Part shown: piece after piece, positions 1 to 64,000 of the stretch
Layout: every line of letters begins with the position of its first letter
Numbering within the stretch: position 1 is the first letter of the stretch
NCBI RefSeq assembly: GCF_024362525.1
Contig: NZ_CP101458.1
Coordinates: 1,488,001 to 1,552,000, forward strand
From: Natrononativus amylolyticus
GTDB lineage: Archaea > Halobacteriota > Halobacteria > Halobacteriales > Natrialbaceae
Direction: 5' to 3'
Length of the DNA: 64,000 nucleotides
The notes under the pieces: model-generated
What the model was told of the DNA's origin: nothing
Seen by the model: the letters and a program-made list of their open reading frames with translations, nothing else
Database searches by the model: none
Position numbers and translations under genes: made by a program

Positions 1-193
1 CGTCGGCGTCGCGCGGGCGCTCGGCGGCGACGGCGTCAGAGTCGACGACCCCGCGGACCTCGAGGGAGCCGTCCGCGACGCGAAGGCGGCCGACGTGCCG
101 ACGGTCGTCGACGTCCGGATCGACCGCGAGGAGGACATGGCCGAGACGCTCTCCTCGTCGTTCTACGACGCAGTCGGCGGACTCCACGAGTGA
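1..193 (+). CDS. Thiamine-diphosphate enzyme, C-terminal fragment (acetolactate synthase-like)
   Basis: Only the last 63 codons are in the window (frame 2, stop TGA 191-193). The translation contains VARALGGDGVRVDDP followed by VPTVVDVRIDRE. This is the usual end of the C-terminal pyrophosphate-binding domain of acetolactate synthase or benzoylformate decarboxylase-like enzymes, where a Rossmann-type strand ends in a TVVDV segment. The substrate cannot be judged from this piece. A 9-bp hairpin starts at the stop codon, so the gene is probably the last of its transcript. Confidence 0.7.
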   Translation, partial: VGVARALGGDGVRVDDPADLEGAVRDAKAADVPTVVDVRIDREEDMAETLSSSFYDAVGGLHE

Positions 194-217
194 TCGCCGA
201 CGAGTCGCCGGCGATCA
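191..217 (+). terminator. Hairpin at the stop codon of the TPP enzyme
   Basis: TGATCGCCG (191-199) and CGGCGATCA (209-217) are perfect 9-bp inverted arms around a 9-nt loop. The left arm includes the stop codon. No T-tract follows directly, so a role in termination is inferred. A weaker repeat, GTGATT/AATCAC, follows at 221-239. Nothing else is recognisable before the next gene except an AT-rich box near 350-375. Confidence 0.4.
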
Positions 218-400
218 CTGGTGATTTACGAGTAATCACTGGGCGCAGCCGAGCGACTGGCGAGCGGTCGCCACCCGCTGGCGACGTCTCGCTCGCCGAC
301 TCCGGGCGTGACGACCCGAACCGTCGCGGAACGTTTCGCAACCGAGCAACGAAATAAACGATACGCACGACTTTAACCGTCGACTGCGATTGTGCGTCCG

Positions 401-1228
401 ATGCCCCACCTCGAGTCGATACTGGTTCACCCGATCAAGTCGCTCGACGCGGCTGCCGTCGACGCCGCGAAGATCGGCGAGAACGGCGGTCTCGAGTGGG
501 ACCGACGGTACGCGATCGTCGACGAGAACGGCGGGTACGTCAACGGAAAGCGCGAGCAGCGGATCCACCGCCTGCGCGCCGAGTTCGACCTCGAGCGAGA
601 AACCATCGCGATCCGGGACGACGGCTCGTCCGGGGCTTCGCCGCGCGAGCGGGAGCTGTCGGCGCGGACGTTCCACCTCGAACTCGACCGCCGGGCGCTC
701 GAGTCGTACCTCACCGAGTTCTTCGAGTATCCCGTGACGCTGGTTCGCGAGGAGGAAGGTGGATTTCCGGACGACACGGCGGCGGCTGGACCGACGGTTA
801 TCTCGAGGGGGACCCTCGAGGCGGTCGCCGACTGGTTCGACGGGATCGATCCAACGGAGATGCGTCGACGGCTCCGGCCCAACCTCGTCGTCGACGGCCC
901 CGCCTTCTGGGAGGACCGACTGTACGACGAACCCGGGCGGGTCGTTCCGTTCGGGACCGACGCGACGACGCTCCACGGCGTCAACCCCTGCCAGCGCTGC
1001 GTCGTTCCGACTCGAGATCCCGACACCGGCGAGGTGACGCCCGACTTTCGCGAGCGGTTCGTCGACCGCCGCGAGGCGACGCTCCCGGAGTGGGCGGGCG
1101 ACGCCTGGTTCGACCACTACTTCCGGCTGATGGTCAACACGCGGGTGCCCGAGTCGTCGTGGGGCGAGCGCCTCGAGACGGGCGATCGGCTCACTGTCGG
1201 CGACCCGATGGCCGATCCGTCGGGCTGA
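401..1228 (+). CDS. MOSC domain-containing protein
   Basis: 275 aa from ATG 401; a GTG at 392 is possible but gives a poorer N-terminus. The start MPHLESILVHPIKSL matches the MOSC N-terminal beta-barrel domain (about residues 1-115), and the MOSC domain proper follows (about 125-270). The signature NPCQRCVVPTRDP lies at residues 195-207; its cysteine corresponds to the conserved Cys used by MOSC proteins for sulfur transfer or molybdenum ligation. Family members include mARC/YcbX-like reductases and MoCo sulfurase C-terminal domains. The redox partner and substrate are unknown. It appears to be transcribed alone. Confidence 0.85.
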   Translation: MPHLESILVHPIKSLDAAAVDAAKIGENGGLEWDRRYAIVDENGGYVNGKREQRIHRLRAEFDLERETIAIRDDGSSGASPRERELSARTFHLELDRRALESYLTEFFEYPVTLVREEEGGFPDDTAAAGPTVISRGTLEAVADWFDGIDPTEMRRRLRPNLVVDGPAFWEDRLYDEPGRVVPFGTDATTLHGVNPCQRCVVPTRDPDTGEVTPDFRERFVDRREATLPEWAGDAWFDHYFRLMVNTRVPESSWGERLETGDRLTVGDPMADPSG

Positions 1229-1254
1229 CGCGGATCGAGGGCAACTCTCGCCGC

Positions 1255-1845
1255 TCAGCCGACGGTCTGCGTCTCCGCGTCGAGGGCCGTCGCCGTGTAG
1301 TAGGCGGTCTCCCCGGGAACGACCACCCCGAGTTCGACCGCTGCCTGTTCGTCGGCGTCGAACCCGAGTTCGTCGGTCGCGATCTGCTCGAGTTCGGCGC
1401 CAGACTCGTCGTAGAACGCGGCGACGACGACCACCCGACGCGCCCGCCCGCCGTTGACGACGGTCGCGACGAGTTCGACGGGCTCGCCGCGAACGGCCCG
1501 AATCGCCGACTCGTCTTCCGTTTCGGTCCGAACGGTGGCGTCGATGACCGCGAGGTCCTCGTCGGTGTCGGAGACGGCCTCGCGGTAGATCCGAATCCGG
1601 TTGCGGATCGCCTCGAGCCGACGGGCGTGGTCGCCCTCGACCTGTTCCTGGGCGCGCAACAGCAGGCTCTCGACGTCGTCGAGTAGCGACGCCTGTGTTG
1701 CCGCCTCGCGGACCTCGAACCTCGCGAGGTCTTCGCGGGCCTGTTCGATGGCGACGGCCGGATCGCCGCCGACGTCTGCCTGGATCGCCTCGAGGTCGTC
1801 GTCGACGCGGAGCACTGCCGGAAGCGAAGCGGTGGCGTTCGACAT
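1255..1845 (-). CDS. Conserved haloarchaeal protein of unknown function
   Basis: 196 aa, with no family I can name. The first 100 residues are mostly helical and charged and look coiled-coil-like, including a segment DDVESLLLRAQEQVEG. The last 90 residues alternate hydrophobic residues (VELVATVVNGG, RVVVVAAFYDESG) like a small beta-sandwich, similar to the C-terminal domains of some haloarchaeal accessory proteins. There is no signal peptide or membrane segment. It converges with the MOSC gene and diverges from the epimerase gene. Confidence 0.65.
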   Translation of the reverse strand: MSNATASLPAVLRVDDDLEAIQADVGGDPAVAIEQAREDLARFEVREAATQASLLDDVESLLLRAQEQVEGDHARRLEAIRNRIRIYREAVSDTDEDLAVIDATVRTETEDESAIRAVRGEPVELVATVVNGGRARRVVVVAAFYDESGAELEQIATDELGFDADEQAAVELGVVVPGETAYYTATALDAETQTVG

Positions 1846-1961
1846 GGCGTACTCGAGGTTCGACGGACGGAGGGGTGAACGTTGACCTTGCAGCGACCCC
1901 CGGTCGCGGCGGCCACCCGTTTCAGGAACGCTTTTGCCGTTCTGCCGGGACGTTCGTGATA

Positions 1962-2936
1962 ATGTCTGTCGATAACTCCACGGTACTCGTTACTGGCGGG
2001 ACGGGATTCATCGGGTCGTACGTCGTCGAAGACCTCGTCGAGCACGGTCACGACGTCGTGGCGTACGATCTCTCGACCGACCCACGGATCCTCGAGAAAC
2101 TCGGCGTCGCCGACGACGTCGAGATCCGCCGCGGCGACGTCTCGGACGCGACGGACGTCATCCGAGCGGTCCGCGAGACGGGGGCGACCCACGTCGTCCA
2201 CCTCGCGGCGTTGCTCACGACGACCGCGCGCGAGAACCCGCGGGCGGCTCAGCAGGTCAACATCGAGGGGACGAACAACGTCTTCGAAGCGGCGCGAATC
2301 CTCGACGACCAGGTCGAACGCGTGGCGTGGGCCTCCTCGGCGGCCGTCTACGCACCCCCGACGAACTACACGGCGAACGACGGCTGGGTCACCGAGGACG
2401 ACCTCGTCTACCCCGACACGCTCTACGGCGCGACCAAGGAGTACAACGAACACCAGGCGCGGGTGTACTACGAGGATCACGGCGTCTCCCACGTCGGCCT
2501 GCGTCCGACGGTCGCCTACGGCCCCTACCGCGAAACTGGCGGGTCGGCGTTTCTCGCGAACATCATCGAGAAACCCGCGCTCGGCGAGCCGTTCTCGGTG
2601 GAGTACGGCGACCAGGTGATCGACTGGCAGTACGTCCGGGACATCGCCCAGGCGTTCCGCAAGGCGGCGTTCGCCCCCGACGCCCGACTCTCCCGGCGCG
2701 TCTACAACGTCCGCGGAACGGTCGCGACCATCCGCGAGGCCGCCGAAACCGTCGAGAAGATCGTTCCCGACGCGGAGATCGACGTCAGCGACGAGGGCGA
2801 ACTCCCCTGGACCCAGAAGCTCGAGATGAGCGCCGCGAAAGAGGACCTGAACTACGACCCCGAGTACGACCTCGAGACCGGGTTCAGCGAGTACATCGAC
2901 GTGCTCCGCCGGGAGGCGGGTCTGGAACCGCTGTAA
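1962..2936 (+). CDS. NAD-dependent epimerase/dehydratase (extended SDR)
   Basis: 324 aa. The start is ATG 1962; an upstream in-frame stretch reads as non-coding. The dinucleotide motif TGGTGFIGSY is at residues 11-20 and the catalytic YxxxK is Y155-GAT-K159. The family converts nucleotide sugars or related substrates using tightly bound NAD(P). The substrate here cannot be fixed; the C-terminus resembles UDP-glucose 4-epimerase-like haloarchaeal paralogues rather than a dedicated GalE. No other sugar-nucleotide genes lie nearby. Confidence 0.85.
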   Translation: MSVDNSTVLVTGGTGFIGSYVVEDLVEHGHDVVAYDLSTDPRILEKLGVADDVEIRRGDVSDATDVIRAVRETGATHVVHLAALLTTTARENPRAAQQVNIEGTNNVFEAARILDDQVERVAWASSAAVYAPPTNYTANDGWVTEDDLVYPDTLYGATKEYNEHQARVYYEDHGVSHVGLRPTVAYGPYRETGGSAFLANIIEKPALGEPFSVEYGDQVIDWQYVRDIAQAFRKAAFAPDARLSRRVYNVRGTVATIREAAETVEKIVPDAEIDVSDEGELPWTQKLEMSAAKEDLNYDPEYDLETGFSEYIDVLRREAGLEPL

Positions 2937-3018
2937 ACTGCGCTCGCGATCGCTCGCTCGTTTTCAGTTCTGGTATTCGGGACCAAACCTCCAAGGTGGT
3001 CCTCCGTTTCCTCCGGCT

Positions 3019-5154
3019 ATGAACTACGGTCTCGATATCACGTCCGACGGAGTTCGGCTGGCACGAACCGTCGCCGACGGCGCCGACCTCGAGGTTAGCC
3101 GCGCGCCGGCGGTCGCCTGTCCGCTCGAGTCGATCGCCGAGGTGCCGCCGGTCGCACTCGGCGAGCGCTGCTCGATCGAACGCGACGGCACCACGTACGT
3201 CCTCGGCGAGGACGCCGAACGCGTCGCCGACGCAACCGGGGCGGCGCTCGAGCCCCTGTTCGTCGACGGCGTGCCGGCCGGCGAGCACGTCGAACCGGCG
3301 CTGTCGGCGCTCGTCGGCGGGCTCCTGGCCGACGCCGGGGCCCTCGAGGGCGCGATCGGCGGACGGCTCTGTTACACGACTCCCGGACGGATCGTCGACG
3401 GGACCGAATCCACAATCCGCGGCGACCGCCGCGAGGGTGGGGCACTCCCCGGGGACTTCGCGTCGGCCGCGGGCCTCGAGCCGGCGCCGATCACCGCCGG
3501 GTTCGCCGTCGTCTACGACCAGCTCGCAGCGGACAAACACACCGGCCTCGGCATCTGCATCGGCGAGCAGCTCACGAGCGTCTCGCTGTCGTACTACGGC
3601 GTGCCGGCGCTGGCGTTCTCGCTGCCGAAGGGCCGCGAGTGGCTGATCGCCGCCGCGGCCGACGACACCGGTTCCGACCCGGTCGCGGTCGCGGCCGCCC
3701 TCGAGGCGTTCACGCTCGACCCGGACGCCGCAACCGGCGAGATCGAGAGCGCCCTCGCGGGCGCGTTCGACGCGCTCGCCGTCGAACTGGCGACCGCGAT
3801 CGCCGACCGGGCCGACGAGAGCGACCTCCAGTCGGGGCTCGCGGTTCCCGTCGCGGTCGCCGGCAGCGGAGCCGTCGAGGGCGTCGAGTACCTGCTCGGC
3901 GGGCGGTTCGACGGGAGCCCCCTTCCGATCTCAATTCGCGGCGTCAGACTCGCAGAGGAGCCGGCCGAGTGCGCCGCTCGAGGCGCCCTCGCGGCCGCGA
4001 CTGACGGAATCGACGGCCTCGAAGCCGTCACCTGGTCGGCCCCCGAGGCGGCACCGACGGCCGGGGAAACGCTGACGTTCTCCGAACCGAGCGCCGACGA
4101 CCCTACCGCGTCCGACGGCTCCGCGATAGCGGACGACGCCATCGACCAGCTGTTCGACCGGCTGGCGAACAGGGACGCGGAGATCGAAGCCGTCGCCGCC
4201 GAGGTCGAGACCCTCTCCGAGGCGCTCGAGTCGGTCGATAAACGCGCCGCGACGGCGGTCGACGCCCTCGGTGACGATCTGGAGGGGGTTTCGGCGGCCG
4301 TCGCGGATCTCGAAACTTCCCTCGAGGCCACTCGAGACGACCTCACGGCGACCGGCGATGCGCTCGCGGAACTCCGCGATACACACGAGCGGCTGGCCGA
4401 AGAGAGCGCGACCGCGGCCGAGTGTGCCCGCCTCGACGCGGCGCTCGCCGACCTCGAAGACCGGCTCGACGCCGCCGTCACCCGCGTCGACCGCGTTTCG
4501 GATCGTCTCGAGGAGCACTCGACGGAGGCGGAAACGCGGGTCGCGGAGCTGGCCGGTCACGTCGAATCGCTGTCGGCGGACGTCGAATCGTTGTCGGCGG
4601 AGACGGACGACGGAATCGCGCACCTGACCGCGACCTTCTCGGAGACGGAGTCCGCACTCGAGGGCCGCGTCGACTCGGCAGTCGCCGACCTCGAGAGCTC
4701 GCTCTCGACCCTCGAAACGGCGATCGGAGACGTCGACGACCGCCTCGACACGACCCGGTCGGAACTCGAACGCGAGATCGACGACCGGCTCGAGACGGAA
4801 CCGGTCGACCCGGAGCGGGTGGATCGACTCGAGTCGCGGGTCGCGGACCTCACAGAGATCGGACCGCGGTGTGGGACGCTCGAGGAACGACTCGAGGCGC
4901 TCGAGGTGGGAGCCGACCGGGACGCCAGCCGCGCGCGCGACGACCTCGTCGACCTGCGCGCTGACCTCGAGGCGGTACGAGCCGAGTCGAAGGTGTCGAC
5001 GGGCGTCGCTGTCCCGATGCTCGCTGGCGGTGGGGCCGCCGGAATCGTCGCCGGTGGCGTTACCGCGGCGTCGGTCGGCGACCCGGTCGGCCTCGCCGGG
5101 GTACTGCTGGGTGCGGTGCTCGTTGGCGTCGCCGGCTGGCTGACCCGCTCGTAG
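3019..5154 (+). CDS. Actin/Hsp70-fold-like domain + long coiled coil + C-terminal membrane hairpin
   Basis: 711 aa. Residues 1 to about 310 look like a divergent actin/Hsp70 (ASKHA) fold: an opening GLDITSDGVRLAR in the phosphate-1 position, GLGICIGEQLTSVSL as a phosphate-2-like hairpin, and VAVAGSGAVEGV near the adenosine site. The glycine-rich loops are weaker than in true ATPases. Residues about 369-658 are an unbroken heptad-like acidic coiled coil. Residues about 663-711 are two hydrophobic segments ending WLTRS, so the protein is probably anchored in the membrane with its bulk in the cytoplasm. It is flanked by an epimerase and a cupin and seems to be transcribed alone. The fold assignment is from motifs only. 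Confidence 0.6.
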   Translation: MNYGLDITSDGVRLARTVADGADLEVSRAPAVACPLESIAEVPPVALGERCSIERDGTTYVLGEDAERVADATGAALEPLFVDGVPAGEHVEPALSALVGGLLADAGALEGAIGGRLCYTTPGRIVDGTESTIRGDRREGGALPGDFASAAGLEPAPITAGFAVVYDQLAADKHTGLGICIGEQLTSVSLSYYGVPALAFSLPKGREWLIAAAADDTGSDPVAVAAALEAFTLDPDAATGEIESALAGAFDALAVELATAIADRADESDLQSGLAVPVAVAGSGAVEGVEYLLGGRFDGSPLPISIRGVRLAEEPAECAARGALAAATDGIDGLEAVTWSAPEAAPTAGETLTFSEPSADDPTASDGSAIADDAIDQLFDRLANRDAEIEAVAAEVETLSEALESVDKRAATAVDALGDDLEGVSAAVADLETSLEATRDDLTATGDALAELRDTHERLAEESATAAECARLDAALADLEDRLDAAVTRVDRVSDRLEEHSTEAETRVAELAGHVESLSADVESLSAETDDGIAHLTATFSETESALEGRVDSAVADLESSLSTLETAIGDVDDRLDTTRSELEREIDDRLETEPVDPERVDRLESRVADLTEIGPRCGTLEERLEALEVGADRDASRARDDLVDLRADLEAVRAESKVSTGVAVPMLAGGGAAGIVAGGVTAASVGDPVGLAGVLLGAVLVGVAGWLTRS

Positions 5155-5166
5155 CTCGTTCGTCCG

Positions 5167-5532
5167 CTACCCCTCAAGGATACCGTCGTCTTTCACGTTC
5201 GGCGAGCCGACGACGAGCACGGTGCTATCCTCGACGGCCCGGAGCTGTCGCCAGGACTCCGGTGGGACGACCAGACAGTCGTGCTGGCGGAGCTCGACGA
5301 CGTCGCGGTCGTCCTCGCGTTCGATCGTCACGTCGACGGTTCCCTCGAGGACGACGTACAGCTCCTCCTGTTCCCGCTGGCGGTGGTAGGCGTTCTCCTC
5401 GCCCTTCTCGTACTCCCAGATGCTGGGGCGCATCTCGTCGGGCCTGAGCTCGACCCCGACCGGGAGCAGCGTGGGCGCTTCGTCCTCGAGTTCGTGCGGC
5501 TCGATCTCGCTGCGTGTGGCTAGCGAGTACAT
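5167..5532 (-). CDS. Small cupin-domain protein
   Basis: 121 aa from ATG 5532. It is a single cupin barrel: EENAYHRQREQEELYVVLEGTVDV is the first cupin motif, with one His and a Glu retained and the second His replaced by Gln, and LRQHDCLVVPPESW leads into the second motif. Such small cupins bind metal or small ligands and may be isomerases, dioxygenases or sensors; the function here is unknown. It ends 12 nt from the convergent coiled-coil gene. Confidence 0.75.
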   Translation of the reverse strand: MYSLATRSEIEPHELEDEAPTLLPVGVELRPDEMRPSIWEYEKGEENAYHRQREQEELYVVLEGTVDVTIEREDDRDVVELRQHDCLVVPPESWRQLRAVEDSTVLVVGSPNVKDDGILEG

Positions 5533-5605
5533 AGACCGGGGTTCGACGCTCAGCGCCAAAAACGCACACCCGGCAGCAGCACCCACTGGCGTCGCATCCC
5601 GTCGC

Positions 5606-6832
5606 TCACGTCCCGGCGTCGTCGAACACCCACAGGAGCGCACTCAGCGCGGTCGCGCCGGCGATCGAGACCGCGAGGAGCCCGAACGCGGGTCTGAAGC
5701 CGGCGGTCTCCGAGAGGTAGCCCACGAGCGCGGGGGCGACCGCGCCGGCGCCCATCAGCATCGTCCTGACGATCCCCAGTCCGCCCCCCGAGATCTCGGT
5801 CGGAACCGCCGACATCAGGTACGAGCCCCTGACGGGGCGAAAGCCGTGCGAGCCCAGGCCGACGAGGACGAGCGCGCCGCCGAGGGCGAGCGCGGATCCG
5901 GAACCGGACAGCGAGACGAGTCCAACCATCCCGAGGCTGGCGCCCGCGAGCGCGCAGACGATCACGGGCAGCGTGCCGATCCGGTCGCTCACCTCGCCGG
6001 TGACGAGCTGGACGAGGCTGACGGCGAACAGCGCGCTGTACAGTAAGCTCGCGGTCGTGGCCTCGAGTCCACCCTCCTCGGTCAGGTACAGCGGCGCGAA
6101 CGCGACGAGGCCGTTGTACGTAAAGGAGAACAGCACCGTGACGAGGACGAAGACGGTGAACCGCCACTCACCGAAGAGTCGGGCGTAGCGCCCCAGCCCG
6201 CCACCCCCGGTCACGGCCGTCTTCGGATCGACTTCGGGGTCGTCCGGCAGCCGGTCGGGGACCCGGAGGACGAACGCGGCACCGAGAGCGAGGCCGACGA
6301 CCCCCGCGACGAGAAACACCAGCCGCCAGCTGGCGCCGAAGGCGTAGGAGACGCCGGCGACGGCGACCACCGCTGCGGGCGCGACCACGCCGCCGAACGT
6401 GCCGAAGGTGTCGAGCGCCCCCAGCGCGCGGCCGGTCCTCGAGGGGTACACGCGCGCGAGCAACCGGACGGCGACGGTCTTGTGGGCACCGGTGCCCGCC
6501 CCCATGAGGACCATCGCGAGGACGAGGACGGCGAACGACGAATCGACGGTCAGCGCGAGCGCCGCGAGCGCGGCGGCGACGACGCCGGCCGTGATGACCG
6601 TCACCGAGCCGAGCCTGTCGGCGAGCACGCCGGAGGGGAACTGCATCGCCGCGTAGACGAGCATGAACGCGGTGAACGCGAGGCCGAGAACGGTGTTGGA
6701 GACCCCGTAGGTGTCCTGAAACGGACCGAACAGCGGCGGAAACGCGTACCGGAGGAACTTCGCGAGAAACCAGATCGCCGCCGTCAACAGGAGGACGTCG
6801 AAGGTGGCGAGGCGGCGAAACTGTCCCGACAT
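5606..6832 (-). CDS. MFS transporter
   Basis: 408 aa from ATG 6832 (MSGQFRRLATFDVLLL). The open frame runs further upstream but loses coding character and contains the tandem repeat listed separately. About 12 membrane segments are visible, with the MFS loop 2-3 signature as VLADRLGSVTV and a second-half copy VSDRIGTLPV. It resembles nitrate/nitrite or OFA-type facilitators in layout, but the cargo is unknown. Confidence 0.85.
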   Translation of the reverse strand: MSGQFRRLATFDVLLLTAAIWFLAKFLRYAFPPLFGPFQDTYGVSNTVLGLAFTAFMLVYAAMQFPSGVLADRLGSVTVITAGVVAAALAALALTVDSSFAVLVLAMVLMGAGTGAHKTVAVRLLARVYPSRTGRALGALDTFGTFGGVVAPAAVVAVAGVSYAFGASWRLVFLVAGVVGLALGAAFVLRVPDRLPDDPEVDPKTAVTGGGGLGRYARLFGEWRFTVFVLVTVLFSFTYNGLVAFAPLYLTEEGGLEATTASLLYSALFAVSLVQLVTGEVSDRIGTLPVIVCALAGASLGMVGLVSLSGSGSALALGGALVLVGLGSHGFRPVRGSYLMSAVPTEISGGGLGIVRTMLMGAGAVAPALVGYLSETAGFRPAFGLLAVSIAGATALSALLWVFDDAGT

Positions 6833-6878
6833 CGAGCTCTCGTCCCGTGCAACGGCGGGCCGGAACCGAGTATGCTCC

Positions 6879-6935
6879 GGTTGCGGCAGGACCGCACTCG
6901 AGTCGTCTCGGTTGCGACAGGACCGCACTCGAGTC
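6879..6935. repeat. Two tandem 26-nt copies (31-nt period) upstream of the MFS gene
   Basis: Positions 6879-6904 and 6910-6935 are identical over 26 nt except for one G/A difference; both contain ACCGCACTCGAGTC. The repeat unit is 31 nt. It lies 47-103 nt upstream of the MFS start codon (6832, minus strand) and after the HD-domain gene. It may be a pair of regulator sites or a simple duplication. Confidence 0.8.
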
Positions 6936-6999
6936 CCGTGCTCGGTCCGTTCGCGTCGGCGGAGGACGGTCGACCGTCGGGATCGACCGGTTCCGTAGC

Positions 7000-7599
7000 T
7001 CACCCGGTCGTCTGGGAGTACTCGTCGACCCACTCTTTGAGGGTGATCCCCATCGTCGCCTGGGTGATCGCGTTCGAACTCGCCGAGTTCGCACTCTTGA
7101 CGAGTTCGGCCTCGAGGGTGCGCGTCGGCACCTCCCCCAGGAAGTGGGGGATCGCCCGCTGGACGGCGAGCGGACAGCCGACCTCGTGGGCCAGCGCGTA
7201 CCCCGAGATGGAGTGGGGGATCTCCTCGCTCGCGTAGGTGGGGTCGGGATCGACGAGTTCCTCGTCGACGAAGTCGACGTACTCGTAACACTTGCCGACG
7301 TCGTGGAGCAGACACGCCGCCACGATCGCGTCGGTGTCGGGGTCGGCGCCGTGGAACTCCCGCTGGACCGCGGCGGACTCGAGGGCGATTTTCGTCACCC
7401 CGCGGACGTGCTCGACGTTGTCCACCTCGTGGATGTTCCAGGCGTAGGGGATGTCGTGGATATCTCGCCAGCCGCCGCGCTCGAGGGCCAGTTTCCAGGC
7501 CTCGACGACCTGCTCGCGGAGGTCCGCATCCTCGATCTCCTCGAGTTCGGGAAACGCCTCCCGAACCTGCCGTTCGTAGTCGGGACCGGTGTCACTCAT
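7000..7599 (-). CDS. HD-domain metal-dependent phosphohydrolase-like protein
   Basis: 199 aa. HD signature: H64 in NVEHV, then H99-D100 in LLHDVGK, matching the H...HD metal-binding pattern; the final Asp of the family is likely further on. HD proteins hydrolyse phosphomonoesters or nucleotides. The substrate is unknown. It ends well before the MFS gene and is preceded by 5 nt from the end of the EthD-like gene, so those two could be one transcript. Confidence 0.8.
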   Translation of the reverse strand: MSDTGPDYERQVREAFPELEEIEDADLREQVVEAWKLALERGGWRDIHDIPYAWNIHEVDNVEHVRGVTKIALESAAVQREFHGADPDTDAIVAACLLHDVGKCYEYVDFVDEELVDPDPTYASEEIPHSISGYALAHEVGCPLAVQRAIPHFLGEVPTRTLEAELVKSANSASSNAITQATMGITLKEWVDEYSQTTG

Positions 7600-7604
7600 G
7601 GCGG

Positions 7605-8327
7605 CTACTCCCCGGTGCGGTCGACCTGGAGCGTTTCCTTGCCGATGAACCGCGGGCGCTCGTCGATCGCGAGGAAGTTGTCGACGTCCTCGCGGGCCTC
7701 CTTCGCTTTGCCTTTCGCCGGATCGTAGTCCCGCGAGCCCTCGCTCCCGAGGGCGTCGTACAGCGCCTCCAGCTCCTCGAAGTAGAGTTCGGCGACGCCG
7801 TCGAACTCGCTGTTCTCGGGGTCCGTGGGGAGGACGGTCGCGTAGCGCACCACGCCCTCGATCTCGCGCGCGATCGGGGTGTGCTCGTTCTGCCAGTGGT
7901 CGACGAACTCCTCGTGGCTCATCCCCTCCTGGCGGACGAGGAACGCGGAGTGCTTGTACAGCCCCGTCGTGTCGCCGTCCGTCTCATCTTTCTGGATAAT
8001 CTCCTCACCGATCAGCCGGGGTCGTTCCTCGACGGCAAGGAAGTTGTCGACGTCCTCGCGGGCCTTCGCGGCCACCTCCTTCGTCGGATCGTAGTCCCGG
8101 GAGCCGGGACTGCCCAGGGCGTCGTGGAGGTCCTCGAGGCTCTCGAAGTAGAGTTCGGCGAGACCGTCGAACTCGGCGTGTTCCGGTTCCGTGGGAATCA
8201 CCGTCTGGTAGCGCACCACGCCCTCGATGTCGCGGGCGATCGGGGTGTGCTCTCCCTGCCAGTAGTCGACGAACTCCTCGTGGCTCATTCCGTCCTGGCG
8301 GACGAGACAGGCGACGTGCTTGTACAT
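7605..8327 (-). CDS. Tandemly duplicated EthD-like (dimeric alpha-beta barrel) protein
   Basis: 240 aa from ATG 8327. Two copies of one domain lie in tandem: residues 1 to about 115 and 122-240. Both contain YKH-x-LVRQ-GMSHEEFVD-W, EHTPIAR-IEGVVRY, FDG-AELYFE and AREDVDNFLA-ERPR-IG. EthD-family proteins usually dimerise to form one barrel, so the fusion probably folds as a pseudo-dimer. EthD is linked to ether degradation, but most members have unknown roles. It is divergent from the M24 gene. Confidence 0.8.
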   Translation of the reverse strand: MYKHVACLVRQDGMSHEEFVDYWQGEHTPIARDIEGVVRYQTVIPTEPEHAEFDGLAELYFESLEDLHDALGSPGSRDYDPTKEVAAKAREDVDNFLAVEERPRLIGEEIIQKDETDGDTTGLYKHSAFLVRQEGMSHEEFVDHWQNEHTPIAREIEGVVRYATVLPTDPENSEFDGVAELYFEELEALYDALGSEGSRDYDPAKGKAKEAREDVDNFLAIDERPRFIGKETLQVDRTGE

Positions 8328-8463
8328 ACGTGCTGAGCAATGCCGTGTCCCACTAAAAAAGGTGAGGAACCGCCGTCGGCTGGCGGTTCCCGCGCGGGTC
8401 CCGCGGCCGTCTGCCCGTCTCGTGTCGGTGGTTTTCATAAGGAACGTTCGTGAAGGGGGAGGT

Positions 8464-9732
8464 ATGTACGAGCGAAGCTTCATGGAGGGAACCCGCGGCA
8501 CGCAGGCCGTCGACTGGGAGGAGCGCATCGACGTCAAGCGCCTGCGCGAGGAGCGAAAAGAGCGCGCCTTAGAGCGCCTACAGGAGACAGATCTGGGCTC
8601 GATGCTGCTCGTCTCGGACCCGAACATCCGGTACGTCACCGGGCTGGCGATGACCGGCGGGAGCGGGGCGGACCACTACACCTTGCTCACGGAAGAGGGC
8701 GATATCGTTCACTGGGACACCGCCGACCACGCGAGCAATCAGCGTTTCAATTGCCCGTGGCTGCAGGACATTCGCTACGCCTGTCCCGGCCTCGGCAACG
8801 TCCCCCGCGCGTCCGGGCGCGATTCCGCCCGCCAGTTCTTGAAGGGGAAGATGGCCGAGACGGTCGTGACCGCACTCGAGGAGTACGGCGTGAGCGACGA
8901 GAAGATGGGCCTCGACGTCGGCAACGCCGGCCTGATCGGCGCGTTCGAAGAGCGCGGCGTCGAAGTCGACACGGCGACCGTCCACGCGGTGATGGAGGAC
9001 GCCCGGAAGGTCAAGACGCGCGACGAGATCGAGTGCCTGCGGCAGGTGGCCGCGATCTGCGAAGCGGGCTTCCAGCGGATCAAGAACGCCGCCGAACCGG
9101 GGATGCGCGAGTCGGAGGTCTGGGGACAGGCGGTGGACGAACTCTGGCGCCAGGGGGCGTTCGTCGGCGGCGGCTACCTCACCTCCGGACCCAACACGTG
9201 GCCGAAACACCAGGCGAACACCACCGACCGGACGATCCGCCCGAAGGATCTCGTCTACGCCGACATGTACAACATCGGCTACCTGGGCTACCGGTCGTGT
9301 TACTACCGCACGTTCTCGATGGGCGAGCCCACCGAGGCCCAGCAGGACGCTTACGAGATCGCCCGGGACAACCTCTACGACGTCCTCGAGGAGATACAAC
9401 CGGGCGCGACGACCGACGAGATCGCCGAGGCCTTCCCCGACATGGAGGGCGAGCACGCCGAGTTCTACGACGCCGACGAGCACTGGCAGATGACGACGAA
9501 CCACTGGGCGCACGGGCTCGGCCTCCAGCTGTACGAGGTGCCGCTGATCTGGCGTGGCCTCTCACCCGATCACCCGATCGAGATCGAGGAGGGGATGACG
9601 ATGGCAGTCGAGACCCAGGAGCCCGCCGAGCGCCAGGGCGTCCGCGTCGAGGAGATGGTCGTCGTCCGCGAGAACGGGGTCGAGATCCTGAGCCAGTGGC
9701 CGGTCGAGGAGATCACGCGGATCGACTACTGA
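8464..9732 (+). CDS. M24-family peptidase-like protein with a Cys in place of a metal ligand
   Basis: 422 aa from ATG 8464, preceded by a GGGGGAGG ribosome-binding site. It has a creatinase N-terminal-like domain (about 30-170) and a pita-bread M24 domain (about 180-420). Metal ligands in order: D267 in YADMYN, then the motif that is normally SD-x-TRTF reads SCYYRTF (C279), then H350 in AHGLG, E383 in AVETQE and E396 in VRVEEM. Xaa-Pro peptidases use five ligands, so one Asp is replaced by Cys. It could be a non-peptidase M24 enzyme such as a lyase; DddP-type DMSP lyases also belong to this fold. Confidence 0.8.
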   Translation: MYERSFMEGTRGTQAVDWEERIDVKRLREERKERALERLQETDLGSMLLVSDPNIRYVTGLAMTGGSGADHYTLLTEEGDIVHWDTADHASNQRFNCPWLQDIRYACPGLGNVPRASGRDSARQFLKGKMAETVVTALEEYGVSDEKMGLDVGNAGLIGAFEERGVEVDTATVHAVMEDARKVKTRDEIECLRQVAAICEAGFQRIKNAAEPGMRESEVWGQAVDELWRQGAFVGGGYLTSGPNTWPKHQANTTDRTIRPKDLVYADMYNIGYLGYRSCYYRTFSMGEPTEAQQDAYEIARDNLYDVLEEIQPGATTDEIAEAFPDMEGEHAEFYDADEHWQMTTNHWAHGLGLQLYEVPLIWRGLSPDHPIEIEEGMTMAVETQEPAERQGVRVEEMVVVRENGVEILSQWPVEEITRIDY

Positions 9733-9814
9733 GCGATTCGATCCCGCTCCCACGAGATTCGTCCTCCGAAACCGACACGCACGTCTTCGCGGGGTTCCAA
9801 GTCGTCGACACGGA

Positions 9815-9973
9815 ATGAACACAGCCAAGCTGAAGCCGGTGTACCTGATCGGAATCGTTCTCAATATCGGCGCCCTCGCGTTCGCCCTCTCGACAGGCTC
9901 GTTCCTCTACGCCAGCGCGTTCGCGTTCGTCATCGTCTACCTCGCGTTTCGCTACCGGATGCTCTCGGCGTAG
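9815..9973 (+). CDS. Small two-helix membrane protein
   Basis: 52 aa, starting MNTAKLKPVYLIG. Two hydrophobic stretches, YLIGIVLNIGALAFAL and FLYASAFAFVIVYLAF, and a basic C-terminus RYRMLSA. No family is recognised. It is 82 nt downstream of the M24 gene on the same strand and has coding-type third positions. Confidence 0.55.
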   Translation: MNTAKLKPVYLIGIVLNIGALAFALSTGSFLYASAFAFVIVYLAFRYRMLSA

Positions 9974-10041
9974 ACCAGCCGACGCCTCCGCCAGGCCTCG
10001 AGCGTCGCTGGATGAAAATCGGCGTCTGTCCTCCGAGTCCG

Positions 10042-10656
10042 TCACTCCCGGCGGAGCCGATACCAGTGTTCGTTCGGCTTCATCAGGATCTCGACCGGTT
10101 TCGGGGCCGTGAAGTTCGTGCGACCGAGGTCGGTCACCTCCCAGCCGGGGAAGTTCGCCTCGAGTTCCTCCCGAGTCGCCCCCCGCGGTAACGGCCCCCG
10201 TCGCTTCGGCTCCCACGCGAGCAGGAGCACGGTCGCCTCGTCTCCGGCGACGGCGTCGACCTCCCGAGCCATCGCCGCGCGCTGTTCGCTGGTCAGCCCG
10301 TGGTAGGTCCCCGTATCGAGGACGAGTCGGTACTCGCCGTCGACGCCAGCCCCGCGGAGGTCGGTCACGTCGCCGCGGACGAGTTCCATCTCGACGCCCG
10401 CCTCGTCGACCCGGTCTCGAGCGCGCCCGAGCGCCTTCTCGACGATGTCGACGCCCGTGACCTGCCAGCCCCGCTTGGCCAGTTCGACCCCCCAGATTCC
10501 GCTGCCGGTGCCGAGGTCGAGCGCCGACCCGTACGGTGGATCGCGCCCGACTTCCGCCTCGTCGAACAGCCGTTCGATGGAGGCGACGAACGCGGGAGTC
10601 TCGATTGCCGACTCCCACGGGTGAAAGCCCACCGCGTACGCCAGCCGGTAGTTCAT
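10042..10656 (-). CDS. Class I SAM-dependent methyltransferase
   Basis: 204 aa from ATG 10656; a GTG three codons upstream is possible. Motif I is LDLGTGSGIWG, motif II contains VTGVDIVEKAL and motif III contains GDVTDLRG. The N-terminal HPWESAIETPAF resembles haloarchaeal tellurite-resistance/thiopurine-type methyltransferases. The substrate is unknown. Confidence 0.8.
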   Translation of the reverse strand: MNYRLAYAVGFHPWESAIETPAFVASIERLFDEAEVGRDPPYGSALDLGTGSGIWGVELAKRGWQVTGVDIVEKALGRARDRVDEAGVEMELVRGDVTDLRGAGVDGEYRLVLDTGTYHGLTSEQRAAMAREVDAVAGDEATVLLLAWEPKRRGPLPRGATREELEANFPGWEVTDLGRTNFTAPKPVEILMKPNEHWYRLRRE

Positions 10657-10980
10657 CGCCGCCACCTCCGTCGGTGGCCGCCTACGGCGCGACGAACCGT
10701 CCGAGGACGGATCGACGGATCAGTCGGTAGTGTCGTTGTTCGTGCCATGGTCCCCTCGTAGCGCCGGTTTCTACGGGTCGCGTTCCCCAACCGTGACTCA
10801 CAGCGAGCGCTATGTATCACTACGAGCCGGGCCATGATATGTGTTATCAGTGAACTCGAACCCGGTCCGTCGCACTCGAGTCTCGCAGACGGAGGCGTCG
10901 ACGAAACGCGGGCGCCGTCGACCGCTCGCGTCGCCCCCGATGTGGAAACGACTTTGCCCCGGCCCCACAACAGTCGCCCC
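10657..10980. promoter_or_regulatory. Divergent intergenic region, methyltransferase / LLM oxidoreductase
   Basis: 324 nt without a supported gene. Open frames on both strands here are extensions of flanking genes with non-coding codon use. The centre (about 10808-10850) is AT-richer (CTATGTATCACTAC, CATGATATGTGTTATC) and may hold the promoters. A short inverted repeat CGTAG/CTACG spans 10755-10773. No repeats of note. Confidence 0.3.
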
Positions 10981-11985
10981 ATGCAACTCGGCACTGGGCT
11001 GTTCACGTGTCAGCGACGGCCGGACGACGACCGGTCGATGACCGAGATTTACGACGAGATGCTCACTCTGGGGCGGGCCATCGAGGACGCCGGACTCGAC
11101 AGCGCCTGGGTGTCCGAACACCACTTCGCTGAGGACGGCTACCTCTCGGGGACGATGCCCGCACTCGGCGCGCTCGCCGCCGAAACCGATGAGATCGAAC
11201 TCGGAACCTGCATCGCGCTGGCCCCGCTGTACGACGGGGTGCGGCTGGCCGAGGACGCCGCGACGGTCGATCTCATCTCCGGCGGGCGGCTGACCCTGGG
11301 GCTCGCCATCGGATCGAACCCCCGCGAGTTCGACGCCTTCGGCGTCCCGCGCGAGGAGCGCGTCGACCGCCTCGCGGACCAGGTCGACCTGGTCCGTGCC
11401 GCGTGGTCGGACGGCCCGCTCGAGTACGACGCCCAGTTCCACGACGTTTCACCCGACGTCTCCGTGACGCCGAAACCCGACTCCGAGATCCCGATTATGC
11501 TCGGCGGGGCCGCGAAACCAGCCGTTCGCCGCGCCGCCCGCACGGCCGACGCGTGGTGTGCACCCTCCTCGCTGTCCGTGGGCGGGCTGAAAAAGCGCGT
11601 CGACGACATCCGGAACGTTCGCGACGAGGAAGGGCTCGACGGCGAGTTCGGGATCTACGTGCTCCAGCACGGCTTCGTCGGCGACTCCCGCGAGGAGGCC
11701 TGGGAGGAGATGAGAGACGGCTACCTCTACATCCAGCGTCGGTACGCCGAGATCTTCTCCGGGGAGGAGGTACCTGAACTCCCCGAAGAACGCAAACAGG
11801 AACTGAAGGAGCAGGCCATCTTCGGCACCCCCGAACAGGTGATCGAGGGCCTCGAGCCCTACCGGGAGGCGCTGGGCGACGACATCCACTTCATCTTCAG
11901 GACCTACCACCCCGGAATCGGTACCGACGCGATGACGGAGTGTATCGAGCGCCTCGGGAGCGAGGTCGCCCCGGAGGTGCGGTGA
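10981..11985 (+). CDS. LLM-class flavin-dependent oxidoreductase
   Basis: 334 aa from ATG 10981. Luciferase-like TIM barrel: MQLGTGLFTCQ start, EHHFAEDGYLSG (family EHH motif), TVDLISGGRLTLGLAIG, and PIMLGGAAKPAVRRAARTAD near the FMN/F420 site. These enzymes use FMNH2 or F420; haloarchaea have F420, but the cofactor cannot be decided. Its stop overlaps the methyltransferase start (TGATG), so the two are translationally coupled. Confidence 0.85.
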   Translation: MQLGTGLFTCQRRPDDDRSMTEIYDEMLTLGRAIEDAGLDSAWVSEHHFAEDGYLSGTMPALGALAAETDEIELGTCIALAPLYDGVRLAEDAATVDLISGGRLTLGLAIGSNPREFDAFGVPREERVDRLADQVDLVRAAWSDGPLEYDAQFHDVSPDVSVTPKPDSEIPIMLGGAAKPAVRRAARTADAWCAPSSLSVGGLKKRVDDIRNVRDEEGLDGEFGIYVLQHGFVGDSREEAWEEMRDGYLYIQRRYAEIFSGEEVPELPEERKQELKEQAIFGTPEQVIEGLEPYREALGDDIHFIFRTYHPGIGTDAMTECIERLGSEVAPEVR

Positions 11986-12539
11986 TGGGCTTTCATACCT
12001 TCCCTATCGACCGGGCAGACGCGCTCGAGGACCCCTCCAGGTACCGGTACTGCTCCCGGGAGGAACTCGTGGAGATGCTGGCTCTCGAGGCCGACGCCGC
12101 GGTCGCGGATCTCGGCTCCGGCACCGGGTTCTACGCCGACGACGTCGCCCCGTTCGCCGGCACGCTGTACGCCGTCGACGTCCAGGCGGAGATGCACGAG
12201 AAGTACCGCGAGAAGGGGCTCCCCGAGAACGTCGACGTCGTTACCGCGGGCATCGAGTCGCTACCGTTCGACGACGACCACCTCGACGCCGCCTACTCGA
12301 CGATGACCCACCACGAGTACGCCGGTGAGGACGCCTTCGCTGAACTCGCCCGAGTGATCCAACCCGGCGGGCGGCTCGTCACCGTCGACTGGTCGGCCGA
12401 CGGCCCCGGCGAAGACGGCCCGTCGACGGACGAACGGTTCTCGCTCGAGGAGACAACCGCCGACCTCGAGGCGGCGGGCTTCGAGATTCTCGAGGCCCGA
12501 AACCGACCCGAGACGTTCGCGGTCGTCGCCCGACGGTAG
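11985..12539 (+). CDS. Class I SAM-dependent methyltransferase (UbiE/Methyltransf_11 type)
   Basis: 184 aa, start ATG overlapping the upstream stop by one base. Motif I is ADLGSGTGFYADD, motif post-I is LYAVDVQAEM, and ARVIQPGGRLVTVDW follows as motif III. The overlap with the LLM oxidoreductase suggests a shared modification pathway. The substrate is unknown. Confidence 0.85.
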   Translation: MGFHTFPIDRADALEDPSRYRYCSREELVEMLALEADAAVADLGSGTGFYADDVAPFAGTLYAVDVQAEMHEKYREKGLPENVDVVTAGIESLPFDDDHLDAAYSTMTHHEYAGEDAFAELARVIQPGGRLVTVDWSADGPGEDGPSTDERFSLEETTADLEAAGFEILEARNRPETFAVVARR

Positions 12540-12578
12540 CGGCGAGAGTCTTTTGCCCGTGGGGTGCTAACATCACAC

Positions 12579-12722
12579 ATGAACAGGTTCGACCCGTACG
12601 TTCCCGTGGGTTCGTACTACGAGTGTCTGGGGTGCGGATTCCGCGCGACGGCGGCGCACACGCCGGGGTCGTGCCCGCGCTGTGGCGGTCCGGTGAAGAA
12701 CATGGGTATCGCCCAGGAGTGA
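12579..12722 (+). CDS. Small zinc-ribbon protein (rubrerythrin-like domain)
   Basis: 47 aa, MNRFDPYVPVGSYYECLGCG start. Two CxxC knuckles, ECLGCGFR and SCPRCGGP, form a rubredoxin-like zinc ribbon. Haloarchaeal genomes carry many such 45-50 aa proteins, commonly named rubrerythrin-like domain proteins. It is 39 nt downstream of the methyltransferase and may be co-transcribed. Confidence 0.75.
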   Translation: MNRFDPYVPVGSYYECLGCGFRATAAHTPGSCPRCGGPVKNMGIAQE

Positions 12723-12742
12723 CGCGAGCGGAGCCGTACCGG

Positions 12743-13213
12743 TCAGCCGAAGTCGGGCAGGTCCTCCGGCGGCTCGTACTCGGCCTCCCAGTCGATGTAC
12801 TCCTCCTTGAGGACGACCGAGACGATCTGTCCGAACTCCGTGAGCTCGGCGTTGATGGCGGAGACGGTTCCCCACGAATCGATCTCGGGGTGGTACCCGC
12901 GCTCGCGCCAGTCCTCGGAAATGCCGGGGGCGTGATAGCCCACCCGGTCGGCGAAGTCGTCCCAGAAGAAGTCGAAGCCGGCGAACAGCTCGAGGTCGCG
13001 GGCGATGGCGTACTCCTCGTCGGTGAGGTCGGTGTCCGCCGCCCACTCGGAAAACGCCTCCTCCCAGGCGCCGTCCTCGAGAAACTCCTGGAGCTCCTCG
13101 CGGCGGTAGTCGACGTCCGTCTCGGTCCCGGTTCCGATCGTGGCGTCCTCGTACTCGTTCGGATCGACGAACGACAACTCCGGCGGGTCGGGCGGCTCGA
13201 CATCGAGTCCCAT
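12743..13213 (-). CDS. Acidic haloarchaeal protein of unknown function
   Basis: 156 aa from ATG 13213 (MGLDVEPPDPPELSFV). Very acidic and aromatic-rich, with FDFFWDDFADRVGYHAPG and DWEAEYEPPEDLPDFG. No membrane segment, cysteine motif or known domain is visible. The open frame extends upstream into non-coding sequence. It is divergent from the HAD gene. Confidence 0.65.
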   Translation of the reverse strand: MGLDVEPPDPPELSFVDPNEYEDATIGTGTETDVDYRREELQEFLEDGAWEEAFSEWAADTDLTDEEYAIARDLELFAGFDFFWDDFADRVGYHAPGISEDWRERGYHPEIDSWGTVSAINAELTEFGQIVSVVLKEEYIDWEAEYEPPEDLPDFG

Positions 13214-13320
13214 GGCTCGAGGAAGGGCGGGTCGAGGGATAAGAATTCGCCCCGTCCTCGAGGGCGGCTCGAACGTCGGAACCCGAACGCTCAACCGCCT
13301 CGCTCCCTTTCGGTGAGCCA

Positions 13321-14109
13321 ATGACCGGTGACGGCTACCAGGCGGCGATCCTCGACGTCGACGGGACCATCGTTCGCGGAAACGCGTTGCTCCCCGGTGC
13401 GGTCGACGGGCTGGCCACCCTCGAGGAGGTCGGCGTCTCCCGACTGCTCTTTTCGAACAACCCCACCCGTGGCGCAGCCCACTACGGCGAGAAGCTGGCC
13501 GCACACGGGATCGACGTCGCACCCGAGGACGTGCTCACCTCGGCGACGGTGACTGCGGCGTACCTCGCTGAAAACCACGCCGGCGAGCGGATCTACCTCG
13601 TCGGCGAGGACCGACTCCGACGGATCCTCGAGGACGCCGGACTCTCGGTTACGACCGAGCCGACGGCCGCGGAGGTCGTCGTCGGCTCGATCGATCGCGA
13701 CCTCGAGTTCGACACCCTTTCGGACGCCCTGACGGCTCTCGAACGTGAGGTTCCCTTCTACGGCACCGACCCGGACGTGACGATTCCGACCGACGACGGC
13801 TCGATTCCGGGCTCGGGCGCGATCCTCGCGGCGATGGAAGCGATGGGCGGTCGTCAGGTCGACGCGATCCTCGGAAAACCGTCCGCGGTCGCCGCCGCGG
13901 CGGCGATGGCCCGCCTCGAGGCACCGCCCTCGGAGACGCTCGTCGTCGGCGACCGTCTCGACACCGATATTCTGCTCGGCGCGGACGCCGGGATGGATAC
14001 CGCCGTCGTGCTGACCGGCGTTACGACGCGAGCGACCGTCGAGGACGGCGACGTCACTCCGGATTACGTTCTCGAGTCGCTGGGCGACGTGGGCGACCTC
14101 CTCTCGTAG
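13321..14109 (+). CDS. HAD-IIA family hydrolase (NagD-like)
   Basis: 262 aa. HAD motif I is DVDGTIV, motif II is SNNPTRG, motif III is the Lys of GKPS, and motif IV is VGDRLDTDILLGADAG. The C2-type cap lies between motifs II and III, as in NagD, phosphoglycolate phosphatase and 4-nitrophenyl phosphatase-like enzymes. It dephosphorylates small phosphometabolites; the substrate is uncertain. Confidence 0.85.
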   Translation: MTGDGYQAAILDVDGTIVRGNALLPGAVDGLATLEEVGVSRLLFSNNPTRGAAHYGEKLAAHGIDVAPEDVLTSATVTAAYLAENHAGERIYLVGEDRLRRILEDAGLSVTTEPTAAEVVVGSIDRDLEFDTLSDALTALEREVPFYGTDPDVTIPTDDGSIPGSGAILAAMEAMGGRQVDAILGKPSAVAAAAAMARLEAPPSETLVVGDRLDTDILLGADAGMDTAVVLTGVTTRATVEDGDVTPDYVLESLGDVGDLLS

Positions 14110-14175
14110 CCGGGACCGTGCGAACCTGTCGCAGGCCACCGCCAGCTACTTTTCCTCGCCGCGAGAGCCCCGACC

Positions 14176-15227
14176 ATGCAGGAGTTCGTCACCCCGCCGC
14201 CGCTCGAGCGCGGCGACCGTATCGCCGTCGTCGCCCCCGCCTCGAACTCGGCTGCGGAGTTCCCGCACGTCTACGAGCTGGGACTCGAGCGCCTGCGCGA
14301 CCCCTTCGGCCTCGAGCCGGTCGAGTACCCCACCGCCACGCGGGACGCCGACTTCCTCTACGACCGCCCCGAAGAGCGGGCGTCCGACGTGATGGACGCC
14401 TTCGCGGACCCCGAGATCCGGGGCGTGATCGCCGTCATCGGCGGCAACGACCAGATCCGGATGCTCTCCACCTCGAGCCCGACGTCCTCCGGGAGAACCC
14501 GACGCGATTCTACGGCTACAGCGACAACACGAACCTCGCGCTGTACCTCTGGAACCTCGGCGTCGTCTCGTTCTACGGCCCGTGCGTCCTGACGGAACTC
14601 GCGATGGACGGCGGGATGTTCGAGCACACCGTCGAGTACACGGAACGGGCGTTGTTCGCCGACTCGTTCGGCGACCTTCGACCCGCCGACCGGTTCACCG
14701 ACGAGCCGGGCGACTGGGCGGACCCCGACTCGCTCGAGGAGCCACGAACGACGGAACAAAACCCGGGCTGGTCGTGGTCCGGCGGCGAGGCCCCCGTCGC
14801 GGGACGCGTCTGGGGCGGCTGTCTCGAGATCGTAGACCAGCAGTTCCTCGCCGACTGCTTCCTCCCCGACGAGGACGCCCTCGAGGGGACGGTACTCGTC
14901 CTCGAGACGAGCGAGGAGGTGCCCGATCCCGAGTGGGTCGCCGGCGTGCTCCGGGCGCTCGGGGAGCGAGGGCTGCTCGAGCGGTTTTCGGGGGCGATCG
15001 TCGGCAGGCCGGCCGCGCGCTCGCACCTCGAGGGTCGCGAGCCGGAGTGGCGAGAGCGGTATCGAGAACGGCAACGAGAGGCTGTCTCGAGCGTCTTCGC
15101 GGAGTACAATCCGGAGGCGCCGGTCGTTCAGAACGTCGACGTCGGCCACACCTGGCCGACGACGCCGATTCCGATCGGCGGACGGGTCGAGATCGACCCG
15201 CGGGCCGAACGGATCCGATTCGACTGA
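14176..15227 (+). pseudogene. S66 LD-carboxypeptidase (LdcA/MccF-like), frameshifted
   Basis: Two reading frames together make one S66 peptidase of about 350 aa. Frame 1 starts MQEFVTPPPLERGDRIAVVAPAS at 14176 and runs to GGNDQIRML near 14466. The protein then continues in the frame one base back as HLEPDVLRENPTRFYGYSDNTNL and ends at 15227. The Ser nucleophile (GYSDNT), Glu (LETSEE) and His (DVGHTWPTT) are all in the second part. One base appears to be missing near 14464-14469. It may be a real mutation, a sequencing error or, less likely, recoding. The family cleaves peptidoglycan LD-peptides or microcin-like conjugates; archaeal members have other substrates. Confidence 0.75.
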
Positions 15228-15239
15228 GGAACGAGCCGA

Positions 15240-15686
15240 TTACCGGCCGTCGTCCTCGTTCGCCAGCGCCTCTTCGCGGAGTCGGCGCCCCTCCTCGGTG
15301 CCCACCGTCAGCTCCGGAACCGTCGTCGGCCGGCGGTTCTCGTCGATGGCGACGAAGACGAAGTAGGACTCGGTGGTTTTCTCGCGCTCGCGAGTCCGGA
15401 GGTCCTCGCGGTAGGTTCGGAGACGAACCTTCACGCTCGAGCGCCCGGCGTCGTAGACGTAGGCCTCGATGAAGGCGGTGTCGCCGACCGGGATCGGGCG
15501 CTCGAAGTTCATCTGGTCGACGCGGGCGGTGACGCAGGTTTCCCCGGAAAAGCGCATCGCCGACATCGCGCCGATCTCGTCCATCCACTTCATGACGTTC
15601 CCCCCGTGAGCCGTCTCGAGCATGTTCGCGTGGTTTGGCTGGACCATCTCCCGGTTCTCGATGAACGTCTCCATCAGGTCGGTCAT
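15240..15686 (-). CDS. Acyl-CoA thioesterase (hotdog fold)
   Basis: 148 aa. The hotdog helix carries NMLETAHGGNVMKWMDEIGA, typical of YciA/BACH-type thioesterases, followed by the paired strands VTARVDQMNFERPIPVGD and ESYFVFVAIDENRRP. It hydrolyses acyl-CoA to free acid and CoA. Convergent with the preceding gene and divergent from the TraB gene. Confidence 0.85.
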   Translation of the reverse strand: MTDLMETFIENREMVQPNHANMLETAHGGNVMKWMDEIGAMSAMRFSGETCVTARVDQMNFERPIPVGDTAFIEAYVYDAGRSSVKVRLRTYREDLRTREREKTTESYFVFVAIDENRRPTTVPELTVGTEEGRRLREEALANEDDGR

Positions 15687-15776
15687 CGGCGGAGATTACG
15701 AGAGGACGGCAATCAGTCTTCTCAACCCGCATGGGGCTTCGATACTGGTAAAAGTCGGGACGATGTTGATGCGGTA

Positions 15777-17549
15777 ATGAGTGATGCAGGCGACGCGAGC
15801 GTTCCGGAGCCGCCCGATCCGCCGGAGCGCGAGCGCGGTTCCGTCACCGTTCTCGGTACGGCACACGTCTCCCAGGCGAGCGTCGACGAGGTCTACGAGA
15901 CCATCGACGAGGAGCGCCCGGACGTAGTCGCCGTCGAACTCGACGAGAGCCGGTATCGGCAGATGCAAGGCGGTGCGCCGGAGGACATCGAAGCTCGAGA
16001 CCTCCTGAGCGGGAACACGGTGTTTCAGTTTCTGGCCTACTGGATGCTTTCCTACGTCCAGTCGCGCCTCGGCGAGAAGTTCGACATCGAACCCGGCGCG
16101 GACATGAAGGCGGCGATCGAGGCCGCCGAGGCGAACGGCCACGGCGTCGCCCTGGTCGACCGCGACATTCAGGTGACGATGCAACGGTTCTGGGCGCGGC
16201 TCTCGCTCTCCGAGAAACTGAAGATGGTCGGTGGCCTCGCCCTCGGCGTGACCGATCCGCGAACGATCTCGGTGGGCTTCGGCGCCGCAGCCGGGCTGTT
16301 CGTCGGGCTCGTCTTCGCCGCGTTTCTCGCCCCGCTTCTCGGCCTCGGCGACCTGCTCGCGTTCGGGCTCACCGATCCGGCGACGCTCCAGTACGTCGGC
16401 GCGCTCGGCTACGGCACCGTCGGCGGGCTGTTGATCGGATTGCTTTTCCTTCCCTCCCTCGAGACGCCCGAGGAGTACTCCGGCGGGCTCGTCAGCGGCT
16501 TCACGCTGCGGGTCGCGATCGGCGTCCTGCTCGGAATCGGTGGCTGTCTCGCTCTCGTCGCGACGAACACGTTCGTCGGGCCGCTCTCGGCCGGCGCGTT
16601 CGAAAACGCCGGCACGCTCACGATCCGCGGGCTGGTCGGCGTCCTCGCCGGCGTCGGGATCGGGGCCACCCTCGGCTTCCTGCTCGGCTCCGCCCTCGAC
16701 GCGGTCACTGAGGACGTCGAGGACCTAGACGAGATCGACATCGAGGAGATGACCGACGGCGACGTCGTCGCCGCCATGATGGAGGAGTTCCGCCGGTTCA
16801 GTCCCCGGGGTGCCAACGCCCTGATCGACGAACGCGACGCCTACATCGCCCACAAGGTCCACGCGCTGCGCGAGCAGGGGTTCAACGTCCTCGCGGTCGT
16901 CGGCGCGGGCCACAAGGCCGGCATCGACCGCTACCTCGAGAACCCCGAGACGCTGCCGCCGCTCGAGTCGATCACCGGCACGGACTCCGGCCGGCGGTTC
17001 TCGCCGCTGAAGATCTTCGGCTACCTCGTGATGGTCGGCTTCCTCGGCTTTTTCTTCCTGCTGATCATGGCCGGGGTGCAGAACACGTTCCTCTTGCAGC
17101 TGTTCGCCGCCTGGTTCCTGTTCAACGGCATCTTCGCGTTCACGCTCGCCCGGCTGGCGGGTGCCCGCTGGACCAGCGCCGGCGTCGGCGGCTCCGTCGC
17201 CTGGCTCACCAGCATCAACCCGCTGCTCGCGCCGGGCTGGTTCGCCGGCTACGTCGAACTCAAACACCGGCCGGTCAACGTCGGCGACATCCAGGCGCTG
17301 AACGAGATCATCGGCGACGCGGATCGTCCGCTCGGCGAGGCTCTCGAGGAGATGTTCGACGTACCGCTGTTCCGGCTTATCATGATCGTCGCGCTGACGA
17401 ACGTCGGGAGCATGATCGCGACGCTGCTGTTCCCGGTCGTCGTTCTGCCGTGGCTGGCGACCGATATCGGCGGGGTCGACGCGCTGATGAACGAATTGAT
17501 CCGGGGCGCGCAGATGAGTCTCGAGCAACTCCTCGAGCTGATCCGATGA
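15777..17549 (+). CDS. TraB/GumN-family membrane protein
   Basis: 590 aa from ATG 15777. The N-terminal TraB domain has VLGTAHVSQASVDEV, VVAVELDESRYRQM and, after an inserted membrane region, VVGAGHKAGIDRYL. The conserved GTAH, ELDESR and GAGH motifs are intact. Several hydrophobic helices lie at about 155-290, inside the domain, and more at about 415-580. TraB proteins are related to Tiki/EreA-type metal-dependent peptidase folds. The gene overlaps the site-2 protease gene by ATGA. Confidence 0.85.
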   Translation: MSDAGDASVPEPPDPPERERGSVTVLGTAHVSQASVDEVYETIDEERPDVVAVELDESRYRQMQGGAPEDIEARDLLSGNTVFQFLAYWMLSYVQSRLGEKFDIEPGADMKAAIEAAEANGHGVALVDRDIQVTMQRFWARLSLSEKLKMVGGLALGVTDPRTISVGFGAAAGLFVGLVFAAFLAPLLGLGDLLAFGLTDPATLQYVGALGYGTVGGLLIGLLFLPSLETPEEYSGGLVSGFTLRVAIGVLLGIGGCLALVATNTFVGPLSAGAFENAGTLTIRGLVGVLAGVGIGATLGFLLGSALDAVTEDVEDLDEIDIEEMTDGDVVAAMMEEFRRFSPRGANALIDERDAYIAHKVHALREQGFNVLAVVGAGHKAGIDRYLENPETLPPLESITGTDSGRRFSPLKIFGYLVMVGFLGFFFLLIMAGVQNTFLLQLFAAWFLFNGIFAFTLARLAGARWTSAGVGGSVAWLTSINPLLAPGWFAGYVELKHRPVNVGDIQALNEIIGDADRPLGEALEEMFDVPLFRLIMIVALTNVGSMIATLLFPVVVLPWLATDIGGVDALMNELIRGAQMSLEQLLELIR

Positions 17550-18196
17550 GCTACCGAACCCACTCTCGATCACAGTCGCCCCTCGAGTTCAGCAACCGCG
17601 AACTGTTCGACCTCGCCGTCGCCTGGATCGCACTGAGCGTGGCGTTCGCGCTGTTTCTCGATCCGCCGAGTGCGGGTCGGTTCGACCTCGAGCCGTTTCT
17701 CTACCTCACGGGACTGAGTTTCGTCACCGTCGGCGTCGCCTTCCTGCTCCACGAACTCGCCCACAAGGTCGTCGCGATCCGCTTCGGCCAGGTCGCGGAG
17801 TTCCGCGCCGACTACGGGATGTTGTTTCTGGCGATCATGAGCGCGCTGGTCGGCTTCCTGTTCGCCGCCCCCGGTGCGGTCTACCACCGCGGCCGGATCA
17901 CCTACCGGGAGAACGGCCTGATCGCGCTGGCGGGGCCGGTGACCAACCACGGGCTCGCCGTCGTGTTCCTGCCGCTCATGTTCCTCCCGGCCGCCGTCGG
18001 CGCACCGTCGTTCGTCGGCCAGATCGGTCACATGGGCGTGCTCATCAACCTCTTTCTGGCCGCGTTCAACATGATCCCGTTCGGCCCGCTCGACGGCAAA
18101 TCCGTCTGGCAGTGGCACAAGGGCGTGTTCGCGCTCGTGTTCGGCCTCAGCCTCGTCTTCCTGGCTGGTTTCCTCCTGCTGTTCGGCCTCTGGTAG
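17546..18196 (+). CDS. M50 site-2-protease-like intramembrane metalloprotease
   Basis: 216 aa. The zinc motif HELAH is at residues 69-73, preceded by hydrophobic TVGVAFLL, and the third ligand region FNMIPFGPLDGK matches the NPxPLDG motif. About five to six membrane helices. It cleaves substrates inside the membrane. Its ATG lies inside the TraB stop region, so the two proteins are likely to be made together and may act on one pathway. Confidence 0.85.
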   Translation: MSYRTHSRSQSPLEFSNRELFDLAVAWIALSVAFALFLDPPSAGRFDLEPFLYLTGLSFVTVGVAFLLHELAHKVVAIRFGQVAEFRADYGMLFLAIMSALVGFLFAAPGAVYHRGRITYRENGLIALAGPVTNHGLAVVFLPLMFLPAAVGAPSFVGQIGHMGVLINLFLAAFNMIPFGPLDGKSVWQWHKGVFALVFGLSLVFLAGFLLLFGLW

Positions 18197-18248
18197 CCGC
18201 CCGCGGCGGACCGGTGTCCTTTTGCCGGCCCCGCGAGGTCGTTCAGGC

Positions 18249-19229
18249 ATGACCGACGGAGACGACGAGGGACTCACGTACGCCGGAACCGGCGTCGATA
18301 TCGAGGCCAGCGAGGACGCCACGGCGGCGCTGCTCGAGGCCTTCGGCTCCGACCTCACCACGGAGTACGCCGGCCTGCTCGACATCGGGGATCGGTACCT
18401 CGCGCTGGCGACCGACGGCGTCGGAACGAAACTGCTGGTCGCGGAAGCGATGGACGACTTCTCGACCATCGGCATCGACTGCATCGCGATGAACGCGAAC
18501 GACCTCGTCGCCGCCGGCGTCGAACCGGTCGCATTCGTCGACTACCTCGCGATAGATGAGCCCGACGATCGACTCACCAACGAGATCGGCCAGGGACTCG
18601 CCGTCGGACTCGAGCAGGCCGACCTCACCCTCCTCGGCGGCGAGACGGCGGTGATGCCCGAGGTGATCAACGGCTTCGACCTCGCGGGAACCTGTGCCGG
18701 CCTCGCGGCGAAGGACGAGGTGCTCGAGGGTGAATCCCAGGTGGGCGACGCGCTCGTCGGCGTTGCCTCGAACGGGATCCACTCGAACGGCCTCACGCTC
18801 GCGCGCGAGGCGGTGACCCGGAATCACGAGTACACCGACACGTTCCCGCTCGACCCCGAGGTGACGATCGGCGAGGAGCTGTTGCGGCCGACCCGGATTT
18901 ACACGGAGCTGCTCGAGTCGATGCGCGAGTACGACGTTCACGCGGCGGCGCACGTCACTGGCGGCGGCTGGACGAACCTCTCGCGGATGGGCGAGCGCCG
19001 GTACGTGATCGACGATCCGTTGCCCACACAGCCGATTTTCGAGTTCGTACAGGAGGAGGGCGAGGTCTCCGACGAGGAGATGCACCGGACGTTCAACATG
19101 GGAACCGGGTTCGTCCTCGCGCTGCCGGAGGCGGACGCCGAGTCGCTCGCTGGGGAAACCGACGGGAGAGTCATCGGTCACGTCGAGGGCGGTGATGCCG
19201 TGGAGATTCGCGGTCTACCGCTGTCCTGA
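18249..19229 (+). CDS. purM: Phosphoribosylformylglycinamidine cyclo-ligase
   Basis: 326 aa from ATG 18249. Conserved AIR-synthetase motifs: LTYAGTGVDIEASEDA at the N-terminus, ATDGVGTKLL, DCIAMNANDLVAAGVEP, GGETAVMPE and HVTGGGWTNLSRM. It converts FGAM to AIR with ATP in purine synthesis. It is close to the usual 340 aa. It is the last gene before the lower-GC insert. Confidence 0.93.
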   Translation: MTDGDDEGLTYAGTGVDIEASEDATAALLEAFGSDLTTEYAGLLDIGDRYLALATDGVGTKLLVAEAMDDFSTIGIDCIAMNANDLVAAGVEPVAFVDYLAIDEPDDRLTNEIGQGLAVGLEQADLTLLGGETAVMPEVINGFDLAGTCAGLAAKDEVLEGESQVGDALVGVASNGIHSNGLTLAREAVTRNHEYTDTFPLDPEVTIGEELLRPTRIYTELLESMREYDVHAAAHVTGGGWTNLSRMGERRYVIDDPLPTQPIFEFVQEEGEVSDEEMHRTFNMGTGFVLALPEADAESLAGETDGRVIGHVEGGDAVEIRGLPLS

Positions 19230-19443
19230 TTTTCGTCGGATCGTCTTCTCGCTGCGATCCGGCGTTCGGGTTGGTGACAGTGGTACGTGAGTGCCAGTCG
19301 ATTTCACGGCTAGCTGTCAAAAACGACGTGCTAAATACGGAGGATAAGTTCAGCAAACCGTCTTCGATTATTTCGAGTAATGTGCGCTGAACGTCCATCA
19401 GTCATCGATCAATACAAGAATTCGCCCGATTGATTGGCGTGAC

Positions 19444-20715
19444 GTGACTCCTGACTGGCGTCCCAAAGAGTCTATTAAATGGTTGGAAACGCAGGTTGCC
19501 TTCAACGAGCGGCAAATATCCTTCCGATTCACCTGGGAGCAACCTGATCCCGGTGGCTGGCTCCATGATATGCTCGTCTACCAGGACGGAGAGTGGCAAC
19601 AGTTCGGCGATCCGTCGCCGTGGGTTGCCAACGGTGAGTACGGGGATCACACTGGATTCTACGAAGATCGAGTAAGCTTTCTACTGGACGACGGCTCCGT
19701 CAAAGGTGCCGAGCAATTCGGTGGATGGCTGACTGTACACACCGGTCAGCGGTCGATGCCTAGTCAGGTTCCCAGATCGGACGTCCGCGAACACGATCAC
19801 TTTGGGCCGGACGGGCTAGACAAGACGGATATCCGGAAGTACATCCCACAGGCATGTGAGGGTGAGTGGTGGGAAAACGACTGGCGAGCGGTCAGACCAC
19901 AGCACGAACTCGACCAGTTGAAAGCCGACGGCGTGTTTCTCGACCTGCCAATGTGGCGTGCTCACCGCAGTAACCCGAAAGGATACGGGACGGATCACCA
20001 CGTCCTTGATTATCGACACAGTGACCAGGGCCAAAATACGTACACGGCCCAAAACTGGAACCCGGAGGACGGCCCCGAGTATATGTGGAACCCGGACGTC
20101 GTCGATGCTGGTGCGCTCGACTATCACGATATTCGTGACGGCACTCTCCCAGACCAGCAGGACGGAACATATGCACTGGAACTGGAAGATGCAGCGGAAT
20201 TCGATCCAGCTGTCGCCGAGTGGGAAGGCGCGATGATCCCACGACGACCGTTGCGAGAACCCTCCGGAAGCGCCGCAGATTGGAAGGCCACCGGGACGTG
20301 GGAAGATGGCCAGTGGATCGTCGAAATGTGGCGCGATCTGGAAACTGACCATCCTGCCGATACCAAACAGCTCCACCCAGGCGAGGTGTACACGTGGTCG
20401 CCGGCAGTTCATCACGGGGCTGGTCAACGATGGCACTGGGTCGCCTATCCCTACAGGTTAGGACTCGGCGTGAAACCCGATTACGTGGGCGACCAGTACA
20501 CCGATGGAACGACCGAACTCGTCGCTGAGGGATTTACGGGCGAAAACCCGAACTGGGACACGGTCGAGTCGCATACGATCCCACTCATCTTTCCAGGGAC
20601 CCTCACGTGGGACGATCTCGTCAGTTCAGCGCACTCGCGTAGTCCAGAGATCCGTGACGCAGGGATTACGATGTGGGAACTGTACGAGAAAGATCCCGCC
20701 TCGTTTCTCCCCTAA
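19444..20715 (+). CDS. Ethylbenzene-dehydrogenase-related haem-binding domain protein
   Basis: 423 aa from GTG 19444. RFTWEQPDPGGWLHDMLVYQDGEWQ near the N-terminus and GQWIVEMWRDLETDHPAD near the C-terminus match the EB_dh domain of the gamma subunits of ethylbenzene, DMS and chlorate dehydrogenases, which bind haem b. No signal peptide is visible. The frame remains coding-like upstream (IRPIDWRDV before the GTG) back to a stop at 19378, with no ATG/GTG/TTG, so the start may be wrong or the 5' end lost. The MFS gene follows 81 nt downstream. No catalytic molybdenum subunit is adjacent. Confidence 0.7.
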   Translation: MTPDWRPKESIKWLETQVAFNERQISFRFTWEQPDPGGWLHDMLVYQDGEWQQFGDPSPWVANGEYGDHTGFYEDRVSFLLDDGSVKGAEQFGGWLTVHTGQRSMPSQVPRSDVREHDHFGPDGLDKTDIRKYIPQACEGEWWENDWRAVRPQHELDQLKADGVFLDLPMWRAHRSNPKGYGTDHHVLDYRHSDQGQNTYTAQNWNPEDGPEYMWNPDVVDAGALDYHDIRDGTLPDQQDGTYALELEDAAEFDPAVAEWEGAMIPRRPLREPSGSAADWKATGTWEDGQWIVEMWRDLETDHPADTKQLHPGEVYTWSPAVHHGAGQRWHWVAYPYRLGLGVKPDYVGDQYTDGTTELVAEGFTGENPNWDTVESHTIPLIFPGTLTWDDLVSSAHSRSPEIRDAGITMWELYEKDPASFLP

Positions 20716-20796
20716 AGACTGTCAGGTGGGGCCAGCGTTCCGGCCCAAATCACCGACTTCGCCGACATTTATGCTCATGACTGGCTGAATTAGACT

Positions 20797-22113
20797 ATGG
20801 CAGGTCAACAAGTCGAAGTTGCCGGACCGATGGATGCGTTCCGGCAGTTCTTCTCCCTTCAGCGAGACGTTCTGGTACTCTCGTTGGCGATGTTTGCTTT
20901 CAGCTTGGGGTTCCAGATGACCAATCGATTCCTTCCGGAGTATCTCGTCTTCCTCGGCGCAACTGGGTTCATCGTGGGTCTGTTCGCCACGCTCGGGAAC
21001 GTAATCGGGGCAGTCTTTCCGTACTACGGTGGGGTTGTCTCTGATCGCGTCGGTTCACGATATGCCTTGACTGTTTTCGGATTTCTTTCGACGTTCGGAT
21101 TTGCGATCTGGTTCGCTGCTGCCTACATCCCGGCAATCGATCTTGGTGCGTTCGTCCTCGAGCCGTGGGTTTGGGTGTTCGTCGGGCTGTTATTGGCCCA
21201 GTGCTGGAAATCGTTCGGAATCGGCGGTCACTACGCGATTGTTAAGCAGACCACCGAACCGAGCCGACTGGTTCGCGGATTCGCCAGTACGGAAACGTTC
21301 CGACGAACAGCGTTTCTGATTGCGCCACTGATCGTCGCTATCCTCGTGGCCGACCAACTGATGCCCGGTTTTCTGTGGGTGCTCGTGATCGCCATTGTCT
21401 TCGCTGTCCTCGGCACAATCGTACAGCACCTGCTGTACGAAGCCGATAAGGACACCGTCGGGAAGGAGTTCCAGGGCTTCGGCCAGATCCTCACCGATCT
21501 ACGGGCGCTTCCAGACCCATTACGTCCATTGCTGGTGGCAGATACGTTCGTGCGGTTCGCCAATGGGATGGTATACGCGTTTTTCATCCTCGTGATCACG
21601 CAACTGATGGGGATCGGACTGACGGTGACGGTTCCCGTGTTTGGCACGATCAACCTGTCGCCCGCCGCGTTCTTCGGCGTTCTCCTGAGCGTCGAGATGT
21701 TTATCGCACTCCTCACGATGGCTCCCGCCGCCAAAATCGCCGAGCATGTCGGACTCAAGCCAGTCGTTGGACTCGGCTTTTTGGTCTACGCCGTCTTTCC
21801 GATCATGCTCATCTTCGCGCCGGAAAACTCGTTGGTCTTGATCGCACTGTTCGCGTTCTCGGGGCTGCGCTTCGCTGGGTTACCGGCTCACAAGGCACTG
21901 ATCGTTGGACCGGCTGAACGAGGTGCAGGCGGTCGAGTGACTGGCTCATACTACTTCGTCCGTGGTGCGATCGTGATCCCCAGCGGGGTACTAGGTGGGT
22001 TCCTGTGGGAGTTCGTGAACCCGGAAATCTCGTTCACGATTGCATCGGTCATCGGGATGATTGGTGTCGCCTACTTCGTGATCTTCGGCGAGGAGTTCGA
22101 GGCCTACCAATAG
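20797..22113 (+). CDS. MFS transporter
   Basis: 438 aa with about 12 membrane helices. The loop 2-3 motif reads GGVVSDRVGSRYAL. The N-terminal 25 residues are hydrophilic. Codon use matches the upstream haem-domain gene and differs from the flanks, so the two probably arrived together. The substrate is unknown. It converges with the macro-domain gene. Confidence 0.85.
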   Translation: MAGQQVEVAGPMDAFRQFFSLQRDVLVLSLAMFAFSLGFQMTNRFLPEYLVFLGATGFIVGLFATLGNVIGAVFPYYGGVVSDRVGSRYALTVFGFLSTFGFAIWFAAAYIPAIDLGAFVLEPWVWVFVGLLLAQCWKSFGIGGHYAIVKQTTEPSRLVRGFASTETFRRTAFLIAPLIVAILVADQLMPGFLWVLVIAIVFAVLGTIVQHLLYEADKDTVGKEFQGFGQILTDLRALPDPLRPLLVADTFVRFANGMVYAFFILVITQLMGIGLTVTVPVFGTINLSPAAFFGVLLSVEMFIALLTMAPAAKIAEHVGLKPVVGLGFLVYAVFPIMLIFAPENSLVLIALFAFSGLRFAGLPAHKALIVGPAERGAGGRVTGSYYFVRGAIVIPSGVLGGFLWEFVNPEISFTIASVIGMIGVAYFVIFGEEFEAYQ

Positions 22114-22198
22114 TTGGAAGCTGGATAGTTAGTTGGTCGCGGTAGTTTACTCACCGCGAACCATTGATCAACGCAGCTTGCCCGACAGGCGATCGAGT

Positions 22199-22696
22199 TT
22201 ACTCGAGCGCCGTCCGTCGCACCGTCTCGTACTCCCCGTCGCTGTAGGCGATGAGGCGAACGTCCGTCAGCGATTCGGGCTCGTACTCCCGAATCGTCTC
22301 GGCGATGATCGCCGCGCCGTCTGCGAGGTCGAACCCCGCGACGCCGCAGCCGAGCGCCGGCAGGACGAGCGATTCGCACCCGCGCTCGTCGGCAGCCTCG
22401 AGGGAGTTACGGGTCGCCTCGCGGATGCTCTCGGCGGTCGCCCGGCCGTCGCCGTCGTGGGGCATCGCCGCCGCGTGGATTACGTACTCGGCCTCGAGGT
22501 CGTAGGCGTCGGTGACGGCCGCGTCGCCGAGGTCGACCGGTCCCGTCGCCATCGCTTCCTCCTCGAGTTCGTCGCCCGCAGCGCGCCTGAGCGCACCCGC
22601 GACGCCCGATCCCATTCGCAGGCTCGTCCCCGCCGCGTTGACCAGCGCGTCGGCCTCCTGTGCGGCGATGTCGCCCTGGATCACGTCGAACTCCAT
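22199..22696 (-). CDS. Macro-domain ADP-ribose hydrolase
   Basis: 165 aa from ATG 22696. MEFDVIQGDIAAQEADALVNAAG is the classic macro-domain opening with the NAA motif; GSGVAGALRRAAG is the loop that binds ADP-ribose; PALGCGVAGFDL is the second phosphate loop. It removes ADP-ribose from proteins or deacetylates O-acetyl-ADP-ribose in the cytoplasm. Divergent from the small membrane-protein gene. Confidence 0.88.
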   Translation of the reverse strand: MEFDVIQGDIAAQEADALVNAAGTSLRMGSGVAGALRRAAGDELEEEAMATGPVDLGDAAVTDAYDLEAEYVIHAAAMPHDGDGRATAESIREATRNSLEAADERGCESLVLPALGCGVAGFDLADGAAIIAETIREYEPESLTDVRLIAYSDGEYETVRRTALE

Positions 22697-22840
22697 GTCT
22701 CGAGAAACGCTCGCATCGGTCTTCAGCGCTGGGGCCGCTGCGGCCGTCGATCGGCACCACCTGGCCACCCTCGAGCGGTCGCCCCGCCGCCGGCCCATGC
22801 AGGTGTGTCGTTTACCGAGACTCGAGGCGAACGCACGACA

Positions 22841-23053
22841 ATGGACATTCCTACCGATCGGGTGCTGATCATGATCGTCGCGGCGACCGGATTCGCGGTC
22901 CTGGTCGGCGGCTGGGCCGGCGGTCTCGCCCGCGCGGAGGCGTCGGGCTTCGAGGAGATCGCCATCCGAGTCGGCCTGGGTGCCGTCTTCCTGATCGCGA
23001 TGATCGGCGCCTGGTACCTCTTCGCGGGCGTCGACGAGGAGAGCGAAGCCTGA
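22841..23053 (+). CDS. Small two-helix membrane protein
   Basis: 70 aa. Two hydrophobic segments (VLIMIVAATGFAVLVGGWAG and GLGAVFLIAMIGAWYLFAG) separated by a charged loop, with an acidic tail DEESEA. No family is recognised. It converges with the aldehyde dehydrogenase gene. Confidence 0.65.
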   Translation: MDIPTDRVLIMIVAATGFAVLVGGWAGGLARAEASGFEEIAIRVGLGAVFLIAMIGAWYLFAGVDEESEA

Positions 23054-23108
23054 TCGCTCCCGGAGCGCAGCAGGCAGAGAAATGCGTAGAATGAGACTCG
23101 AGTTACAG

Positions 23109-24578
23109 TTAGAGGATGATGCTCTTCTTGCGCATCATCTCGTGGATCGAGGCGTCGAGGCCCTCGCGGCCGATGCCCGAGTCCTTGTTGCCGCCGAAGG
23201 GAACGTCGCCCAGGCCGTGAGAGGGCGCGCCGTTGATACGCACCGCGCCGGCGTCGACGCGATCCGCGACGTCCAGCGCCCGGTTGTAGTCGGTCGTGAA
23301 CACCGCGGCGTCGAGGGCGAGGTCGGAGCCGTTCGAAATCTCGATGGCTTCCTCCCGGTCCTCGAAGGTCGTGACGACGGCGACGGGGCCGAACTGCTCC
23401 TCGTCGACGATACGGGCGTCGTGGGGGACGTTCGCAAGCAGGGTCGGCTCGAAGAACTGATTGCCGAGTTCGTCCGGAACGCCCTCCGGCGCCCGCCGCT
23501 CCCCGCCGCGAACGAGGTCGGCACCCTTCTCGACGGCGTCCTCGACGAGCTCCTCGACCCAGTCGGCCTGGTCCTCGCTGATGAGCGGGCCGAAGGCGGT
23601 CTCCTCGTCGAAGAGGTCGCCTGCCTGCCAGGTGTTCATGTTGTAGTCGATCTTCTCGACGAGGTCGTCGTGGACCGACTCGTGAGCGAGCACCCGCGAG
23701 ATCGCCGAGCAGCGCTGACCGGCGTACTTGAGCGATCCCTTCGTGCAGGCGCCTGCCACCTCGTCCAGGTTCGCGTCGTCGAAGACGATGGCGGGCGCGT
23801 TGCCGCCGAGTTCCATGTGCAGGTTGACCATCCCGCTCTCGCGGGCGACGTGCTTGCCGGCGCCCGAGGAGCCGGTCATCGCGATGGCGTTGACGCGGTC
23901 GTCGCTCGAGAGCACGTCCCCGATCTCGCTCCCGCGGCCGGGAACGAAGTTGAACGCGCCGTCGGGGAGTCCGTCGACGTCCGCGATGACGTCGGCGAGG
24001 ATCGCCGCCGAGATCGGCGTGTTGCTCGCGGGTTTGAGCAGGACGCTGTTGCCCGCGGCGAGGGCGGGGGCGACCTGCAGGGCGGTCGTCGCCAGGGGGT
24101 AGTTGTACGGCGTGATACAGAGGACCGCGCCGATCGGCTCGTGTTTGACGATGGCGTTCCAGCCCTCGTGGCCCTCGGTGGAGCCCTCGCGGAACTCGCC
24201 CTTGCTGACGATGTTGCGGGCTTCCTCGGCGGCGCGGTCGAAGCGCTCGGCGGCGGAACCGACCTCGCCGCGGGCCGAGGAGATCGGTTTGCCGGCCTCG
24301 CGGACGATGACCTCCGCGAGCTCCTCCTCTCGTTCGCGCAGTCCCGCCGCGATCTCTTCACACCACTTCGCGCGCTCGACGACCGTCGTCTGGCGCAGTT
24401 CGGGCTTTACCTCGTGGGCGGCCGCGAGCGCCGTCCGCGCGTGTTCGGGGCCCGCAGCCGCGACGGCCGCGAACGTGCCGCCGTCGGCGAGATCCGTCAC
24501 CGACAGGGTGTTCTCGGTCTCGAGCCACTCGCCGTCGACGTAGATCCGTTCTCTCCGCTGTGCGACTCTGGTTGCCAT
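23109..24578 (-). CDS. NAD(P)-dependent aldehyde dehydrogenase (GapN/SSDH type)
   Basis: 489 aa from ATG 24578. Catalytic Glu in MELGGNAP and nucleophile Cys in AGQRCSA; ITPYNYPLATTALQVAP is the Rossmann/substrate entry segment and EEQFGPVAVV the late motif. Full length for the family. It oxidises an aldehyde to an acid; the substrate could be glyceraldehyde-3-phosphate, lactaldehyde or a semialdehyde. A TATA-like AAATATTT lies at 24604-24612 on the opposite strand sense, 26-34 nt upstream of the start. Confidence 0.85.
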   Translation of the reverse strand: MATRVAQRRERIYVDGEWLETENTLSVTDLADGGTFAAVAAAGPEHARTALAAAHEVKPELRQTTVVERAKWCEEIAAGLREREEELAEVIVREAGKPISSARGEVGSAAERFDRAAEEARNIVSKGEFREGSTEGHEGWNAIVKHEPIGAVLCITPYNYPLATTALQVAPALAAGNSVLLKPASNTPISAAILADVIADVDGLPDGAFNFVPGRGSEIGDVLSSDDRVNAIAMTGSSGAGKHVARESGMVNLHMELGGNAPAIVFDDANLDEVAGACTKGSLKYAGQRCSAISRVLAHESVHDDLVEKIDYNMNTWQAGDLFDEETAFGPLISEDQADWVEELVEDAVEKGADLVRGGERRAPEGVPDELGNQFFEPTLLANVPHDARIVDEEQFGPVAVVTTFEDREEAIEISNGSDLALDAAVFTTDYNRALDVADRVDAGAVRINGAPSHGLGDVPFGGNKDSGIGREGLDASIHEMMRKKSIIL

Positions 24579-24618
24579 ATGCGGCCCTACGAGCGCCTCA
24601 CTGAAAATATTTACTCAA

Positions 24619-24710
24619 GGGTGAAAAAACAGAACAGCGATCTCTAGTGTTTCCTCGCGTGACCTGTTTCGCCCCTCGGAGAGTTACGGTGACAACGGAT
24701 GGGTGAAAAA
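24619..24710. promoter_or_regulatory. Divergent promoter with a repeated GGGTGAAAAA
   Basis: The 207-nt region between the aldehyde dehydrogenase and dpsA is AT-rich. GGGTGAAAAA occurs identically at 24619-24628 and 24701-24710. TATA-like segments lie at 24604-24612 (aldehyde dehydrogenase) and 24730-24738 (dpsA, AAAATAAAAA). A shared regulator is possible. Confidence 0.4.
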
Positions 24711-24785
24711 TATCTTCCTGAATCGAAAATAAAAATTCTGTGCCGGGAAACGCTTAAGGGGAATGGCGGTGTAGCGGCTAGCGAG

Positions 24786-25331
24786 ATGAGCACTCAAAAG
24801 ACCGTCCGACAGCAGGCCGACACCGTCGAGGAGAACCGACTGCGAATCGAGCGGGAGAAGGCCGAACAGATCGTCGACGCGCTCAACTCCGAGCTCTCCA
24901 ACTCGTACGTCCTCTACCACCAGCTGAAAAAGCACCACTGGGTCGTCGAGGGAGCGGAGTTCCGCGACCTGCACATCTTCTTCGAGGAGGCTTACGAGCA
25001 CGTCGAGGAGGGGGCGGACATCATCGCCGAGCGCGCACAGGCCCTCGGCGGCGTTCCCGTCTCGGGACCGTCGAACTTAGAGGACCGCGCGACCGTCGAG
25101 TTCGAAGGCGAGGACGTCTACGACATCCGCACCATGATGGACAACGACCTCGAGATGTACGGCGACATCATCGAGTCGATGCGCGGCAGCATAGAACTCG
25201 CCGACAACCTCGGGGACTACGCCACCGCCGAGATCCTTCGAGAAATTCTCGTCACCGTCGAGGAGGACGCCCACCACTTCGAACACTACCTCGAGGACGA
25301 GACGCTCGTGCTCGAAGAAGCGACGCACTGA
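24786..25331 (+). CDS. dpsA: DNA-protecting ferritin-like protein DpsA
   Basis: 181 aa from ATG 24786. Ferritin-fold iron-oxidation motif KKHHWVVEGAEFRDLHIFFEEAYEHVEEGAD holds the inter-subunit ferroxidase His, Asp and Glu. Acidic C-terminus with DAHHFEHYLED. Dps dodecamers store iron and shield DNA in oxidative stress and stationary phase; haloarchaeal DpsA is well known. A T-tract follows at 25357-25363. Confidence 0.92.
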   Translation: MSTQKTVRQQADTVEENRLRIEREKAEQIVDALNSELSNSYVLYHQLKKHHWVVEGAEFRDLHIFFEEAYEHVEEGADIIAERAQALGGVPVSGPSNLEDRATVEFEGEDVYDIRTMMDNDLEMYGDIIESMRGSIELADNLGDYATAEILREILVTVEEDAHHFEHYLEDETLVLEEATH

Positions 25332-25356
25332 GCGGGGCTGAAGCGGTTCGGGCGGC

Positions 25357-25363
25357 TTTTTTT
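25357..25363 (+). terminator. T-tract after dpsA
   Basis: Seven consecutive T residues 26-32 nt after the dpsA stop, in an otherwise GC-rich stretch. This is the usual archaeal termination signal. The end of the small gene on the other strand is 21 nt further. Confidence 0.5.
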
Positions 25364-25383
25364 GAAGAAACGGCGCTCGAGAG

Positions 25384-25551
25384 TCAGGGCTCGAGATCGA
25401 CGGCGATGTCGGTCGCGATCCAGCCGTCGGTGTTGTTCCGTTCGGTGAATACGACTTTTCCGGGGCGCGTTTCGTGGCTGGTGACGAGCCAGTCGGCGGG
25501 CTCGCGATCGGCAACCGTCCGTTCGTCCTCGTTACGAGCGGGAACGTCCAT
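25384..25551 (-). CDS. Small haloarchaeal protein of unknown function
   Basis: 55 aa from ATG 25551. Sequence features: WLVTSHETRPGKVVFTE, then NNTDGWIATDIAVDLEP. The C-terminal pattern of an aromatic/Trp-Ile-x-Thr/Ser-Asp turn and alternating strands resembles short DUF7331-like haloarchaeal proteins. The assignment is tentative. Confidence 0.5.
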   Translation of the reverse strand: MDVPARNEDERTVADREPADWLVTSHETRPGKVVFTERNNTDGWIATDIAVDLEP

Positions 25552-25672
25552 TAGCAGATCTTAGGCGCCCCTAAAACTAAAAAGATTCCGGGTCGGGTCG
25601 CCCGCCCGGATCGACCGGGGTGCTCGACTCGCCCCCGAGCCTCGCAGCGGGCGTCGCCGGCCGCTCAGTCGC

Positions 25673-27892
<2,220 letters not shown>

Positions 27893-27902
27893 CTATTTCG
27901 GT

Positions 27903-27917
27903 AACGAAGTCTTCGTT
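27903..27917. promoter_or_regulatory. Palindrome upstream of katG, candidate operator
   Basis: AACGAAG-T-CTTCGTT is a perfect 7+7 palindrome with one central base, 47-61 nt upstream of the katG ATG (minus strand). A TATA-like AATCTTAA lies between it and the start (about 27885-27892). The position suits a dimeric repressor or activator. Peroxide-responsive PerR-type control of katG is known in haloarchaea; this site is inferred. Confidence 0.55.
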
Positions 27918-28150
27918 GGACCCCAAGAACTATTCCGAATCCGTAAACTTTTGACGGCGACCGCGGCGCGCCGTGCATTCGACCGTCGTCGGCGAAACCG
28001 GCCGCAACGCGTGGGTCGACGGGAGTTCGACGAGGTTCGGTCGGAGAAGACGATACGGCCGCCCGCAGTTCCTTCGGGACTCGAGTCGGACCGATCCCGC
28101 CGCCGCCGCGGAGCGAAGCACTAACGGGCTCGCTCCCGGATACTCCGACG

Positions 28151-29110
28151 ATGAGCTACGACGTGCTGGTCGCCGGCGAAACGCTGATCGACTTCCTGCC
28201 GGCCCGTCCCGGCCCGCTGTCGGACGTCGAGGGGTTCGAGCGCCGGCCCGGTGGCGCCCCCGCGAACGTCGCCGTCGCGCTCTCGAGGCTCGAGGCGCCG
28301 CCGCTGTTCTGGACCCGCGTCGGCGACGACCCGTTCGGGCGCTTCCTCGAGGACACCCTCCTCGCGGAGGGGATTCCCGGCCGGTACCTCGAGCGCGACC
28401 CGGCCGCCAAGACGACGCTCGCGTTCGTGACCCACGACGAAGGCGGCGATCGGACCTTCTCGTTCTACCGGGACGACACCGCCGACACCAGACTCGAGGC
28501 GGGGACGATCGGTGACGACGCGCTGGAGTCGGTTTCGTGGGTCCACGCCGGCGGCGTCTCCCTCGCCGGCGGCTCCTCGCAGGAGGCGACGCTCGACCTG
28601 CTCGAGCGAGCCGCCGAACGCGACTGTACCGTGTCGTTCGACCCGAACGCCCGGCCGGAGCTGTGGCCCGACGCGGGGACGTTCCGTGAGGTCTGTCGGG
28701 CGGCCCTCGAACGCGTCGACGTCTGCAAGGCGACCGTCGGGGAGCTCGAGGCGCTCGGGTTCGACGGAGCCACCCCCGAGGCGCTGGCGCGAGACGCCCT
28801 CGAGGCGTCGGGGCCGCACACCGTCCTCGTCACCCGCGGACGCGAGGGCGCCGTCGCCGTCGCGGGCGACGGCTCGCCGTGGCCCGGGGTCGCCGACCAC
28901 GGCGGCTACGAGGTCGACGTCGTCGACACCACCGGCGCCGGCGACGCGTTCGTCGCCGGCTCCATCGCGGCGCTGCGCGAGGGGCGAGGGCTCGAGGACG
29001 CGCTGTCGTTCGCGAGCGGCGTCGCGGCGACGGCCACCACCGACGCGGGGGCGATGGCGGCGCTGCCGACCCGGGCGGCCGTCGACGCCTTTCTCGCGGA
29101 TCGTCGGTAG
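28151..29110 (+). CDS. PfkB-family carbohydrate kinase
   Basis: 319 aa. N-terminal VAGETLIDFLPARPG and RRPGGAPANVAVALSRL (PfkB motif 1), and the anion-hole/catalytic motif VDTTGAGDAFVAGS near residue 255 (PfkB motif 2 with the base Asp). Related to fructokinase and 2-keto-3-deoxygluconate kinase. The sugar is not determined. The 294 nt upstream are shared with the katG promoter. Confidence 0.85.
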   Translation: MSYDVLVAGETLIDFLPARPGPLSDVEGFERRPGGAPANVAVALSRLEAPPLFWTRVGDDPFGRFLEDTLLAEGIPGRYLERDPAAKTTLAFVTHDEGGDRTFSFYRDDTADTRLEAGTIGDDALESVSWVHAGGVSLAGGSSQEATLDLLERAAERDCTVSFDPNARPELWPDAGTFREVCRAALERVDVCKATVGELEALGFDGATPEALARDALEASGPHTVLVTRGREGAVAVAGDGSPWPGVADHGGYEVDVVDTTGAGDAFVAGSIAALREGRGLEDALSFASGVAATATTDAGAMAALPTRAAVDAFLADRR

Positions 29111-29169
29111 TCTCCGGCGCCACCCCGTGCAAGCAGATTCATTATCGGCCGCCTCCGCGTTCGTCCACT

Positions 29170-30279
29170 ATGAGTTCCGAGGACCGGTCAGTGGTATCGA
29201 CCGCCAAGCAGGTCGTCGCGGGGGTCCAGGAGAAGAACGTCCCGTTCATGGCGGCGAGCATCGCCTACCAGGCGTTCGTCTCGCTCATCCCGCTGCTCGT
29301 GCTCGTGTTCTTTCTCGTCACGATCGTCGGCGACGAGCAACTCGCAGCCCAGGTCGCCGACATCACCGAGGGCGTCCTCCCCGAGAGCGGCCAGCAACTA
29401 CTCGAGGAGGCGATCACCGACTCGGCTGCGACGGCGGGAACGTCGATCATCGGGCTGGTGATACTGCTGTGGGGGTCGCTGAAGATCTTCCGAGGGATCG
29501 ACACCGCGTTCTCGGAGATCTACGACTCGACGAGCGAGAGCTCCTTCCTGGGCGATCTCCGCGACGCGATCATCGTCTTCGGCGCGCTCGGCCTCGCCGT
29601 GCTCGCCGCGGGCGCCGCCACGCTCGCGTTCGCGTTCCTGCCGGACGTTCCGTTCCTGGGCCTGCTCAATCCGCTCTTGCTCGTCGTCGGGTTCACGATC
29701 GCGTTCTACCCGATGTACTACTTCTTCCCGAACGTCGACGTCTCCGCCCGCGAGATTCTGCCGGGCGTTCTCGTCGCCGCCGTGGGGTGGGCCGCGCTCC
29801 AGGCGCTGTTCCAGGTGTACGTCGCGATCGCCGCCGGCTCCGAGTCCGCCGACGCCATCGGCGCGATCCTGCTTCTCCTGACGTGGCTGTACTTCGGCGG
29901 CCTGCTGTTGCTCGCCGGCGCGGTCGTCAACGCCACCACCTCGGGTCACCTCGTCCTGGAGGACGACCTCGAGCGCGCTCCTCCACGGCAGGTCACCCGC
30001 GAGCGGGAACTCGCACAGATCGCCGACCAGCGGGACCGCCTCGCACGCGAGCGCGATCAGCTTCGGAACGACCTCGAGGCCCAGCGGTCGCGTCGAACCG
30101 ACCTCGAGGCGCGCGTCGACCGGCTCGCGACGGACGTTCACCGGCTCGAGCGCGAGAACGAGGAGCTGCGCCGGGAACTCGAGTACCGGGAAGAGCCCCC
30201 CTGGCGTCAGGCGCTGGAGACGGTGCTGGAACGGGTCGACTCCGTGAACGTCGGCACGGTCAGGGAGTCCCGGGAGTAG
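29170..30279 (+). CDS. YihY/BrkB membrane protein with coiled-coil tail
   Basis: 369 aa from ATG 29170. About six membrane helices in residues 20-260, with NVPFMAASIAYQAFVSLIPL at the start and LLTWLYFGGLLLLAGAVVNA as the last helix, the BrkB/YihY pattern. Residues about 275-350 form a charged coiled coil, RERELAQIADQRDRLARERD onward. The family is of uncertain function. The long cytoplasmic coiled coil may recruit a partner. Confidence 0.85.
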   Translation: MSSEDRSVVSTAKQVVAGVQEKNVPFMAASIAYQAFVSLIPLLVLVFFLVTIVGDEQLAAQVADITEGVLPESGQQLLEEAITDSAATAGTSIIGLVILLWGSLKIFRGIDTAFSEIYDSTSESSFLGDLRDAIIVFGALGLAVLAAGAATLAFAFLPDVPFLGLLNPLLLVVGFTIAFYPMYYFFPNVDVSAREILPGVLVAAVGWAALQALFQVYVAIAAGSESADAIGAILLLLTWLYFGGLLLLAGAVVNATTSGHLVLEDDLERAPPRQVTRERELAQIADQRDRLARERDQLRNDLEAQRSRRTDLEARVDRLATDVHRLERENEELRRELEYREEPPWRQALETVLERVDSVNVGTVRESRE

Positions 30280-30342
30280 TCGCGGCGCCAGCGGGCGGCT
30301 CGAGTCGGGACACCTTTGTGCGTTGCCGGCACACTCAGTACC

Positions 30343-30753
30343 GTGTCACACCCGGCTCGGGCGGCCCGTCGCCACATCCAGTCCGACCACGTGGCCGTCC
30401 TCGACGGCATCGATTACTGTGCGGACAGGGTCGCCGAACCGTGGACCGACGGGCGGGTGAGCGACCGCTCGCGGGTCGTCGACTCCCTCGAGTCCTGGCT
30501 CGAGTCGACCGGGCTGCTCGCGAAGCTTCCGCTCGTGCTCACCGACGCCGTCGAGGCGGCCGGGTACGAACTGGCGGCGCCGCCGGTTGCCGCCCCGCCG
30601 TACGTCGCGATCACGAGTCGCGGCCCGATCCTCCGGGCGACGATCGACCCCGGTCGGCTGGTGGTCCGGTTCGAGGCGTTCGACGTCGTCCGCGAACCCC
30701 GCGGCTACCGGCGACTCGACGGCGTTCGGCTGGCGGTTTGTCTCGAGTGCTAG
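30343..30753 (+). CDS. DUF7988-like haloarchaeal protein
   Basis: 136 aa from GTG 30343; an upstream GTG at 30316 would add nine residues. Contains DHVAVLDGIDYCADRVAEPW and PPYVAITSRGPILRATIDPG, ending in LAVCLEC. The pattern suggests the DUF7988 group of haloarchaeal proteins. No function is known. Confidence 0.6.
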   Translation: MSHPARAARRHIQSDHVAVLDGIDYCADRVAEPWTDGRVSDRSRVVDSLESWLESTGLLAKLPLVLTDAVEAAGYELAAPPVAAPPYVAITSRGPILRATIDPGRLVVRFEAFDVVREPRGYRRLDGVRLAVCLEC

Positions 30754-30794
30754 GATCAGCAGGTTTACTCCGGCCGCCGCCGTGGCTCCGAGCG

Positions 30795-31271
30795 ATGCAT
30801 CCGCGCGCAGACGCGTTCAGGACGATGGCTCGAGAAACCTACGGCTTCGACCCCGACGTCGAGGAGTTTCCGGAAGGGACGAAGACGGCGGCCGACGCCG
30901 CCGACGCCGTCGGCTGCGACGTCGCCCAGATCGCGAGTTCGCTCGCGTTCGACGTTGACGGCGAGCTCGTGGTGTCGGTGACCAGCGGGGCGAACCGCGT
31001 CAGCGAGGCCGCCCTGGCCGCGTACTTCGAGACCGACGCCGAGGCCGTCTCGATGGCCGACGCCGACCGGATCAAGGAGGAACTCGGCTGGTCGATCGGC
31101 GGCGTCCCGCCGTTCTGTCACGACCGCGCGGTGCCGGTCGTGATGGACGAGACGTTACTCGAGTTCGACACCGTCTGGGCCGCCGCCGGCACGCCGAAGG
31201 CGGTGTTCCCGATCGACCCCGAAACGCTGCGGTCGTACGCCGACGCCGAACCCGCCCCCGTCACGGAGTGA
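30795..31271 (+). CDS. YbaK/EbsC-type aminoacyl-tRNA deacylase
   Basis: 158 aa from ATG 30795. Opening resembles the YbaK domain: FPEGTKTAADAADAVGCD, then IASSLAFDVDGELVVSVTSG, LGWSIGGVPPFCHD and VWAAAGTPKAVFPIDPE. Such proteins hydrolyse mischarged tRNA, or in archaea act as trans-editing factors. Short neighbours on the same strand may be co-transcribed. Confidence 0.85.
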   Translation: MHPRADAFRTMARETYGFDPDVEEFPEGTKTAADAADAVGCDVAQIASSLAFDVDGELVVSVTSGANRVSEAALAAYFETDAEAVSMADADRIKEELGWSIGGVPPFCHDRAVPVVMDETLLEFDTVWAAAGTPKAVFPIDPETLRSYADAEPAPVTE

Positions 31272-31350
31272 TAACGCGGCGAGCGTCGATCGCGCGTCTG
31301 ATCGCACGCGGTGGGCCGGTCTGCAGTGGCTGGTTTCGATAACGGACGAC

Positions 31351-33186
31351 TCACCCCCGCCGCGGCGCAGTCGGGAGGTGCTCGCCGAGGAACTCGTCGA
31401 CGATCTCGAAGGTCCGGATCTTCTGTTCGATGTCCGAGGAGCCGTGACCCTCCGCGCCGAGTTCGTGGTAGGCGAACTCCTCACCCTCGGTCCAGCCCTT
31501 CGCTTCGAGGGCGTCCCGGAACAGCCGCGCCTGGGAGATCGGACACCGGGGATCGTTGACGCCGTGAACGATACAGATCGGTGCCTCGATGTTCTCGACG
31601 TGGGTGAGCGGGCTCCGCTCGCGGTAGAAGTCGGCGTTCTCCTCGGGGTCGCCGAGCTGTTGCTCGAGGATCGTCTTGAAGTGAGGCATCGACTCCTCGT
31701 AGAGGGCGAGCAGGTCCGTGATGCCGACGCGGGCGACGCCGGCCGACCAGACCTCCGGGTACGAGACGAGCTGCCAGAAGGCGCTGTAGCCGCCGTATGA
31801 ACCTCCCATCACGGCCACGTCCTCGATCCCCTCCCGGTCTGCGAGCCAGCGGCCCGCGTTAGCGACGTCGGCCTGCTCGCCGCCGCCCCAGTCGCCCCGG
31901 ACCCTGTTCTTGAACTCGCGGCCGCGGCCGACCGAGCCGCGGTAGTTCGGCTGGAGGACGGTGTACCCCCGCTGCACGAGAAACTGGACGTACGGGCTGA
32001 ACCGCCGCCGGGACTGGCCGTGGGGTCCGCCGTGGACGTGAACGATCCCCGTCGGCGAGGGCTCGGCGGGTTCGTACAGCAGCGCGCCGATCTCCACCCC
32101 GTCCCGCGACTCGTAGGTGACGTACTCGCTGTCGACGAACGAGTCCGGAGCGAGCCCGCCGTACTCGGCGTCTACCAGCACCTCGCTCTCGTCGCTCGCG
32201 AGGTCGTAGGCGAGCAGCCGCTTTCGCTCGCTCGAGGTCTGCTGGGTGACGAGCACGGTCTCGTCCTCGAGAAACGGATTTCCGCCGCCCATCGATCCGG
32301 GATAGCTCGAGACGCCCTCGGGGAGGTCCAGTTCGATCGCCGAGTCGTCCTCGAGGTCGTACCGGATCGGGACGACCGCAGCGCGGCGCGTCCGGAGCGC
32401 GAGGAACCCGCTCCCGTCGGGCAGGAACTCGACCGGCGACTCCTCGGCGTCGCCGCCGTACCACGTCACCTCGTCGCTCGCGAGGTCGTAGACGCCACAC
32501 CGAGTGAGGTCCTCGGTGTTGTCCGAGACGAGCAGGCGGTCGCCGTCGGGGTGCCAGGCCGCGGGACTGGCCTCGGCGCCGTGGTCGCCGACCTCGAGGT
32601 TGCGGGCGTTCGAGCCGTCGGCGTCGGCGACGTAGACGTCCTGGTTGTCGAGGTCGTCGGACTCGTTGGTCGCGTAGGCGATTCGATCACCGACGGGTCC
32701 GACGGTCACCCCGCGGACGGGCTGGTCGTAGGCGGTGAGCTGTTCGAACTCGCCGCTCTCGAGGTCGTGGCGGTAGAGATTGAGCTGATCGCGGGCATCG
32801 CTCGCGTAGTAGAGATACCGGCCGTCGGGGCCGACGTCGGCGAGCACGCACTGGCCGTCCCGGCCGACGACCCGGTCGACGGCCCCCTCGAGGTCGATCG
32901 AGAAGACGTCGTTCTGTTCGTCGCCGCCCTCGTCGCGGTGGAAGAAGAGCCGGTCGCCGTCGGGGTGCCACCGGATCGGGTACCGGACCGCCCGCGGTAC
33001 CTCGCCGTCGCTGAGTCGTGCTCGCGCTCCCGTCTCGAGGTCGAGCACGTACAGCTCGTTTCGCCCCGTCTCGTCGTAGTAGAAGGCGACCCGGCCGCCA
33101 TCGGGGGAGGCGACCGGCGCGCGAACCTCCGGGAGACTCGCCAGCGTCTCGAGCACGTCGTCGGTTTCGACCGTCGCGTCAGTCAT
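31351..33186 (-). CDS. S9-family prolyl oligopeptidase-like serine peptidase
   Basis: 611 aa. N-terminal beta-propeller (about 1-340) with repeated YYDETGRNELYVLDLETG-like blades; C-terminal alpha/beta hydrolase with nucleophile GGSYGGYSAF, Asp in HGVNDPRCP and His in GAEGHGSSD. It cleaves short peptides, likely acylaminoacyl-peptidase type. No signal peptide, so intracellular. Neighbours the M20 peptidase on the same strand. Confidence 0.88.
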   Translation of the reverse strand: MTDATVETDDVLETLASLPEVRAPVASPDGGRVAFYYDETGRNELYVLDLETGARARLSDGEVPRAVRYPIRWHPDGDRLFFHRDEGGDEQNDVFSIDLEGAVDRVVGRDGQCVLADVGPDGRYLYYASDARDQLNLYRHDLESGEFEQLTAYDQPVRGVTVGPVGDRIAYATNESDDLDNQDVYVADADGSNARNLEVGDHGAEASPAAWHPDGDRLLVSDNTEDLTRCGVYDLASDEVTWYGGDAEESPVEFLPDGSGFLALRTRRAAVVPIRYDLEDDSAIELDLPEGVSSYPGSMGGGNPFLEDETVLVTQQTSSERKRLLAYDLASDESEVLVDAEYGGLAPDSFVDSEYVTYESRDGVEIGALLYEPAEPSPTGIVHVHGGPHGQSRRRFSPYVQFLVQRGYTVLQPNYRGSVGRGREFKNRVRGDWGGGEQADVANAGRWLADREGIEDVAVMGGSYGGYSAFWQLVSYPEVWSAGVARVGITDLLALYEESMPHFKTILEQQLGDPEENADFYRERSPLTHVENIEAPICIVHGVNDPRCPISQARLFRDALEAKGWTEGEEFAYHELGAEGHGSSDIEQKIRTFEIVDEFLGEHLPTAPRRG

Positions 33187-33237
33187 GTCAGCACGTGTGT
33201 ATCGGCTCGAAATAAGTGTGCTGGCACGACGGGACCG

Positions 33238-34542
33238 TCACTCGGCCACGCCGCAGTAGCCGATGGCCGAGCAGGCGAGGGTCTGGGCGGTCTCGAGCAG
33301 CGAGGTGACGGTGGTGTACTCGTCGACCCCGTGGAGGTTCGGCCCGTAGGGGCCGGCGGTGACGACGGGAACGTCGTAGTAGCGCTGGAAGAACCGCTCG
33401 TCGAGAGCGGCGTTGCCGCCGACGTACGTGCCGGCGTCCCCGCAGATCCTCTCGGCGTTTCGCTCGACGGTCGCGACGATGTCGGCGTCCCGCGGGACCT
33501 CGTGCGGCGCGGCGTTCCAGCCGACCCACTCCACCGTCGGCGGGTTCTCGGCGAGCCACTCGTCGTCCGCGGCCGCCGCCGCGATCGTCCCCTCGATCTC
33601 CTCGCGCACGTCCGCTCGGCTCTCACCGGGCGGCCAGCCGACCCGTCCCTTCAGCGTCACCTCGGCGGGAACCGACGCCGGCCAGTCGCCCCCTTCGACG
33701 ACGCCGACGTTGATGTTCGTCACGTGGCCCTCGAGGTCCGGATCGGCGCCGTAGGCGGGCGGGAAGTCGATCCGCGCCTGGCGGTCGTCGTTCAGGTCGC
33801 CGAGCGCGCGGTTTACGAGACACGCCTTGTCGAAGGCGCTCACGCCCTGGTGGCCCCAGGCGGCGTGGGCCTTCTTCCCGGGAACCGCGACGTCGAAGAA
33901 CATCACGCCCGCGCTCGCGATGCCGACGTTCGGGAGGCCGAACGGCTCCGGGACGATCGCCGCATCGGGGACGTAGCCCCGCTCGAGCGCCGAGAGCACG
34001 CCGCCGACGCCGCCGGCTTCCTCCTCGATCGTGCTCTGGACGTAGAGGTCCCCGGCGAGTTCGATTCCCTCCGCCTGCAGGGTCTCGACCACGAGCAACA
34101 TCGCGGCGAGCCCACCCTTCATATCGGAGACGCCCCGCCCGTAAACGCGGTCGCCGTCCCGGCGAAGCGTCCACGGATCACCCTCCCAGGCCGACTCCGG
34201 ATCGGCGGGCACGACGTCGATGTGTCCCGAGAGCGCGAGCGTCGGACCGTCGCCGGCGCCGGGAACCGTCGCGACGGCGTTCTCGCGTCCCTCGTAGCCG
34301 TGCTCGTCGTACGAGGAGGTCCGAAAGTAGCCGGGATGGTCCGCGAGCGCCTCCGGATCGGGCTCCCAGGTGTCGACCGCGAGCCCGAGGCGGTCGAACT
34401 CCGCGAGCATCACTCGCTGGCCGACCGGTTCGTTTCCTGTCACCGACTTCGCGGCGACGAGTCGCTCGAGGGTCTCGAGCAGACGCTCTTCGCGGTCGGC
34501 AATCGACTGACACACCCGCTCTCGCGTGGACGAGGCGTTCAT
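33238..34542 (-). CDS. M20-family metallopeptidase (ArgE/DapE type)
   Basis: 434 aa. Metal-binding segments: SGHIDVVPAD, DMKGGLAAM and the catalytic Glu of TIEEEAGGVGG. Dimerisation domain in the middle (about 210-330). Such enzymes deacylate amino acids or cleave dipeptides. It lies 52 nt upstream of the S9 peptidase gene, so a peptide-utilisation unit is possible. Confidence 0.85.
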   Translation of the reverse strand: MNASSTRERVCQSIADREERLLETLERLVAAKSVTGNEPVGQRVMLAEFDRLGLAVDTWEPDPEALADHPGYFRTSSYDEHGYEGRENAVATVPGAGDGPTLALSGHIDVVPADPESAWEGDPWTLRRDGDRVYGRGVSDMKGGLAAMLLVVETLQAEGIELAGDLYVQSTIEEEAGGVGGVLSALERGYVPDAAIVPEPFGLPNVGIASAGVMFFDVAVPGKKAHAAWGHQGVSAFDKACLVNRALGDLNDDRQARIDFPPAYGADPDLEGHVTNINVGVVEGGDWPASVPAEVTLKGRVGWPPGESRADVREEIEGTIAAAAADDEWLAENPPTVEWVGWNAAPHEVPRDADIVATVERNAERICGDAGTYVGGNAALDERFFQRYYDVPVVTAGPYGPNLHGVDEYTTVTSLLETAQTLACSAIGYCGVAE

Positions 34543-34690
34543 ACGGGCGTATCGTCCGTGTGGGGTGTTAGCTGTTTCAGTCGCGGTATTCGGCCGGTAT
34601 TAACAACACACGGGAGATATTGACGGCGGAATTAATAACTCGAGTGGGTAGGATAATAACACTTTTACCCGCCGGTTCGAATGCACCGGT

Positions 34691-35767
34691 ATGAACCTCA
34701 CACGCCGATCGGTCCTCGCGGGAACTGCAGGTGCGATCACAACCGGGGCTCTCGCGGGCTGTCTGGACGACGTTGCGTCGGACGCGGAGGGAAGCGCAGG
34801 TTCGGGATATGCGGCGTTTTTCACCCTCTGGGACTGGTCCGAACAGGTCGCCGGCGACGAACTCTCGTTCGAGAACCCCGTCCCGGCCGGGACGATGGGC
34901 CACGGGTTCGAGCCCAGTAGCGAGGTCCTCACGGAGATCGCCGACTCGGACGTGTTCGTCTACCTCGACACGTCGGAGTTTAGCTGGGCTCAGGAGGCCG
35001 CAGACCGCCTCGAGGCCGACTACCCCGACGTCGTCGTCGTCGACGGACTCGACGGGATCGACCTGCTCGAGTGGGACCACGATCACGACGACGACCACGG
35101 TGACGATCATCACGACGACGACCACGGTGACGATCATCACGACGACGACCACGGTGACGATCATCACGACGACGACCACGGTGACGATCATCACGACGAC
35201 GACCACGACGACCACGACCACGATCACGGTGAGTACGATCCACACGTGTGGGTGGACCCGGTTCGGGCCCAGCGAATCGTCGACAACATCGCCGACGGAC
35301 TCGCGGACGCAGACCCGGACAACGAGGAGACGTTCCGCGACAACGCCGAGGCGTACAACGACCGACTCGAGGACCTCCACGGCGAGTTCGAGGACCTCTT
35401 CGCGAACGCCGATCGCGACGTGATCGTCGTCGCCGGCCACGACTCCTACCAGTACCTCGAGGACCGCTACGGGTTCGAGGTACACACGCCAGTCGGCGTC
35501 TCCCCGCACGACGAGCCGAGCCAGGACGACATCGCGGAGACGATCGATCTCGTCGACGAGCACGGCATCGACACGATCCTGTACGACCACTTCGAGTCGC
35601 CGACGCTCGCGGAGACGATCGTCGAGAACAGCGACGCGACGGAGACGCTTGCGATCACCCCCGCGGAGGGAACCACCGACGAGTGGGCCGAGGAGGGGTG
35701 GGGGTACCTCGAGCAAATGGAAGAGATAAACCTCTCCGCGTTCGAACAGGCAGTAGGATCGCAGTGA
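34691..35767 (+). CDS. Metal ABC transporter substrate-binding lipoprotein (ZnuA-like)
   Basis: 358 aa. The N-terminus MNLTRRSVLAGTAGAITTG with ALAGC is a TAT-type lipobox; Cys about residue 24 is the likely lipid anchor outside the membrane. Cluster A-I family pocket: MGHGFEPSS, DPHVWVDPV, AGHDSYQYL and the C-terminal LYDHFESPTL. A His/Asp-rich loop of about 50 residues at residues 130-180 contains four perfect DDDHGDDHH repeats. Zinc is the likely metal; manganese cannot be excluded. The ATPase gene overlaps by GTGA. Confidence 0.9.
   Translation: MNLTRRSVLAGTAGAITTGALAGCLDDVASDAEGSAGSGYAAFFTLWDWSEQVAGDELSFENPVPAGTMGHGFEPSSEVLTEIADSDVFVYLDTSEFSWAQEAADRLEADYPDVVVVDGLDGIDLLEWDHDHDDDHGDDHHDDDHGDDHHDDDHGDDHHDDDHGDDHHDDDHDDHDHDHGEYDPHVWVDPVRAQRIVDNIADGLADADPDNEETFRDNAEAYNDRLEDLHGEFEDLFANADRDVIVVAGHDSYQYLEDRYGFEVHTPVGVSPHDEPSQDDIAETIDLVDEHGIDTILYDHFESPTLAETIVENSDATETLAITPAEGTTDEWAEEGWGYLEQMEEINLSAFEQAVGSQ
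35087..35194 (+). repeat. Four perfect 27-nt tandem repeats in the ZnuA-like gene
   Basis: The unit codes for DDDHGDDHH and occurs four times without a mismatch, at 35087, 35114, 35141 and 35168, followed by a degenerate copy. It forms the His-rich loop. Identical DNA copies suggest recent expansion. Confidence 0.9.
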
Positions 35768-36504
35768 CCGCCGTCGCACACCTCGAAGACGTCTCGTTCG
35801 CCTACGGCGACCAGCCGGCGGTCTCGAACGTGTCGCTGACCGTCGAGGAGGGCGATTTCCTCGGGTTGATCGGCCCGAACGGCTCCGGAAAGACCACGCT
35901 GTTGCACATCATGCTCGGCCTGCTCGGCCCGGACAGCGGGACCGTCGAACTGTTCGGCGAACCGGTCGAGGCGTTCGACGACGGCGAGCGAATCGGCTAC
36001 GTCTCCCAGCAGGCGACCAACAAGGGCACCACCATGCCCGTCACCGTCGAGGAGGCCGTCCGGATGGGGCGGTTCGCCCACGCCGGCCACTCTCGGCTGA
36101 CCGACCGCGACCACGCAGCCGTCGAGGAGGCCCTCGAGACGGTAGATCTGGCGGGACTCGCGGACCGGCGCGTCGGCCAGCTCTCCGGCGGCCAACGCCA
36201 ACGAGCGTACATCGCCCGCGCGCTCGCGAGCGAGGCCGACCTGCTCGCACTCGACGAGCCGACCGTCGGCGTCGACGCCGAGTCCCGCGACGCGTTCTAC
36301 CGGCTGCTCGAGTCGTTGAACGATAACGGGATCACCATCATCCTGATCGAACACGACATCGGCGTCGTCACGGATCGGGCCGACCGCATCGCCTGTATCA
36401 ACCGCGAACTGTTCCACCACGGCGACACCGAATCGTTCGTCGAGAGCGACGCGCTGACCGAAGCCTACGGCGCGACCGGCCGGGTCGTCGAACACCACCA
36501 CTGA
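35764..36504 (+). CDS. Metal ABC transporter ATP-binding protein
   Basis: 246 aa from GTG 35764, overlapping the upstream stop (GTGA). Walker A GPNGSGKTT, Q-loop VSQQATNKG, signature LSGGQRQRAYIARAL, Walker B LLALDEPTVG and H-loop LIEHDIG. The C-terminus ends VVEHHH. It powers the transporter with the substrate-binding protein and the permease downstream. Confidence 0.93.
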   Translation: MTAVAHLEDVSFAYGDQPAVSNVSLTVEEGDFLGLIGPNGSGKTTLLHIMLGLLGPDSGTVELFGEPVEAFDDGERIGYVSQQATNKGTTMPVTVEEAVRMGRFAHAGHSRLTDRDHAAVEEALETVDLAGLADRRVGQLSGGQRQRAYIARALASEADLLALDEPTVGVDAESRDAFYRLLESLNDNGITIILIEHDIGVVTDRADRIACINRELFHHGDTESFVESDALTEAYGATGRVVEHHH

Positions 36505-36506
36505 CG

Positions 36507-37520
36507 ATGAGCGAGCGACTCAGACACCGACTCGAGCTCGCCGGAATCGCCGTCGTCGCCGCGCTCGCAGCCCTGATGATGGCGTACCTGCTCGTCTACT
36601 GGCTTCGGGAGTACCCCGTCGCCGGGGCGGCGTTCGAGGGACTGCTGGCCGTCGGCCGAACCATGGACGCCGTCTTCGGCACGAACGTCTTCAGACACCC
36701 GTTCATGTGGGATTCGATCGCGACGGGCGTGTTCATCGGCATCGTCGGCCCCCTCATCGGAACCTTCCTCGTCCACCGCGAGATGGCGCTCATCGGCGAG
36801 ACGCTGGCGCACACGGCGTTCGCCGGCGTCGCCGTCGGTCTCCTGCTCGGGACGTCGACCGACTGGAACGCCCCGCTGTTGCTCGCGGCGCTCGTCGTCG
36901 CCATCCTCGGCGCGTTCGCCGTCCAGTGGCTCGCAGAGCGCACCAGCACGTACGGCGACGTCCCCATCGCGATCATGCTCACCGGCAGTTTCGCCGTCGG
37001 GACGCTCATCATCAGCTACGGCCGCGGGCTCACCGGCGTCAACATCGACAGCTACCTGTTCGGCAACATCGCGTTCGTTCCGCTCGAGGGCGCGCGGATG
37101 ATGGCCGTCCTGAGCGTGGTGGTCGTCGCGGTGATCGCGCTCACGTACAAACAGCACCTGTTCATCACGTTCGACGAGCAGGCGGCCCGCGTCGCCCGGC
37201 TCAACGTCACCTGGTACAACACCCTCCTGGTCGTGATGACGGCCATCGTCGTCGTCGGCTCGATGCAGGTCCTGGGGGTGATTCTCGTCGCCGGAATGCT
37301 CGTGATCCCGGTCGCAGCCGCCACCCAGATCGCCCACAGCTTCCGCGAGACGCTCTACCTCTCGATCCTGTTCGGCGAACTCTCGGTCGTCGGCGGCTTC
37401 CTGTTCTCCGTCAACCAGGGGCTCCCCGCCGGCGGCTCGATCATCGTGTTCGCGATCGCGATCTACCTCCTCGCGGTCGTCCTCTCGGGGCGATCGGTGA
37501 CCGCGCTCTCGATGCACTGA
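36507..37520 (+). CDS. Metal ABC transporter permease (ZnuB-like)
   Basis: 337 aa from ATG 36507, two bases after the ATPase stop. About eight or nine membrane helices, with MALIGETLAHTAFAGVAVG and VGSMQVLGVILVAGMLVIP as the ABC-3 family core motifs. It completes the three-gene zinc or manganese importer. Confidence 0.92.
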   Translation: MSERLRHRLELAGIAVVAALAALMMAYLLVYWLREYPVAGAAFEGLLAVGRTMDAVFGTNVFRHPFMWDSIATGVFIGIVGPLIGTFLVHREMALIGETLAHTAFAGVAVGLLLGTSTDWNAPLLLAALVVAILGAFAVQWLAERTSTYGDVPIAIMLTGSFAVGTLIISYGRGLTGVNIDSYLFGNIAFVPLEGARMMAVLSVVVVAVIALTYKQHLFITFDEQAARVARLNVTWYNTLLVVMTAIVVVGSMQVLGVILVAGMLVIPVAAATQIAHSFRETLYLSILFGELSVVGGFLFSVNQGLPAGGSIIVFAIAIYLLAVVLSGRSVTALSMH

Positions 37521-37562
37521 GTACCTCGACCTTTAACACCCTCCTCGGTGAACCCGAAGCCG

Positions 37563-39659
37563 ATGGGCAGGTTACAGGAGCTGTTCGCACCCGAGACCGT
37601 CGCCGTCGTCGGGGCGACCGACCGCGACGGTGCCGTCGGCCGTGCGATCCTCGAGAACCTCGCGGCGGACTTCGAGGGTGAGGTCGTCCCGGTCAACCCG
37701 AACCGCGACGCCGTTCTGGAACTCGAGTGTTATCCGGACGTCTCGAGCGCGCCGCCGGTCGATCTGTCGGTGATCGTCGTCCCGCCGTCGATCGTCCTCG
37801 AGGCGATCCGGGAGTCCGCCGAAGCGGGCGTCGAGAACGTCGTCGTCATCACGGCCGGCTTCTCAGAAACCGGCGGCGAGGGCGCGGCCCGCGAGCGCGA
37901 ACTGCGCGAGATCGCCGCCGAGTACGACCTCAACCTCGTCGGCCCCAACAGCCTGGGCGTGATGAGCACCGGCGTCGGACTGAACGCCACGTTCGGTCCC
38001 GAGAACGCCCTCGAGGGCTCCGTCTCGTTCATGAGCCAGTCGGGCGCGTTCATCACCGCCGTCCTCGACTGGGCGAACGAGCAGGGGATCGGCTTTCGAG
38101 ACGTCGTCTCGCTCGGCAACAAGGCCGTCCTCGACGAGGCGGACTTCATCCGCGAGTGGGGCGAGAGCCCCGACACCGACGTCGTCATCGGCTACCTCGA
38201 GGGGATCGACGGCGGCGCGGAGTTCGTCGAAACCACCCGGGAGGTCACCGCCGAGACGCCGGTGGTCCTCGTCAAGTCCGGCCGCACCGACGCGGGCGCC
38301 AAGGCGGCCTCCTCGCACACCGGCGCGATCGCCGGCACCGAGCGGGCCTACGAGGCGGGACTGGAGCAAGCCGGCGTGCTCCGGGCGCGGTCGGTCCAGG
38401 AGCTGTTCGACTACGCCCGCGCGCTCTCCGGGCTGCCGGCGCCCGACGCCGACGGCGTCGCCGTCGTCACGAACGCGGGCGGCCCCGGCGTGCTCACGAC
38501 CGACGCCGTCGGCGACTCGTCGCTCGAGATGGCCTCGTTCACCGACGAGACGATCGACGCGCTCGCCGAGGCGATGCCCGAGGAGGCGAACGTCTACAAC
38601 CCGATCGACGTCATCGGCGACGCCGACCTCGAGCGGTTCGACGAGGCCCTCGACATCGCGCTGGGCGATCCGAACGTCGGTGCGGCGGTCGTCGTCAGTG
38701 CGCCCACTGCAGTGCTCAGGTACGACGAGCTGGCGGAGGCGGTTATCAGCCGCCACACCGAACACGAGAAGCCGGTCGTCACCTGCCTGATGGGCGGCGA
38801 CCGCGCGCGGGCCGCCGAGATCAGCCTGCGGGAGTTCGGCGTTCCGAACTACTTCGACCCCGCCCGGGCGGTGTCGGGGCTCGACGCACTCGCACGCTAC
38901 CGGCGCATCCGCGAGCGGTCGGTCGACGCGCCGGCGACGTTCGACGTCGACCGCGAGCGCGCCCGCGAGGTGCTGGCTCGCGCCGAGAGCCGGACGGACA
39001 ACCGCCTCGGCGTCGAGGCGATGGACCTCCTCGAGGCGTACGGGATCCCGACGCCGACCGGGGAGATCGTCGACGACCCCGACGAGGCCGTCTCGGTCGC
39101 CGAGTCGATCGAGGGGGAGGTCGTGTTGAAGATCGTCAGCCCCGACATCTCCCACAAGTCCGACATCGGCGGCGTCAAGGTCGGCGTGAGCGACGACGAG
39201 GTGTACGACGCCTACGAGGACGTCGTCGCTCGGGCGCGCAACTACCAGCCCGACGCGACGATCATCGGCGTGCAGGTCCAGGAGATGGTCGATCTCGAGG
39301 CGTCGACGGAGACGATCGTCGGGATGAACCGCGATCCGCAGTTCGGCCCGCTCTTGCTGTTCGGCCTCGGCGGTATCTTCGTCGAGATCCTCGAGGACAC
39401 CTCGATCCGGGTGGCCCCGATCGGGGAGGGAGCGGCCCGGGAGATGGTCGACGAAATCCGGGCAGCGCCGCTGTTGCGCGGCGCCCGCGGCCGCGAACCG
39501 GCGGACGTCGAGGGCGTCGTCGAGACGATCCAGCGACTCTCACAGCTCGTCACCGACTTCCCGGCGATTCTCGAACTCGACGTGAACCCGCTGGTCGCGG
39601 GGCCGGACGGCGTACAGGCGATCGACCTCAGACTCACGGTTGACACGGAGGAGCTATGA
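37563..39659 (+). CDS. acd: ADP-forming acetate-CoA ligase (acetyl-CoA synthetase)
   Basis: 698 aa from ATG 37563; a GTG at 37548 adds five residues. CoA-binding domain near residues 10-105 (VAVVGATDRDGAVG), catalytic phospho-His H252 in SSHTGAIAG, and an ATP-grasp domain from about residue 480 (EGEVVLKIVSPDISHKSDIG). The alpha and beta parts are fused as in haloarchaea. It makes ATP from acetyl-CoA and releases acetate. It overlaps the next gene by ATGA. Confidence 0.9.
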   Translation: MGRLQELFAPETVAVVGATDRDGAVGRAILENLAADFEGEVVPVNPNRDAVLELECYPDVSSAPPVDLSVIVVPPSIVLEAIRESAEAGVENVVVITAGFSETGGEGAARERELREIAAEYDLNLVGPNSLGVMSTGVGLNATFGPENALEGSVSFMSQSGAFITAVLDWANEQGIGFRDVVSLGNKAVLDEADFIREWGESPDTDVVIGYLEGIDGGAEFVETTREVTAETPVVLVKSGRTDAGAKAASSHTGAIAGTERAYEAGLEQAGVLRARSVQELFDYARALSGLPAPDADGVAVVTNAGGPGVLTTDAVGDSSLEMASFTDETIDALAEAMPEEANVYNPIDVIGDADLERFDEALDIALGDPNVGAAVVVSAPTAVLRYDELAEAVISRHTEHEKPVVTCLMGGDRARAAEISLREFGVPNYFDPARAVSGLDALARYRRIRERSVDAPATFDVDRERAREVLARAESRTDNRLGVEAMDLLEAYGIPTPTGEIVDDPDEAVSVAESIEGEVVLKIVSPDISHKSDIGGVKVGVSDDEVYDAYEDVVARARNYQPDATIIGVQVQEMVDLEASTETIVGMNRDPQFGPLLLFGLGGIFVEILEDTSIRVAPIGEGAAREMVDEIRAAPLLRGARGREPADVEGVVETIQRLSQLVTDFPAILELDVNPLVAGPDGVQAIDLRLTVDTEEL

Positions 39660-40729
39660 CCACCGACACCACCAGACCCATACTCGTTACCTCGTTACAG
39701 GAGAGCACCGGCAAGACGGCCGTCACCCTCGCCCTCGCGCGTATCGCGCGCGAGAACGGCGCGGACGTCGGCTACATGAAACCGAAGGGGACCCGCCTCC
39801 AGAGCAACGTCGGCAAGACCCTCGACGAGGACCCCCTTCTCGCGCGCGAACTGCTCGGACTCGAGGCGGAGATACACGACCTAGAACCCGTCGTCTACTC
39901 GCCGACGTTCATCGAGCAGGCGATCCGGGGGCGCGAGGACCCCGCGGAACTCCGCGAGCGCGTCGCCGAGGCGTTCGAGACGCTCGCGGCCGACGTCGAT
40001 CGACTCTTTCTCGAGGGCGGGGGCCGCCTCGAACTCGGTGGCATCGTCGAACTCACCGACGCCGACGTCGCCGAACTGGTCGACGCCCGCGTCGTCCTGA
40101 TCGCCCCCTACGAGTCGCCCGGCGACGTCGACGACGTGCTCGCCGCGACCCGGTCGCTCGGCGACCGGTTCGCCGGTCTCATCTTCAACAACGTCGCCGA
40201 CGCCGCCTACGACCAGCTCGAAACCGACATCGTGCCGTTCCTCGAGGGGCGGGACATTCCCGTCTACGGCGTGCTTCCACGAGAGCGGACGCTGGCGGGC
40301 GTAACGGTCGAGGCCCTCGCCGACGAACTCGGCGCGACGCTCCTCGTCGAGGACGGGGCCGACGCGTACGTCGAGCGTTTCGCGGTCGGCGCGATGGGCG
40401 CCGACAGCGCGCTCCGTCACTTCCGCCGGACCAAAGACGCCGCGGTCATCACCGGCGGCGACCGGGCCGAGATTCACACGGCGGCGCTCGAGGCGCCCGG
40501 CGTTCGGTGTCTGATCCTCACCGGCGGCCACCGCCCCTCGGGGGCGGTCGTCGGCCAGGCAGCCGAGAAAGGGGTGCCGATTCTCGCGGTTCAGACGGAT
40601 ACGCTGACGACCGTCGAACGCGCCGAGGACGTCGTCCGCAGCGGCCGGACCCGCGACGAGCGAACCGTCGAACAGATGCAGTCGCTGCTCTCCGATCACG
40701 CGGACACCGACGCGATTTTCCGTCTCTAA
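39656..40729 (+). CDS. BioD-like + DRTGG-domain protein (phosphotransacetylase N-terminal type)
   Basis: 357 aa, ATG overlapping the acd stop. N-terminal P-loop domain: VTSLQESTGKTAVTLALARI with the GKT motif, then a middle AAA_26/BioD-like region, and a DRTGG-like domain (about 225-320) with AVITGGDRAEIHTAALEAPG. This is the regulatory half of long phosphotransacetylases, without the catalytic PTA half. Coupling to acd suggests a role in acetate/acetyl-CoA control. Confidence 0.85.
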   Translation: MTTDTTRPILVTSLQESTGKTAVTLALARIARENGADVGYMKPKGTRLQSNVGKTLDEDPLLARELLGLEAEIHDLEPVVYSPTFIEQAIRGREDPAELRERVAEAFETLAADVDRLFLEGGGRLELGGIVELTDADVAELVDARVVLIAPYESPGDVDDVLAATRSLGDRFAGLIFNNVADAAYDQLETDIVPFLEGRDIPVYGVLPRERTLAGVTVEALADELGATLLVEDGADAYVERFAVGAMGADSALRHFRRTKDAAVITGGDRAEIHTAALEAPGVRCLILTGGHRPSGAVVGQAAEKGVPILAVQTDTLTTVERAEDVVRSGRTRDERTVEQMQSLLSDHADTDAIFRL

Positions 40730-41116
40730 CTGCGGATGGACCGTCTCGCTATCGAAGGTGGGCGACGCTCGCCGATCGGCACTCGAGAGAAAACTGCCGA
40801 GGCGGGGTAGCCCGGGCGTACTGCCCCGCCCCGGCGCCGGTTGTTGTCAGAGGCACCCCGGCGCACTGATGATTATTCCCCAGTGGTATAGTATCACCTG
40901 TCGGGAAGCGCGTCACACAGTGGATTCAGGTATATAAATGCTCGGCTCATTGAAATAGGAATGTCGCTGCGCGCCGGTACTGATCGGGCGACGGTCCCGG
41001 ATCGTCTCCGCAAAGTTTCGGTATCGTCGCCCGTCGCACGGTGATCGCCGGTGGCTGTTAGAGACGACGCGTGTCCGAGTCGCTCCGTCTGACCAAGAAT
41101 TAAGAGTCCACCGCTC
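40730..41116. other. 387-nt gap with a hairpin and a strong TATA box
   Basis: Contains GGCGGGG/CCCCGCC arms at 40801-40807 and 40824-40830, a likely terminator for acd-DRTGG. A clear TATATAAA box at 40931-40938 sits 23-30 nt before an ATG at 40961 that opens a 27-codon frame ending 41044. No family is recognised in that frame. The rest is featureless. Confidence 0.4.
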
Positions 41117-41419
41117 ATGGACCCTGATATGGACGACACACCCCAGGAGATCACGTCCCTCGTCGGGCGCGAGGTGTACTCGAACAACGGGGTCTTCGTC
41201 GGCGACGTCGAAGACCTCCGGCTGAACGTCGACGGTGAAGCCGTGACCGGACTCGCGCTCGGAAATCTCAACACGGAACTGTTCGCCGAGGAGGCACGGA
41301 GCGCCCGCGGCGTGATCCTTCCGTACCGCTGGGTTCGCTCGGTCGGCGACGTTATCCTGGTCAACGACGTCGTCGAGCGGGTGCGCGAACCGGACGACGA
41401 GGAAGAAGTCGTCGCCTGA
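41117..41419 (+). CDS. PRC-barrel domain protein
   Basis: 100 aa from ATG 41117; ATG 41129 would give 96 aa. PRC-barrel: EITSLVGREVYSNNGVFVGDVEDLRL, then ILPYRWVRSVGDVILVND. In archaea, such small proteins bind CdvB-like or cell-division partners; some are CdpB types. It is convergent with the DHH gene. Confidence 0.85.
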   Translation: MDPDMDDTPQEITSLVGREVYSNNGVFVGDVEDLRLNVDGEAVTGLALGNLNTELFAEEARSARGVILPYRWVRSVGDVILVNDVVERVREPDDEEEVVA

Positions 41420-41503
41420 GACGGCCTGTAGCACCGATTTACCGGAATGACCGTGGCCGGCGCGGGCGCTCTGGAACCCCCTCTCCAGCAGTCAGTACGT
41501 GTT

Positions 41504-42952
41504 TTAGCTCCCGTTCGATCCCTCGGAGCCGTCGACGCCCATCGCGTCGAACAGCGTGCGTTTGACCGCCTCCTCGGTCAGTCCGAGCAGCGTTTCGCGC
41601 GTATCCTCCGAGATTTCGATGCCGGTGAAGATTCCGAGCGGAATCTCCGCGCTCGCCTGCGTCGAGTGACCCGCGGTCTCGCCGATCTCGCCGTAGGCGT
41701 CGTCGAGGACCTTCCCGATGTTCATCCGGATGTCCTTCGAGCGCGCCGCGAGAAAGATCGTCTCCTCGGCGATGCCGAAGACGGCCGTCGTCGTCACGCC
41801 CTCGAGGTTGAGCAGGTGACTCGCCGCCTGCGAGAGCGCCTCGCGGTCCCGGACGAAGCCGGCGTTCGAGACGAGGTGACTCCCCTGGACGTCGCGGTTG
41901 GCGATCGCCTCGGCGAGCACGTCGAGGGTCTCGGGGGACATCGAGGGCGACTCGACCTGTTCTAAGGTGTCGTGGTTCGCGAAGGGGTAGAGGTAGGCCG
42001 CGGCGGTCAGGTCCGCCGGCGTCGTATCGCGCTTGAAGTCGAGGGTCTCTGCGCGAATCCCGTAGAGCAGGGCGGTCGCGACGGCCTCGGAGACGCTCAT
42101 GTCGAACTCCTGGGTGTACTTCGTCATGATCGTCGACGTCGAGGACATGTTCGGCCGGATGTCGACGAACGCGGGATCGTAGTCATCGTCCGGCTCGTGG
42201 TGATCGATGATGATGTCGATGTCGAGGCCGATCTCGCTCGCCGCGGCGTGGTCGACGTGAGCGACCGTGTCGTACACCGACCGGTCCTCGATGTCGTCCC
42301 ACTGCAGGAGTTCGATGCCCAGCAGATTGACGAACGCGCGGTTCTCCTGGTGGCCGATATCGCCCAGGTAGACGATGTCGGACTCCACACCCAGGTGCGC
42401 TGCGATCGCCTGGAGGGCGGCCGCGCTCGCGATCGAATCGGGGTCCGGGCTGTTCTGGGTGACGATCGCCAATCGATCGCCGGTCTCCTCGAGAATAGCC
42501 GCGAGCTTCGCCGCGTTGTACTCGAGTTCGCCGGACTCGAGTGCCCGCAGTGCGGAGTCGGCGATCACCGTGGAGGGGTTGATGACGATGTCAGCGCCCA
42601 GTTCGGAGAGTTCGTCGCCGGAGACTGGATCGCTCGCGCGCGCGACGACGAACTGCTCGTTGCCGAGCGCTCGGATGTGTTCGACCGCCTGCTTGTTCGA
42701 TTCGACGTCGGAGGCGAGAATGAGAACGACGCTCCGGTCCGCGACGATCTCGGCGGTCTCCGCCTCGCGGATATCCGCCGTTCGCGCGTCGAGGTCCTGG
42801 TCGCGAAGCGATTCGACGCGGCTCTCGTCGCGGTCGATTATCAGCACGTCCTTGCCCTGACCGACCAGTTCCTCGGCCACAGCGTAGCCGACGCTCCCGC
42901 AGCCGAGAATGGCGTAGTCGGACGTCGACGAGATAGTAACCCCCGTACTCAT
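41504..42952 (-). CDS. DHH-family phosphoesterase with N-terminal TrkA-N domain
   Basis: 482 aa from ATG 42952; a GTG six bases upstream is possible. TrkA-N Rossmann domain first: YAILGCGSVGYAVAEEL and LIIDRDESRVESL. The DHH domain follows from about residue 160: VTQNSPDPDSIASAAALQAI, IIIDHHEPDDD, and a DHHA1-like C-terminus. Such fusions act on cyclic di-AMP or related nucleotides and may be sensors. Standalone gene facing tRNA-Lys. Confidence 0.88.
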   Translation of the reverse strand: MSTGVTISSTSDYAILGCGSVGYAVAEELVGQGKDVLIIDRDESRVESLRDQDLDARTADIREAETAEIVADRSVVLILASDVESNKQAVEHIRALGNEQFVVARASDPVSGDELSELGADIVINPSTVIADSALRALESGELEYNAAKLAAILEETGDRLAIVTQNSPDPDSIASAAALQAIAAHLGVESDIVYLGDIGHQENRAFVNLLGIELLQWDDIEDRSVYDTVAHVDHAAASEIGLDIDIIIDHHEPDDDYDPAFVDIRPNMSSTSTIMTKYTQEFDMSVSEAVATALLYGIRAETLDFKRDTTPADLTAAAYLYPFANHDTLEQVESPSMSPETLDVLAEAIANRDVQGSHLVSNAGFVRDREALSQAASHLLNLEGVTTTAVFGIAEETIFLAARSKDIRMNIGKVLDDAYGEIGETAGHSTQASAEIPLGIFTGIEISEDTRETLLGLTEEAVKRTLFDAMGVDGSEGSNGS

Positions 42953-43106
42953 GTACACTCAGGTCGGACTCACCGTACTTAACGCTCCCGAAGACAGTGA
43001 CGTTTTGGGACCAGAGCCCGGGATCGCGGTTCCCGAATGCACACCACTCTCACGCCGACTACCAAGCAAAACCTATTTCACTGCACACCCGAAACTCGAG
43101 GATACA

Positions 43107-43180
43107 GGGCCGGTAGCTCAGTTAGGCAGAGCGTCTGACTCTTAATCAGACGGTCGCGTGTTCAAATCGCGCCCGGCCCG
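43107..43180 (+). tRNA. tRNA-Lys (anticodon CUU)
   Basis: 74 nt. Acceptor GGGCCGG (43107-43113) pairs with CCGGCCC (43173-43179), with discriminator G 43180. D-arm GCTC/GAGC; anticodon stem TCTGA/TCAGA around loop CTCTTAA (anticodon CTT); T-arm GCGTG/CGCGC around TTCAAAT. CCA is not encoded. No intron is visible. Confidence 0.93.
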
Positions 43181-43231
43181 TTCTGCACCGCGAACAAATC
43201 GTGAGCGGTGCATCACGGAACCGGCGGGATT

Positions 43232-43281
43232 TGAACTAGACTGAAGTTCTGCGCGAAGCGCAGGTTCTCAGGCGTAGTTCA
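43232..43281. repeat. Nested inverted repeat (cruciform-like)
   Basis: Outer arms TGAACTA (43232-43238) and TAGTTCA (43275-43281), a middle CTGA/TCAG pair, and an inner perfect hairpin CTGCGC-GAA-GCGCAG (43249-43263). It lies directly before the tRNA-end copy. It could be an RNA structure or a recombination site. Confidence 0.6.
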
Positions 43282-43282
43282 C

Positions 43283-43297
43283 AATCGCGCCCGGCCC
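43283..43297 (+). repeat. Copy of the tRNA-Lys 3' end
   Basis: AATCGCGCCCGGCCC is identical to tRNA positions 43165-43179, 118 nt downstream. Just upstream, GTTCA matches the T-loop with one extra C. Such partial duplicates of tRNA ends usually mark an attachment site of an integrated or lost element. Confidence 0.7.
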
Positions 43298-43502
43298 CCT
43301 TTCTTCGACAACAAAGCGACCGCAGCACCCGACGTAAACCGCTCTGTGATCCGTCGACACTTCGCTCGAGCGGTTCCTCTCTACACTTCGGCTACCACCG
43401 CTCCCCCTCGCTCGACCCAATAGTACCAGTTACTGTAATATGGAAGGTGTATTCTAACCGCCGTTCTGGCGTGAGTTTCTCTCACACGTTCTCGACTACC
43501 GG

Positions 43503-43584
43503 ACTGTTTCACCGGTCGTGAGGGTCTTGAACGTAACTCGGTGTCGACTCATTGTGTTCACATACTGTTTCACGCGACTGTTTC
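43503..43584. repeat. Three ACTGTTTC copies
   Basis: ACTGTTTC at 43503-43510, 43564-43571 and 43577-43584. The last two are the starts of a 13-nt tandem repeat (ACTGTTTCACGCG then ACTGTTTCGCGCG). They lie 250-330 nt upstream of the DUF7344-like gene. Role unknown. Confidence 0.6.
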
Positions 43585-43663
43585 GCGCGGCCGAAATAGC
43601 CTCGAAAAAACGCAAGGCGTGATCGGTTTTGAAGGGTCGTAAACAGAATAAACAGTGACTAAC

Positions 43664-43691
43664 AGGATGGGATCATAGATTATCTCATCCT
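43664..43691. promoter_or_regulatory. Inverted repeat upstream of the DUF7344-like gene
   Basis: AGGATGGGAT (43664-43673) and ATCTCATCCT (43682-43691) pair over 10 bp with one G:T and an 8-nt loop. It may be an operator or RNA hairpin. It lies 142 nt upstream of ATG 43833. Confidence 0.45.
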
Positions 43692-43832
43692 AACTGCATC
43701 TTACTACCAGAATCGTGTACTCAGGGGCTGAATATCCGTATACCGGGCGAGAAACGGTCTGAAATAGGGTCACACCGGTCGGGAGGCGTTCAATGCTTTA
43801 TTACCGACTCGCCACAAGGAGTAGTCGAGACA

Positions 43833-44417
43833 ATGAGCACGACACAGACCACTTCCGACGGCGCGGTCGCGAACGACGTTGGGAACGATCATCGTGATGA
43901 GACGCAGCCGGCCGACCTCGAGAAGGACGACATCTTCCACATCCTGCAGACGCGGCGTCGCCGGGACGCGCTGCGGTACCTGCAGGGAACCGACGAGCCG
44001 GTACGCATGCGCGATCTCGCAGAGCAGGTAGCGGCCTGGGAGAACGAGACGACCGTCGAGCAGCTGAGTTCGGACGAGCGCCAGCGCGTGTACATCTCGC
44101 TGTACCAGTCGCACCTGCCGAAACTCGACGAGGAGGGGATCATCAACTACAACCAGAGTCGCGGGATCGTCGAGCGCACGCCCGCGGCCGACCAGTTCGA
44201 TCCGTACCTCGAGCCGACCGACGAGGAGGCAGCCGACGCGGACGGCGAGGGCGTGGAGACGAACGTGAGCAGCTACTACTTCGGCGCCGCGTTCGTGAGC
44301 ACGCTCCTGTTGCTCGCCTCCGCGACCGGCCTCTCCGCGCTCGCCGGCATCACGCTCGGCGCGGTTATTCTCGCGCTGTTCGTCAGCGTCACCGTGGCAC
44401 AGCGCTATCTGAACTGA
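43833..44417 (+). CDS. DUF7344-like winged-helix membrane protein
   Basis: 194 aa from ATG 43833. Residues about 30-115 look like a winged helix: DIFHILQTRRRRDALRYL, RMRDLAEQVAAWE and YISLYQSHLPKLDEEG. Two hydrophobic helices close the protein (SSYYFGAAFVSTLLLLAS and ITLGAVILALFVSVTVA). A membrane-bound regulator of unknown target is likely. Haloarchaea have many DUF7344 paralogues. Confidence 0.8.
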   Translation: MSTTQTTSDGAVANDVGNDHRDETQPADLEKDDIFHILQTRRRRDALRYLQGTDEPVRMRDLAEQVAAWENETTVEQLSSDERQRVYISLYQSHLPKLDEEGIINYNQSRGIVERTPAADQFDPYLEPTDEEAADADGEGVETNVSSYYFGAAFVSTLLLLASATGLSALAGITLGAVILALFVSVTVAQRYLN

Positions 44418-44518
44418 CGCTTCTGGCGGGAGTCTCCTGAGCAGTTTTCCTCGAGTGAGAGAGCGATGGCGGGGCCGAGAGAGGGAACGTTAAGGGCCGT
44501 GAGAGTGACCGCTGAGCC

Positions 44519-45283
44519 ATGCACGTCGACAGCGACGACGGAGTGGCGCGGATCACGTTCGACCGCCCGGGCGTGATGAACGCGTTCTCGACGGAGACCG
44601 CGGCACAGCTCGCGGACGAGATCGAGGCGGTTTCCCCGGACGACCACCACGCGGTCGTTCTCACCGGCGAGGGTGCCGCGTTCAGCGCCGGCGGCGACAT
44701 CCAGGCGATGGCCGACCGAACCGAGGGTCCACAGGAGGCCTACGAGCGCGTCTGCGAGACGTTCGGGCGGGTCGTCGAATCGATGCTCGAGTGTCGGGTA
44801 CCGATCGTCGCGAAGGTCAACGGCGACGCGGTGGGCGCCGGACTCGCGATCGCCGCCCTCTCGGACTTCGCGTACGCGACTGAGGAGGCGCGGTTCTCGT
44901 GTGCGTTCGTTCGCGTCGGGTTGATCCCCGACACCGGGGGGACGTTCCTGTTACCCAAACTGGTGGGGCTTCGCACCGCGAAACAGCTCGCGTTCACGGG
45001 TGAGTTCTTCTCGGCCGCCGAAGCAGCCGACTACGACCTGATCAACGAAGCCGTCCCCGACGAGGAACTCGACGAGCGCGTCGCCGAAACGGTCGACCGC
45101 CTCGGCCGCCGGCCGACCCGGACGATCGGGCTGATGAAACAGGCCATGCACGAGAACCTGGGTCGTCACTGGTCGGAGTCGCTCGACTACGAGAACCTGC
45201 TGCAGGTCCAGGCGTACACCTCCGACGCACACGAAGAGGGCGTCCAGGCGTTTCTCGAGGGGCGACCCCCCGAGTTCGACTGA
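44519..45283 (+). CDS. Enoyl-CoA hydratase/isomerase family, PaaG-like
   Basis: 254 aa. Crotonase fold: GEGAAFSAGGDIQAM is the oxyanion-hole loop and GAGLAIAALSDFAYA the second. The two catalytic Glu of hydratases are replaced (Ala and Phe positions), but RVGLIPDTGGTFLLPKLVG holds the Asp used by PaaG/isomerase-type members. An isomerase or epoxide-ring-acting role is more likely than hydration. The function is unproven. Confidence 0.85.
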   Translation: MHVDSDDGVARITFDRPGVMNAFSTETAAQLADEIEAVSPDDHHAVVLTGEGAAFSAGGDIQAMADRTEGPQEAYERVCETFGRVVESMLECRVPIVAKVNGDAVGAGLAIAALSDFAYATEEARFSCAFVRVGLIPDTGGTFLLPKLVGLRTAKQLAFTGEFFSAAEAADYDLINEAVPDEELDERVAETVDRLGRRPTRTIGLMKQAMHENLGRHWSESLDYENLLQVQAYTSDAHEEGVQAFLEGRPPEFD

Positions 45284-45375
45284 GTCGGCGTCCGTCGGGT
45301 GTTCTCCCCCGTTTCGAGGCCGTGCATCTGCAAGCACCATTGGCTTACTCGGGTTCGTGGTGGGTTTCGGTTGCA

Positions 45376-45945
45376 ATGTCTGCACAATTCAGCGACGACG
45401 ACATCGGGAAGACAGTCGTCAACGCGAACGGTGACGAGGTCGGGATCGTCTCGGCGGTCGAACACGGAACCGCCCACGTCGAACCCGACCCTGGTATCAC
45501 GGATACGATCAAAGCGAAACTCGGCTGGGAGGGTACGGGCGAGGAGGCCTACCCGCTCCAGGAACAGGCCGTCGCCAGCGTCACGGACGACGAGATCCGG
45601 CTCGAGGGCGACCTCTCGGGCGCCGGTTCGACGCACACGGGTCAGTCGACCGGCGCTGCCGCCGGCGGAACGACGGGAACCCGCGACACCGACGTCCGGG
45701 ATGACGACGACGACCTGATCGGTGACGACGATGACGACGGGCTCATCGGCGACGACGACGATCGCCGAGGCCGGGACCGTCGTACCGACGACGACGACCT
45801 GATCGGTGACGACGACGACAGTCTCATCGGTGACGACGATGACGACGAGCTCATCGGCGATGACGACGACGACCTGATCGGCGACGACGACGACGAACAC
45901 CGAAGCCGCCGTGACCGAGACACCGACGACGACGACATCATCTAA
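45376..45945 (+). CDS. PRC-like N-terminal domain with Asp-rich repeat tail
   Basis: 189 aa from ATG 45376; an upstream ATG at 45322 is less likely. Residues 1-80: FSDDDIGKTVVNANGDEVGIVSAVEHG looks like a PRC-barrel half. Residues about 105-189 are DDDDLIGDDDD-type repeats (at least six LIG units) broken by Arg-rich pieces. Probably disordered and metal- or salt-binding; function unknown. Confidence 0.75.
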   Translation: MSAQFSDDDIGKTVVNANGDEVGIVSAVEHGTAHVEPDPGITDTIKAKLGWEGTGEEAYPLQEQAVASVTDDEIRLEGDLSGAGSTHTGQSTGAAAGGTTGTRDTDVRDDDDDLIGDDDDDGLIGDDDDRRGRDRRTDDDDLIGDDDDSLIGDDDDDELIGDDDDDLIGDDDDEHRSRRDRDTDDDDII

Positions 45946-46024
45946 GTTCACCGTAGCGTCTTGCCGTGTCGTAGCGCTGCCCTCCTCCCCGTTCGACGTA
46001 CTCAAGAGCGTCGCACCGGTTCCG

Positions 46025-46903
46025 TCAGAGTCCCAGGAACGACTCGGCGTTCTCCCAGAGGAGTTTGCGCTGGAGTTCCTCGGAGAACTCGAGGGCGGCG
46101 AACTGCTCGAGCCAGGGTTTCGGTTCGAGCATCGGGTAGTCGGTGCCGAACATGACCTTGTCCGAAAGCAGCGTCTTCGCGTAGTGGAGCACCTGATCGT
46201 CGATGTACTTCGGCATCCACCCCGAGAGGTCCATGTAGACGTTCCCCTTCTGCTGGCAGATCGCGAGCTGTTCTCGCTCCCAGGGGAACGCCGGGTGGGC
46301 GATGAGGATCTGCAGGTCGGGGAAGTTCGCCGCGACGTCGTCGATCAGCATCGGGTTGCCGTACTTGATCTTGAGCCCGCGACCGCCCGGCGCACAGGCG
46401 CCGAGCGTCGAGTTCCCGCCGTGAAAGACGACGGGAACGTCGAGTTCTTCGATCGTCGCCCACAGCTCCTCGTGGGCGGGATCGGAGGGATCGAACCCCT
46501 GGGCGATCTGCTGGAACTTGAACCCGGAGAGGTCGAGATCCTCGACGCAGCGCCGGGCCTCCGCGACGCAGTCGTCCTTCAGCGGATCGACGGAGCCGAA
46601 GCCGACGAAGAAGTCGGGGTGCTCGTCGCGCACCGCCGCGACGTACTCGTTCGGCACCGGCGGGTTCCCGGTGTTCGTCTCGGCGTCCCACCCGAGCAAG
46701 ACGGCGCGGCCGACGCCGACGGCGCGGTACTCCTCGATCATGTTCTCGTAGGTGTCCGTCTCGAGGTCCGCACCGAAGCGGTCGGCGGCGTCGCGCATCA
46801 TCTCGCCGCCCGCGTCGTGGAGGAACTCGCTGGTCGGCTGGTGGGCGTGGGTGTCGATCGCCCGCGGGCCGTCGGCGGCCTCGAGCGCTGCCGGAAGTGC
46901 CAT
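46025..46903 (-). CDS. Amidohydrolase-2 family protein
   Basis: 292 aa from ATG 46903. Metal-binding IDTHAHQP near the start, VVFHGGN and ILIAHPAFPWE in the middle, MFGTDYPMLEP with the late Asp. This is the PF04909 family (decarboxylases and hydrolases, such as gamma-resorcylate or ACMS decarboxylase). Substrate unknown. Confidence 0.85.
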   Translation of the reverse strand: MALPAALEAADGPRAIDTHAHQPTSEFLHDAGGEMMRDAADRFGADLETDTYENMIEEYRAVGVGRAVLLGWDAETNTGNPPVPNEYVAAVRDEHPDFFVGFGSVDPLKDDCVAEARRCVEDLDLSGFKFQQIAQGFDPSDPAHEELWATIEELDVPVVFHGGNSTLGACAPGGRGLKIKYGNPMLIDDVAANFPDLQILIAHPAFPWEREQLAICQQKGNVYMDLSGWMPKYIDDQVLHYAKTLLSDKVMFGTDYPMLEPKPWLEQFAALEFSEELQRKLLWENAESFLGL

Positions 46904-46956
46904 ACGCTGTCCTGCGACAGCGAGGGTAAAAATGGCGCCGCTTTCTCGCGCCCGTC

Positions 46957-47709
46957 TCACATGTACGTGCGGTCTTCCGGGTAGTCGCGTCCCTCGGGCC
47001 CGCCCTCGCCCATCGCGGTCATCCGATCGGCGAGCGTCGAGTAGTACTGGGCCAGCTGTTCGGACTGCTCGCGCAGCTCTCGCTCGTCGACGTCGACGCC
47101 GTAGAGCCGCTCTATAGCGTCGACGAGCAACAGTGCGGCCTCGAGGTCCGGCCCCGGCGGGTGCGTCGGCGTCACGAGCGCACCCGTCGGCGGCGCGTCG
47201 CCGTTGAGGCTGCGCGCCACGACGTCGCCGACGACGCCGTCGAGAACGCCCCCGGTGAGCCCCTCGAATCCGGCGTCGGCGAGCCGTCGACGCCGAAACG
47301 TCTCCGTTGCGACGGAGAACACCGCGTGCTCGTCGGCTTCGTGGGGGAAGGCCACGCCGTACGGGATCGCGATCTCGTCGATACCGGCCTTACTCGCCCA
47401 CTCGAGGACGGCGTCGACGAACGGGGCGGCCGCCCACACCGGCACGAACAGCTCGCCGATCAGCAGCGCCAGCGGCGTGTCGACCACGTCGTAGATGCGG
47501 GTGTGGTTTCTCGGCTCACCGTCCGCGAACGGCGTGATCGACGGCAGTCCGTCGGGTGCGACGTGGCCGACCTCCTCGCACTCGAGGTGGCGAATCAGGT
47601 AGTCGGTCGCGGTGACGCCCGCGAAGCCGGGATTCGACAGCCCGAGGACGAGCACCGAGCTGTCGCCGTCGCGTGCGGAGGTGACGTCGAACGATGCCTG
47701 TGGTGACAT
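46957..47709 (-). CDS. Proteasome assembly chaperone family (PAC2) protein
   Basis: 250 aa. LVLGLSNPGFAGVTATDYLIRHL and HVAPDGLPSITPF are typical of PAC2; IAIPYGVAFPHE and ALVTPTHPPGPDLEAALLLV follow. Archaeal PAC2-like proteins belong to the PbaB family and may help proteasome assembly. It lies 53 nt upstream of the amidohydrolase gene on the same strand. Confidence 0.85.
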   Translation of the reverse strand: MSPQASFDVTSARDGDSSVLVLGLSNPGFAGVTATDYLIRHLECEEVGHVAPDGLPSITPFADGEPRNHTRIYDVVDTPLALLIGELFVPVWAAAPFVDAVLEWASKAGIDEIAIPYGVAFPHEADEHAVFSVATETFRRRRLADAGFEGLTGGVLDGVVGDVVARSLNGDAPPTGALVTPTHPPGPDLEAALLLVDAIERLYGVDVDERELREQSEQLAQYYSTLADRMTAMGEGGPEGRDYPEDRTYM

Positions 47710-47756
47710 GCGCTCGATACACCCCGTCGCTGTAAAAACCCGTCACCCTCTCCGGA

Positions 47757-48188
47757 TCACTCCCGCTCCTGACGGACGGTCAACACCGGCACGTCGGACA
47801 TCCTGACGACCTTCTCGGTGACGCTGCCGAGCAGGTAGCGGTCGATTCCCGTTCGCCCGTGAGTCCCCATCACGATCAGGTCGATGTCGTGGTCGGTCGC
47901 GTACTCGAGGATCTCGCCGTGGGGAGCGCCTCTGGCGACGTCGGTGACGATCCGGTCGAACCCGGCTTCCCGCGCGCGCGTTTCGACGTCGGTGACGATC
48001 CGGTTGCCGGACGTTTCGAACTCCTCGACGATCGTCCCCATCTCGACGTCGTTGGCGAACACGGTCGCGTCGATCACGTAGAGGACGTGCAACGCCGCGT
48101 CGTACGTCGTCGCGAGGTCGAGCGCGTGTTCCAGCGCGCGGTCGATCGTCGCGCTGCCGTCCGTCGGAAGGAGGATCCGGTCGTACAT
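47757..48188 (-). CDS. Universal stress protein UspA family
   Basis: 143 aa from ATG 48188. YDRILLPTDGSATIDRALEHAL start and GTHGRTGIDRYLLGSVTEKVVR contain the ATP-binding G-2x-G-9x-G-S/T motif. Cytoplasmic, stress-linked. The 183 nt upstream contain no convincing gene. Confidence 0.9.
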   Translation of the reverse strand: MYDRILLPTDGSATIDRALEHALDLATTYDAALHVLYVIDATVFANDVEMGTIVEEFETSGNRIVTDVETRAREAGFDRIVTDVARGAPHGEILEYATDHDIDLIVMGTHGRTGIDRYLLGSVTEKVVRMSDVPVLTVRQERE

Positions 48189-48371
48189 GGGTCCCCGTTC
48201 GCCCCGGGGGTGCAAAGTTGTGTGTGTCCGAACCGCCCCGTACCCGACTACCCGGTCGCTGCCCGTATCGAAGCGTTATTCCCGCGAGCCGGTGTAGGCC
48301 GTCAGCATGAGCACCGTCTCGTCGCCGAGCGTCGGAACGCCGGGCTGTCGCCGGGAGATCGGTCGCCGCCG

Positions 48372-48929
48372 ATGACGTTCGACGAGTTGCGCATCCGGGC
48401 CGACGAGGCGAGCCGCCGGGCGAACGAGGCGTACAGGCGACTCGAGCGCCGCTACGAGGGCTTTTCCGAGCGCGAGCGAACCCGTCGGGTGTCCCGACGC
48501 CGGTTCAGCACGCTCGTCGACCGCACCCGGCGGACGGGGGCGCCGTTCGGCGCGCACACGATCGTCTCACGGTCCTCGGGGGAGCTGTTGCTCGTCCGCC
48601 ACGAGGGTGTCGACCGCTGGGTGCTCCCCGGCGGGGGCGTCGACCGCGGGGAGTCGTTTCTCGAGGCGGCGCGGCGCGAACTCGACGAGGAGGCCGGAAT
48701 CGACGCCCGGTACGAGGGGCTGGCGATGGTCACCCGCGTCGAGATCGAGACCGGCGGCTACGAGACCTGGGGGATCATTCCAACGTTCGCCGCGACCGCG
48801 GAGAGCCTCGAGCCGGAGGTTTCCGACCCCGACGGCGAAATCTCGGCCGCCCGCTGGTTCGAGACGCTGCCGGCGGACACGCGCGACCGCGAGGAACTCC
48901 TCGCCTGGCGGGCCGAAAACGGCGTGTAG
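48372..48929 (+). CDS. NUDIX hydrolase
   Basis: 185 aa from ATG 48372. The NUDIX box GGGVDRGESFLEAARRELDEEAGI is complete with G-x5-E-x7-REx-EExG. A helical N-terminal extension of about 60 residues (DELRIRADEASRRANEAYRR) precedes it. It hydrolyses nucleoside diphosphate-linked substrates; the substrate is unknown. Confidence 0.9.
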   Translation: MTFDELRIRADEASRRANEAYRRLERRYEGFSERERTRRVSRRRFSTLVDRTRRTGAPFGAHTIVSRSSGELLLVRHEGVDRWVLPGGGVDRGESFLEAARRELDEEAGIDARYEGLAMVTRVEIETGGYETWGIIPTFAATAESLEPEVSDPDGEISAARWFETLPADTRDREELLAWRAENGV

Positions 48930-48957
48930 TCGATCGGCTCGAGAACCGGCCCCGGCT

Positions 48958-49791
48958 TCAGGAGCTCGGCTCGCCGTGTGAGACGCCCTCTCGCTCGTCG
49001 GCGTCCATCCGCCGGAGCGCCGCCCGGGCGTTGCTCGCGTCGTAGCCGAAGAACACCGCCTCGCCGTAGGCGGCGGCGACCTCGGTCGCGTGGATCAGGT
49101 CGTCGATGTCGACGTTCACCGCGTACAGTTCGACGCTGAACGGCGTCTCGAGCGCGCTCTGGAACCCCTTCGCGATCGTCTCGAGCCAGTAGGTCGTCCC
49201 GTAGGCGGTGTCGTACAGCGGGACGACGAACTCGTCGACGTGGGCCTCGAGGGCCTCGAGGTCGATCCCCGCCCGCTCGTAGAGGTGGCCGGGGTAGGGG
49301 TCGGGGTAGAGGGTCATGTAGACGCGACCGGGAATCCGGGCGGTCGCGGCCTCGACGAACTCGGTGATGACGCTCGCGCGCCAGGCGTACCAGTCGTCGT
49401 GCGCGCTCTCCTCGAAGTCGCGCTCACAAAACCCGCAGTGACAGTACTCCGGGCGGGGAAAGCCAATATCGTCGAGGCGGACGTCCTCGTTAGCAGCGAC
49501 GCAGTCGTCGATGATCTCGAACAACCCCTGGCGGTACTCCTCGCGGGAGGGACAGACGTACGCCCAGTCGAAGTACGTCCGGTCGCGGGTCGCCGGCCGC
49601 CCCATGTCGTCGACCGGAACGAGCGATGGGTCGGCATCGGCGGCGGCGTTGTCGCCGAAACACGAGACCATGTTGACCGCGTCGGGGAGCGGCTCGGCGG
49701 ACCTGCCGGTGACGTCTTTGACCTCGTAGAAACCGCGGTCGAACTCCCCCCACCCCGCTTCCTCAGCGTTCCGCGTGACCACGCCGTACAT
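48958..49791 (-). CDS. Putative TIM-barrel glycoside-hydrolase-like protein
   Basis: 277 aa. Contains RLDDIGFPRPEYCHCGFCERDF, where the Cys-x-Cys-x2-Cys follows an Asp-containing strand as in some GH-like proteins, and YMTLYPDPYPGH and ELYAVNVDIDDLIHA as barrel strands. No signal peptide. The family is uncertain; a sugar-active barrel is a guess from pattern. Confidence 0.5.
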   Translation of the reverse strand: MYGVVTRNAEEAGWGEFDRGFYEVKDVTGRSAEPLPDAVNMVSCFGDNAAADADPSLVPVDDMGRPATRDRTYFDWAYVCPSREEYRQGLFEIIDDCVAANEDVRLDDIGFPRPEYCHCGFCERDFEESAHDDWYAWRASVITEFVEAATARIPGRVYMTLYPDPYPGHLYERAGIDLEALEAHVDEFVVPLYDTAYGTTYWLETIAKGFQSALETPFSVELYAVNVDIDDLIHATEVAAAYGEAVFFGYDASNARAALRRMDADEREGVSHGEPSS

Positions 49792-49835
49792 GGACGGGGG
49801 TACGGACTCGAGGGAGTAAGGCGTTCGGAACTCGG

Positions 49836-49946
49836 TTACTCGACCGGTTCGTACTCGACTTCGACCTCGGAGGGACCGCTGAGGAAGAGTTTCCAGAGGA
49901 CGACGAGTGCGACCAGCGCGATCAGGAATTTTATTGAGCGCGGCAT
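49836..49946 (-). CDS. Tiny single-helix membrane protein
   Basis: 36 aa from ATG 49946. Basic start MPRSIKF, one helix LIALVALVVLWKLFL, acidic tail EVEVEYEPVE. A haloarchaeal small membrane protein of unknown role. The upstream AT-rich segment (TTAGATATTC) may be its promoter. Confidence 0.5.
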   Translation of the reverse strand: MPRSIKFLIALVALVVLWKLFLSGPSEVEVEYEPVE

Positions 49947-50019
49947 GTGCACGCAGACAATTGTGTGCAGATCACTTAGATATTCTGTCTCGCCGACTAG
50001 ATTTCGATCCGACCGGTCG

Positions 50020-50481
50020 TCAGCCGTCGATGAGGTCGGCGATGTCCTCGCGGACGATCGTCTCGCAGTAGGCACACCGGACGCCGTCGTCGAGGACGTC
50101 GAACGTCGAGGTGACGGGTTCGCTGTCGGTCGTGATGCAGTTGGGGTTCGGACACGAGAGCACGCCGTCGACGACGGCAGGCCGCTCGACCCGGTGTTTC
50201 TCGACGACGTCGTACTCCCGAACGATGTTGATCGTCGCGTCGGGAGCGATCAGCGACAGCACGTCGACTTCGTCCTGGCTCAGCTCTCGGCCCTCGACTT
50301 TCACGATGTCCTTGCGGGCGAGGCGATCCGACGGGACGTTGATCCCGACGGAGACCTCCTCGCCCTCGCTGCCGTCGATGCCGAGGATCGTGAGGACGTT
50401 CAGCGCCTGTCCGCCGTGGACGTGGTCGATCACCGTTCCGTTCCGGATCTTGCTGACGCGAAGTTCGTGATCTGCGCTCAT
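50020..50481 (-). CDS. pyrI: Aspartate carbamoyltransferase regulatory subunit
   Basis: 153 aa. Allosteric domain with [21 protein letters not shown], and C-terminal zinc domain with CPNPNC and CAYCE as the four Cys ligands. Binds CTP/ATP and the PyrB trimers in pyrimidine synthesis. Its ATG overlaps the pyrB stop (ATGA). Confidence 0.95.
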
Positions 50482-51392
50482 TGTGAACCACCGATGAGGA
50501 GGTCGAGCAGCGCCATTCGGACCGGCACCCCGTTGTGGGCCTGCTCGAAGTACGCCGCGTGGGACGTCTCGTCGACGTCGGGGGCGATCTCGTCGACGCG
50601 CGGGAGCGGGTGCATCACCGTCAGGTCGTCGTTCGCCGCCTCGAGGTCCGCCGCGTCGATCTGGTACTCGCCGGCGACCTGCTGGTACTCGTTCTCGTCG
50701 GGGAACCGCTCGCGCTGGATACGGGTGACGTAGAGCACGTCGAGGGAGGGGAGGACCGCCTCGAGGCCGTCGTGTTCGCGGACCGAAGCCCCCTCCTGGT
50801 GGAGGTCGTAGACGACCTCGCGGGGCAGCCGCAGGCTCTCCGGGCTGATGAAGTGTTGCTGGGCGTCGAAGTTCGTCAGCGCGTAGGCCAGCGAGTGGAC
50901 CGTCCGTCCGTACTTCAGGTCGCCCATGATCCCGATCGTCAGATCGTCCAGTCCGGCGCTCTCCCGGATGGTGTAGAGGTCGAGTAAGGTCTGGGTCGGG
51001 TGGTGGCCAGCGCCGTCGCCGGCGTTGACGAGCGGCACGTCGACGAACTCGCTCGCCATCGTCGCCGACCCCTGCTTCGGGTGGCGCAGGACGAGCGCGT
51101 CTGCGTACCCCTCGATGACCCGAACCGTGTCGGCGAGGCTCTCGCCTTTCGTGACGCTCGAGGACTCGATCGACCCCATGTCGACGACGTCGCCGCCGAG
51201 GCGTTTCATCGCCGTCTCGAAGCTCATCTTCGTCCGGGTGCTCGGCTCGAAAAAGAGCAGGCCGAGCAGCGTCCCGACGTGGCGGCCGGCGACGGCGTCC
51301 GGATCGGCGGCGATCTCGGCGGCGCGGTCGAGGACCTGCTCGATGTCCGCCCGCGAGAGTTGTTTACTCGTGATGAGGTGCTCGTGGCACAT
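50478..51392 (-). CDS. pyrB: Aspartate carbamoyltransferase catalytic subunit
   Basis: 304 aa from ATG 51392. Carbamoyl-phosphate motif [12 protein letters not shown], then [13 protein letters not shown] and HPLPRVDEI. Catalyses carbamoyl phosphate plus aspartate to carbamoyl aspartate. First gene of the pyrBI pair. Confidence 0.96.
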
Positions 51393-51512
51393 TCGTTCGA
51401 TACGGCTCCCCCTGCCCCCTTGAATCTCACCATTCGTCAGCCGGGGCGGATTCGCTCGCTCGCGCGTAACGCAAAGAGTTATGCAGGCAGTGTGGAAAAT
51501 CAGTATACCCGT

Positions 51513-52139
51513 ATGGTCGGCCGACTACACACCGGAATCAGTGTACTCGACCGCAAACTCGACGGCGGACTGCCGCCGGGCTGTGTGGTCGCCTACACGG
51601 CGAAGCCGGCCAGCCAGTCGGAACTCCTGCTCTACGAACTCACGGCCGCCCGCGGCACGCTCTACCTCTCGACGGAGCGATCCGAAGCGCTCGTCCGACA
51701 CGCGATCGACTCCTCGAAGGGCCGCGTCGGCAGCCCGACGGTGCGACACGTCTCGAGTGCCGATCCCCTCGAGGAGGCGACCCGGTTCACCAGCGCGGTC
51801 CCCGAGGGCGCGAACCTGATCATCGACACGATGGACGTCCTCGAGCGAGCGGAGCCGGCCGCCTACGTCGCCTTTCTCAACCGGCTCAAAGAGCACATGC
51901 TCGACACCGGCAGCATCGCGGTGCTCCACTGTCTGAAGGGGCCCGAAGAGCCGGCCAACCGCGCGCGAACCGAACACCTCGCCGACGCCGTCTTCGACCT
52001 GCGGACGAACCTCGAGGGTTCGGAGATCGAAAACCACCTCTCGATCCCGAAGTTCCGCGGCGGCGGCGCCCCGACGGAGACGATCAAGCTCCAGCTCTCC
52101 GAACAGGTCGAGATCGACACGAGCCGCGACATCGCCTGA
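51513..52139 (+). CDS. RadA/HTR-like protein with degenerate P-loop
   Basis: 208 aa from ATG 51513. Opens [21 protein letters not shown] as RecA/KaiC proteins do, but the Walker A site reads [10 protein letters not shown], without GK[TS]. Walker B is [11 protein letters not shown]. Such HTR-like haloarchaeal proteins are common near HTH_10 regulators. It probably does not hydrolyse ATP. Confidence 0.8.
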
Positions 52140-52808
52140 TCAGTTCGCCGTCTCCGTTTCGACGTCGGCGCCGCTCCCGTAGACGCTGAGCGTCGTGATC
52201 GCGAGCGTGCGGTACGCACGCCGGAGCCGCTCGGACAGCGCCTGGTGGGAGACCCCCAGTTCCGCGGCGAGTTCCTCCATCGTGATCCGTCTCGGAACCT
52301 CGAAGTAGCCGCGCTCGACCGCCAACTCGAGCGTCCGGTGTTGTGCCTCGGTCAACTCGAGACGGGTGTTACCCGTATCCGTGGTTCGGGTTATCTTGAG
52401 AACCTCGACGTCGACGCCTTCGCTTTTTAGCTGGTCGTGGCTCTGCTGGAGGTGGGACCTCTCGGGAAATCGGAGCCGGAGCGTCCACGTCCCGCCGGTC
52501 CCGGTCATCGCGAAAATCGCCGCCCGGTCCCTGAACAGCTGGAGCAACACGTCGTACATCGACGTCCCGAACTCGAAGTCGTACAGCAGCCGGCCGTCCC
52601 CGGCGGTGATCAGCGAGTAGGACTCGACGGTCGGGTCGACGTCGAACGCGCCCTCGAGGGCCGCGCGCTCCTCGCCCGACACCCAGAAGCCGGGAAAACC
52701 GGCGGTCAGCGTGTTTTCCATCTCGTATCTCGCGTCCGGCAGCTCGTCGAACGTCCGCTCTAGCGCCGTATCTTCGCCCGGCAACTGGAGGGTAACCAGC
52801 ACAGCCAT
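52140..52808 (-). CDS. HTH_10 (bacterioopsin-activator type) regulator
   Basis: 222 aa. N-terminal sensor-like region, then C-terminal helix-turn-helix: MEELAAELGVSHQALSERLRRAYRTL at residues about 175-200. It controls transcription; the target is unknown. Its stop abuts the HTR-like gene end. A paralogue lies just upstream. Confidence 0.88.
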   Translation of the reverse strand: MAVLVTLQLPGEDTALERTFDELPDARYEMENTLTAGFPGFWVSGEERAALEGAFDVDPTVESYSLITAGDGRLLYDFEFGTSMYDVLLQLFRDRAAIFAMTGTGGTWTLRLRFPERSHLQQSHDQLKSEGVDVEVLKITRTTDTGNTRLELTEAQHRTLELAVERGYFEVPRRITMEELAAELGVSHQALSERLRRAYRTLAITTLSVYGSGADVETETAN

Positions 52809-52914
52809 GGCCGTTTCTAGCCGAGGAGGGGGGTTAGCTCGGCGCCATGATTTCGTAGTGTCTATTTATTTTGTCAGGCTGTGTTACGTTCCGACGATCC
52901 GGGACGACCGCACG

Positions 52915-53580
52915 CTACGTACCGTCGTGGTCGTCGGCACCGATGATTACCGTGTTCTCGACGAGGTTTCGGTGGGCCCGGCGCAACCGCTCGGACAGCG
53001 CCTGCCCGGAGATACCGAGTTCCGCGGCGAGTTCGTCCCTCGTCAGCCCGCGCGGAACCTCGTAGTAGCCGCGCTCGAACGCCGCCTCGAGGGTCGTCTG
53101 CTGGCTGTCGGTCAGCCCGAACCGTCCCTTGCGACCGTCGTCCAGCTGATAGATAGACTGAATGTCGATCGAGAGGCCGTGCTCCCCGCAGTAGTCGTAC
53201 GTCCGCGAGAGCGCCTCTCGCTCGGGAAACAGCGTTCGGAGCATCCACCCCTCGCTGTTCCCCTCCGCGGCCAGCACCGTCCCCTCTTCCTCGACGAGAA
53301 TCCGGATCAGCGCCTCGACGTGGCCGACCCAACTCATCTCGTACAGCCGCTCGTCCTCGAGGTTCGAGACGAGTCGGACGTCTTCGACGGTGTCGTCGGC
53401 CGAAAGCGCCCCCTCGAGCCCGTCGAACGCGGGGCCGCTGATCCAGACGAACGGCATGACGTGGCTCCGGTCGTGGGCGACGATGCGCTCGATCTCGAAC
53501 TGCAACGTCTCGAAGGCCTCGACCGTTTCGCTGAGCGCGAACTCGGCCGCCGGCAGCTGCAACTCTGCGATAACGCCCAT
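52915..53580 (-). CDS. HTH_10 (bacterioopsin-activator type) regulator
   Basis: 221 aa. Same layout as the neighbour: DELAAELGISGQALSERLRRAHRNL near the C-terminus, and a similar N-terminal sensor region ELQLPAAEFALSETVEAFE. The two are tandem paralogues on the same strand separated by 106 nt. Confidence 0.88.
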   Translation of the reverse strand: MGVIAELQLPAAEFALSETVEAFETLQFEIERIVAHDRSHVMPFVWISGPAFDGLEGALSADDTVEDVRLVSNLEDERLYEMSWVGHVEALIRILVEEEGTVLAAEGNSEGWMLRTLFPEREALSRTYDYCGEHGLSIDIQSIYQLDDGRKGRFGLTDSQQTTLEAAFERGYYEVPRGLTRDELAAELGISGQALSERLRRAHRNLVENTVIIGADDHDGT

Positions 53581-53685
53581 ACCGGAACGGAAACGCTCGT
53601 CGGGTATAAGTCGTACTCAGTCGGAACGCCTCGTCGACACTGCCCGTAACTCGCCTCGAAAGAACTGCCGCAGCCGTCGTCGGGG

Positions 53686-54660
53686 TTACTCCTCGTCTGC
53701 GCCCTCGAGTTCCTCGACGATCTCGTCGGCGTCGATGTCGGCGTCCTCGAGCGCGTCCTCGAGGTCGGCGCCGCCGGCACCGGCGGCGCCGCCCATCCCG
53801 CCCATCATGCCGGGCATGCCCATCCCGCCCATGCCGTCGATGACCTCCTGGACGATGACGCGGTCGACGTCGACCTTGCCCATCAGGTCCTGGGCGATCT
53901 GCTGCTTCGAGAACATCCACTGCTGGTTCATCGTCAGCTGCGGGGTCGCCTCGATGTACAGCGTCTCCTTCTCGACGGTCTGGGTCTCGAACTCCGGTTC
54001 GGCGTCCTCCTCTTCCTCGTCGTCCTCGTCGGGCTCGACCTCAACCTCCTCTTCGACTTCGTCGGTCTCGATCCACATTTCGGGCTCGACGTCGAGGTAC
54101 ATCCCGAACAGGCCGGCCGCGCGCTCCTCGCGGTCGTCGACCTCCTCTAAGATCTCGTACTCGTACTCGACGTCCTCGCCGGCGAGCGGGTGGTTGAAGT
54201 CGACGCGGGCGCGGCTCCCCAGAATCGTGATGACGCTGCCGTGGCGGTTGTCGACGTGGACGTGCGCGCCGGGGTAGCGGTCGTCCTCGGGGATCTTCTC
54301 GGCGCTGATCGTCTCGACGGCCTCGGGGTCGTACTCGCCGAAGGCGTCGGTCGCGGCGATCGTCACGGAGCCGGAGTCGCCGGCTTCGCCGCCGAGGAGT
54401 TCGTCCTCGACCTCATCGAAGATGTGACCCTCGCCGAGGACGATCGTTCGCGGCTCGAACTCGTGGTCCTGGTCGGCGACGCCTTCTTCTTCGGCGACGT
54501 CGGGGTCGGTCGTGTCGACGAGCTGGTCGTCCTCGACGGTGCGTGCGGTGTACGCCAGCCGGATGAAGTCGCCGGCCTGCAGTCCGTCGGTTGCGTCTTC
54601 GACTTCCTCATCGACGTCATCGGCCTGCTCCTCGAGCTCGGCCTCCTGATCCTCGGTCAT
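53686..54660 (-). CDS. SlyD-type FKBP peptidyl-prolyl isomerase with Gly/Met-rich tail
   Basis: 324 aa from ATG 54660. FKBP core with FIRLAYTARTVEDDQLVDTT, the insert-in-flap chaperone loop, and VDFNHPLAGEDVEYEYE as in SlyD. A long acidic linker follows, then a C-terminal helix domain and a Gly/Met-rich stretch (GMGGMGMPGMMGGMGG) before an acidic end. Known archaeal long FKBPs have such extra domains. The Gly/Met tail resembles the GroEL C-terminus. Confidence 0.9.
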   Translation of the reverse strand: MTEDQEAELEEQADDVDEEVEDATDGLQAGDFIRLAYTARTVEDDQLVDTTDPDVAEEEGVADQDHEFEPRTIVLGEGHIFDEVEDELLGGEAGDSGSVTIAATDAFGEYDPEAVETISAEKIPEDDRYPGAHVHVDNRHGSVITILGSRARVDFNHPLAGEDVEYEYEILEEVDDREERAAGLFGMYLDVEPEMWIETDEVEEEVEVEPDEDDEEEEDAEPEFETQTVEKETLYIEATPQLTMNQQWMFSKQQIAQDLMGKVDVDRVIVQEVIDGMGGMGMPGMMGGMGGAAGAGGADLEDALEDADIDADEIVEELEGADEE

Positions 54661-54753
54661 ACATTGAACGTCCCGCTGTCCACATTTAAGGACGACGTTT
54701 TGCCTCGAGACCGGACCACCCCTTTCTTCGTTCCCCCGGCCGTGTCCTCGCCC

Positions 54754-55293
54754 ATGTACGAAGTCGAAGTGAAGGTGCCGGCCGACCTCGAGGCGGTCCG
54801 CGACCGACTGGCCGACCTCGGCGCGCGACCGGCCGGAACGGTCGTCCAGGTCGACACCTACTACGACGCCCCCCACCGGTCGTTTCCCGAGACGGACGAG
54901 GCGCTCCGGATCCGCCGGGAGTCCGGTGCGGACGACCGCCGCGAGACGCGGCTGACCTACAAGGGTCCCCTCGTCGACGACGCCTCGAAGACCCGGGAGG
55001 AGGCCGAAACGGGCGTCGAGGAGGCCGAGGACCTCGAGGCGATCCTCACGAACCTCGGCTTCGACCCGGCGGCGACGGTTCGCAAGGAACGAACGCGGTA
55101 CGCCCTCGAGGGGTACACCGTCACCCTCGATTCGGTCGCAGGCGTCGGCGAGTTCGTCGAGGTCGAAACCGAGGCGACGGCGGACGAACTCGAGGACGCC
55201 CGCGAGGACGCCTACGACGTGCTCGAGCGCCTCGAACTCGACCCGGCCGACCAGCTTCGGACCTCCTACCTGGAGCTTCACCTCGAGGGGTAA
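54754..55293 (+). CDS. CYTH-domain protein (class IV adenylate cyclase / thiamine triphosphatase type)
   Basis: 179 aa from ATG 54754. The CYTH signature ExExK is EVEVK at residues 3-7, then DTYYDAPHRSF, EALRIRRES, TRLTYKGP and EFVEVETEA. It binds triphosphates with divalent metal. Haloarchaeal members are often annotated CyaB; the real activity is untested. Divergent from the FKBP gene. Confidence 0.88.
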   Translation: MYEVEVKVPADLEAVRDRLADLGARPAGTVVQVDTYYDAPHRSFPETDEALRIRRESGADDRRETRLTYKGPLVDDASKTREEAETGVEEAEDLEAILTNLGFDPAATVRKERTRYALEGYTVTLDSVAGVGEFVEVETEATADELEDAREDAYDVLERLELDPADQLRTSYLELHLEG

Positions 55294-55427
55294 CGGTTCG
55301 AGCGACGGTACGAGCGGCGCGAGCGCCGGCGCCTCGAGGGCTCTCGACCGCCGCATAACTCTCGAGCATTATTCGTTCGAGGCCTGTTTTCGCAAGTTAT
55401 AGAACGACAGGAGGAAAACGTCGAGCA

Positions 55428-56633
55428 ATGACAGACCGCAATATTCGCGTCGAGCCGATCGATCGACGCGCCGTCGAGGATCAGGAAGTCGAGATCGTCG
55501 AGCGAAAGGGGATCGGCCACCCCGACTCCATCTGCGACGGAATCGCCGAGAGCGTCGCCGGGGCGCTCGCTCGCGCGTACCTCGACCGCGTCGGCAAGGT
55601 GCTCCACTTCAACACCGACGAGACCCAGCTGGTCGCCGGCGAGGCCGCCCCCGCCTTCGGCGGCGGCGAGGTCGTCGACCCCATCTACGTCCTGATCGTC
55701 GGCCGGGCGACGAAACACTATGAGGGGCAGACGATCCCGACGGAGACGATCGCCCTGCGCGCCGCCCGTGACTACCTCGAGTCCGAACTCCCCCAACTCG
55801 AGTTCGGCACCGACGTGATCGTCGACATCAAGCTGGGCGAGGGCAGCGGGGACCTCCAGGACGTCTTCGGCGAGAACGAGGTCACGGTGCCGATGGCAAA
55901 CGACACCAGTTTCGGCGTCGGTCACGCCCCGCTGTCGGAAACCGAGGAGATCGTCTGGAACGCCGAACGCCGGCTCAACGAGGAGTTCGCCGCCGAGAAC
56001 CCCTACCTCGGCTCGGACGTGAAGATCATGGGCAAGCGCGAGGGCGACCGGATCGACGTCACCGTCGCCGCGGCGATGATCGACGAGCACATCGGCGACA
56101 TGGACGACTACGTCGCCGCCGTCGACGCGGTCGGGGAGTTCGTCAGCGACGTCGCCGCGGAGTACACCGACCGGGACGTCACCGTCCACGTCAACACCGC
56201 AGACGACGTCGAGTCGGGCTCGATCTACCTCACCGTCACCGGCACCTCCGCCGAACAGGGCGACGACGGCTCGGTCGGGCGGGGCAACCGCGCCAACGGC
56301 CTCATCACGCCCAACCGCTCGATGTCGATGGAGGCGACGAGCGGGAAGAACCCGGTCAACCACATCGGCAAGATCTACAACCTCCTCTCGACGCAGATCG
56401 CAGAGGAGGTCGTCGACGAGGTCGACGGCATCCGCGACCTGCGCGTGCGCCTGCTCTCCCAGATCGGCCGGCCGATCGACCGACCGCACGTCGCCGACGT
56501 CCACGTCGTCACGGCCGACGGCGTCGAACTGGCCGACGTCCAGGGCGAGATCGAAGCCATCGTCGACGACCAGCTCGCGAACGTCACCGACGTCACCCGC
56601 CAGGTCATCGACGGCGAACTCACCACGTTCTGA
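55428..56633 (+). CDS. metK: Methionine adenosyltransferase (archaeal type)
   Basis: 401 aa, the archaeal MAT length. Opens [21 protein letters not shown] and has [18 protein letters not shown] and [13 protein letters not shown]. It makes S-adenosylmethionine from methionine and ATP. Not homologous by simple sequence to bacterial MetK. Start at ATG 55428 with an AT-rich region 30 nt upstream. Confidence 0.95.
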
Positions 56634-56745
56634 CCGGGTTCGACCCCTCGAGCGAAACCGGCACGGCAGGGGGAGCTTCGGAATAGTCAAGAGCGGACGT
56701 CGAGAACCGTACTACGAATCGAAATGGATTGCGGAGCGATCGCCA

Positions 56746-58002
56746 GTGAGTAATCACGAACCAAGTTCTCGCAGCATCGTCCTCGCCGTCGTCGCGAGCA
56801 CGTTCTTCGTCGGCTTCGGCGGCGGCGTGATCTTCCCGATTCTGCCGAACCTCGGGGAGGTGCTCGGCATCTCGGCGGTCATGGTCGGACTCATCCTGTC
56901 GGCGAACCGCTGGACGCGGCTGCTCGCGAACGCGCCCGCCGGCGTCCTCGTCGACCGGATCGGCACCCGCAAACCGTTCGTCATCGGGCTGGCGATCGAG
57001 GGCGTCGCGACGTTCGGCTACGTCATCGCGATGCTGTTCCCGTCGACTGCCGAATTCTGGTTTCTGGCCGCCCGGTTGCTGTGGGGACTGGGCAGCGCGC
57101 TCGTGTTCGCGACGGCGTACACGATCACCGCGGACGTCAGCGAAGCCGACTCGCGGGGGACGAGCATGGGGATCGTCCGCGCCGGGATCACCTTCGGCTT
57201 CCCGGCCGGTCTCGTCCTCGGCGGGGTCACCAGCGAGATCTACGGTAACACCGCGGCGTTCGTCCTCGCGGCCGCCTTCGCCGGCCTCGCGAGTATCATC
57301 GCCTACTTCATCGTCCCCGAGACCCACGTCGACGAACACGACGACTCGGTCAAGCCGTGGGATCTCGAACTCACGATCCCCGCCGTCACCGTCGGCCTCG
57401 TCAACTTCGGGCTCTACTTCGCCTACGTCGGCGTGCTGTTCTCGACGCTCGTGCTCTACCTCCAGGTCGAGGGCCTCACCATCTCGACGGAGATCCTGGG
57501 GTACACCGTCGCGTTCGAAGAGCAGGGAACGTCGGGAATGCTGATGGCCGTCACCGTGCTCGCGGGGGCGGTCTTCACCATCTCCGGGGGCGTGATGAGC
57601 GACACAGTGGGGGCTCGAGTGCCCGTCCTCGTCGGCTTTCTCGTCCTGAACAGCCTCGGCTTTCTCGTCCTCGTCCTCGCGCCGTCGTTCTGGGTCGTCG
57701 TGGGCGGGTGCATCCTGATCGGGGCCGGTCAGGGCGGCGTCGGCGGCCCGCTCACCGCCCTGCTCGCGGACCTCACGCCCGACGAGCGAATGGGGCGGGC
57801 GATGGGGACGAACAACGTCCTCGGCGACGTCGGCGGGGGGCTCGGTCCGCTGATCTCCCTGCCGCTGGCCGAGACGATCGGCTTCGAGGTCATGTACGCG
57901 GTCAGCGCGATCATCGCCCTCGTCGCGGGAACGATCCTCGTCGTCGGCGTCTACGCCCACACCGGCAGCGTGAGCCCGACCGTCGACGAGTCGATCATCT
58001 AG
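56746..58002 (+). CDS. MFS transporter
   Basis: 418 aa from GTG 56746. About 12 helices, with loop 2-3 motif GVLVDRIGTRKPFV and second-half MSDTVGARVPVLV. Drug/solute exporter-like. Substrate unknown. Confidence 0.88.
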   Translation: MSNHEPSSRSIVLAVVASTFFVGFGGGVIFPILPNLGEVLGISAVMVGLILSANRWTRLLANAPAGVLVDRIGTRKPFVIGLAIEGVATFGYVIAMLFPSTAEFWFLAARLLWGLGSALVFATAYTITADVSEADSRGTSMGIVRAGITFGFPAGLVLGGVTSEIYGNTAAFVLAAAFAGLASIIAYFIVPETHVDEHDDSVKPWDLELTIPAVTVGLVNFGLYFAYVGVLFSTLVLYLQVEGLTISTEILGYTVAFEEQGTSGMLMAVTVLAGAVFTISGGVMSDTVGARVPVLVGFLVLNSLGFLVLVLAPSFWVVVGGCILIGAGQGGVGGPLTALLADLTPDERMGRAMGTNNVLGDVGGGLGPLISLPLAETIGFEVMYAVSAIIALVAGTILVVGVYAHTGSVSPTVDESII

Positions 58003-58047
58003 CTGGCCTCGTAACCCCCTTATAGCGCGGACCGTCTACCTCGAGCC

Positions 58048-59229
58048 ATGCACCCGCCGGGCGCCGACGTCGTCCTCATCCGCCAGGGAGACGTGAGCAC
58101 GAAGAGCAACACCGTCAGGCGGTACATGACCGACTTCCTCCTCGAGAACACGGAGGCCGTCCTGGCCGACCGCGAGATCCCCGGCGAAATCGAACCCGGC
58201 TGGGACCGGCCGCTGATCCACACGGACGAGGCACACGTCGACGCGGCCGCGACCGCCGCGGCCGACGTCTTCGGGGTCGTCTCGACCAGTCCCGCGGTCG
58301 CGGTGTCGACCGAACTCGAGGCGATCCGCGAAACCCTCGCCGAGACTGCCCGCGAGCACTACACGGGCGGGACGTTCGCCGTCGACGCCCGCCGGGCCGA
58401 CAAGCGACTCCCGTTCACGAGCGAGGACGTCGCCCGCGAGGGTGGCAGCGCGATCTGGGAGGCCGCCGAGACCGAGGGAATCGACCCCGAAGTCGATCTC
58501 GACGACCCCGACCTCACGTTCGGCGTCGAAGTTCGCGAGGACGCGGCCTACGTCTTCGTCGAGCGACTCGAGGGACCGGGCGGGCTCCCGCTCGGCTCGC
58601 AGGCGCCGCTGGTCGCGCTCGTCAGCGGCGGGATCGACTCGCCCGTGGCCGCCTACGAGCTGATGAAACGCGGCTCGCCGGTGATTCCCGTCTACGTCGA
58701 TCTCGGGGATTACGGCGGACCGGACCACGAGGCACGGGCGATCGAGACCGTCAGGACGCTCTCGCGGTACGCGCCCAACTTCGACATGCGAACGTACCGG
58801 GTGCCCGGCGGCGAGACGGTCGCGCTGCTCGCGGAGACGATGGAGGAGGGGCGGATGCTCTCGCTGCGGCGCTTTTTCTACCGGATCGCCGAACACATCG
58901 CCGAGGAGACCGGCGCGAGCGGCATCGTCACGGGCGAAGCCATCGGACAGAAATCGAGCCAGACGGCCCAGAACATCGGCGTCACGAGCCGCGTTACCGA
59001 TCTCCCGATCCACCGCCCCCTCCTCACCCGCGACAAGCAGGAGATCGTCGCACAGGCCCGCGAGATCGGTACTTACACCGACTCGACGATCGACGCCGGC
59101 TGCAACCGCATCGCTCCCGACCGCGCCGAGACCAACGCCCGCCTCGAGCCGCTGCTCGCGGCCGAACCGGACGACCTGCTCGAGCGCGCGGCGGAGGCGG
59201 CCGAGCGTGCGACGCTGGTCGATCCCTGA
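58048..59229 (+). CDS. thiI: tRNA 4-thiouridine synthase ThiI (without rhodanese domain)
   Basis: 393 aa from ATG 58048. N-terminal ferredoxin-like/THUMP region with VVLIRQGDVSTKS, then the PP-loop VSGGIDSPVAAYELMKRG. Archaeal length; it ends before the rhodanese domain of bacterial ThiI. Adds sulfur to tRNA U8. Sulfur donor in haloarchaea not known from here. Confidence 0.93.
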   Translation: MHPPGADVVLIRQGDVSTKSNTVRRYMTDFLLENTEAVLADREIPGEIEPGWDRPLIHTDEAHVDAAATAAADVFGVVSTSPAVAVSTELEAIRETLAETAREHYTGGTFAVDARRADKRLPFTSEDVAREGGSAIWEAAETEGIDPEVDLDDPDLTFGVEVREDAAYVFVERLEGPGGLPLGSQAPLVALVSGGIDSPVAAYELMKRGSPVIPVYVDLGDYGGPDHEARAIETVRTLSRYAPNFDMRTYRVPGGETVALLAETMEEGRMLSLRRFFYRIAEHIAEETGASGIVTGEAIGQKSSQTAQNIGVTSRVTDLPIHRPLLTRDKQEIVAQAREIGTYTDSTIDAGCNRIAPDRAETNARLEPLLAAEPDDLLERAAEAAERATLVDP

Positions 59230-59310
59230 CTGCGGTGAACGCTGGGGCATCGACCGCGCAGTCGTCGAAAGCCGAAACCCACATTATCGGGACACGCCCA
59301 CTTCCGTACA

Positions 59311-59823
59311 GTGACCCGCGTCTGTCTCGTCGGCGCGCCCGAGGTGAACCTCCAGTACGAACTCCTCTCGCGGGAGACCTCCCGCGAGGCGCTCGCGACC
59401 TACGACCTCGAGCGCCCCTTCGAGAACTCGCTCTCGCTGCGAACCGTCAGCGTCGGCGCGGCGGTCTCGCTGTTGAACGACCTCCAGTGGTACCTCGTGC
59501 GGTTCGTCGACGACGTGCTGGTTCAGGAGCCGAGCGTCTCGGAGACGGAGTGGCTCTCTCGGGGACTCGCGGAGGCGCTGCGAAACGGCGAGCTCGAGCC
59601 CGGAGAAACGGGCGAGTTCTGCAAGGTGTACGGCCTCGAGGCCGACGAACCCGAGTCGTCGGCTGACGACGCCGACGACCACCCGGTCACGACGGTGACC
59701 GCACCCCGTCTGGTCGAACCGCTGTACGTCCGCCGGACCGGAGGCGAGGTGCCCGACTACGACCTCCGGGACGTCGAGGAGACGCTGGTCGTCCGGCTCA
59801 CCGAAGCCGAGTTCTCGCCGTGA
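59311..59823 (+). CDS. DUF5804 family protein
   Basis: 170 aa from GTG 59311. RVCLVGAPEVNLQYELLSRE start and LLNDLQWYLVRFVDDVLVQEP in the middle match DUF5804, restricted to haloarchaea. Acidic insert ESSADDADDHP. Function unknown. Its stop overlaps the hydrolase start (GTGA). Confidence 0.8.
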   Translation: MTRVCLVGAPEVNLQYELLSRETSREALATYDLERPFENSLSLRTVSVGAAVSLLNDLQWYLVRFVDDVLVQEPSVSETEWLSRGLAEALRNGELEPGETGEFCKVYGLEADEPESSADDADDHPVTTVTAPRLVEPLYVRRTGGEVPDYDLRDVEETLVVRLTEAEFSP

Positions 59824-60665
59824 CCGGCGGCACCGGCGCGACGACGATCGACGGCTGTCGGATCGCCTACAGGCGGGCGGGTACCGGGGGGCCGCCGGTC
59901 GTCCTCTTACACGGCGGGGGGATCGACGACGCGACCCTCTCGTGGTACCACGCGATCGACGCACTGGCCGACGAGCACCGGGTGTACGCCCCCGATTGGC
60001 CCGGCTACGGCGACAGCGAGGACGCCCTCCCCCACTCGATCGCGAGCTACGTCTCCGTCCTCGAGTCGTTTCTCGACGGCGTCGGCCACGAGCGCGCGTC
60101 GCTCGTCGGACTCTCGATGGGCGGCGCGGCGGCGCTCGGACTGGCCCTCGAGGACCCCTCGCGCGTCGAGCGCCTGGGTCTGGTCGGCAGCTACGGCCTC
60201 GGAGCGCGGCTCTCCGCGGGCTCGTTCTGGCGCGCACTCGCGTCCGTGCCGGGCGCGAACGCGGTCGGCTGGGCGGCGCTCGGAACGTCGACGGCGGCGA
60301 CCCGGTTCGGCCTGGCGTCGGTGGTCGCCGACGCCTCGAACCTCGACGACGAGTTCGTGAGTGCGGTTCGATCGCGGGCGGGACGGCCGGGGGCCGGGCG
60401 CGCATTCGAAGCGTTCCAGCGCCACGAACTCGCGGCCGACGGCACGACGCGCACCGACTTCAGCGGTGAGCTCGAGTCGCTTGCGGCGCCGACGCTGCTC
60501 GTCCACGGCGGGGTCGACCCCCTGTTTCCAGTCGCCTGGTCCCGTCGGGCGGCCGCGGCGATCCCGGACGCGCGCCTCGAGGTGCTCGAAGACTGCGGTC
60601 ACTGGGTGCCACGGGAGCGACCGCAGCGCTTCAACGAAATCTTGCGAACGTTTCTCACGGAGTGA
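59820..60665 (+). CDS. Alpha/beta hydrolase
   Basis: 281 aa from GTG 59820. Oxyanion strand VVLLHGGGIDD, nucleophile elbow VGLSMGGAAAL, Asp in VHGGVDPLFP and His in EDCGHWVPRE. Substrate unknown. Overlap with the DUF5804 gene suggests coupling. Confidence 0.9.
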   Translation: MTGGTGATTIDGCRIAYRRAGTGGPPVVLLHGGGIDDATLSWYHAIDALADEHRVYAPDWPGYGDSEDALPHSIASYVSVLESFLDGVGHERASLVGLSMGGAAALGLALEDPSRVERLGLVGSYGLGARLSAGSFWRALASVPGANAVGWAALGTSTAATRFGLASVVADASNLDDEFVSAVRSRAGRPGAGRAFEAFQRHELAADGTTRTDFSGELESLAAPTLLVHGGVDPLFPVAWSRRAAAAIPDARLEVLEDCGHWVPRERPQRFNEILRTFLTE

Positions 60666-60782
60666 GCCCGACGCTCGACCGGTTCCCACGAACTGGGACG
60701 GACACTGACGGGTGTTACTCCGGTGAAACGGATTGCAACGGTCGGCAACAGCATCCCTCTGTCGTCCGACTCGCCCCTCTCG

Positions 60783-61772
<990 letters not shown>

Positions 61773-62184
61773 CGCTCGAGGGTTGGGAGTGGAGACGTAA
61801 ACGACTGCTGGACGTCGGCAGGACGTGCCGGTGTCGGTCGCTCGCCCCGTCCGGTGGTCGGTTCGGTCGACTGGCGGTACCCGATCATACCCCGTCGACG
61901 ACGCCCCGTCTTATCACTACCAAGGGGGTAGATCGGGGCGCTCGAGGCTTATGGCCCGCATAATAAGGTAGGAACCCGTGTACGTTTTACGTGTATCCCT
62001 ACCGGACACGGATTCACAACGACACACCACCACCATCACCATCTTGTCACCGTCCATCCGGTCGGTGGGGATCACCGATTCCACCGTTTTTTTACTCCCC
62101 GAGCACCGCGGCCGAGAGCCGCGGCGGGCGGCTACATCGGCCGTCTCCAAACAGTATAAATCGATCGCGGCGCAACCCGTGCGT
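61773..62184. other. 412-nt gap with possible small transcript and thioredoxin promoter
   Basis: No supported protein gene. A hairpin TCGGTG-GGGAT-CACCGA (62062-62078) followed by T7 (62087-62093) looks like a terminator of a + strand transcript although no gene ends there. CCGCGGC/GCCGCGG arms (62106-62124) follow. An AT-rich ATAATAAGG lies near 61960-61968. Confidence 0.4.
62155..62160 (+). promoter_or_regulatory. TATA box of the thioredoxin-like gene
   Basis: TATAAA lies 25-30 nt before ATG 62185, so the transcript is likely leaderless, as is common in haloarchaea. Confidence 0.6.
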
Positions 62185-62565
62185 ATGAGTCTCGAGACGA
62201 TGCGTCCGAACCCGACCTGGGATGCCCCCTCCTACGAGGACACCGTCGACACGCTCGCAGCCCACCGCGACGAACTCCGATATGCGATCTGGGGCGGCGA
62301 CTGGTGTACGGACTGCCGGTCTCTGTTACCTGACTTCGGCGCGGCCCTCGAGGCCGCCGAGATCCCCGACGACCGCATCGAGGAGATTCCGGTCGACCAG
62401 GACAAGCAGGGCCCCAAAGTCGAGGAGTACGACGTCGAGTACATTCCGACGATCGTCGTCGAGGACGACGAGGGCAACGAGGTCGCCCGCTTCGTCGAGA
62501 GCGAGCCCCTCCCACCGGCGATCTACCTCGGCGAGGAGATCGAGGCGGCGCTCGAGTCGGCATAG
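62185..62565 (+). CDS. Thioredoxin-fold protein
   Basis: 126 aa from ATG 62185. Active site WCTDC in AIWGGDWCTDCRSL, then cis-Pro region VEYIPTIVVEDDEG. Variant WCTDC places it near thioredoxin-like reductases of the TlpA/Trx type. Cytoplasmic. Confidence 0.85.
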   Translation: MSLETMRPNPTWDAPSYEDTVDTLAAHRDELRYAIWGGDWCTDCRSLLPDFGAALEAAEIPDDRIEEIPVDQDKQGPKVEEYDVEYIPTIVVEDDEGNEVARFVESEPLPPAIYLGEEIEAALESA

Positions 62566-62682
62566 GGACTGTTATCGTAGCCGCTTCGCTGTGAGTAGTG
62601 TGTAACCCGTTTCAGTTGTTACGCCGATCGAGAGCGCATCTGCTCGGTCGTCCGAGTCCTATAAATAAAATCGTCGTTCAGG

Positions 62683-62698
62683 GTCGCCGCGAGGCGAC
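62683..62698 (-). terminator. Terminator of cspA
   Basis: GTCGCC-GCGA-GGCGAC, 6-bp hairpin with GNRA-like loop, starts 13 nt after the cspA stop. On the minus strand an AT-rich tract (TTTTATTTATA) follows. Confidence 0.55.
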
Positions 62699-62710
62699 AG
62701 TGAAACCAGA

Positions 62711-62905
62711 TCAGTTGCGGACGACGTTCGTCGCGCGCGGGCCCTTGGGGGCCTGTTCGATGTCGAATTCGATATCTGTGCCTTCTTCGAGGTCCGGGCC
62801 GCCGACGTCCTCCATGTGGAAGAATACGTCATCGTCCGCGTCGTCCGTCGAAATGAAACCGTAGCCGCCTGTGTCGTTGAAGAAATCAACCGTACCGTTT
62901 GCCAT
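62711..62905 (-). CDS. cspA: Cold-shock domain protein
   Basis: 64 aa. MANGTVDFFNDTGGYGFIST with RNP1 (GYGFIST) and RNP2 (DVFFHMED) motifs. Single-stranded nucleic acid chaperone. Usual haloarchaeal CspA length. Confidence 0.93.
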   Translation of the reverse strand: MANGTVDFFNDTGGYGFISTDDADDDVFFHMEDVGGPDLEEGTDIEFDIEQAPKGPRATNVVRN

Positions 62906-63032
62906 TACGAACGAACGTAGTGCCAGTACACGGATAACACTTCCGAGGGTCGTGGTACCACGATGTCGCCCCCTCTGGTACGTCTTCCCGGTCGTTCGAG
63001 CGACGTCACCACGAGTGTCCGTGCACCGCTTG

Positions 63033-63272
63033 TCAGCTGTCGAATGAGTCCTCGCGCTGTTCGTAGATTACCGTCAGCGACCCGGTCGACTGGCGTCCCG
63101 TCGCCTCGCGGATCGCCGCGAACTGCTGGAGCGCCTCGTCAGAGGCGGTATCCTCCCCTAGAGAGTCCCGCAACTCCTCACGCAGTGTATCGTACGCCGC
63201 TTCTGCGAGGAGTCGAACCGCGTACGCGTCGCTCTTTGATTCGACTTCGAAGGTGGCTTCGTATCGAGACAT
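63033..63272 (-). CDS. Small haloarchaeal protein (DUF7692-like)
   Basis: 79 aa from ATG 63272. SRYEATFEVESKSDAYAVRLLAEAAYDTLREEL and a C-terminal VIYEQREDSFDS. Mixed helix/strand with no membrane segment. Assignment to a DUF family is tentative. Confidence 0.5.
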   Translation of the reverse strand: MSRYEATFEVESKSDAYAVRLLAEAAYDTLREELRDSLGEDTASDEALQQFAAIREATGRQSTGSLTVIYEQREDSFDS

Positions 63273-63362
63273 ACGTGTACAGTGGGTGCTCCAGCGGCAA
63301 AGTACTGAGTACCGCAGACTCACCTCAGTCCTGAATCCGAATTTCGTCCGTTCCAGTGACCG

Positions 63363-64000
63363 CTATCGTTCTCCGAGCCACTCGAGCGCCTCCCCGACCT
63401 CGTGAACCGGCGGCGAGCACGTCCGATCCCGGCAGACGTACAGCGTCGGCTCGCCGTCCCTCGCCTCCCGGCCGGCCCAGATCGGCGGCGCCGACTCGAG
63501 GTCCAACTCCGCGAGCCAGGACTCGAGTCCCGCCTCCGTCGGCGGTCGCGGCGCGAACAGCCGGTCGGGCTGGTAGCGCTCGCCGAACGCCGCCCGCCAC
63601 TCGCGCGGAACTTCGTCTGCGGCGATGGTGACCTCGAGCGGCCCCGCCTCGAGACGATCCGCGGCGAGACAGAGCGAGGTGTGTTGGAGCGGGTTCGCGT
63701 CGAGGCGGTTCGCGTGGGTCTCGAGGACGGATTCGACGATGCCCTCGAAGTCACTCCCGGTGAACGAGTCGAGCGCGAGCAGGACCTCGAGGGCGACCCC
63801 CATCGAGGAGGGCGTCGAACTGTCGTCGAGTTCCTGGGGTCGGGTCACCAACGACTCGCCGCTCTCGGGCGTGAAGTACAGCGTTCTCCGCTCCGGGTCC
63901 CAGAACTCCTCTTCGATGAGGCGAGCGAGCTCGGTGGCGAACGCGAGGTGGGAGACGTCGCCGGTGGCCTCGTAGCAGTCGAACGCGCCGCGGGCGAGGA
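63363..64000 (-). CDS. DUF255/YyaL thioredoxin-domain protein, C-terminal part
   Basis: The gene runs off the right edge; 212 codons are present (63363-64000, minus). FDCYEATGDVSHLAFA and RRTLYFTPESGESLVTRPQELDDSSTPSSMG match the C-terminal (alpha/alpha) toroid of DUF255/YyaL-like proteins, and the end carries an EPTLYVCRDRTCSPPVHE stretch. N-terminal Trx domain is outside. Function unknown (possible redox/quality-control role). Confidence 0.75.
   Translation of the reverse strand, partial: LARGAFDCYEATGDVSHLAFATELARLIEEEFWDPERRTLYFTPESGESLVTRPQELDDSSTPSSMGVALEVLLALDSFTGSDFEGIVESVLETHANRLDANPLQHTSLCLAADRLEAGPLEVTIAADEVPREWRAAFGERYQPDRLFAPRPPTEAGLESWLAELDLESAPPIWAGREARDGEPTLYVCRDRTCSPPVHEVGEALEWLGER

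Follow-up and report, generated by a model that had tools for sequence, protein, structure and literature searches.

The stretch of DNA analysed here (the window, 64,000 nucleotides) carries at 3019..5154, on the + strand, an open reading frame for a 711-residue protein whose layout raises the question of what an actin-like module might do on a long stalk at the membrane. The preliminary description had recognised in this protein an ASKHA-like N-terminus, a long acidic coiled coil and, at the C-terminus, two hydrophobic segments, an arrangement unlike that of MreB, FtsA, crenactin or salactin. These observations stand; what had been missed is that the N-terminal domain belongs to the volactin family, and that the same genome encodes a short volactin. 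The ATG at 3019 is supported as the start of this long-form volactin gene because the N-termini of its relatives align at the same methionine and a conserved element lies upstream.

Residues 1-327 (3019..3999, +) match the Pfam family Volactin (PF25216; HVO_2015 in Haloferax volcanii) along its full length, at 2.8e-92 and with 310 bits against a curated cut-off of 35. On this profile match the domain is assigned to volactin, a named haloarchaeal actin family, and with that membership its fold is already known. Moreover, a profile built from 19 short and long volactin domains reaches MreB (PDB 4czl, 6.2e-4) and FtsA (7q6f, 1.5e-3), and volactin-domain members match MamK (1.1e-11), FtsA (4e-5) and also BeeR models; MreB and MamK are the best remote matches outside volactin, and the MreB, FtsA and MamK matches all lie below the curated family cut-offs. 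A profile built from long forms only found no actin in the PDB. When canonical volactin is aligned globally with E. coli MreB, the nucleotide-binding motifs coincide. Since profiles of the volactin domain reach MreB, FtsA and MamK, the assignment of the N-terminal domain to the actin superfamily is considered sound, with profiles, not a structure, as its basis, and the fold call, which had rested on motifs only, is thereby superseded. AlphaFold2 runs with a three-sequence input gave models too poor for a fold search (mean pLDDT 42.8 and 47.0 in two runs), which is attributed to the small number of input sequences. Matches to SMC/Rad50 and to viral spike or haemagglutinin proteins were dismissed as coiled-coil noise. 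Salactin, also a haloarchaeal actin homologue (PF25229), gave zero matches anywhere in the genome, the long-form gene included.

The ordinary volactin of this genome (G000:C1:1429756-1430718, 340 residues, 7.9e-138) is encoded about 60 kb from the long-form gene, and the two are not co-transcribed. Canonical volactins in the genomes surveyed are about 340 residues long and end after the domain, whereas the long form adds a linker, a coiled coil and a hydrophobic C-terminus. The linker, defined by alignment, is of low complexity and spans residues 328-366 (4000..4116, +). It is followed by the coiled coil, at about residues 367-659 (4117..4995, +), where the heptad a/d score is 1.08 against 0.58 +/- 0.06 in shuffled sequences (z = 8.8); the same shuffle test gave z = 14 to 17.6 in three relatives. 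The coiled coil is acidic, with a net charge of -50 across 271 measured residues, and begins with a conserved sequence, AIDQLFDRLANR (residues 374-385; 4138..4173, +), that the majority of host-family long forms contain. In the AlphaFold2 model, which is of low confidence (pLDDT mostly 50-78 in this region) and hence of little weight, residues 367-659 form a near-continuous helix with short breaks.

At the C-terminus, residues 663-681 (5005..5061, +; Gly-rich, LAGGGAAGIVAGG) and residues 683-710 (5065..5148, +; hydropathy 2.24) are the only places where the protein's mean hydropathy over 19 residues exceeds 1.55. Both are conserved in relatives, and the Gly-rich pattern AGGGGAGVVAGG...VG...LG is found in most of 26 aligned long forms. 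The tail is of low confidence in the AlphaFold2 model, which places a helix at residues 690-708. Judged from hydropathy, both segments are long enough to cross a membrane, and the C-terminus is predicted to be inserted; because segment 1 is Gly-rich, a single membrane pass is a possible alternative. The protein opens directly with an actin-like strand and an N-terminal hydrophobic stretch is absent, so the head would be expected in the cytoplasm. Overall, this anatomy of domain, coiled coil and hydrophobic C-terminus is regarded as well supported.

The gene lies downstream of genes for a MOSC-domain protein (392-1228, +) and an NAD-dependent epimerase (about 1980-2936, +), and is followed on the opposite strand by a cupin gene (5167-5532), an MFS transporter gene and an HD-domain gene. 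The same neighbours recur around other long forms, which indicates that the locus is old. Two host-family genomes without a long form display an empty site at this position: in one (G026) the MOSC and cupin genes are 25 bases apart, and in the other (G034) the MOSC gene adjoins another conserved neighbour. Further along the window, a minus-strand ORF at 7608-8639 has two halves that resemble each other and contain the stretch MSHEEFVDYWQ or MSHEEFVDHWQ; it recurs downstream of several long forms. Separately, the G+C content falls to 0.58 at 20001-22000 and 0.60 at 42001-44000, against about 0.67, and these regions are possibly acquired DNA.

Alignment of upstream regions revealed an element of two blocks, TTTTCAGTTCTGGTATT at 2961..2977 (+), 42-58 bases before the ATG, and CCAAACCTCCAAGG at 2983..2996 (+). 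In the form TTTTCA..TCTGGTAyT followed by CCAAAC..CCAAg it is common to most host-family long forms, within 60 bases of the ATG; L059 and L060 carry a variant, and it is absent from divergent members, namely those of families f7 and f10 and four of the host family (L047, L049, L051 and L052). The exact 17-base first block has one site in its own genome and 12 across 37 genomes; 11 of the 12 lie immediately before a long form, and the element is thus nearly specific to this gene. A regulon behind it is unsupported, there being about one exact site per genome and near matches without clear excess.

Among 195 genomes drawn evenly from the order, a long-form profile detected the long form in 18 of the 30 that belong to the host family (f1) and in five that belong to f7 and f10. 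A 24th genome, G038 of family f3, has a very divergent copy (L057:7660-10023), in which a coiled coil and a C-terminal pair of hydrophobic segments are present. Long forms are therefore sporadic in three families besides that of the host; a wider profile found no further ones across 45 chosen genomes. Among named species, Natrinema mahii and N. thermotolerans have relatives of the long form, the only two recovered by a contig scan with a single protein; they suggest Natrialbaceae as the host family. Canonical volactin is present in every genome with a long form (23/23, and G038), and the majority of families with canonical volactin have no long form. Beyond the long forms, one genome of family f4 (G185) has short volactins with identical scores on two contigs (C3:353944 and C5:9952), and one more copy that is divided between two frames (C4:12424-13349).

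The two kinds of paralogue, 18 short and 35 long forms in the comparison made here, differ markedly in the active site. The catalytic glutamate, which is E140 in Caulobacter MreB (PMC4051119) and Glu152 in canonical volactin, corresponds by alignment to E. coli MreB to Ala160 of the window protein (3496..3498, +). This position is a glutamate in every one of the 18 short forms. In the 35 aligned long forms it is never one, but Lys, Thr, Arg, Ser, Pro, Gln or Ala; the divergent G038 protein also has Ala, making 0/36. From the alignment and site table, the phosphate-1 loop (residues 4-11; 3028..3051, +) reads GLDITSDG in place of the canonical GLDVGTMN, and its threonine is found in 18/18 short but only 13/35 long forms. 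The phosphate-2 loop (residues 178-188; 3550..3582, +) is GICIGEQLTSV, compared with GISFGAGMTNV. In the adenosine motif AVAGSGAVEGV (residues 279-289; 3853..3885, +) the second glycine is replaced and one residue is deleted relative to VVTGGTSSPSGF; this second glycine of TGG is kept in all 18 short forms and lost in 34/35 long ones, with the long forms of the host family also one residue short here. The window copy thus keeps none of three features of canonical volactins that lie outside the Pfam definition of PF25216, the catalytic Glu (A160), DVGT (DITS) and TGG (AGS). Canonical volactin itself departs from MreB elsewhere in the active site (D to S, T to M, E to N in phosphate-2), and loss of the glutamate is therefore, on its own, no proof of an inactive enzyme. 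Taken as a whole, the degradation of the site relative to canonical volactin makes a working ATPase unlikely, although the protein may bind nucleotide; from sequence comparison, reduced ATPase activity in the long form is judged likely.

What, then, might such a protein do? A cytoskeletal or membrane-scaffold role, close to what the preliminary description had proposed, is still the best guess. In the passages of PMC10869688 that concern volactin, the H. volcanii protein is described as making dynamic filaments that are membrane-bound at their tips, and volactin-binding factors are postulated. Given this description, a protein that joins a head of the same family, a degraded site, a stalk and a hydrophobic tail would be well suited to serve as anchor, cap or nucleator. 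We tentatively favour, at somewhat less than even probability, the reading that the long form is a membrane-tethered, probably non-hydrolysing volactin paralogue with a role in anchoring, capping or nucleating volactin filaments. The actin-like head would be cytoplasmic and carried by a rod some 290 residues long (roughly 40 nm if one straight helix), which is probably oligomeric, and the Gly-rich hydrophobic C-terminal hairpin would hold the protein at the membrane. The domain may then copolymerise with, cap or nucleate the filaments formed by the ordinary volactin of the same cell, so tying their tips or sides to the membrane; in the absence of hydrolysis, these contacts would be long-lived. 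Against such an interaction with volactin stands the distance of about 60 kb between the two genes, which are not co-transcribed. Since most families with canonical volactin have no long form, the protein would not be a general anchor.

The proposed role draws by analogy on Spiroplasma MreB3, a paralogue within the actin superfamily whose E...T-X-[D/E] motif is degraded and whose ATPase activity is low; it has been put forward as a stable membrane anchor for other MreB filaments (PMC9597168). The two proteins are not close homologues, and the membrane part of MreB3 is an N-terminal amphipathic helix, whereas in the long form hydrophobic segments at the C-terminus follow a long coiled coil. A more specific version, which we regard as distinctly doubtful, is that the long form is a catalytically dead, membrane-bound archaeal actin acting as tip anchor or nucleator of a dynamic actin-like filament, with the length of the variable stalk setting its distance from the membrane, and so a counterpart of FtsA or RodZ built from different parts. 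In FtsA, likewise an actin homologue, it is a C-terminal element that attaches a cytoskeletal filament to the membrane. FtsA differs from the long form in having only sub-cut-off matches to volactin domains and no coiled coil of this kind.

The pace of evolution bears on whether the long form touches volactin filaments at all. A tree built from 53 domains separates the long from the short forms by one branch with support of 99/99, and the near-invariant short forms have far shorter branches than the long forms, which hence evolve much faster; the tree is unrooted, and the direction from short to long is an assumption. With such rapid divergence, contacts with filaments may be lost. Full-length long proteins have between 505 and 1263 residues, and almost all of this difference is accounted for by the stalk, which in relatives can be shorter than 100 or longer than 800 residues. 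A quickly diverging domain, loss of the catalytic glutamate and adenosine glycine, a rod of widely varying length and a gene missing from many relatives would all suit an envelope or signalling scaffold unconnected with volactin filaments, in which the degenerate domain, at the head of a membrane-anchored coiled-coil rod, now serves to bind proteins. We consider this scaffold somewhat unlikely, as Asp6 and a full-length match to the volactin domain have been retained and canonical volactin co-occurs in all sampled long-form genomes, although it is itself nearly universal in these families.

Another reading is an independent second actin, one that still binds ATP, forms its own membrane-attached filaments and turns over slowly, as Spiroplasma MreB3 may. 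In its favour, the phosphate-1 aspartate (Asp6 in the window copy) persists in 33/35 long forms, the phosphate-2 and adenosine glycines are partly kept, MreB3 polymerises despite its degraded hydrolysis motif (PMC9597168), and the coiled coil would serve to bundle subunits or keep them apart. In the window copy, however, the Gly-Thr of the phosphate-1 loop and the second adenosine glycine are both gone, and an independent actin of this sort is thought improbable.

A further explanation is prompted by the distribution of salactin, whose filaments grow from the cell poles (PMC10746226). Salactin scores above cut-off in 56/195 genomes, all outside f1, f7 and f10, the families in which most long forms occur. 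A strict mutual exclusion was dropped, as G038, alone among the 24 long-form genomes, has both; and with so few long-form clades, which may stem from one evolutionary event, the pattern is weak and is taken as a lead, not a result. That the long form replaces salactin in the host family, as a pole- or membrane-anchored actin helping to distribute DNA, is accordingly very improbable, since G038 has salactin beside its long form and members of f1 that lack the long form lack salactin too. Among the control genomes, that of H. volcanii gives a match to Pfam Salactin above the curated cut-off, whereas in the passage of PMC7617734 on this organism volactin is called its sole identified actin homologue.

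A description of a long-form volactin was not found in the volactin passages of the part of the open-access volactin literature covered. On that coverage, what is new is the long paralogue, the fold and the volactin family being already known. The long form is conserved in many haloarchaea of one family and sporadic in others. It is a concrete candidate for one of the factors that regulate volactin filaments (PMC10869688), and it would show, in nature, an actin that has become a likely pseudoenzyme and been set on a stalk.

Follow-up and report, generated by a model that had tools for sequence, protein, structure and literature searches.

Behind the tRNA-Lys(CTT) gene of the haloarchaeon Natrononativus amylolyticus lies a gene-less unit of two hairpins that closes with a copy of the tRNA's own 3' end, and copies of this kind stand behind half of the tRNA genes of the genome. 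I propose that the unit belongs to a family of small cassettes specific for tRNA 3' ends, which would have reached their present places by insertion. The odds that this is right are about even. As far as the searches reached, the double-hairpin units behind many archaeal tRNA genes are an undescribed family: no published account of them was found in the open-licence full-text literature of PMC.

The stretch of DNA analysed, called here the window, is 64,000 nt long (chromosome C1, positions 1488001-1552000 of genome G000). The 15-mer AATCGCGCCCGGCCC occurs in it exactly twice on the + strand, at 43165 and 43283, a spacing of 118 nt (Table 1). A preliminary description of the locus had reported this perfect repeat of the tRNA-Lys end, a similarity to the T-loop just upstream of the second copy (GTTCACAATC at 43277-43286, compared with GTTCAAATC in the tRNA) and the lack of an integrase nearby. 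All three are borne out, the last by a Pfam search of the ten proteins that neighbour the locus. The description overlooked the inverted T-arm copy, both hairpins and the wider family. Within the window, the tRNA alone reaches an Rfam gathering score, and the unit is a member of no described Rfam family.

Table 1. Features of the tRNA-Lys(CTT) locus, in window coordinates
Feature	Position	Strand	Basis
tRNA-Lys(CTT), host gene; nt 54-73 are the repeated 3' end	43107..43180	+	ARAGORN; Rfam RF00005, 67.9 bits
Direct repeat, copy 1, 15 nt, within the tRNA (3' strands of T-stem and acceptor)	43165..43179	+	
SL1, stem-loop TGCACCGC..GCGGTGCA with GA..GA apical motif	43184..43212	+	folds; stem covariation over 129 SL1-like hairpins
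T-, inverted copy of the tRNA T-arm (GGCGGGATTTGAAC)	43223..43236	-	sequence; specificity for own tRNA
SL2, hairpin of class I: invariant TAGAC and GGCGT, covarying stem (CTGA..TCAG), top GCGCGAAGCGC	43237..43275	+	
T+, downstream copy of the tRNA 3' end (GTTCA-C-AATCGCGCCCGGCCC), one extra base	43277..43297	+	
Direct repeat, copy 2, inside T+	43283..43297	+	

The case for a family begins with the genome itself. Rfam RF00005 finds 44 tRNAs in it, and the last 16 nt of each was sought within 400 nt downstream, an own-tail copy being a match of at least 13 of the 16. Such copies lie behind 22 of the 44 tRNAs (19 at a threshold of at least 15/16), and at the same threshold none lies upstream of any of the 44. 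Tails of the wrong tRNA match in 1.3% of 1892 comparisons, and in 10,000 reassignments of tails among loci the mean number of copies was 0.56 and the maximum 5. The downstream copies are therefore far above chance. At 20 of the 22 loci, and thus 20 of the 44 tRNAs, there is a hairpin unit, with a perfect SL1 stem of at least 5 bp ahead of T-; tRNA-Ile(GAT) and tRNA-Ala(GGC) lack such a stem. The units are roughly 100-150 nt long, carry no gene and are too short for a transposase, and in being short and multi-copy they resemble MITE-like repeats.

It is the ends of the unit that change with the host. When the genome was searched for similarity to the window locus, tRNA-Lys(TTT) was found with two tandem units, and tRNA-Phe was matched as well, by a unit that terminates in tRNA-Phe's own end. 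An identical 25-nt SL2 hairpin, AGGGAGCAGCTTCGCTGCGACCGTG, stands behind Leu(TAG), Met(CAT) and His(GTG), with T- and T+ specific to the host at each. The host specificity of T- is shown more weakly than that of T+. In this genome, T- fits its own tRNA in at least 9 of 12 positions at 16 of 22 loci, as do 34% of comparisons with the wrong tRNA, and in at least 11 of 12 at 10 of 22 loci, as does none of the wrong comparisons; the match at Leu(CAG) is poor (7/12).

The same order of parts, SL1, T-, SL2 and then T+ as a copy of nt 54-73 of the host tRNA, recurs in other genomes. From 195 tRNA loci, 192 were kept for repeat profiling (those with no anchor or of odd length were dropped), and the profile and the count of T- matches use only the 125 loci whose first copy scores at least 14/16. 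The set of 192 over-represents Lys, Phe and Arg loci picked by similarity, some of them (L005-L033) by likeness to the window locus, so that the 136 that carry a copy should not be read as a rate; unbiased counts come from the genome above (22/44) and from the whole-tRNA surveys of other genomes given below. Over the 125 loci, the identity of the copy to its tRNA is 0.90-1.00 for nt 58-73 and 0.93 for nt 54. It falls to about 0.7 at nt 53 and nt 55-57, where an extra base shifts the alignment, to 0.61 one nucleotide past the tRNA end, and to background by the sixth. From this profile it follows that the repeat begins in the T-loop and stops at the 3' end of the tRNA (about nt 54-73). The distance from the end of the tRNA to the end of T+ ranges from 66 to 206 nt among the loci measured, with a median of 122. 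In 52 of the 125 loci T- agrees with the reverse complement of nt 54-65 of its own tRNA at 11 or 12 of 12 positions, compared with 0.6% for wrong tRNAs differing by at least 3.

The hairpins are conserved in structure. SL1 stems covary at every position in 129 hairpins, and their top, judged by eye, is a tandem-GA, K-loop-like motif. SL2 occurs in several classes: TAGAC..GGCGT (class I), CAGGGAG..GACCGTG, and at Haloferax tRNA-Phe CCAGCGAG..GTGAGG together with plain hairpins. The class II pattern TTGAACGCAGGGAG..GTGTGTTCA has no match in the N. amylolyticus genome, where its counterparts read CAGGGAG..GACCGTGG or similar. The class I stem covaries as well, its first pair in 92 distinct cores being CG in 40, GC in 40, TA in 4 and AT in 3. 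The bulge-helix-bulge splicing motif and the K-turn were considered by eye: the former does not fit the internal loop of SL2, and SL1 is more like a K-loop.

Units are widespread in haloarchaea, though patchy, and a variant exists in marine group II. Of 392 genomes of the order, 93 hold the strict class I core and none holds the reversed pattern, which served as a control. In a set spanning the phylum, the core is found in 16 of 81 genomes within the order and in none of 311 outside it. Among GTDB contigs it appears in 31 stretches (32 matches), from haloarchaea and from two records taken as marine group II (Candidatus Poseidoniales and Euryarchaeota archaeon UBA242). Of the 32 matches, 29 have a same-strand tRNA upstream and the other 3 have tRNA-end copies there; likewise, of 71 distinct class I units in fetched loci, 67 stand behind a same-strand tRNA, with 17 anticodons represented, and the remaining 4 behind tRNA-end copies. 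No match of the core was found in IMG/VR contigs.

Whole-tRNA surveys give the same uneven picture. One other haloarchaeal genome has an own-tail copy behind none of its 40 tRNAs. A Poseidoniales genome has copies behind 4 of 29, or 3 if two loci that look like one duplicated locus (L297 and L298) are counted once; its units follow the same plan with other sequence (L293, L296, L297, L299 and L301) and are in tandem at L293 and L301. In a genome of the same phylum outside the order (G539), 1 of 20 tRNAs examined, out of 54, gave a match, apparently to a neighbouring tRNA gene that shares the end rather than to a unit. The wrong-tail background in these other genomes was 0.07-1.8%.

I propose that the units arise as follows. 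A recombinase or transposase acting in trans would recognise the T-loop and acceptor region of a tRNA gene, and hairpin DNA would enter at the 3' end of the tRNA through a staggered break of about 16-20 bp. The host's tRNA end would thereby be duplicated, leaving the tRNA intact and the site reusable. Repeated entry would then build tandem arrays whose newest unit is next to the tRNA, while recombination between copies of T+ or T- would remove units and shuffle combinations of SL1 and SL2. The fit of T- to its host might come from fold-back copying during insertion or from later correction of the quasi-palindrome.

The arrays look as this model would have them. Of 69 arrays with at least two copies, 44 have the better copy next to the tRNA and 6 have it at the distal end; in the other 19 the two are equal. 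The count spans related genomes, so that the arrays are not independent. Such polarity would be expected because the tRNA stays whole and its site can be used again. There are also differences of exactly one unit between congeners. In a genus of the Haloferax group, with the same units as Haloferax larsenii and elongans, one genome (G392) has at tRNA-Phe one more unit, 112 bp long and adjacent to the tRNA, than two others (G173 and G302), with flanks 94-97% identical; gain and loss are inseparable here, since recombination between direct repeats would also excise a unit cleanly. At tRNA-Arg(TCG), among 12 genomes of the genus, 5 have clear units, 2 have degenerate ones and 5 have none.

Several points stand against the cassette proposal, among them the missing match in IMG/VR contigs, the absence of Cas1 from the genome and the inseparability of gain and loss. 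A simple target duplication leaves the host-fitted T- unexplained, and the hairpins partly follow tRNA isotype, a pattern as compatible with long residence at one tRNA as with mobility. When 66 class I units were compared (71 less four without a called tRNA and one duplicate), the mean identity of SL2 was 0.73 within an isotype and 0.64 between isotypes, a difference reached in none of 1000 shuffles, and the nearest neighbour was of the same isotype for 33 of the 66. SL1 types also partly track isotype across genomes. At the same time, identical class I hairpins are common to Lys and Phe, and others to Met and Ser. A further observation on the same side concerns T+ itself. In two Haloferax genomes with a changed T-stem in tRNA-Phe (CGGGG; CCCCGTTCAAATCGGGG), the T+ copies bear the change while T- lacks it, and gene conversion may thus keep T+ matched to its tRNA.

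On another reading the unit would be a functional RNA, transcribed as a 3' trailer of the tRNA, inherited with it, and using its hairpins for termination, RNase Z processing or protein binding. This is improbable, at perhaps one chance in several. In its favour are the strong covariation of the stems, the partial tracking of isotype by SL2, the possession of TAGAC and GGCGT by both haloarchaea and marine group II, and the stability of the 120-nt unit of tRNA-Lys(CTT), which as RNA folds far better than shuffled sequences (z -5.4). But as DNA it folds far better than shuffles too (z -4.9), and mispairs give no clear sign of RNA on the + strand: inside SL1, GT outnumbers AC by 19 to 10 (p 0.14), and in the class I stem by 4 to 3. 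For lack of a clear one-strand bias I lean, without proof, towards hairpins of DNA rather than RNA. A trailer with a function is also hard to square with a genome in which half of the tRNAs do without it, with another haloarchaeon that has none, and with congeners that differ in its presence.

Perhaps there is no dedicated enzyme at all. Palindromic T-arms could provoke fold-back template switching, and homologous recombination among tRNA tails could spread units or remove them. T- and T+ do flank the hairpins as near-perfect palindromes, and the Haloferax tRNA-Phe arrays hold, in G392, a tandem duplication of 34 bp that carries T+ and, in G325, the SL1 of one unit fused at T- to the SL2 of the next. 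However, template switching would not supply conserved hairpins (TAGAC..GGCGT; AGGGAGCAGC..GCGACCGTG) that recur behind unrelated tRNAs and across families, nor is it at ease with a repeat that ends exactly at nt 73 of the tRNA. I regard it as unlikely, to about the same degree as a trailer.

Several known systems invite comparison. Casposons target the 3' end of tRNA genes, repeat the target directly and insert in tandem (PMC10359463), and the units are like them in all three respects, their repeat ending at nt 73 and the duplication being present at 22 of the 44 tRNAs. The casposase of A. boonei recognises TCAAATC, the T-loop sequence, upstream of the segment duplicated at the 3' end of tRNA-Pro (PMC6614799), and for that reason a casposase-like enzyme is conceivable. 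There the duplication starts 8 bp past TCAAATC, whereas the units repeat a segment internal to the tRNA (about nt 54-73) that runs up to the tRNA's 3' end. The units, unlike casposons, carry no gene, and Cas1-solo was not found in their own genome. Cas1 (PF01867) has no match in that genome and is found in 33 of 101 genomes of the family, which does not support it as the required enzyme.

The small repeats of Haloquadratum (SMR-A/B, PATEs and MITEs) are palindromic or have inverted repeats, lack a transposase and are mobilised in a manner called enigmatic, the SMRs being about 80-110 bp (PMC3119063). The units share with them their haloarchaeal hosts, short length, palindromes and lack of a transposase. 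The SMRs are reported to lack a target duplication and to target other mobile elements rather than tRNA genes (PMC3119063), whereas the units end in a tRNA copy specific to the host. Those units that were read have two internal palindromes and the inverted T-arm, with no fixed terminal inverted repeat in common.

Elements moved by tyrosine recombinases use the 3' part of a tRNA as attachment site (PMC8371274), and in relatives they occupy the same tRNAs as the units. They carry an integrase and cargo, their att site is one fixed tRNA sequence, and they have no T- or SL2; the units differ in each. Two such elements are instructive. In Natronorubrum bangense, 31.4 kb separate tRNA-Lys(CTT) from the tRNA-end copy that heads a hairpin array (L209-L212, G406:C1:2603001-2664000). 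A second record (L049; L213-L215, G407:C56) has an 8.7-kb element between tRNA-Phe and the copy that follows, and its att repeat is about 33 nt long. In both elements the final long reading frame ahead of the array is Phage_integrase (PF00589, E 2e-19 and 3e-11), and N. bangense has two tyrosine-recombinase-like genes at the array end, one of them below the PF00589 cut-off. Ahead of T+ at the att repeats of both there is no T- and no SL2, and hence the hairpin units are not scars of these elements.

Quite another comparison is with integrons. Their attC arrays are polarised, and their sites are palindromes that fold so as to leave a spacer unpaired and a base extra-helical, with a top hairpin that varies. 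The T-/TAGAC..GGCGT/T+ hairpin has inverted arms, a spacer that stays unpaired, a single extra-helical base and a top that varies. The likeness, in polarity as in fold, is one of architecture only, and the units, unlike integron cassettes, carry no gene. By analogy one could imagine, as a decidedly speculative and less probable idea than either a trailer or template switching, an archaeal integron-like system anchored at tRNA genes and spread over two archaeal phyla. The 3' part of the tRNA would be the entry site and the T-/TAGAC..GGCGT/T+ hairpin the folded single-stranded recombination site; cassettes would enter next to the tRNA, each entry copying or swapping the tRNA 3' end, and acceptor ends and arrays would coevolve.

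The preliminary description had seen in the repeat the pattern of a tRNA-targeting integrative element, and perhaps a scar or att site. The first part stands in so far as the repeat resembles a duplication at a tRNA target and the elements of two relatives use the same tRNA ends as att, but that the repeat is the scar or att site of a tyrosine-recombinase element is very improbable, and as a lone scar it is refuted by the recurrence of the unit (behind 20 of 44 tRNAs here, with no integrase among ten neighbouring proteins) and by att repeats that no hairpins precede. The copy instead closes a conserved double-hairpin unit found behind about half of the tRNAs of the genome, and by its established mechanism an integrase attP has no means of providing each tRNA with an end of its own. 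The description had itself named presence of the copy in relatives regardless of insertions as what would tell against an att scar. That is largely the case: among loci chosen by similarity, the double-hairpin unit lies behind the tRNA-Lys genes of most relatives read, with no integrase nearby.

If the units are indeed cassettes specific for tRNA 3' ends, then in an archaeal genome roughly one tRNA gene in two bears a repeat family, undescribed as far as the searches reached, that copies tRNA 3' ends, sharing its sites with integrative elements and its insertion logic with CRISPR and casposon arrays. The arrays would serve as a natural archive of what has happened at tRNA genes, and would point to an enzyme not yet known. 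Annotation of tRNAs would be affected too, since T+ copies resemble tRNA fragments. Were the units RNA instead, they would constitute a new class of tRNA trailer.

Elsewhere in the window, at 45322-45945, is encoded a protein of 207 amino acids without a Pfam match, the C-terminal half of which consists of acidic repeats of the type DDDDLIGDDDD.
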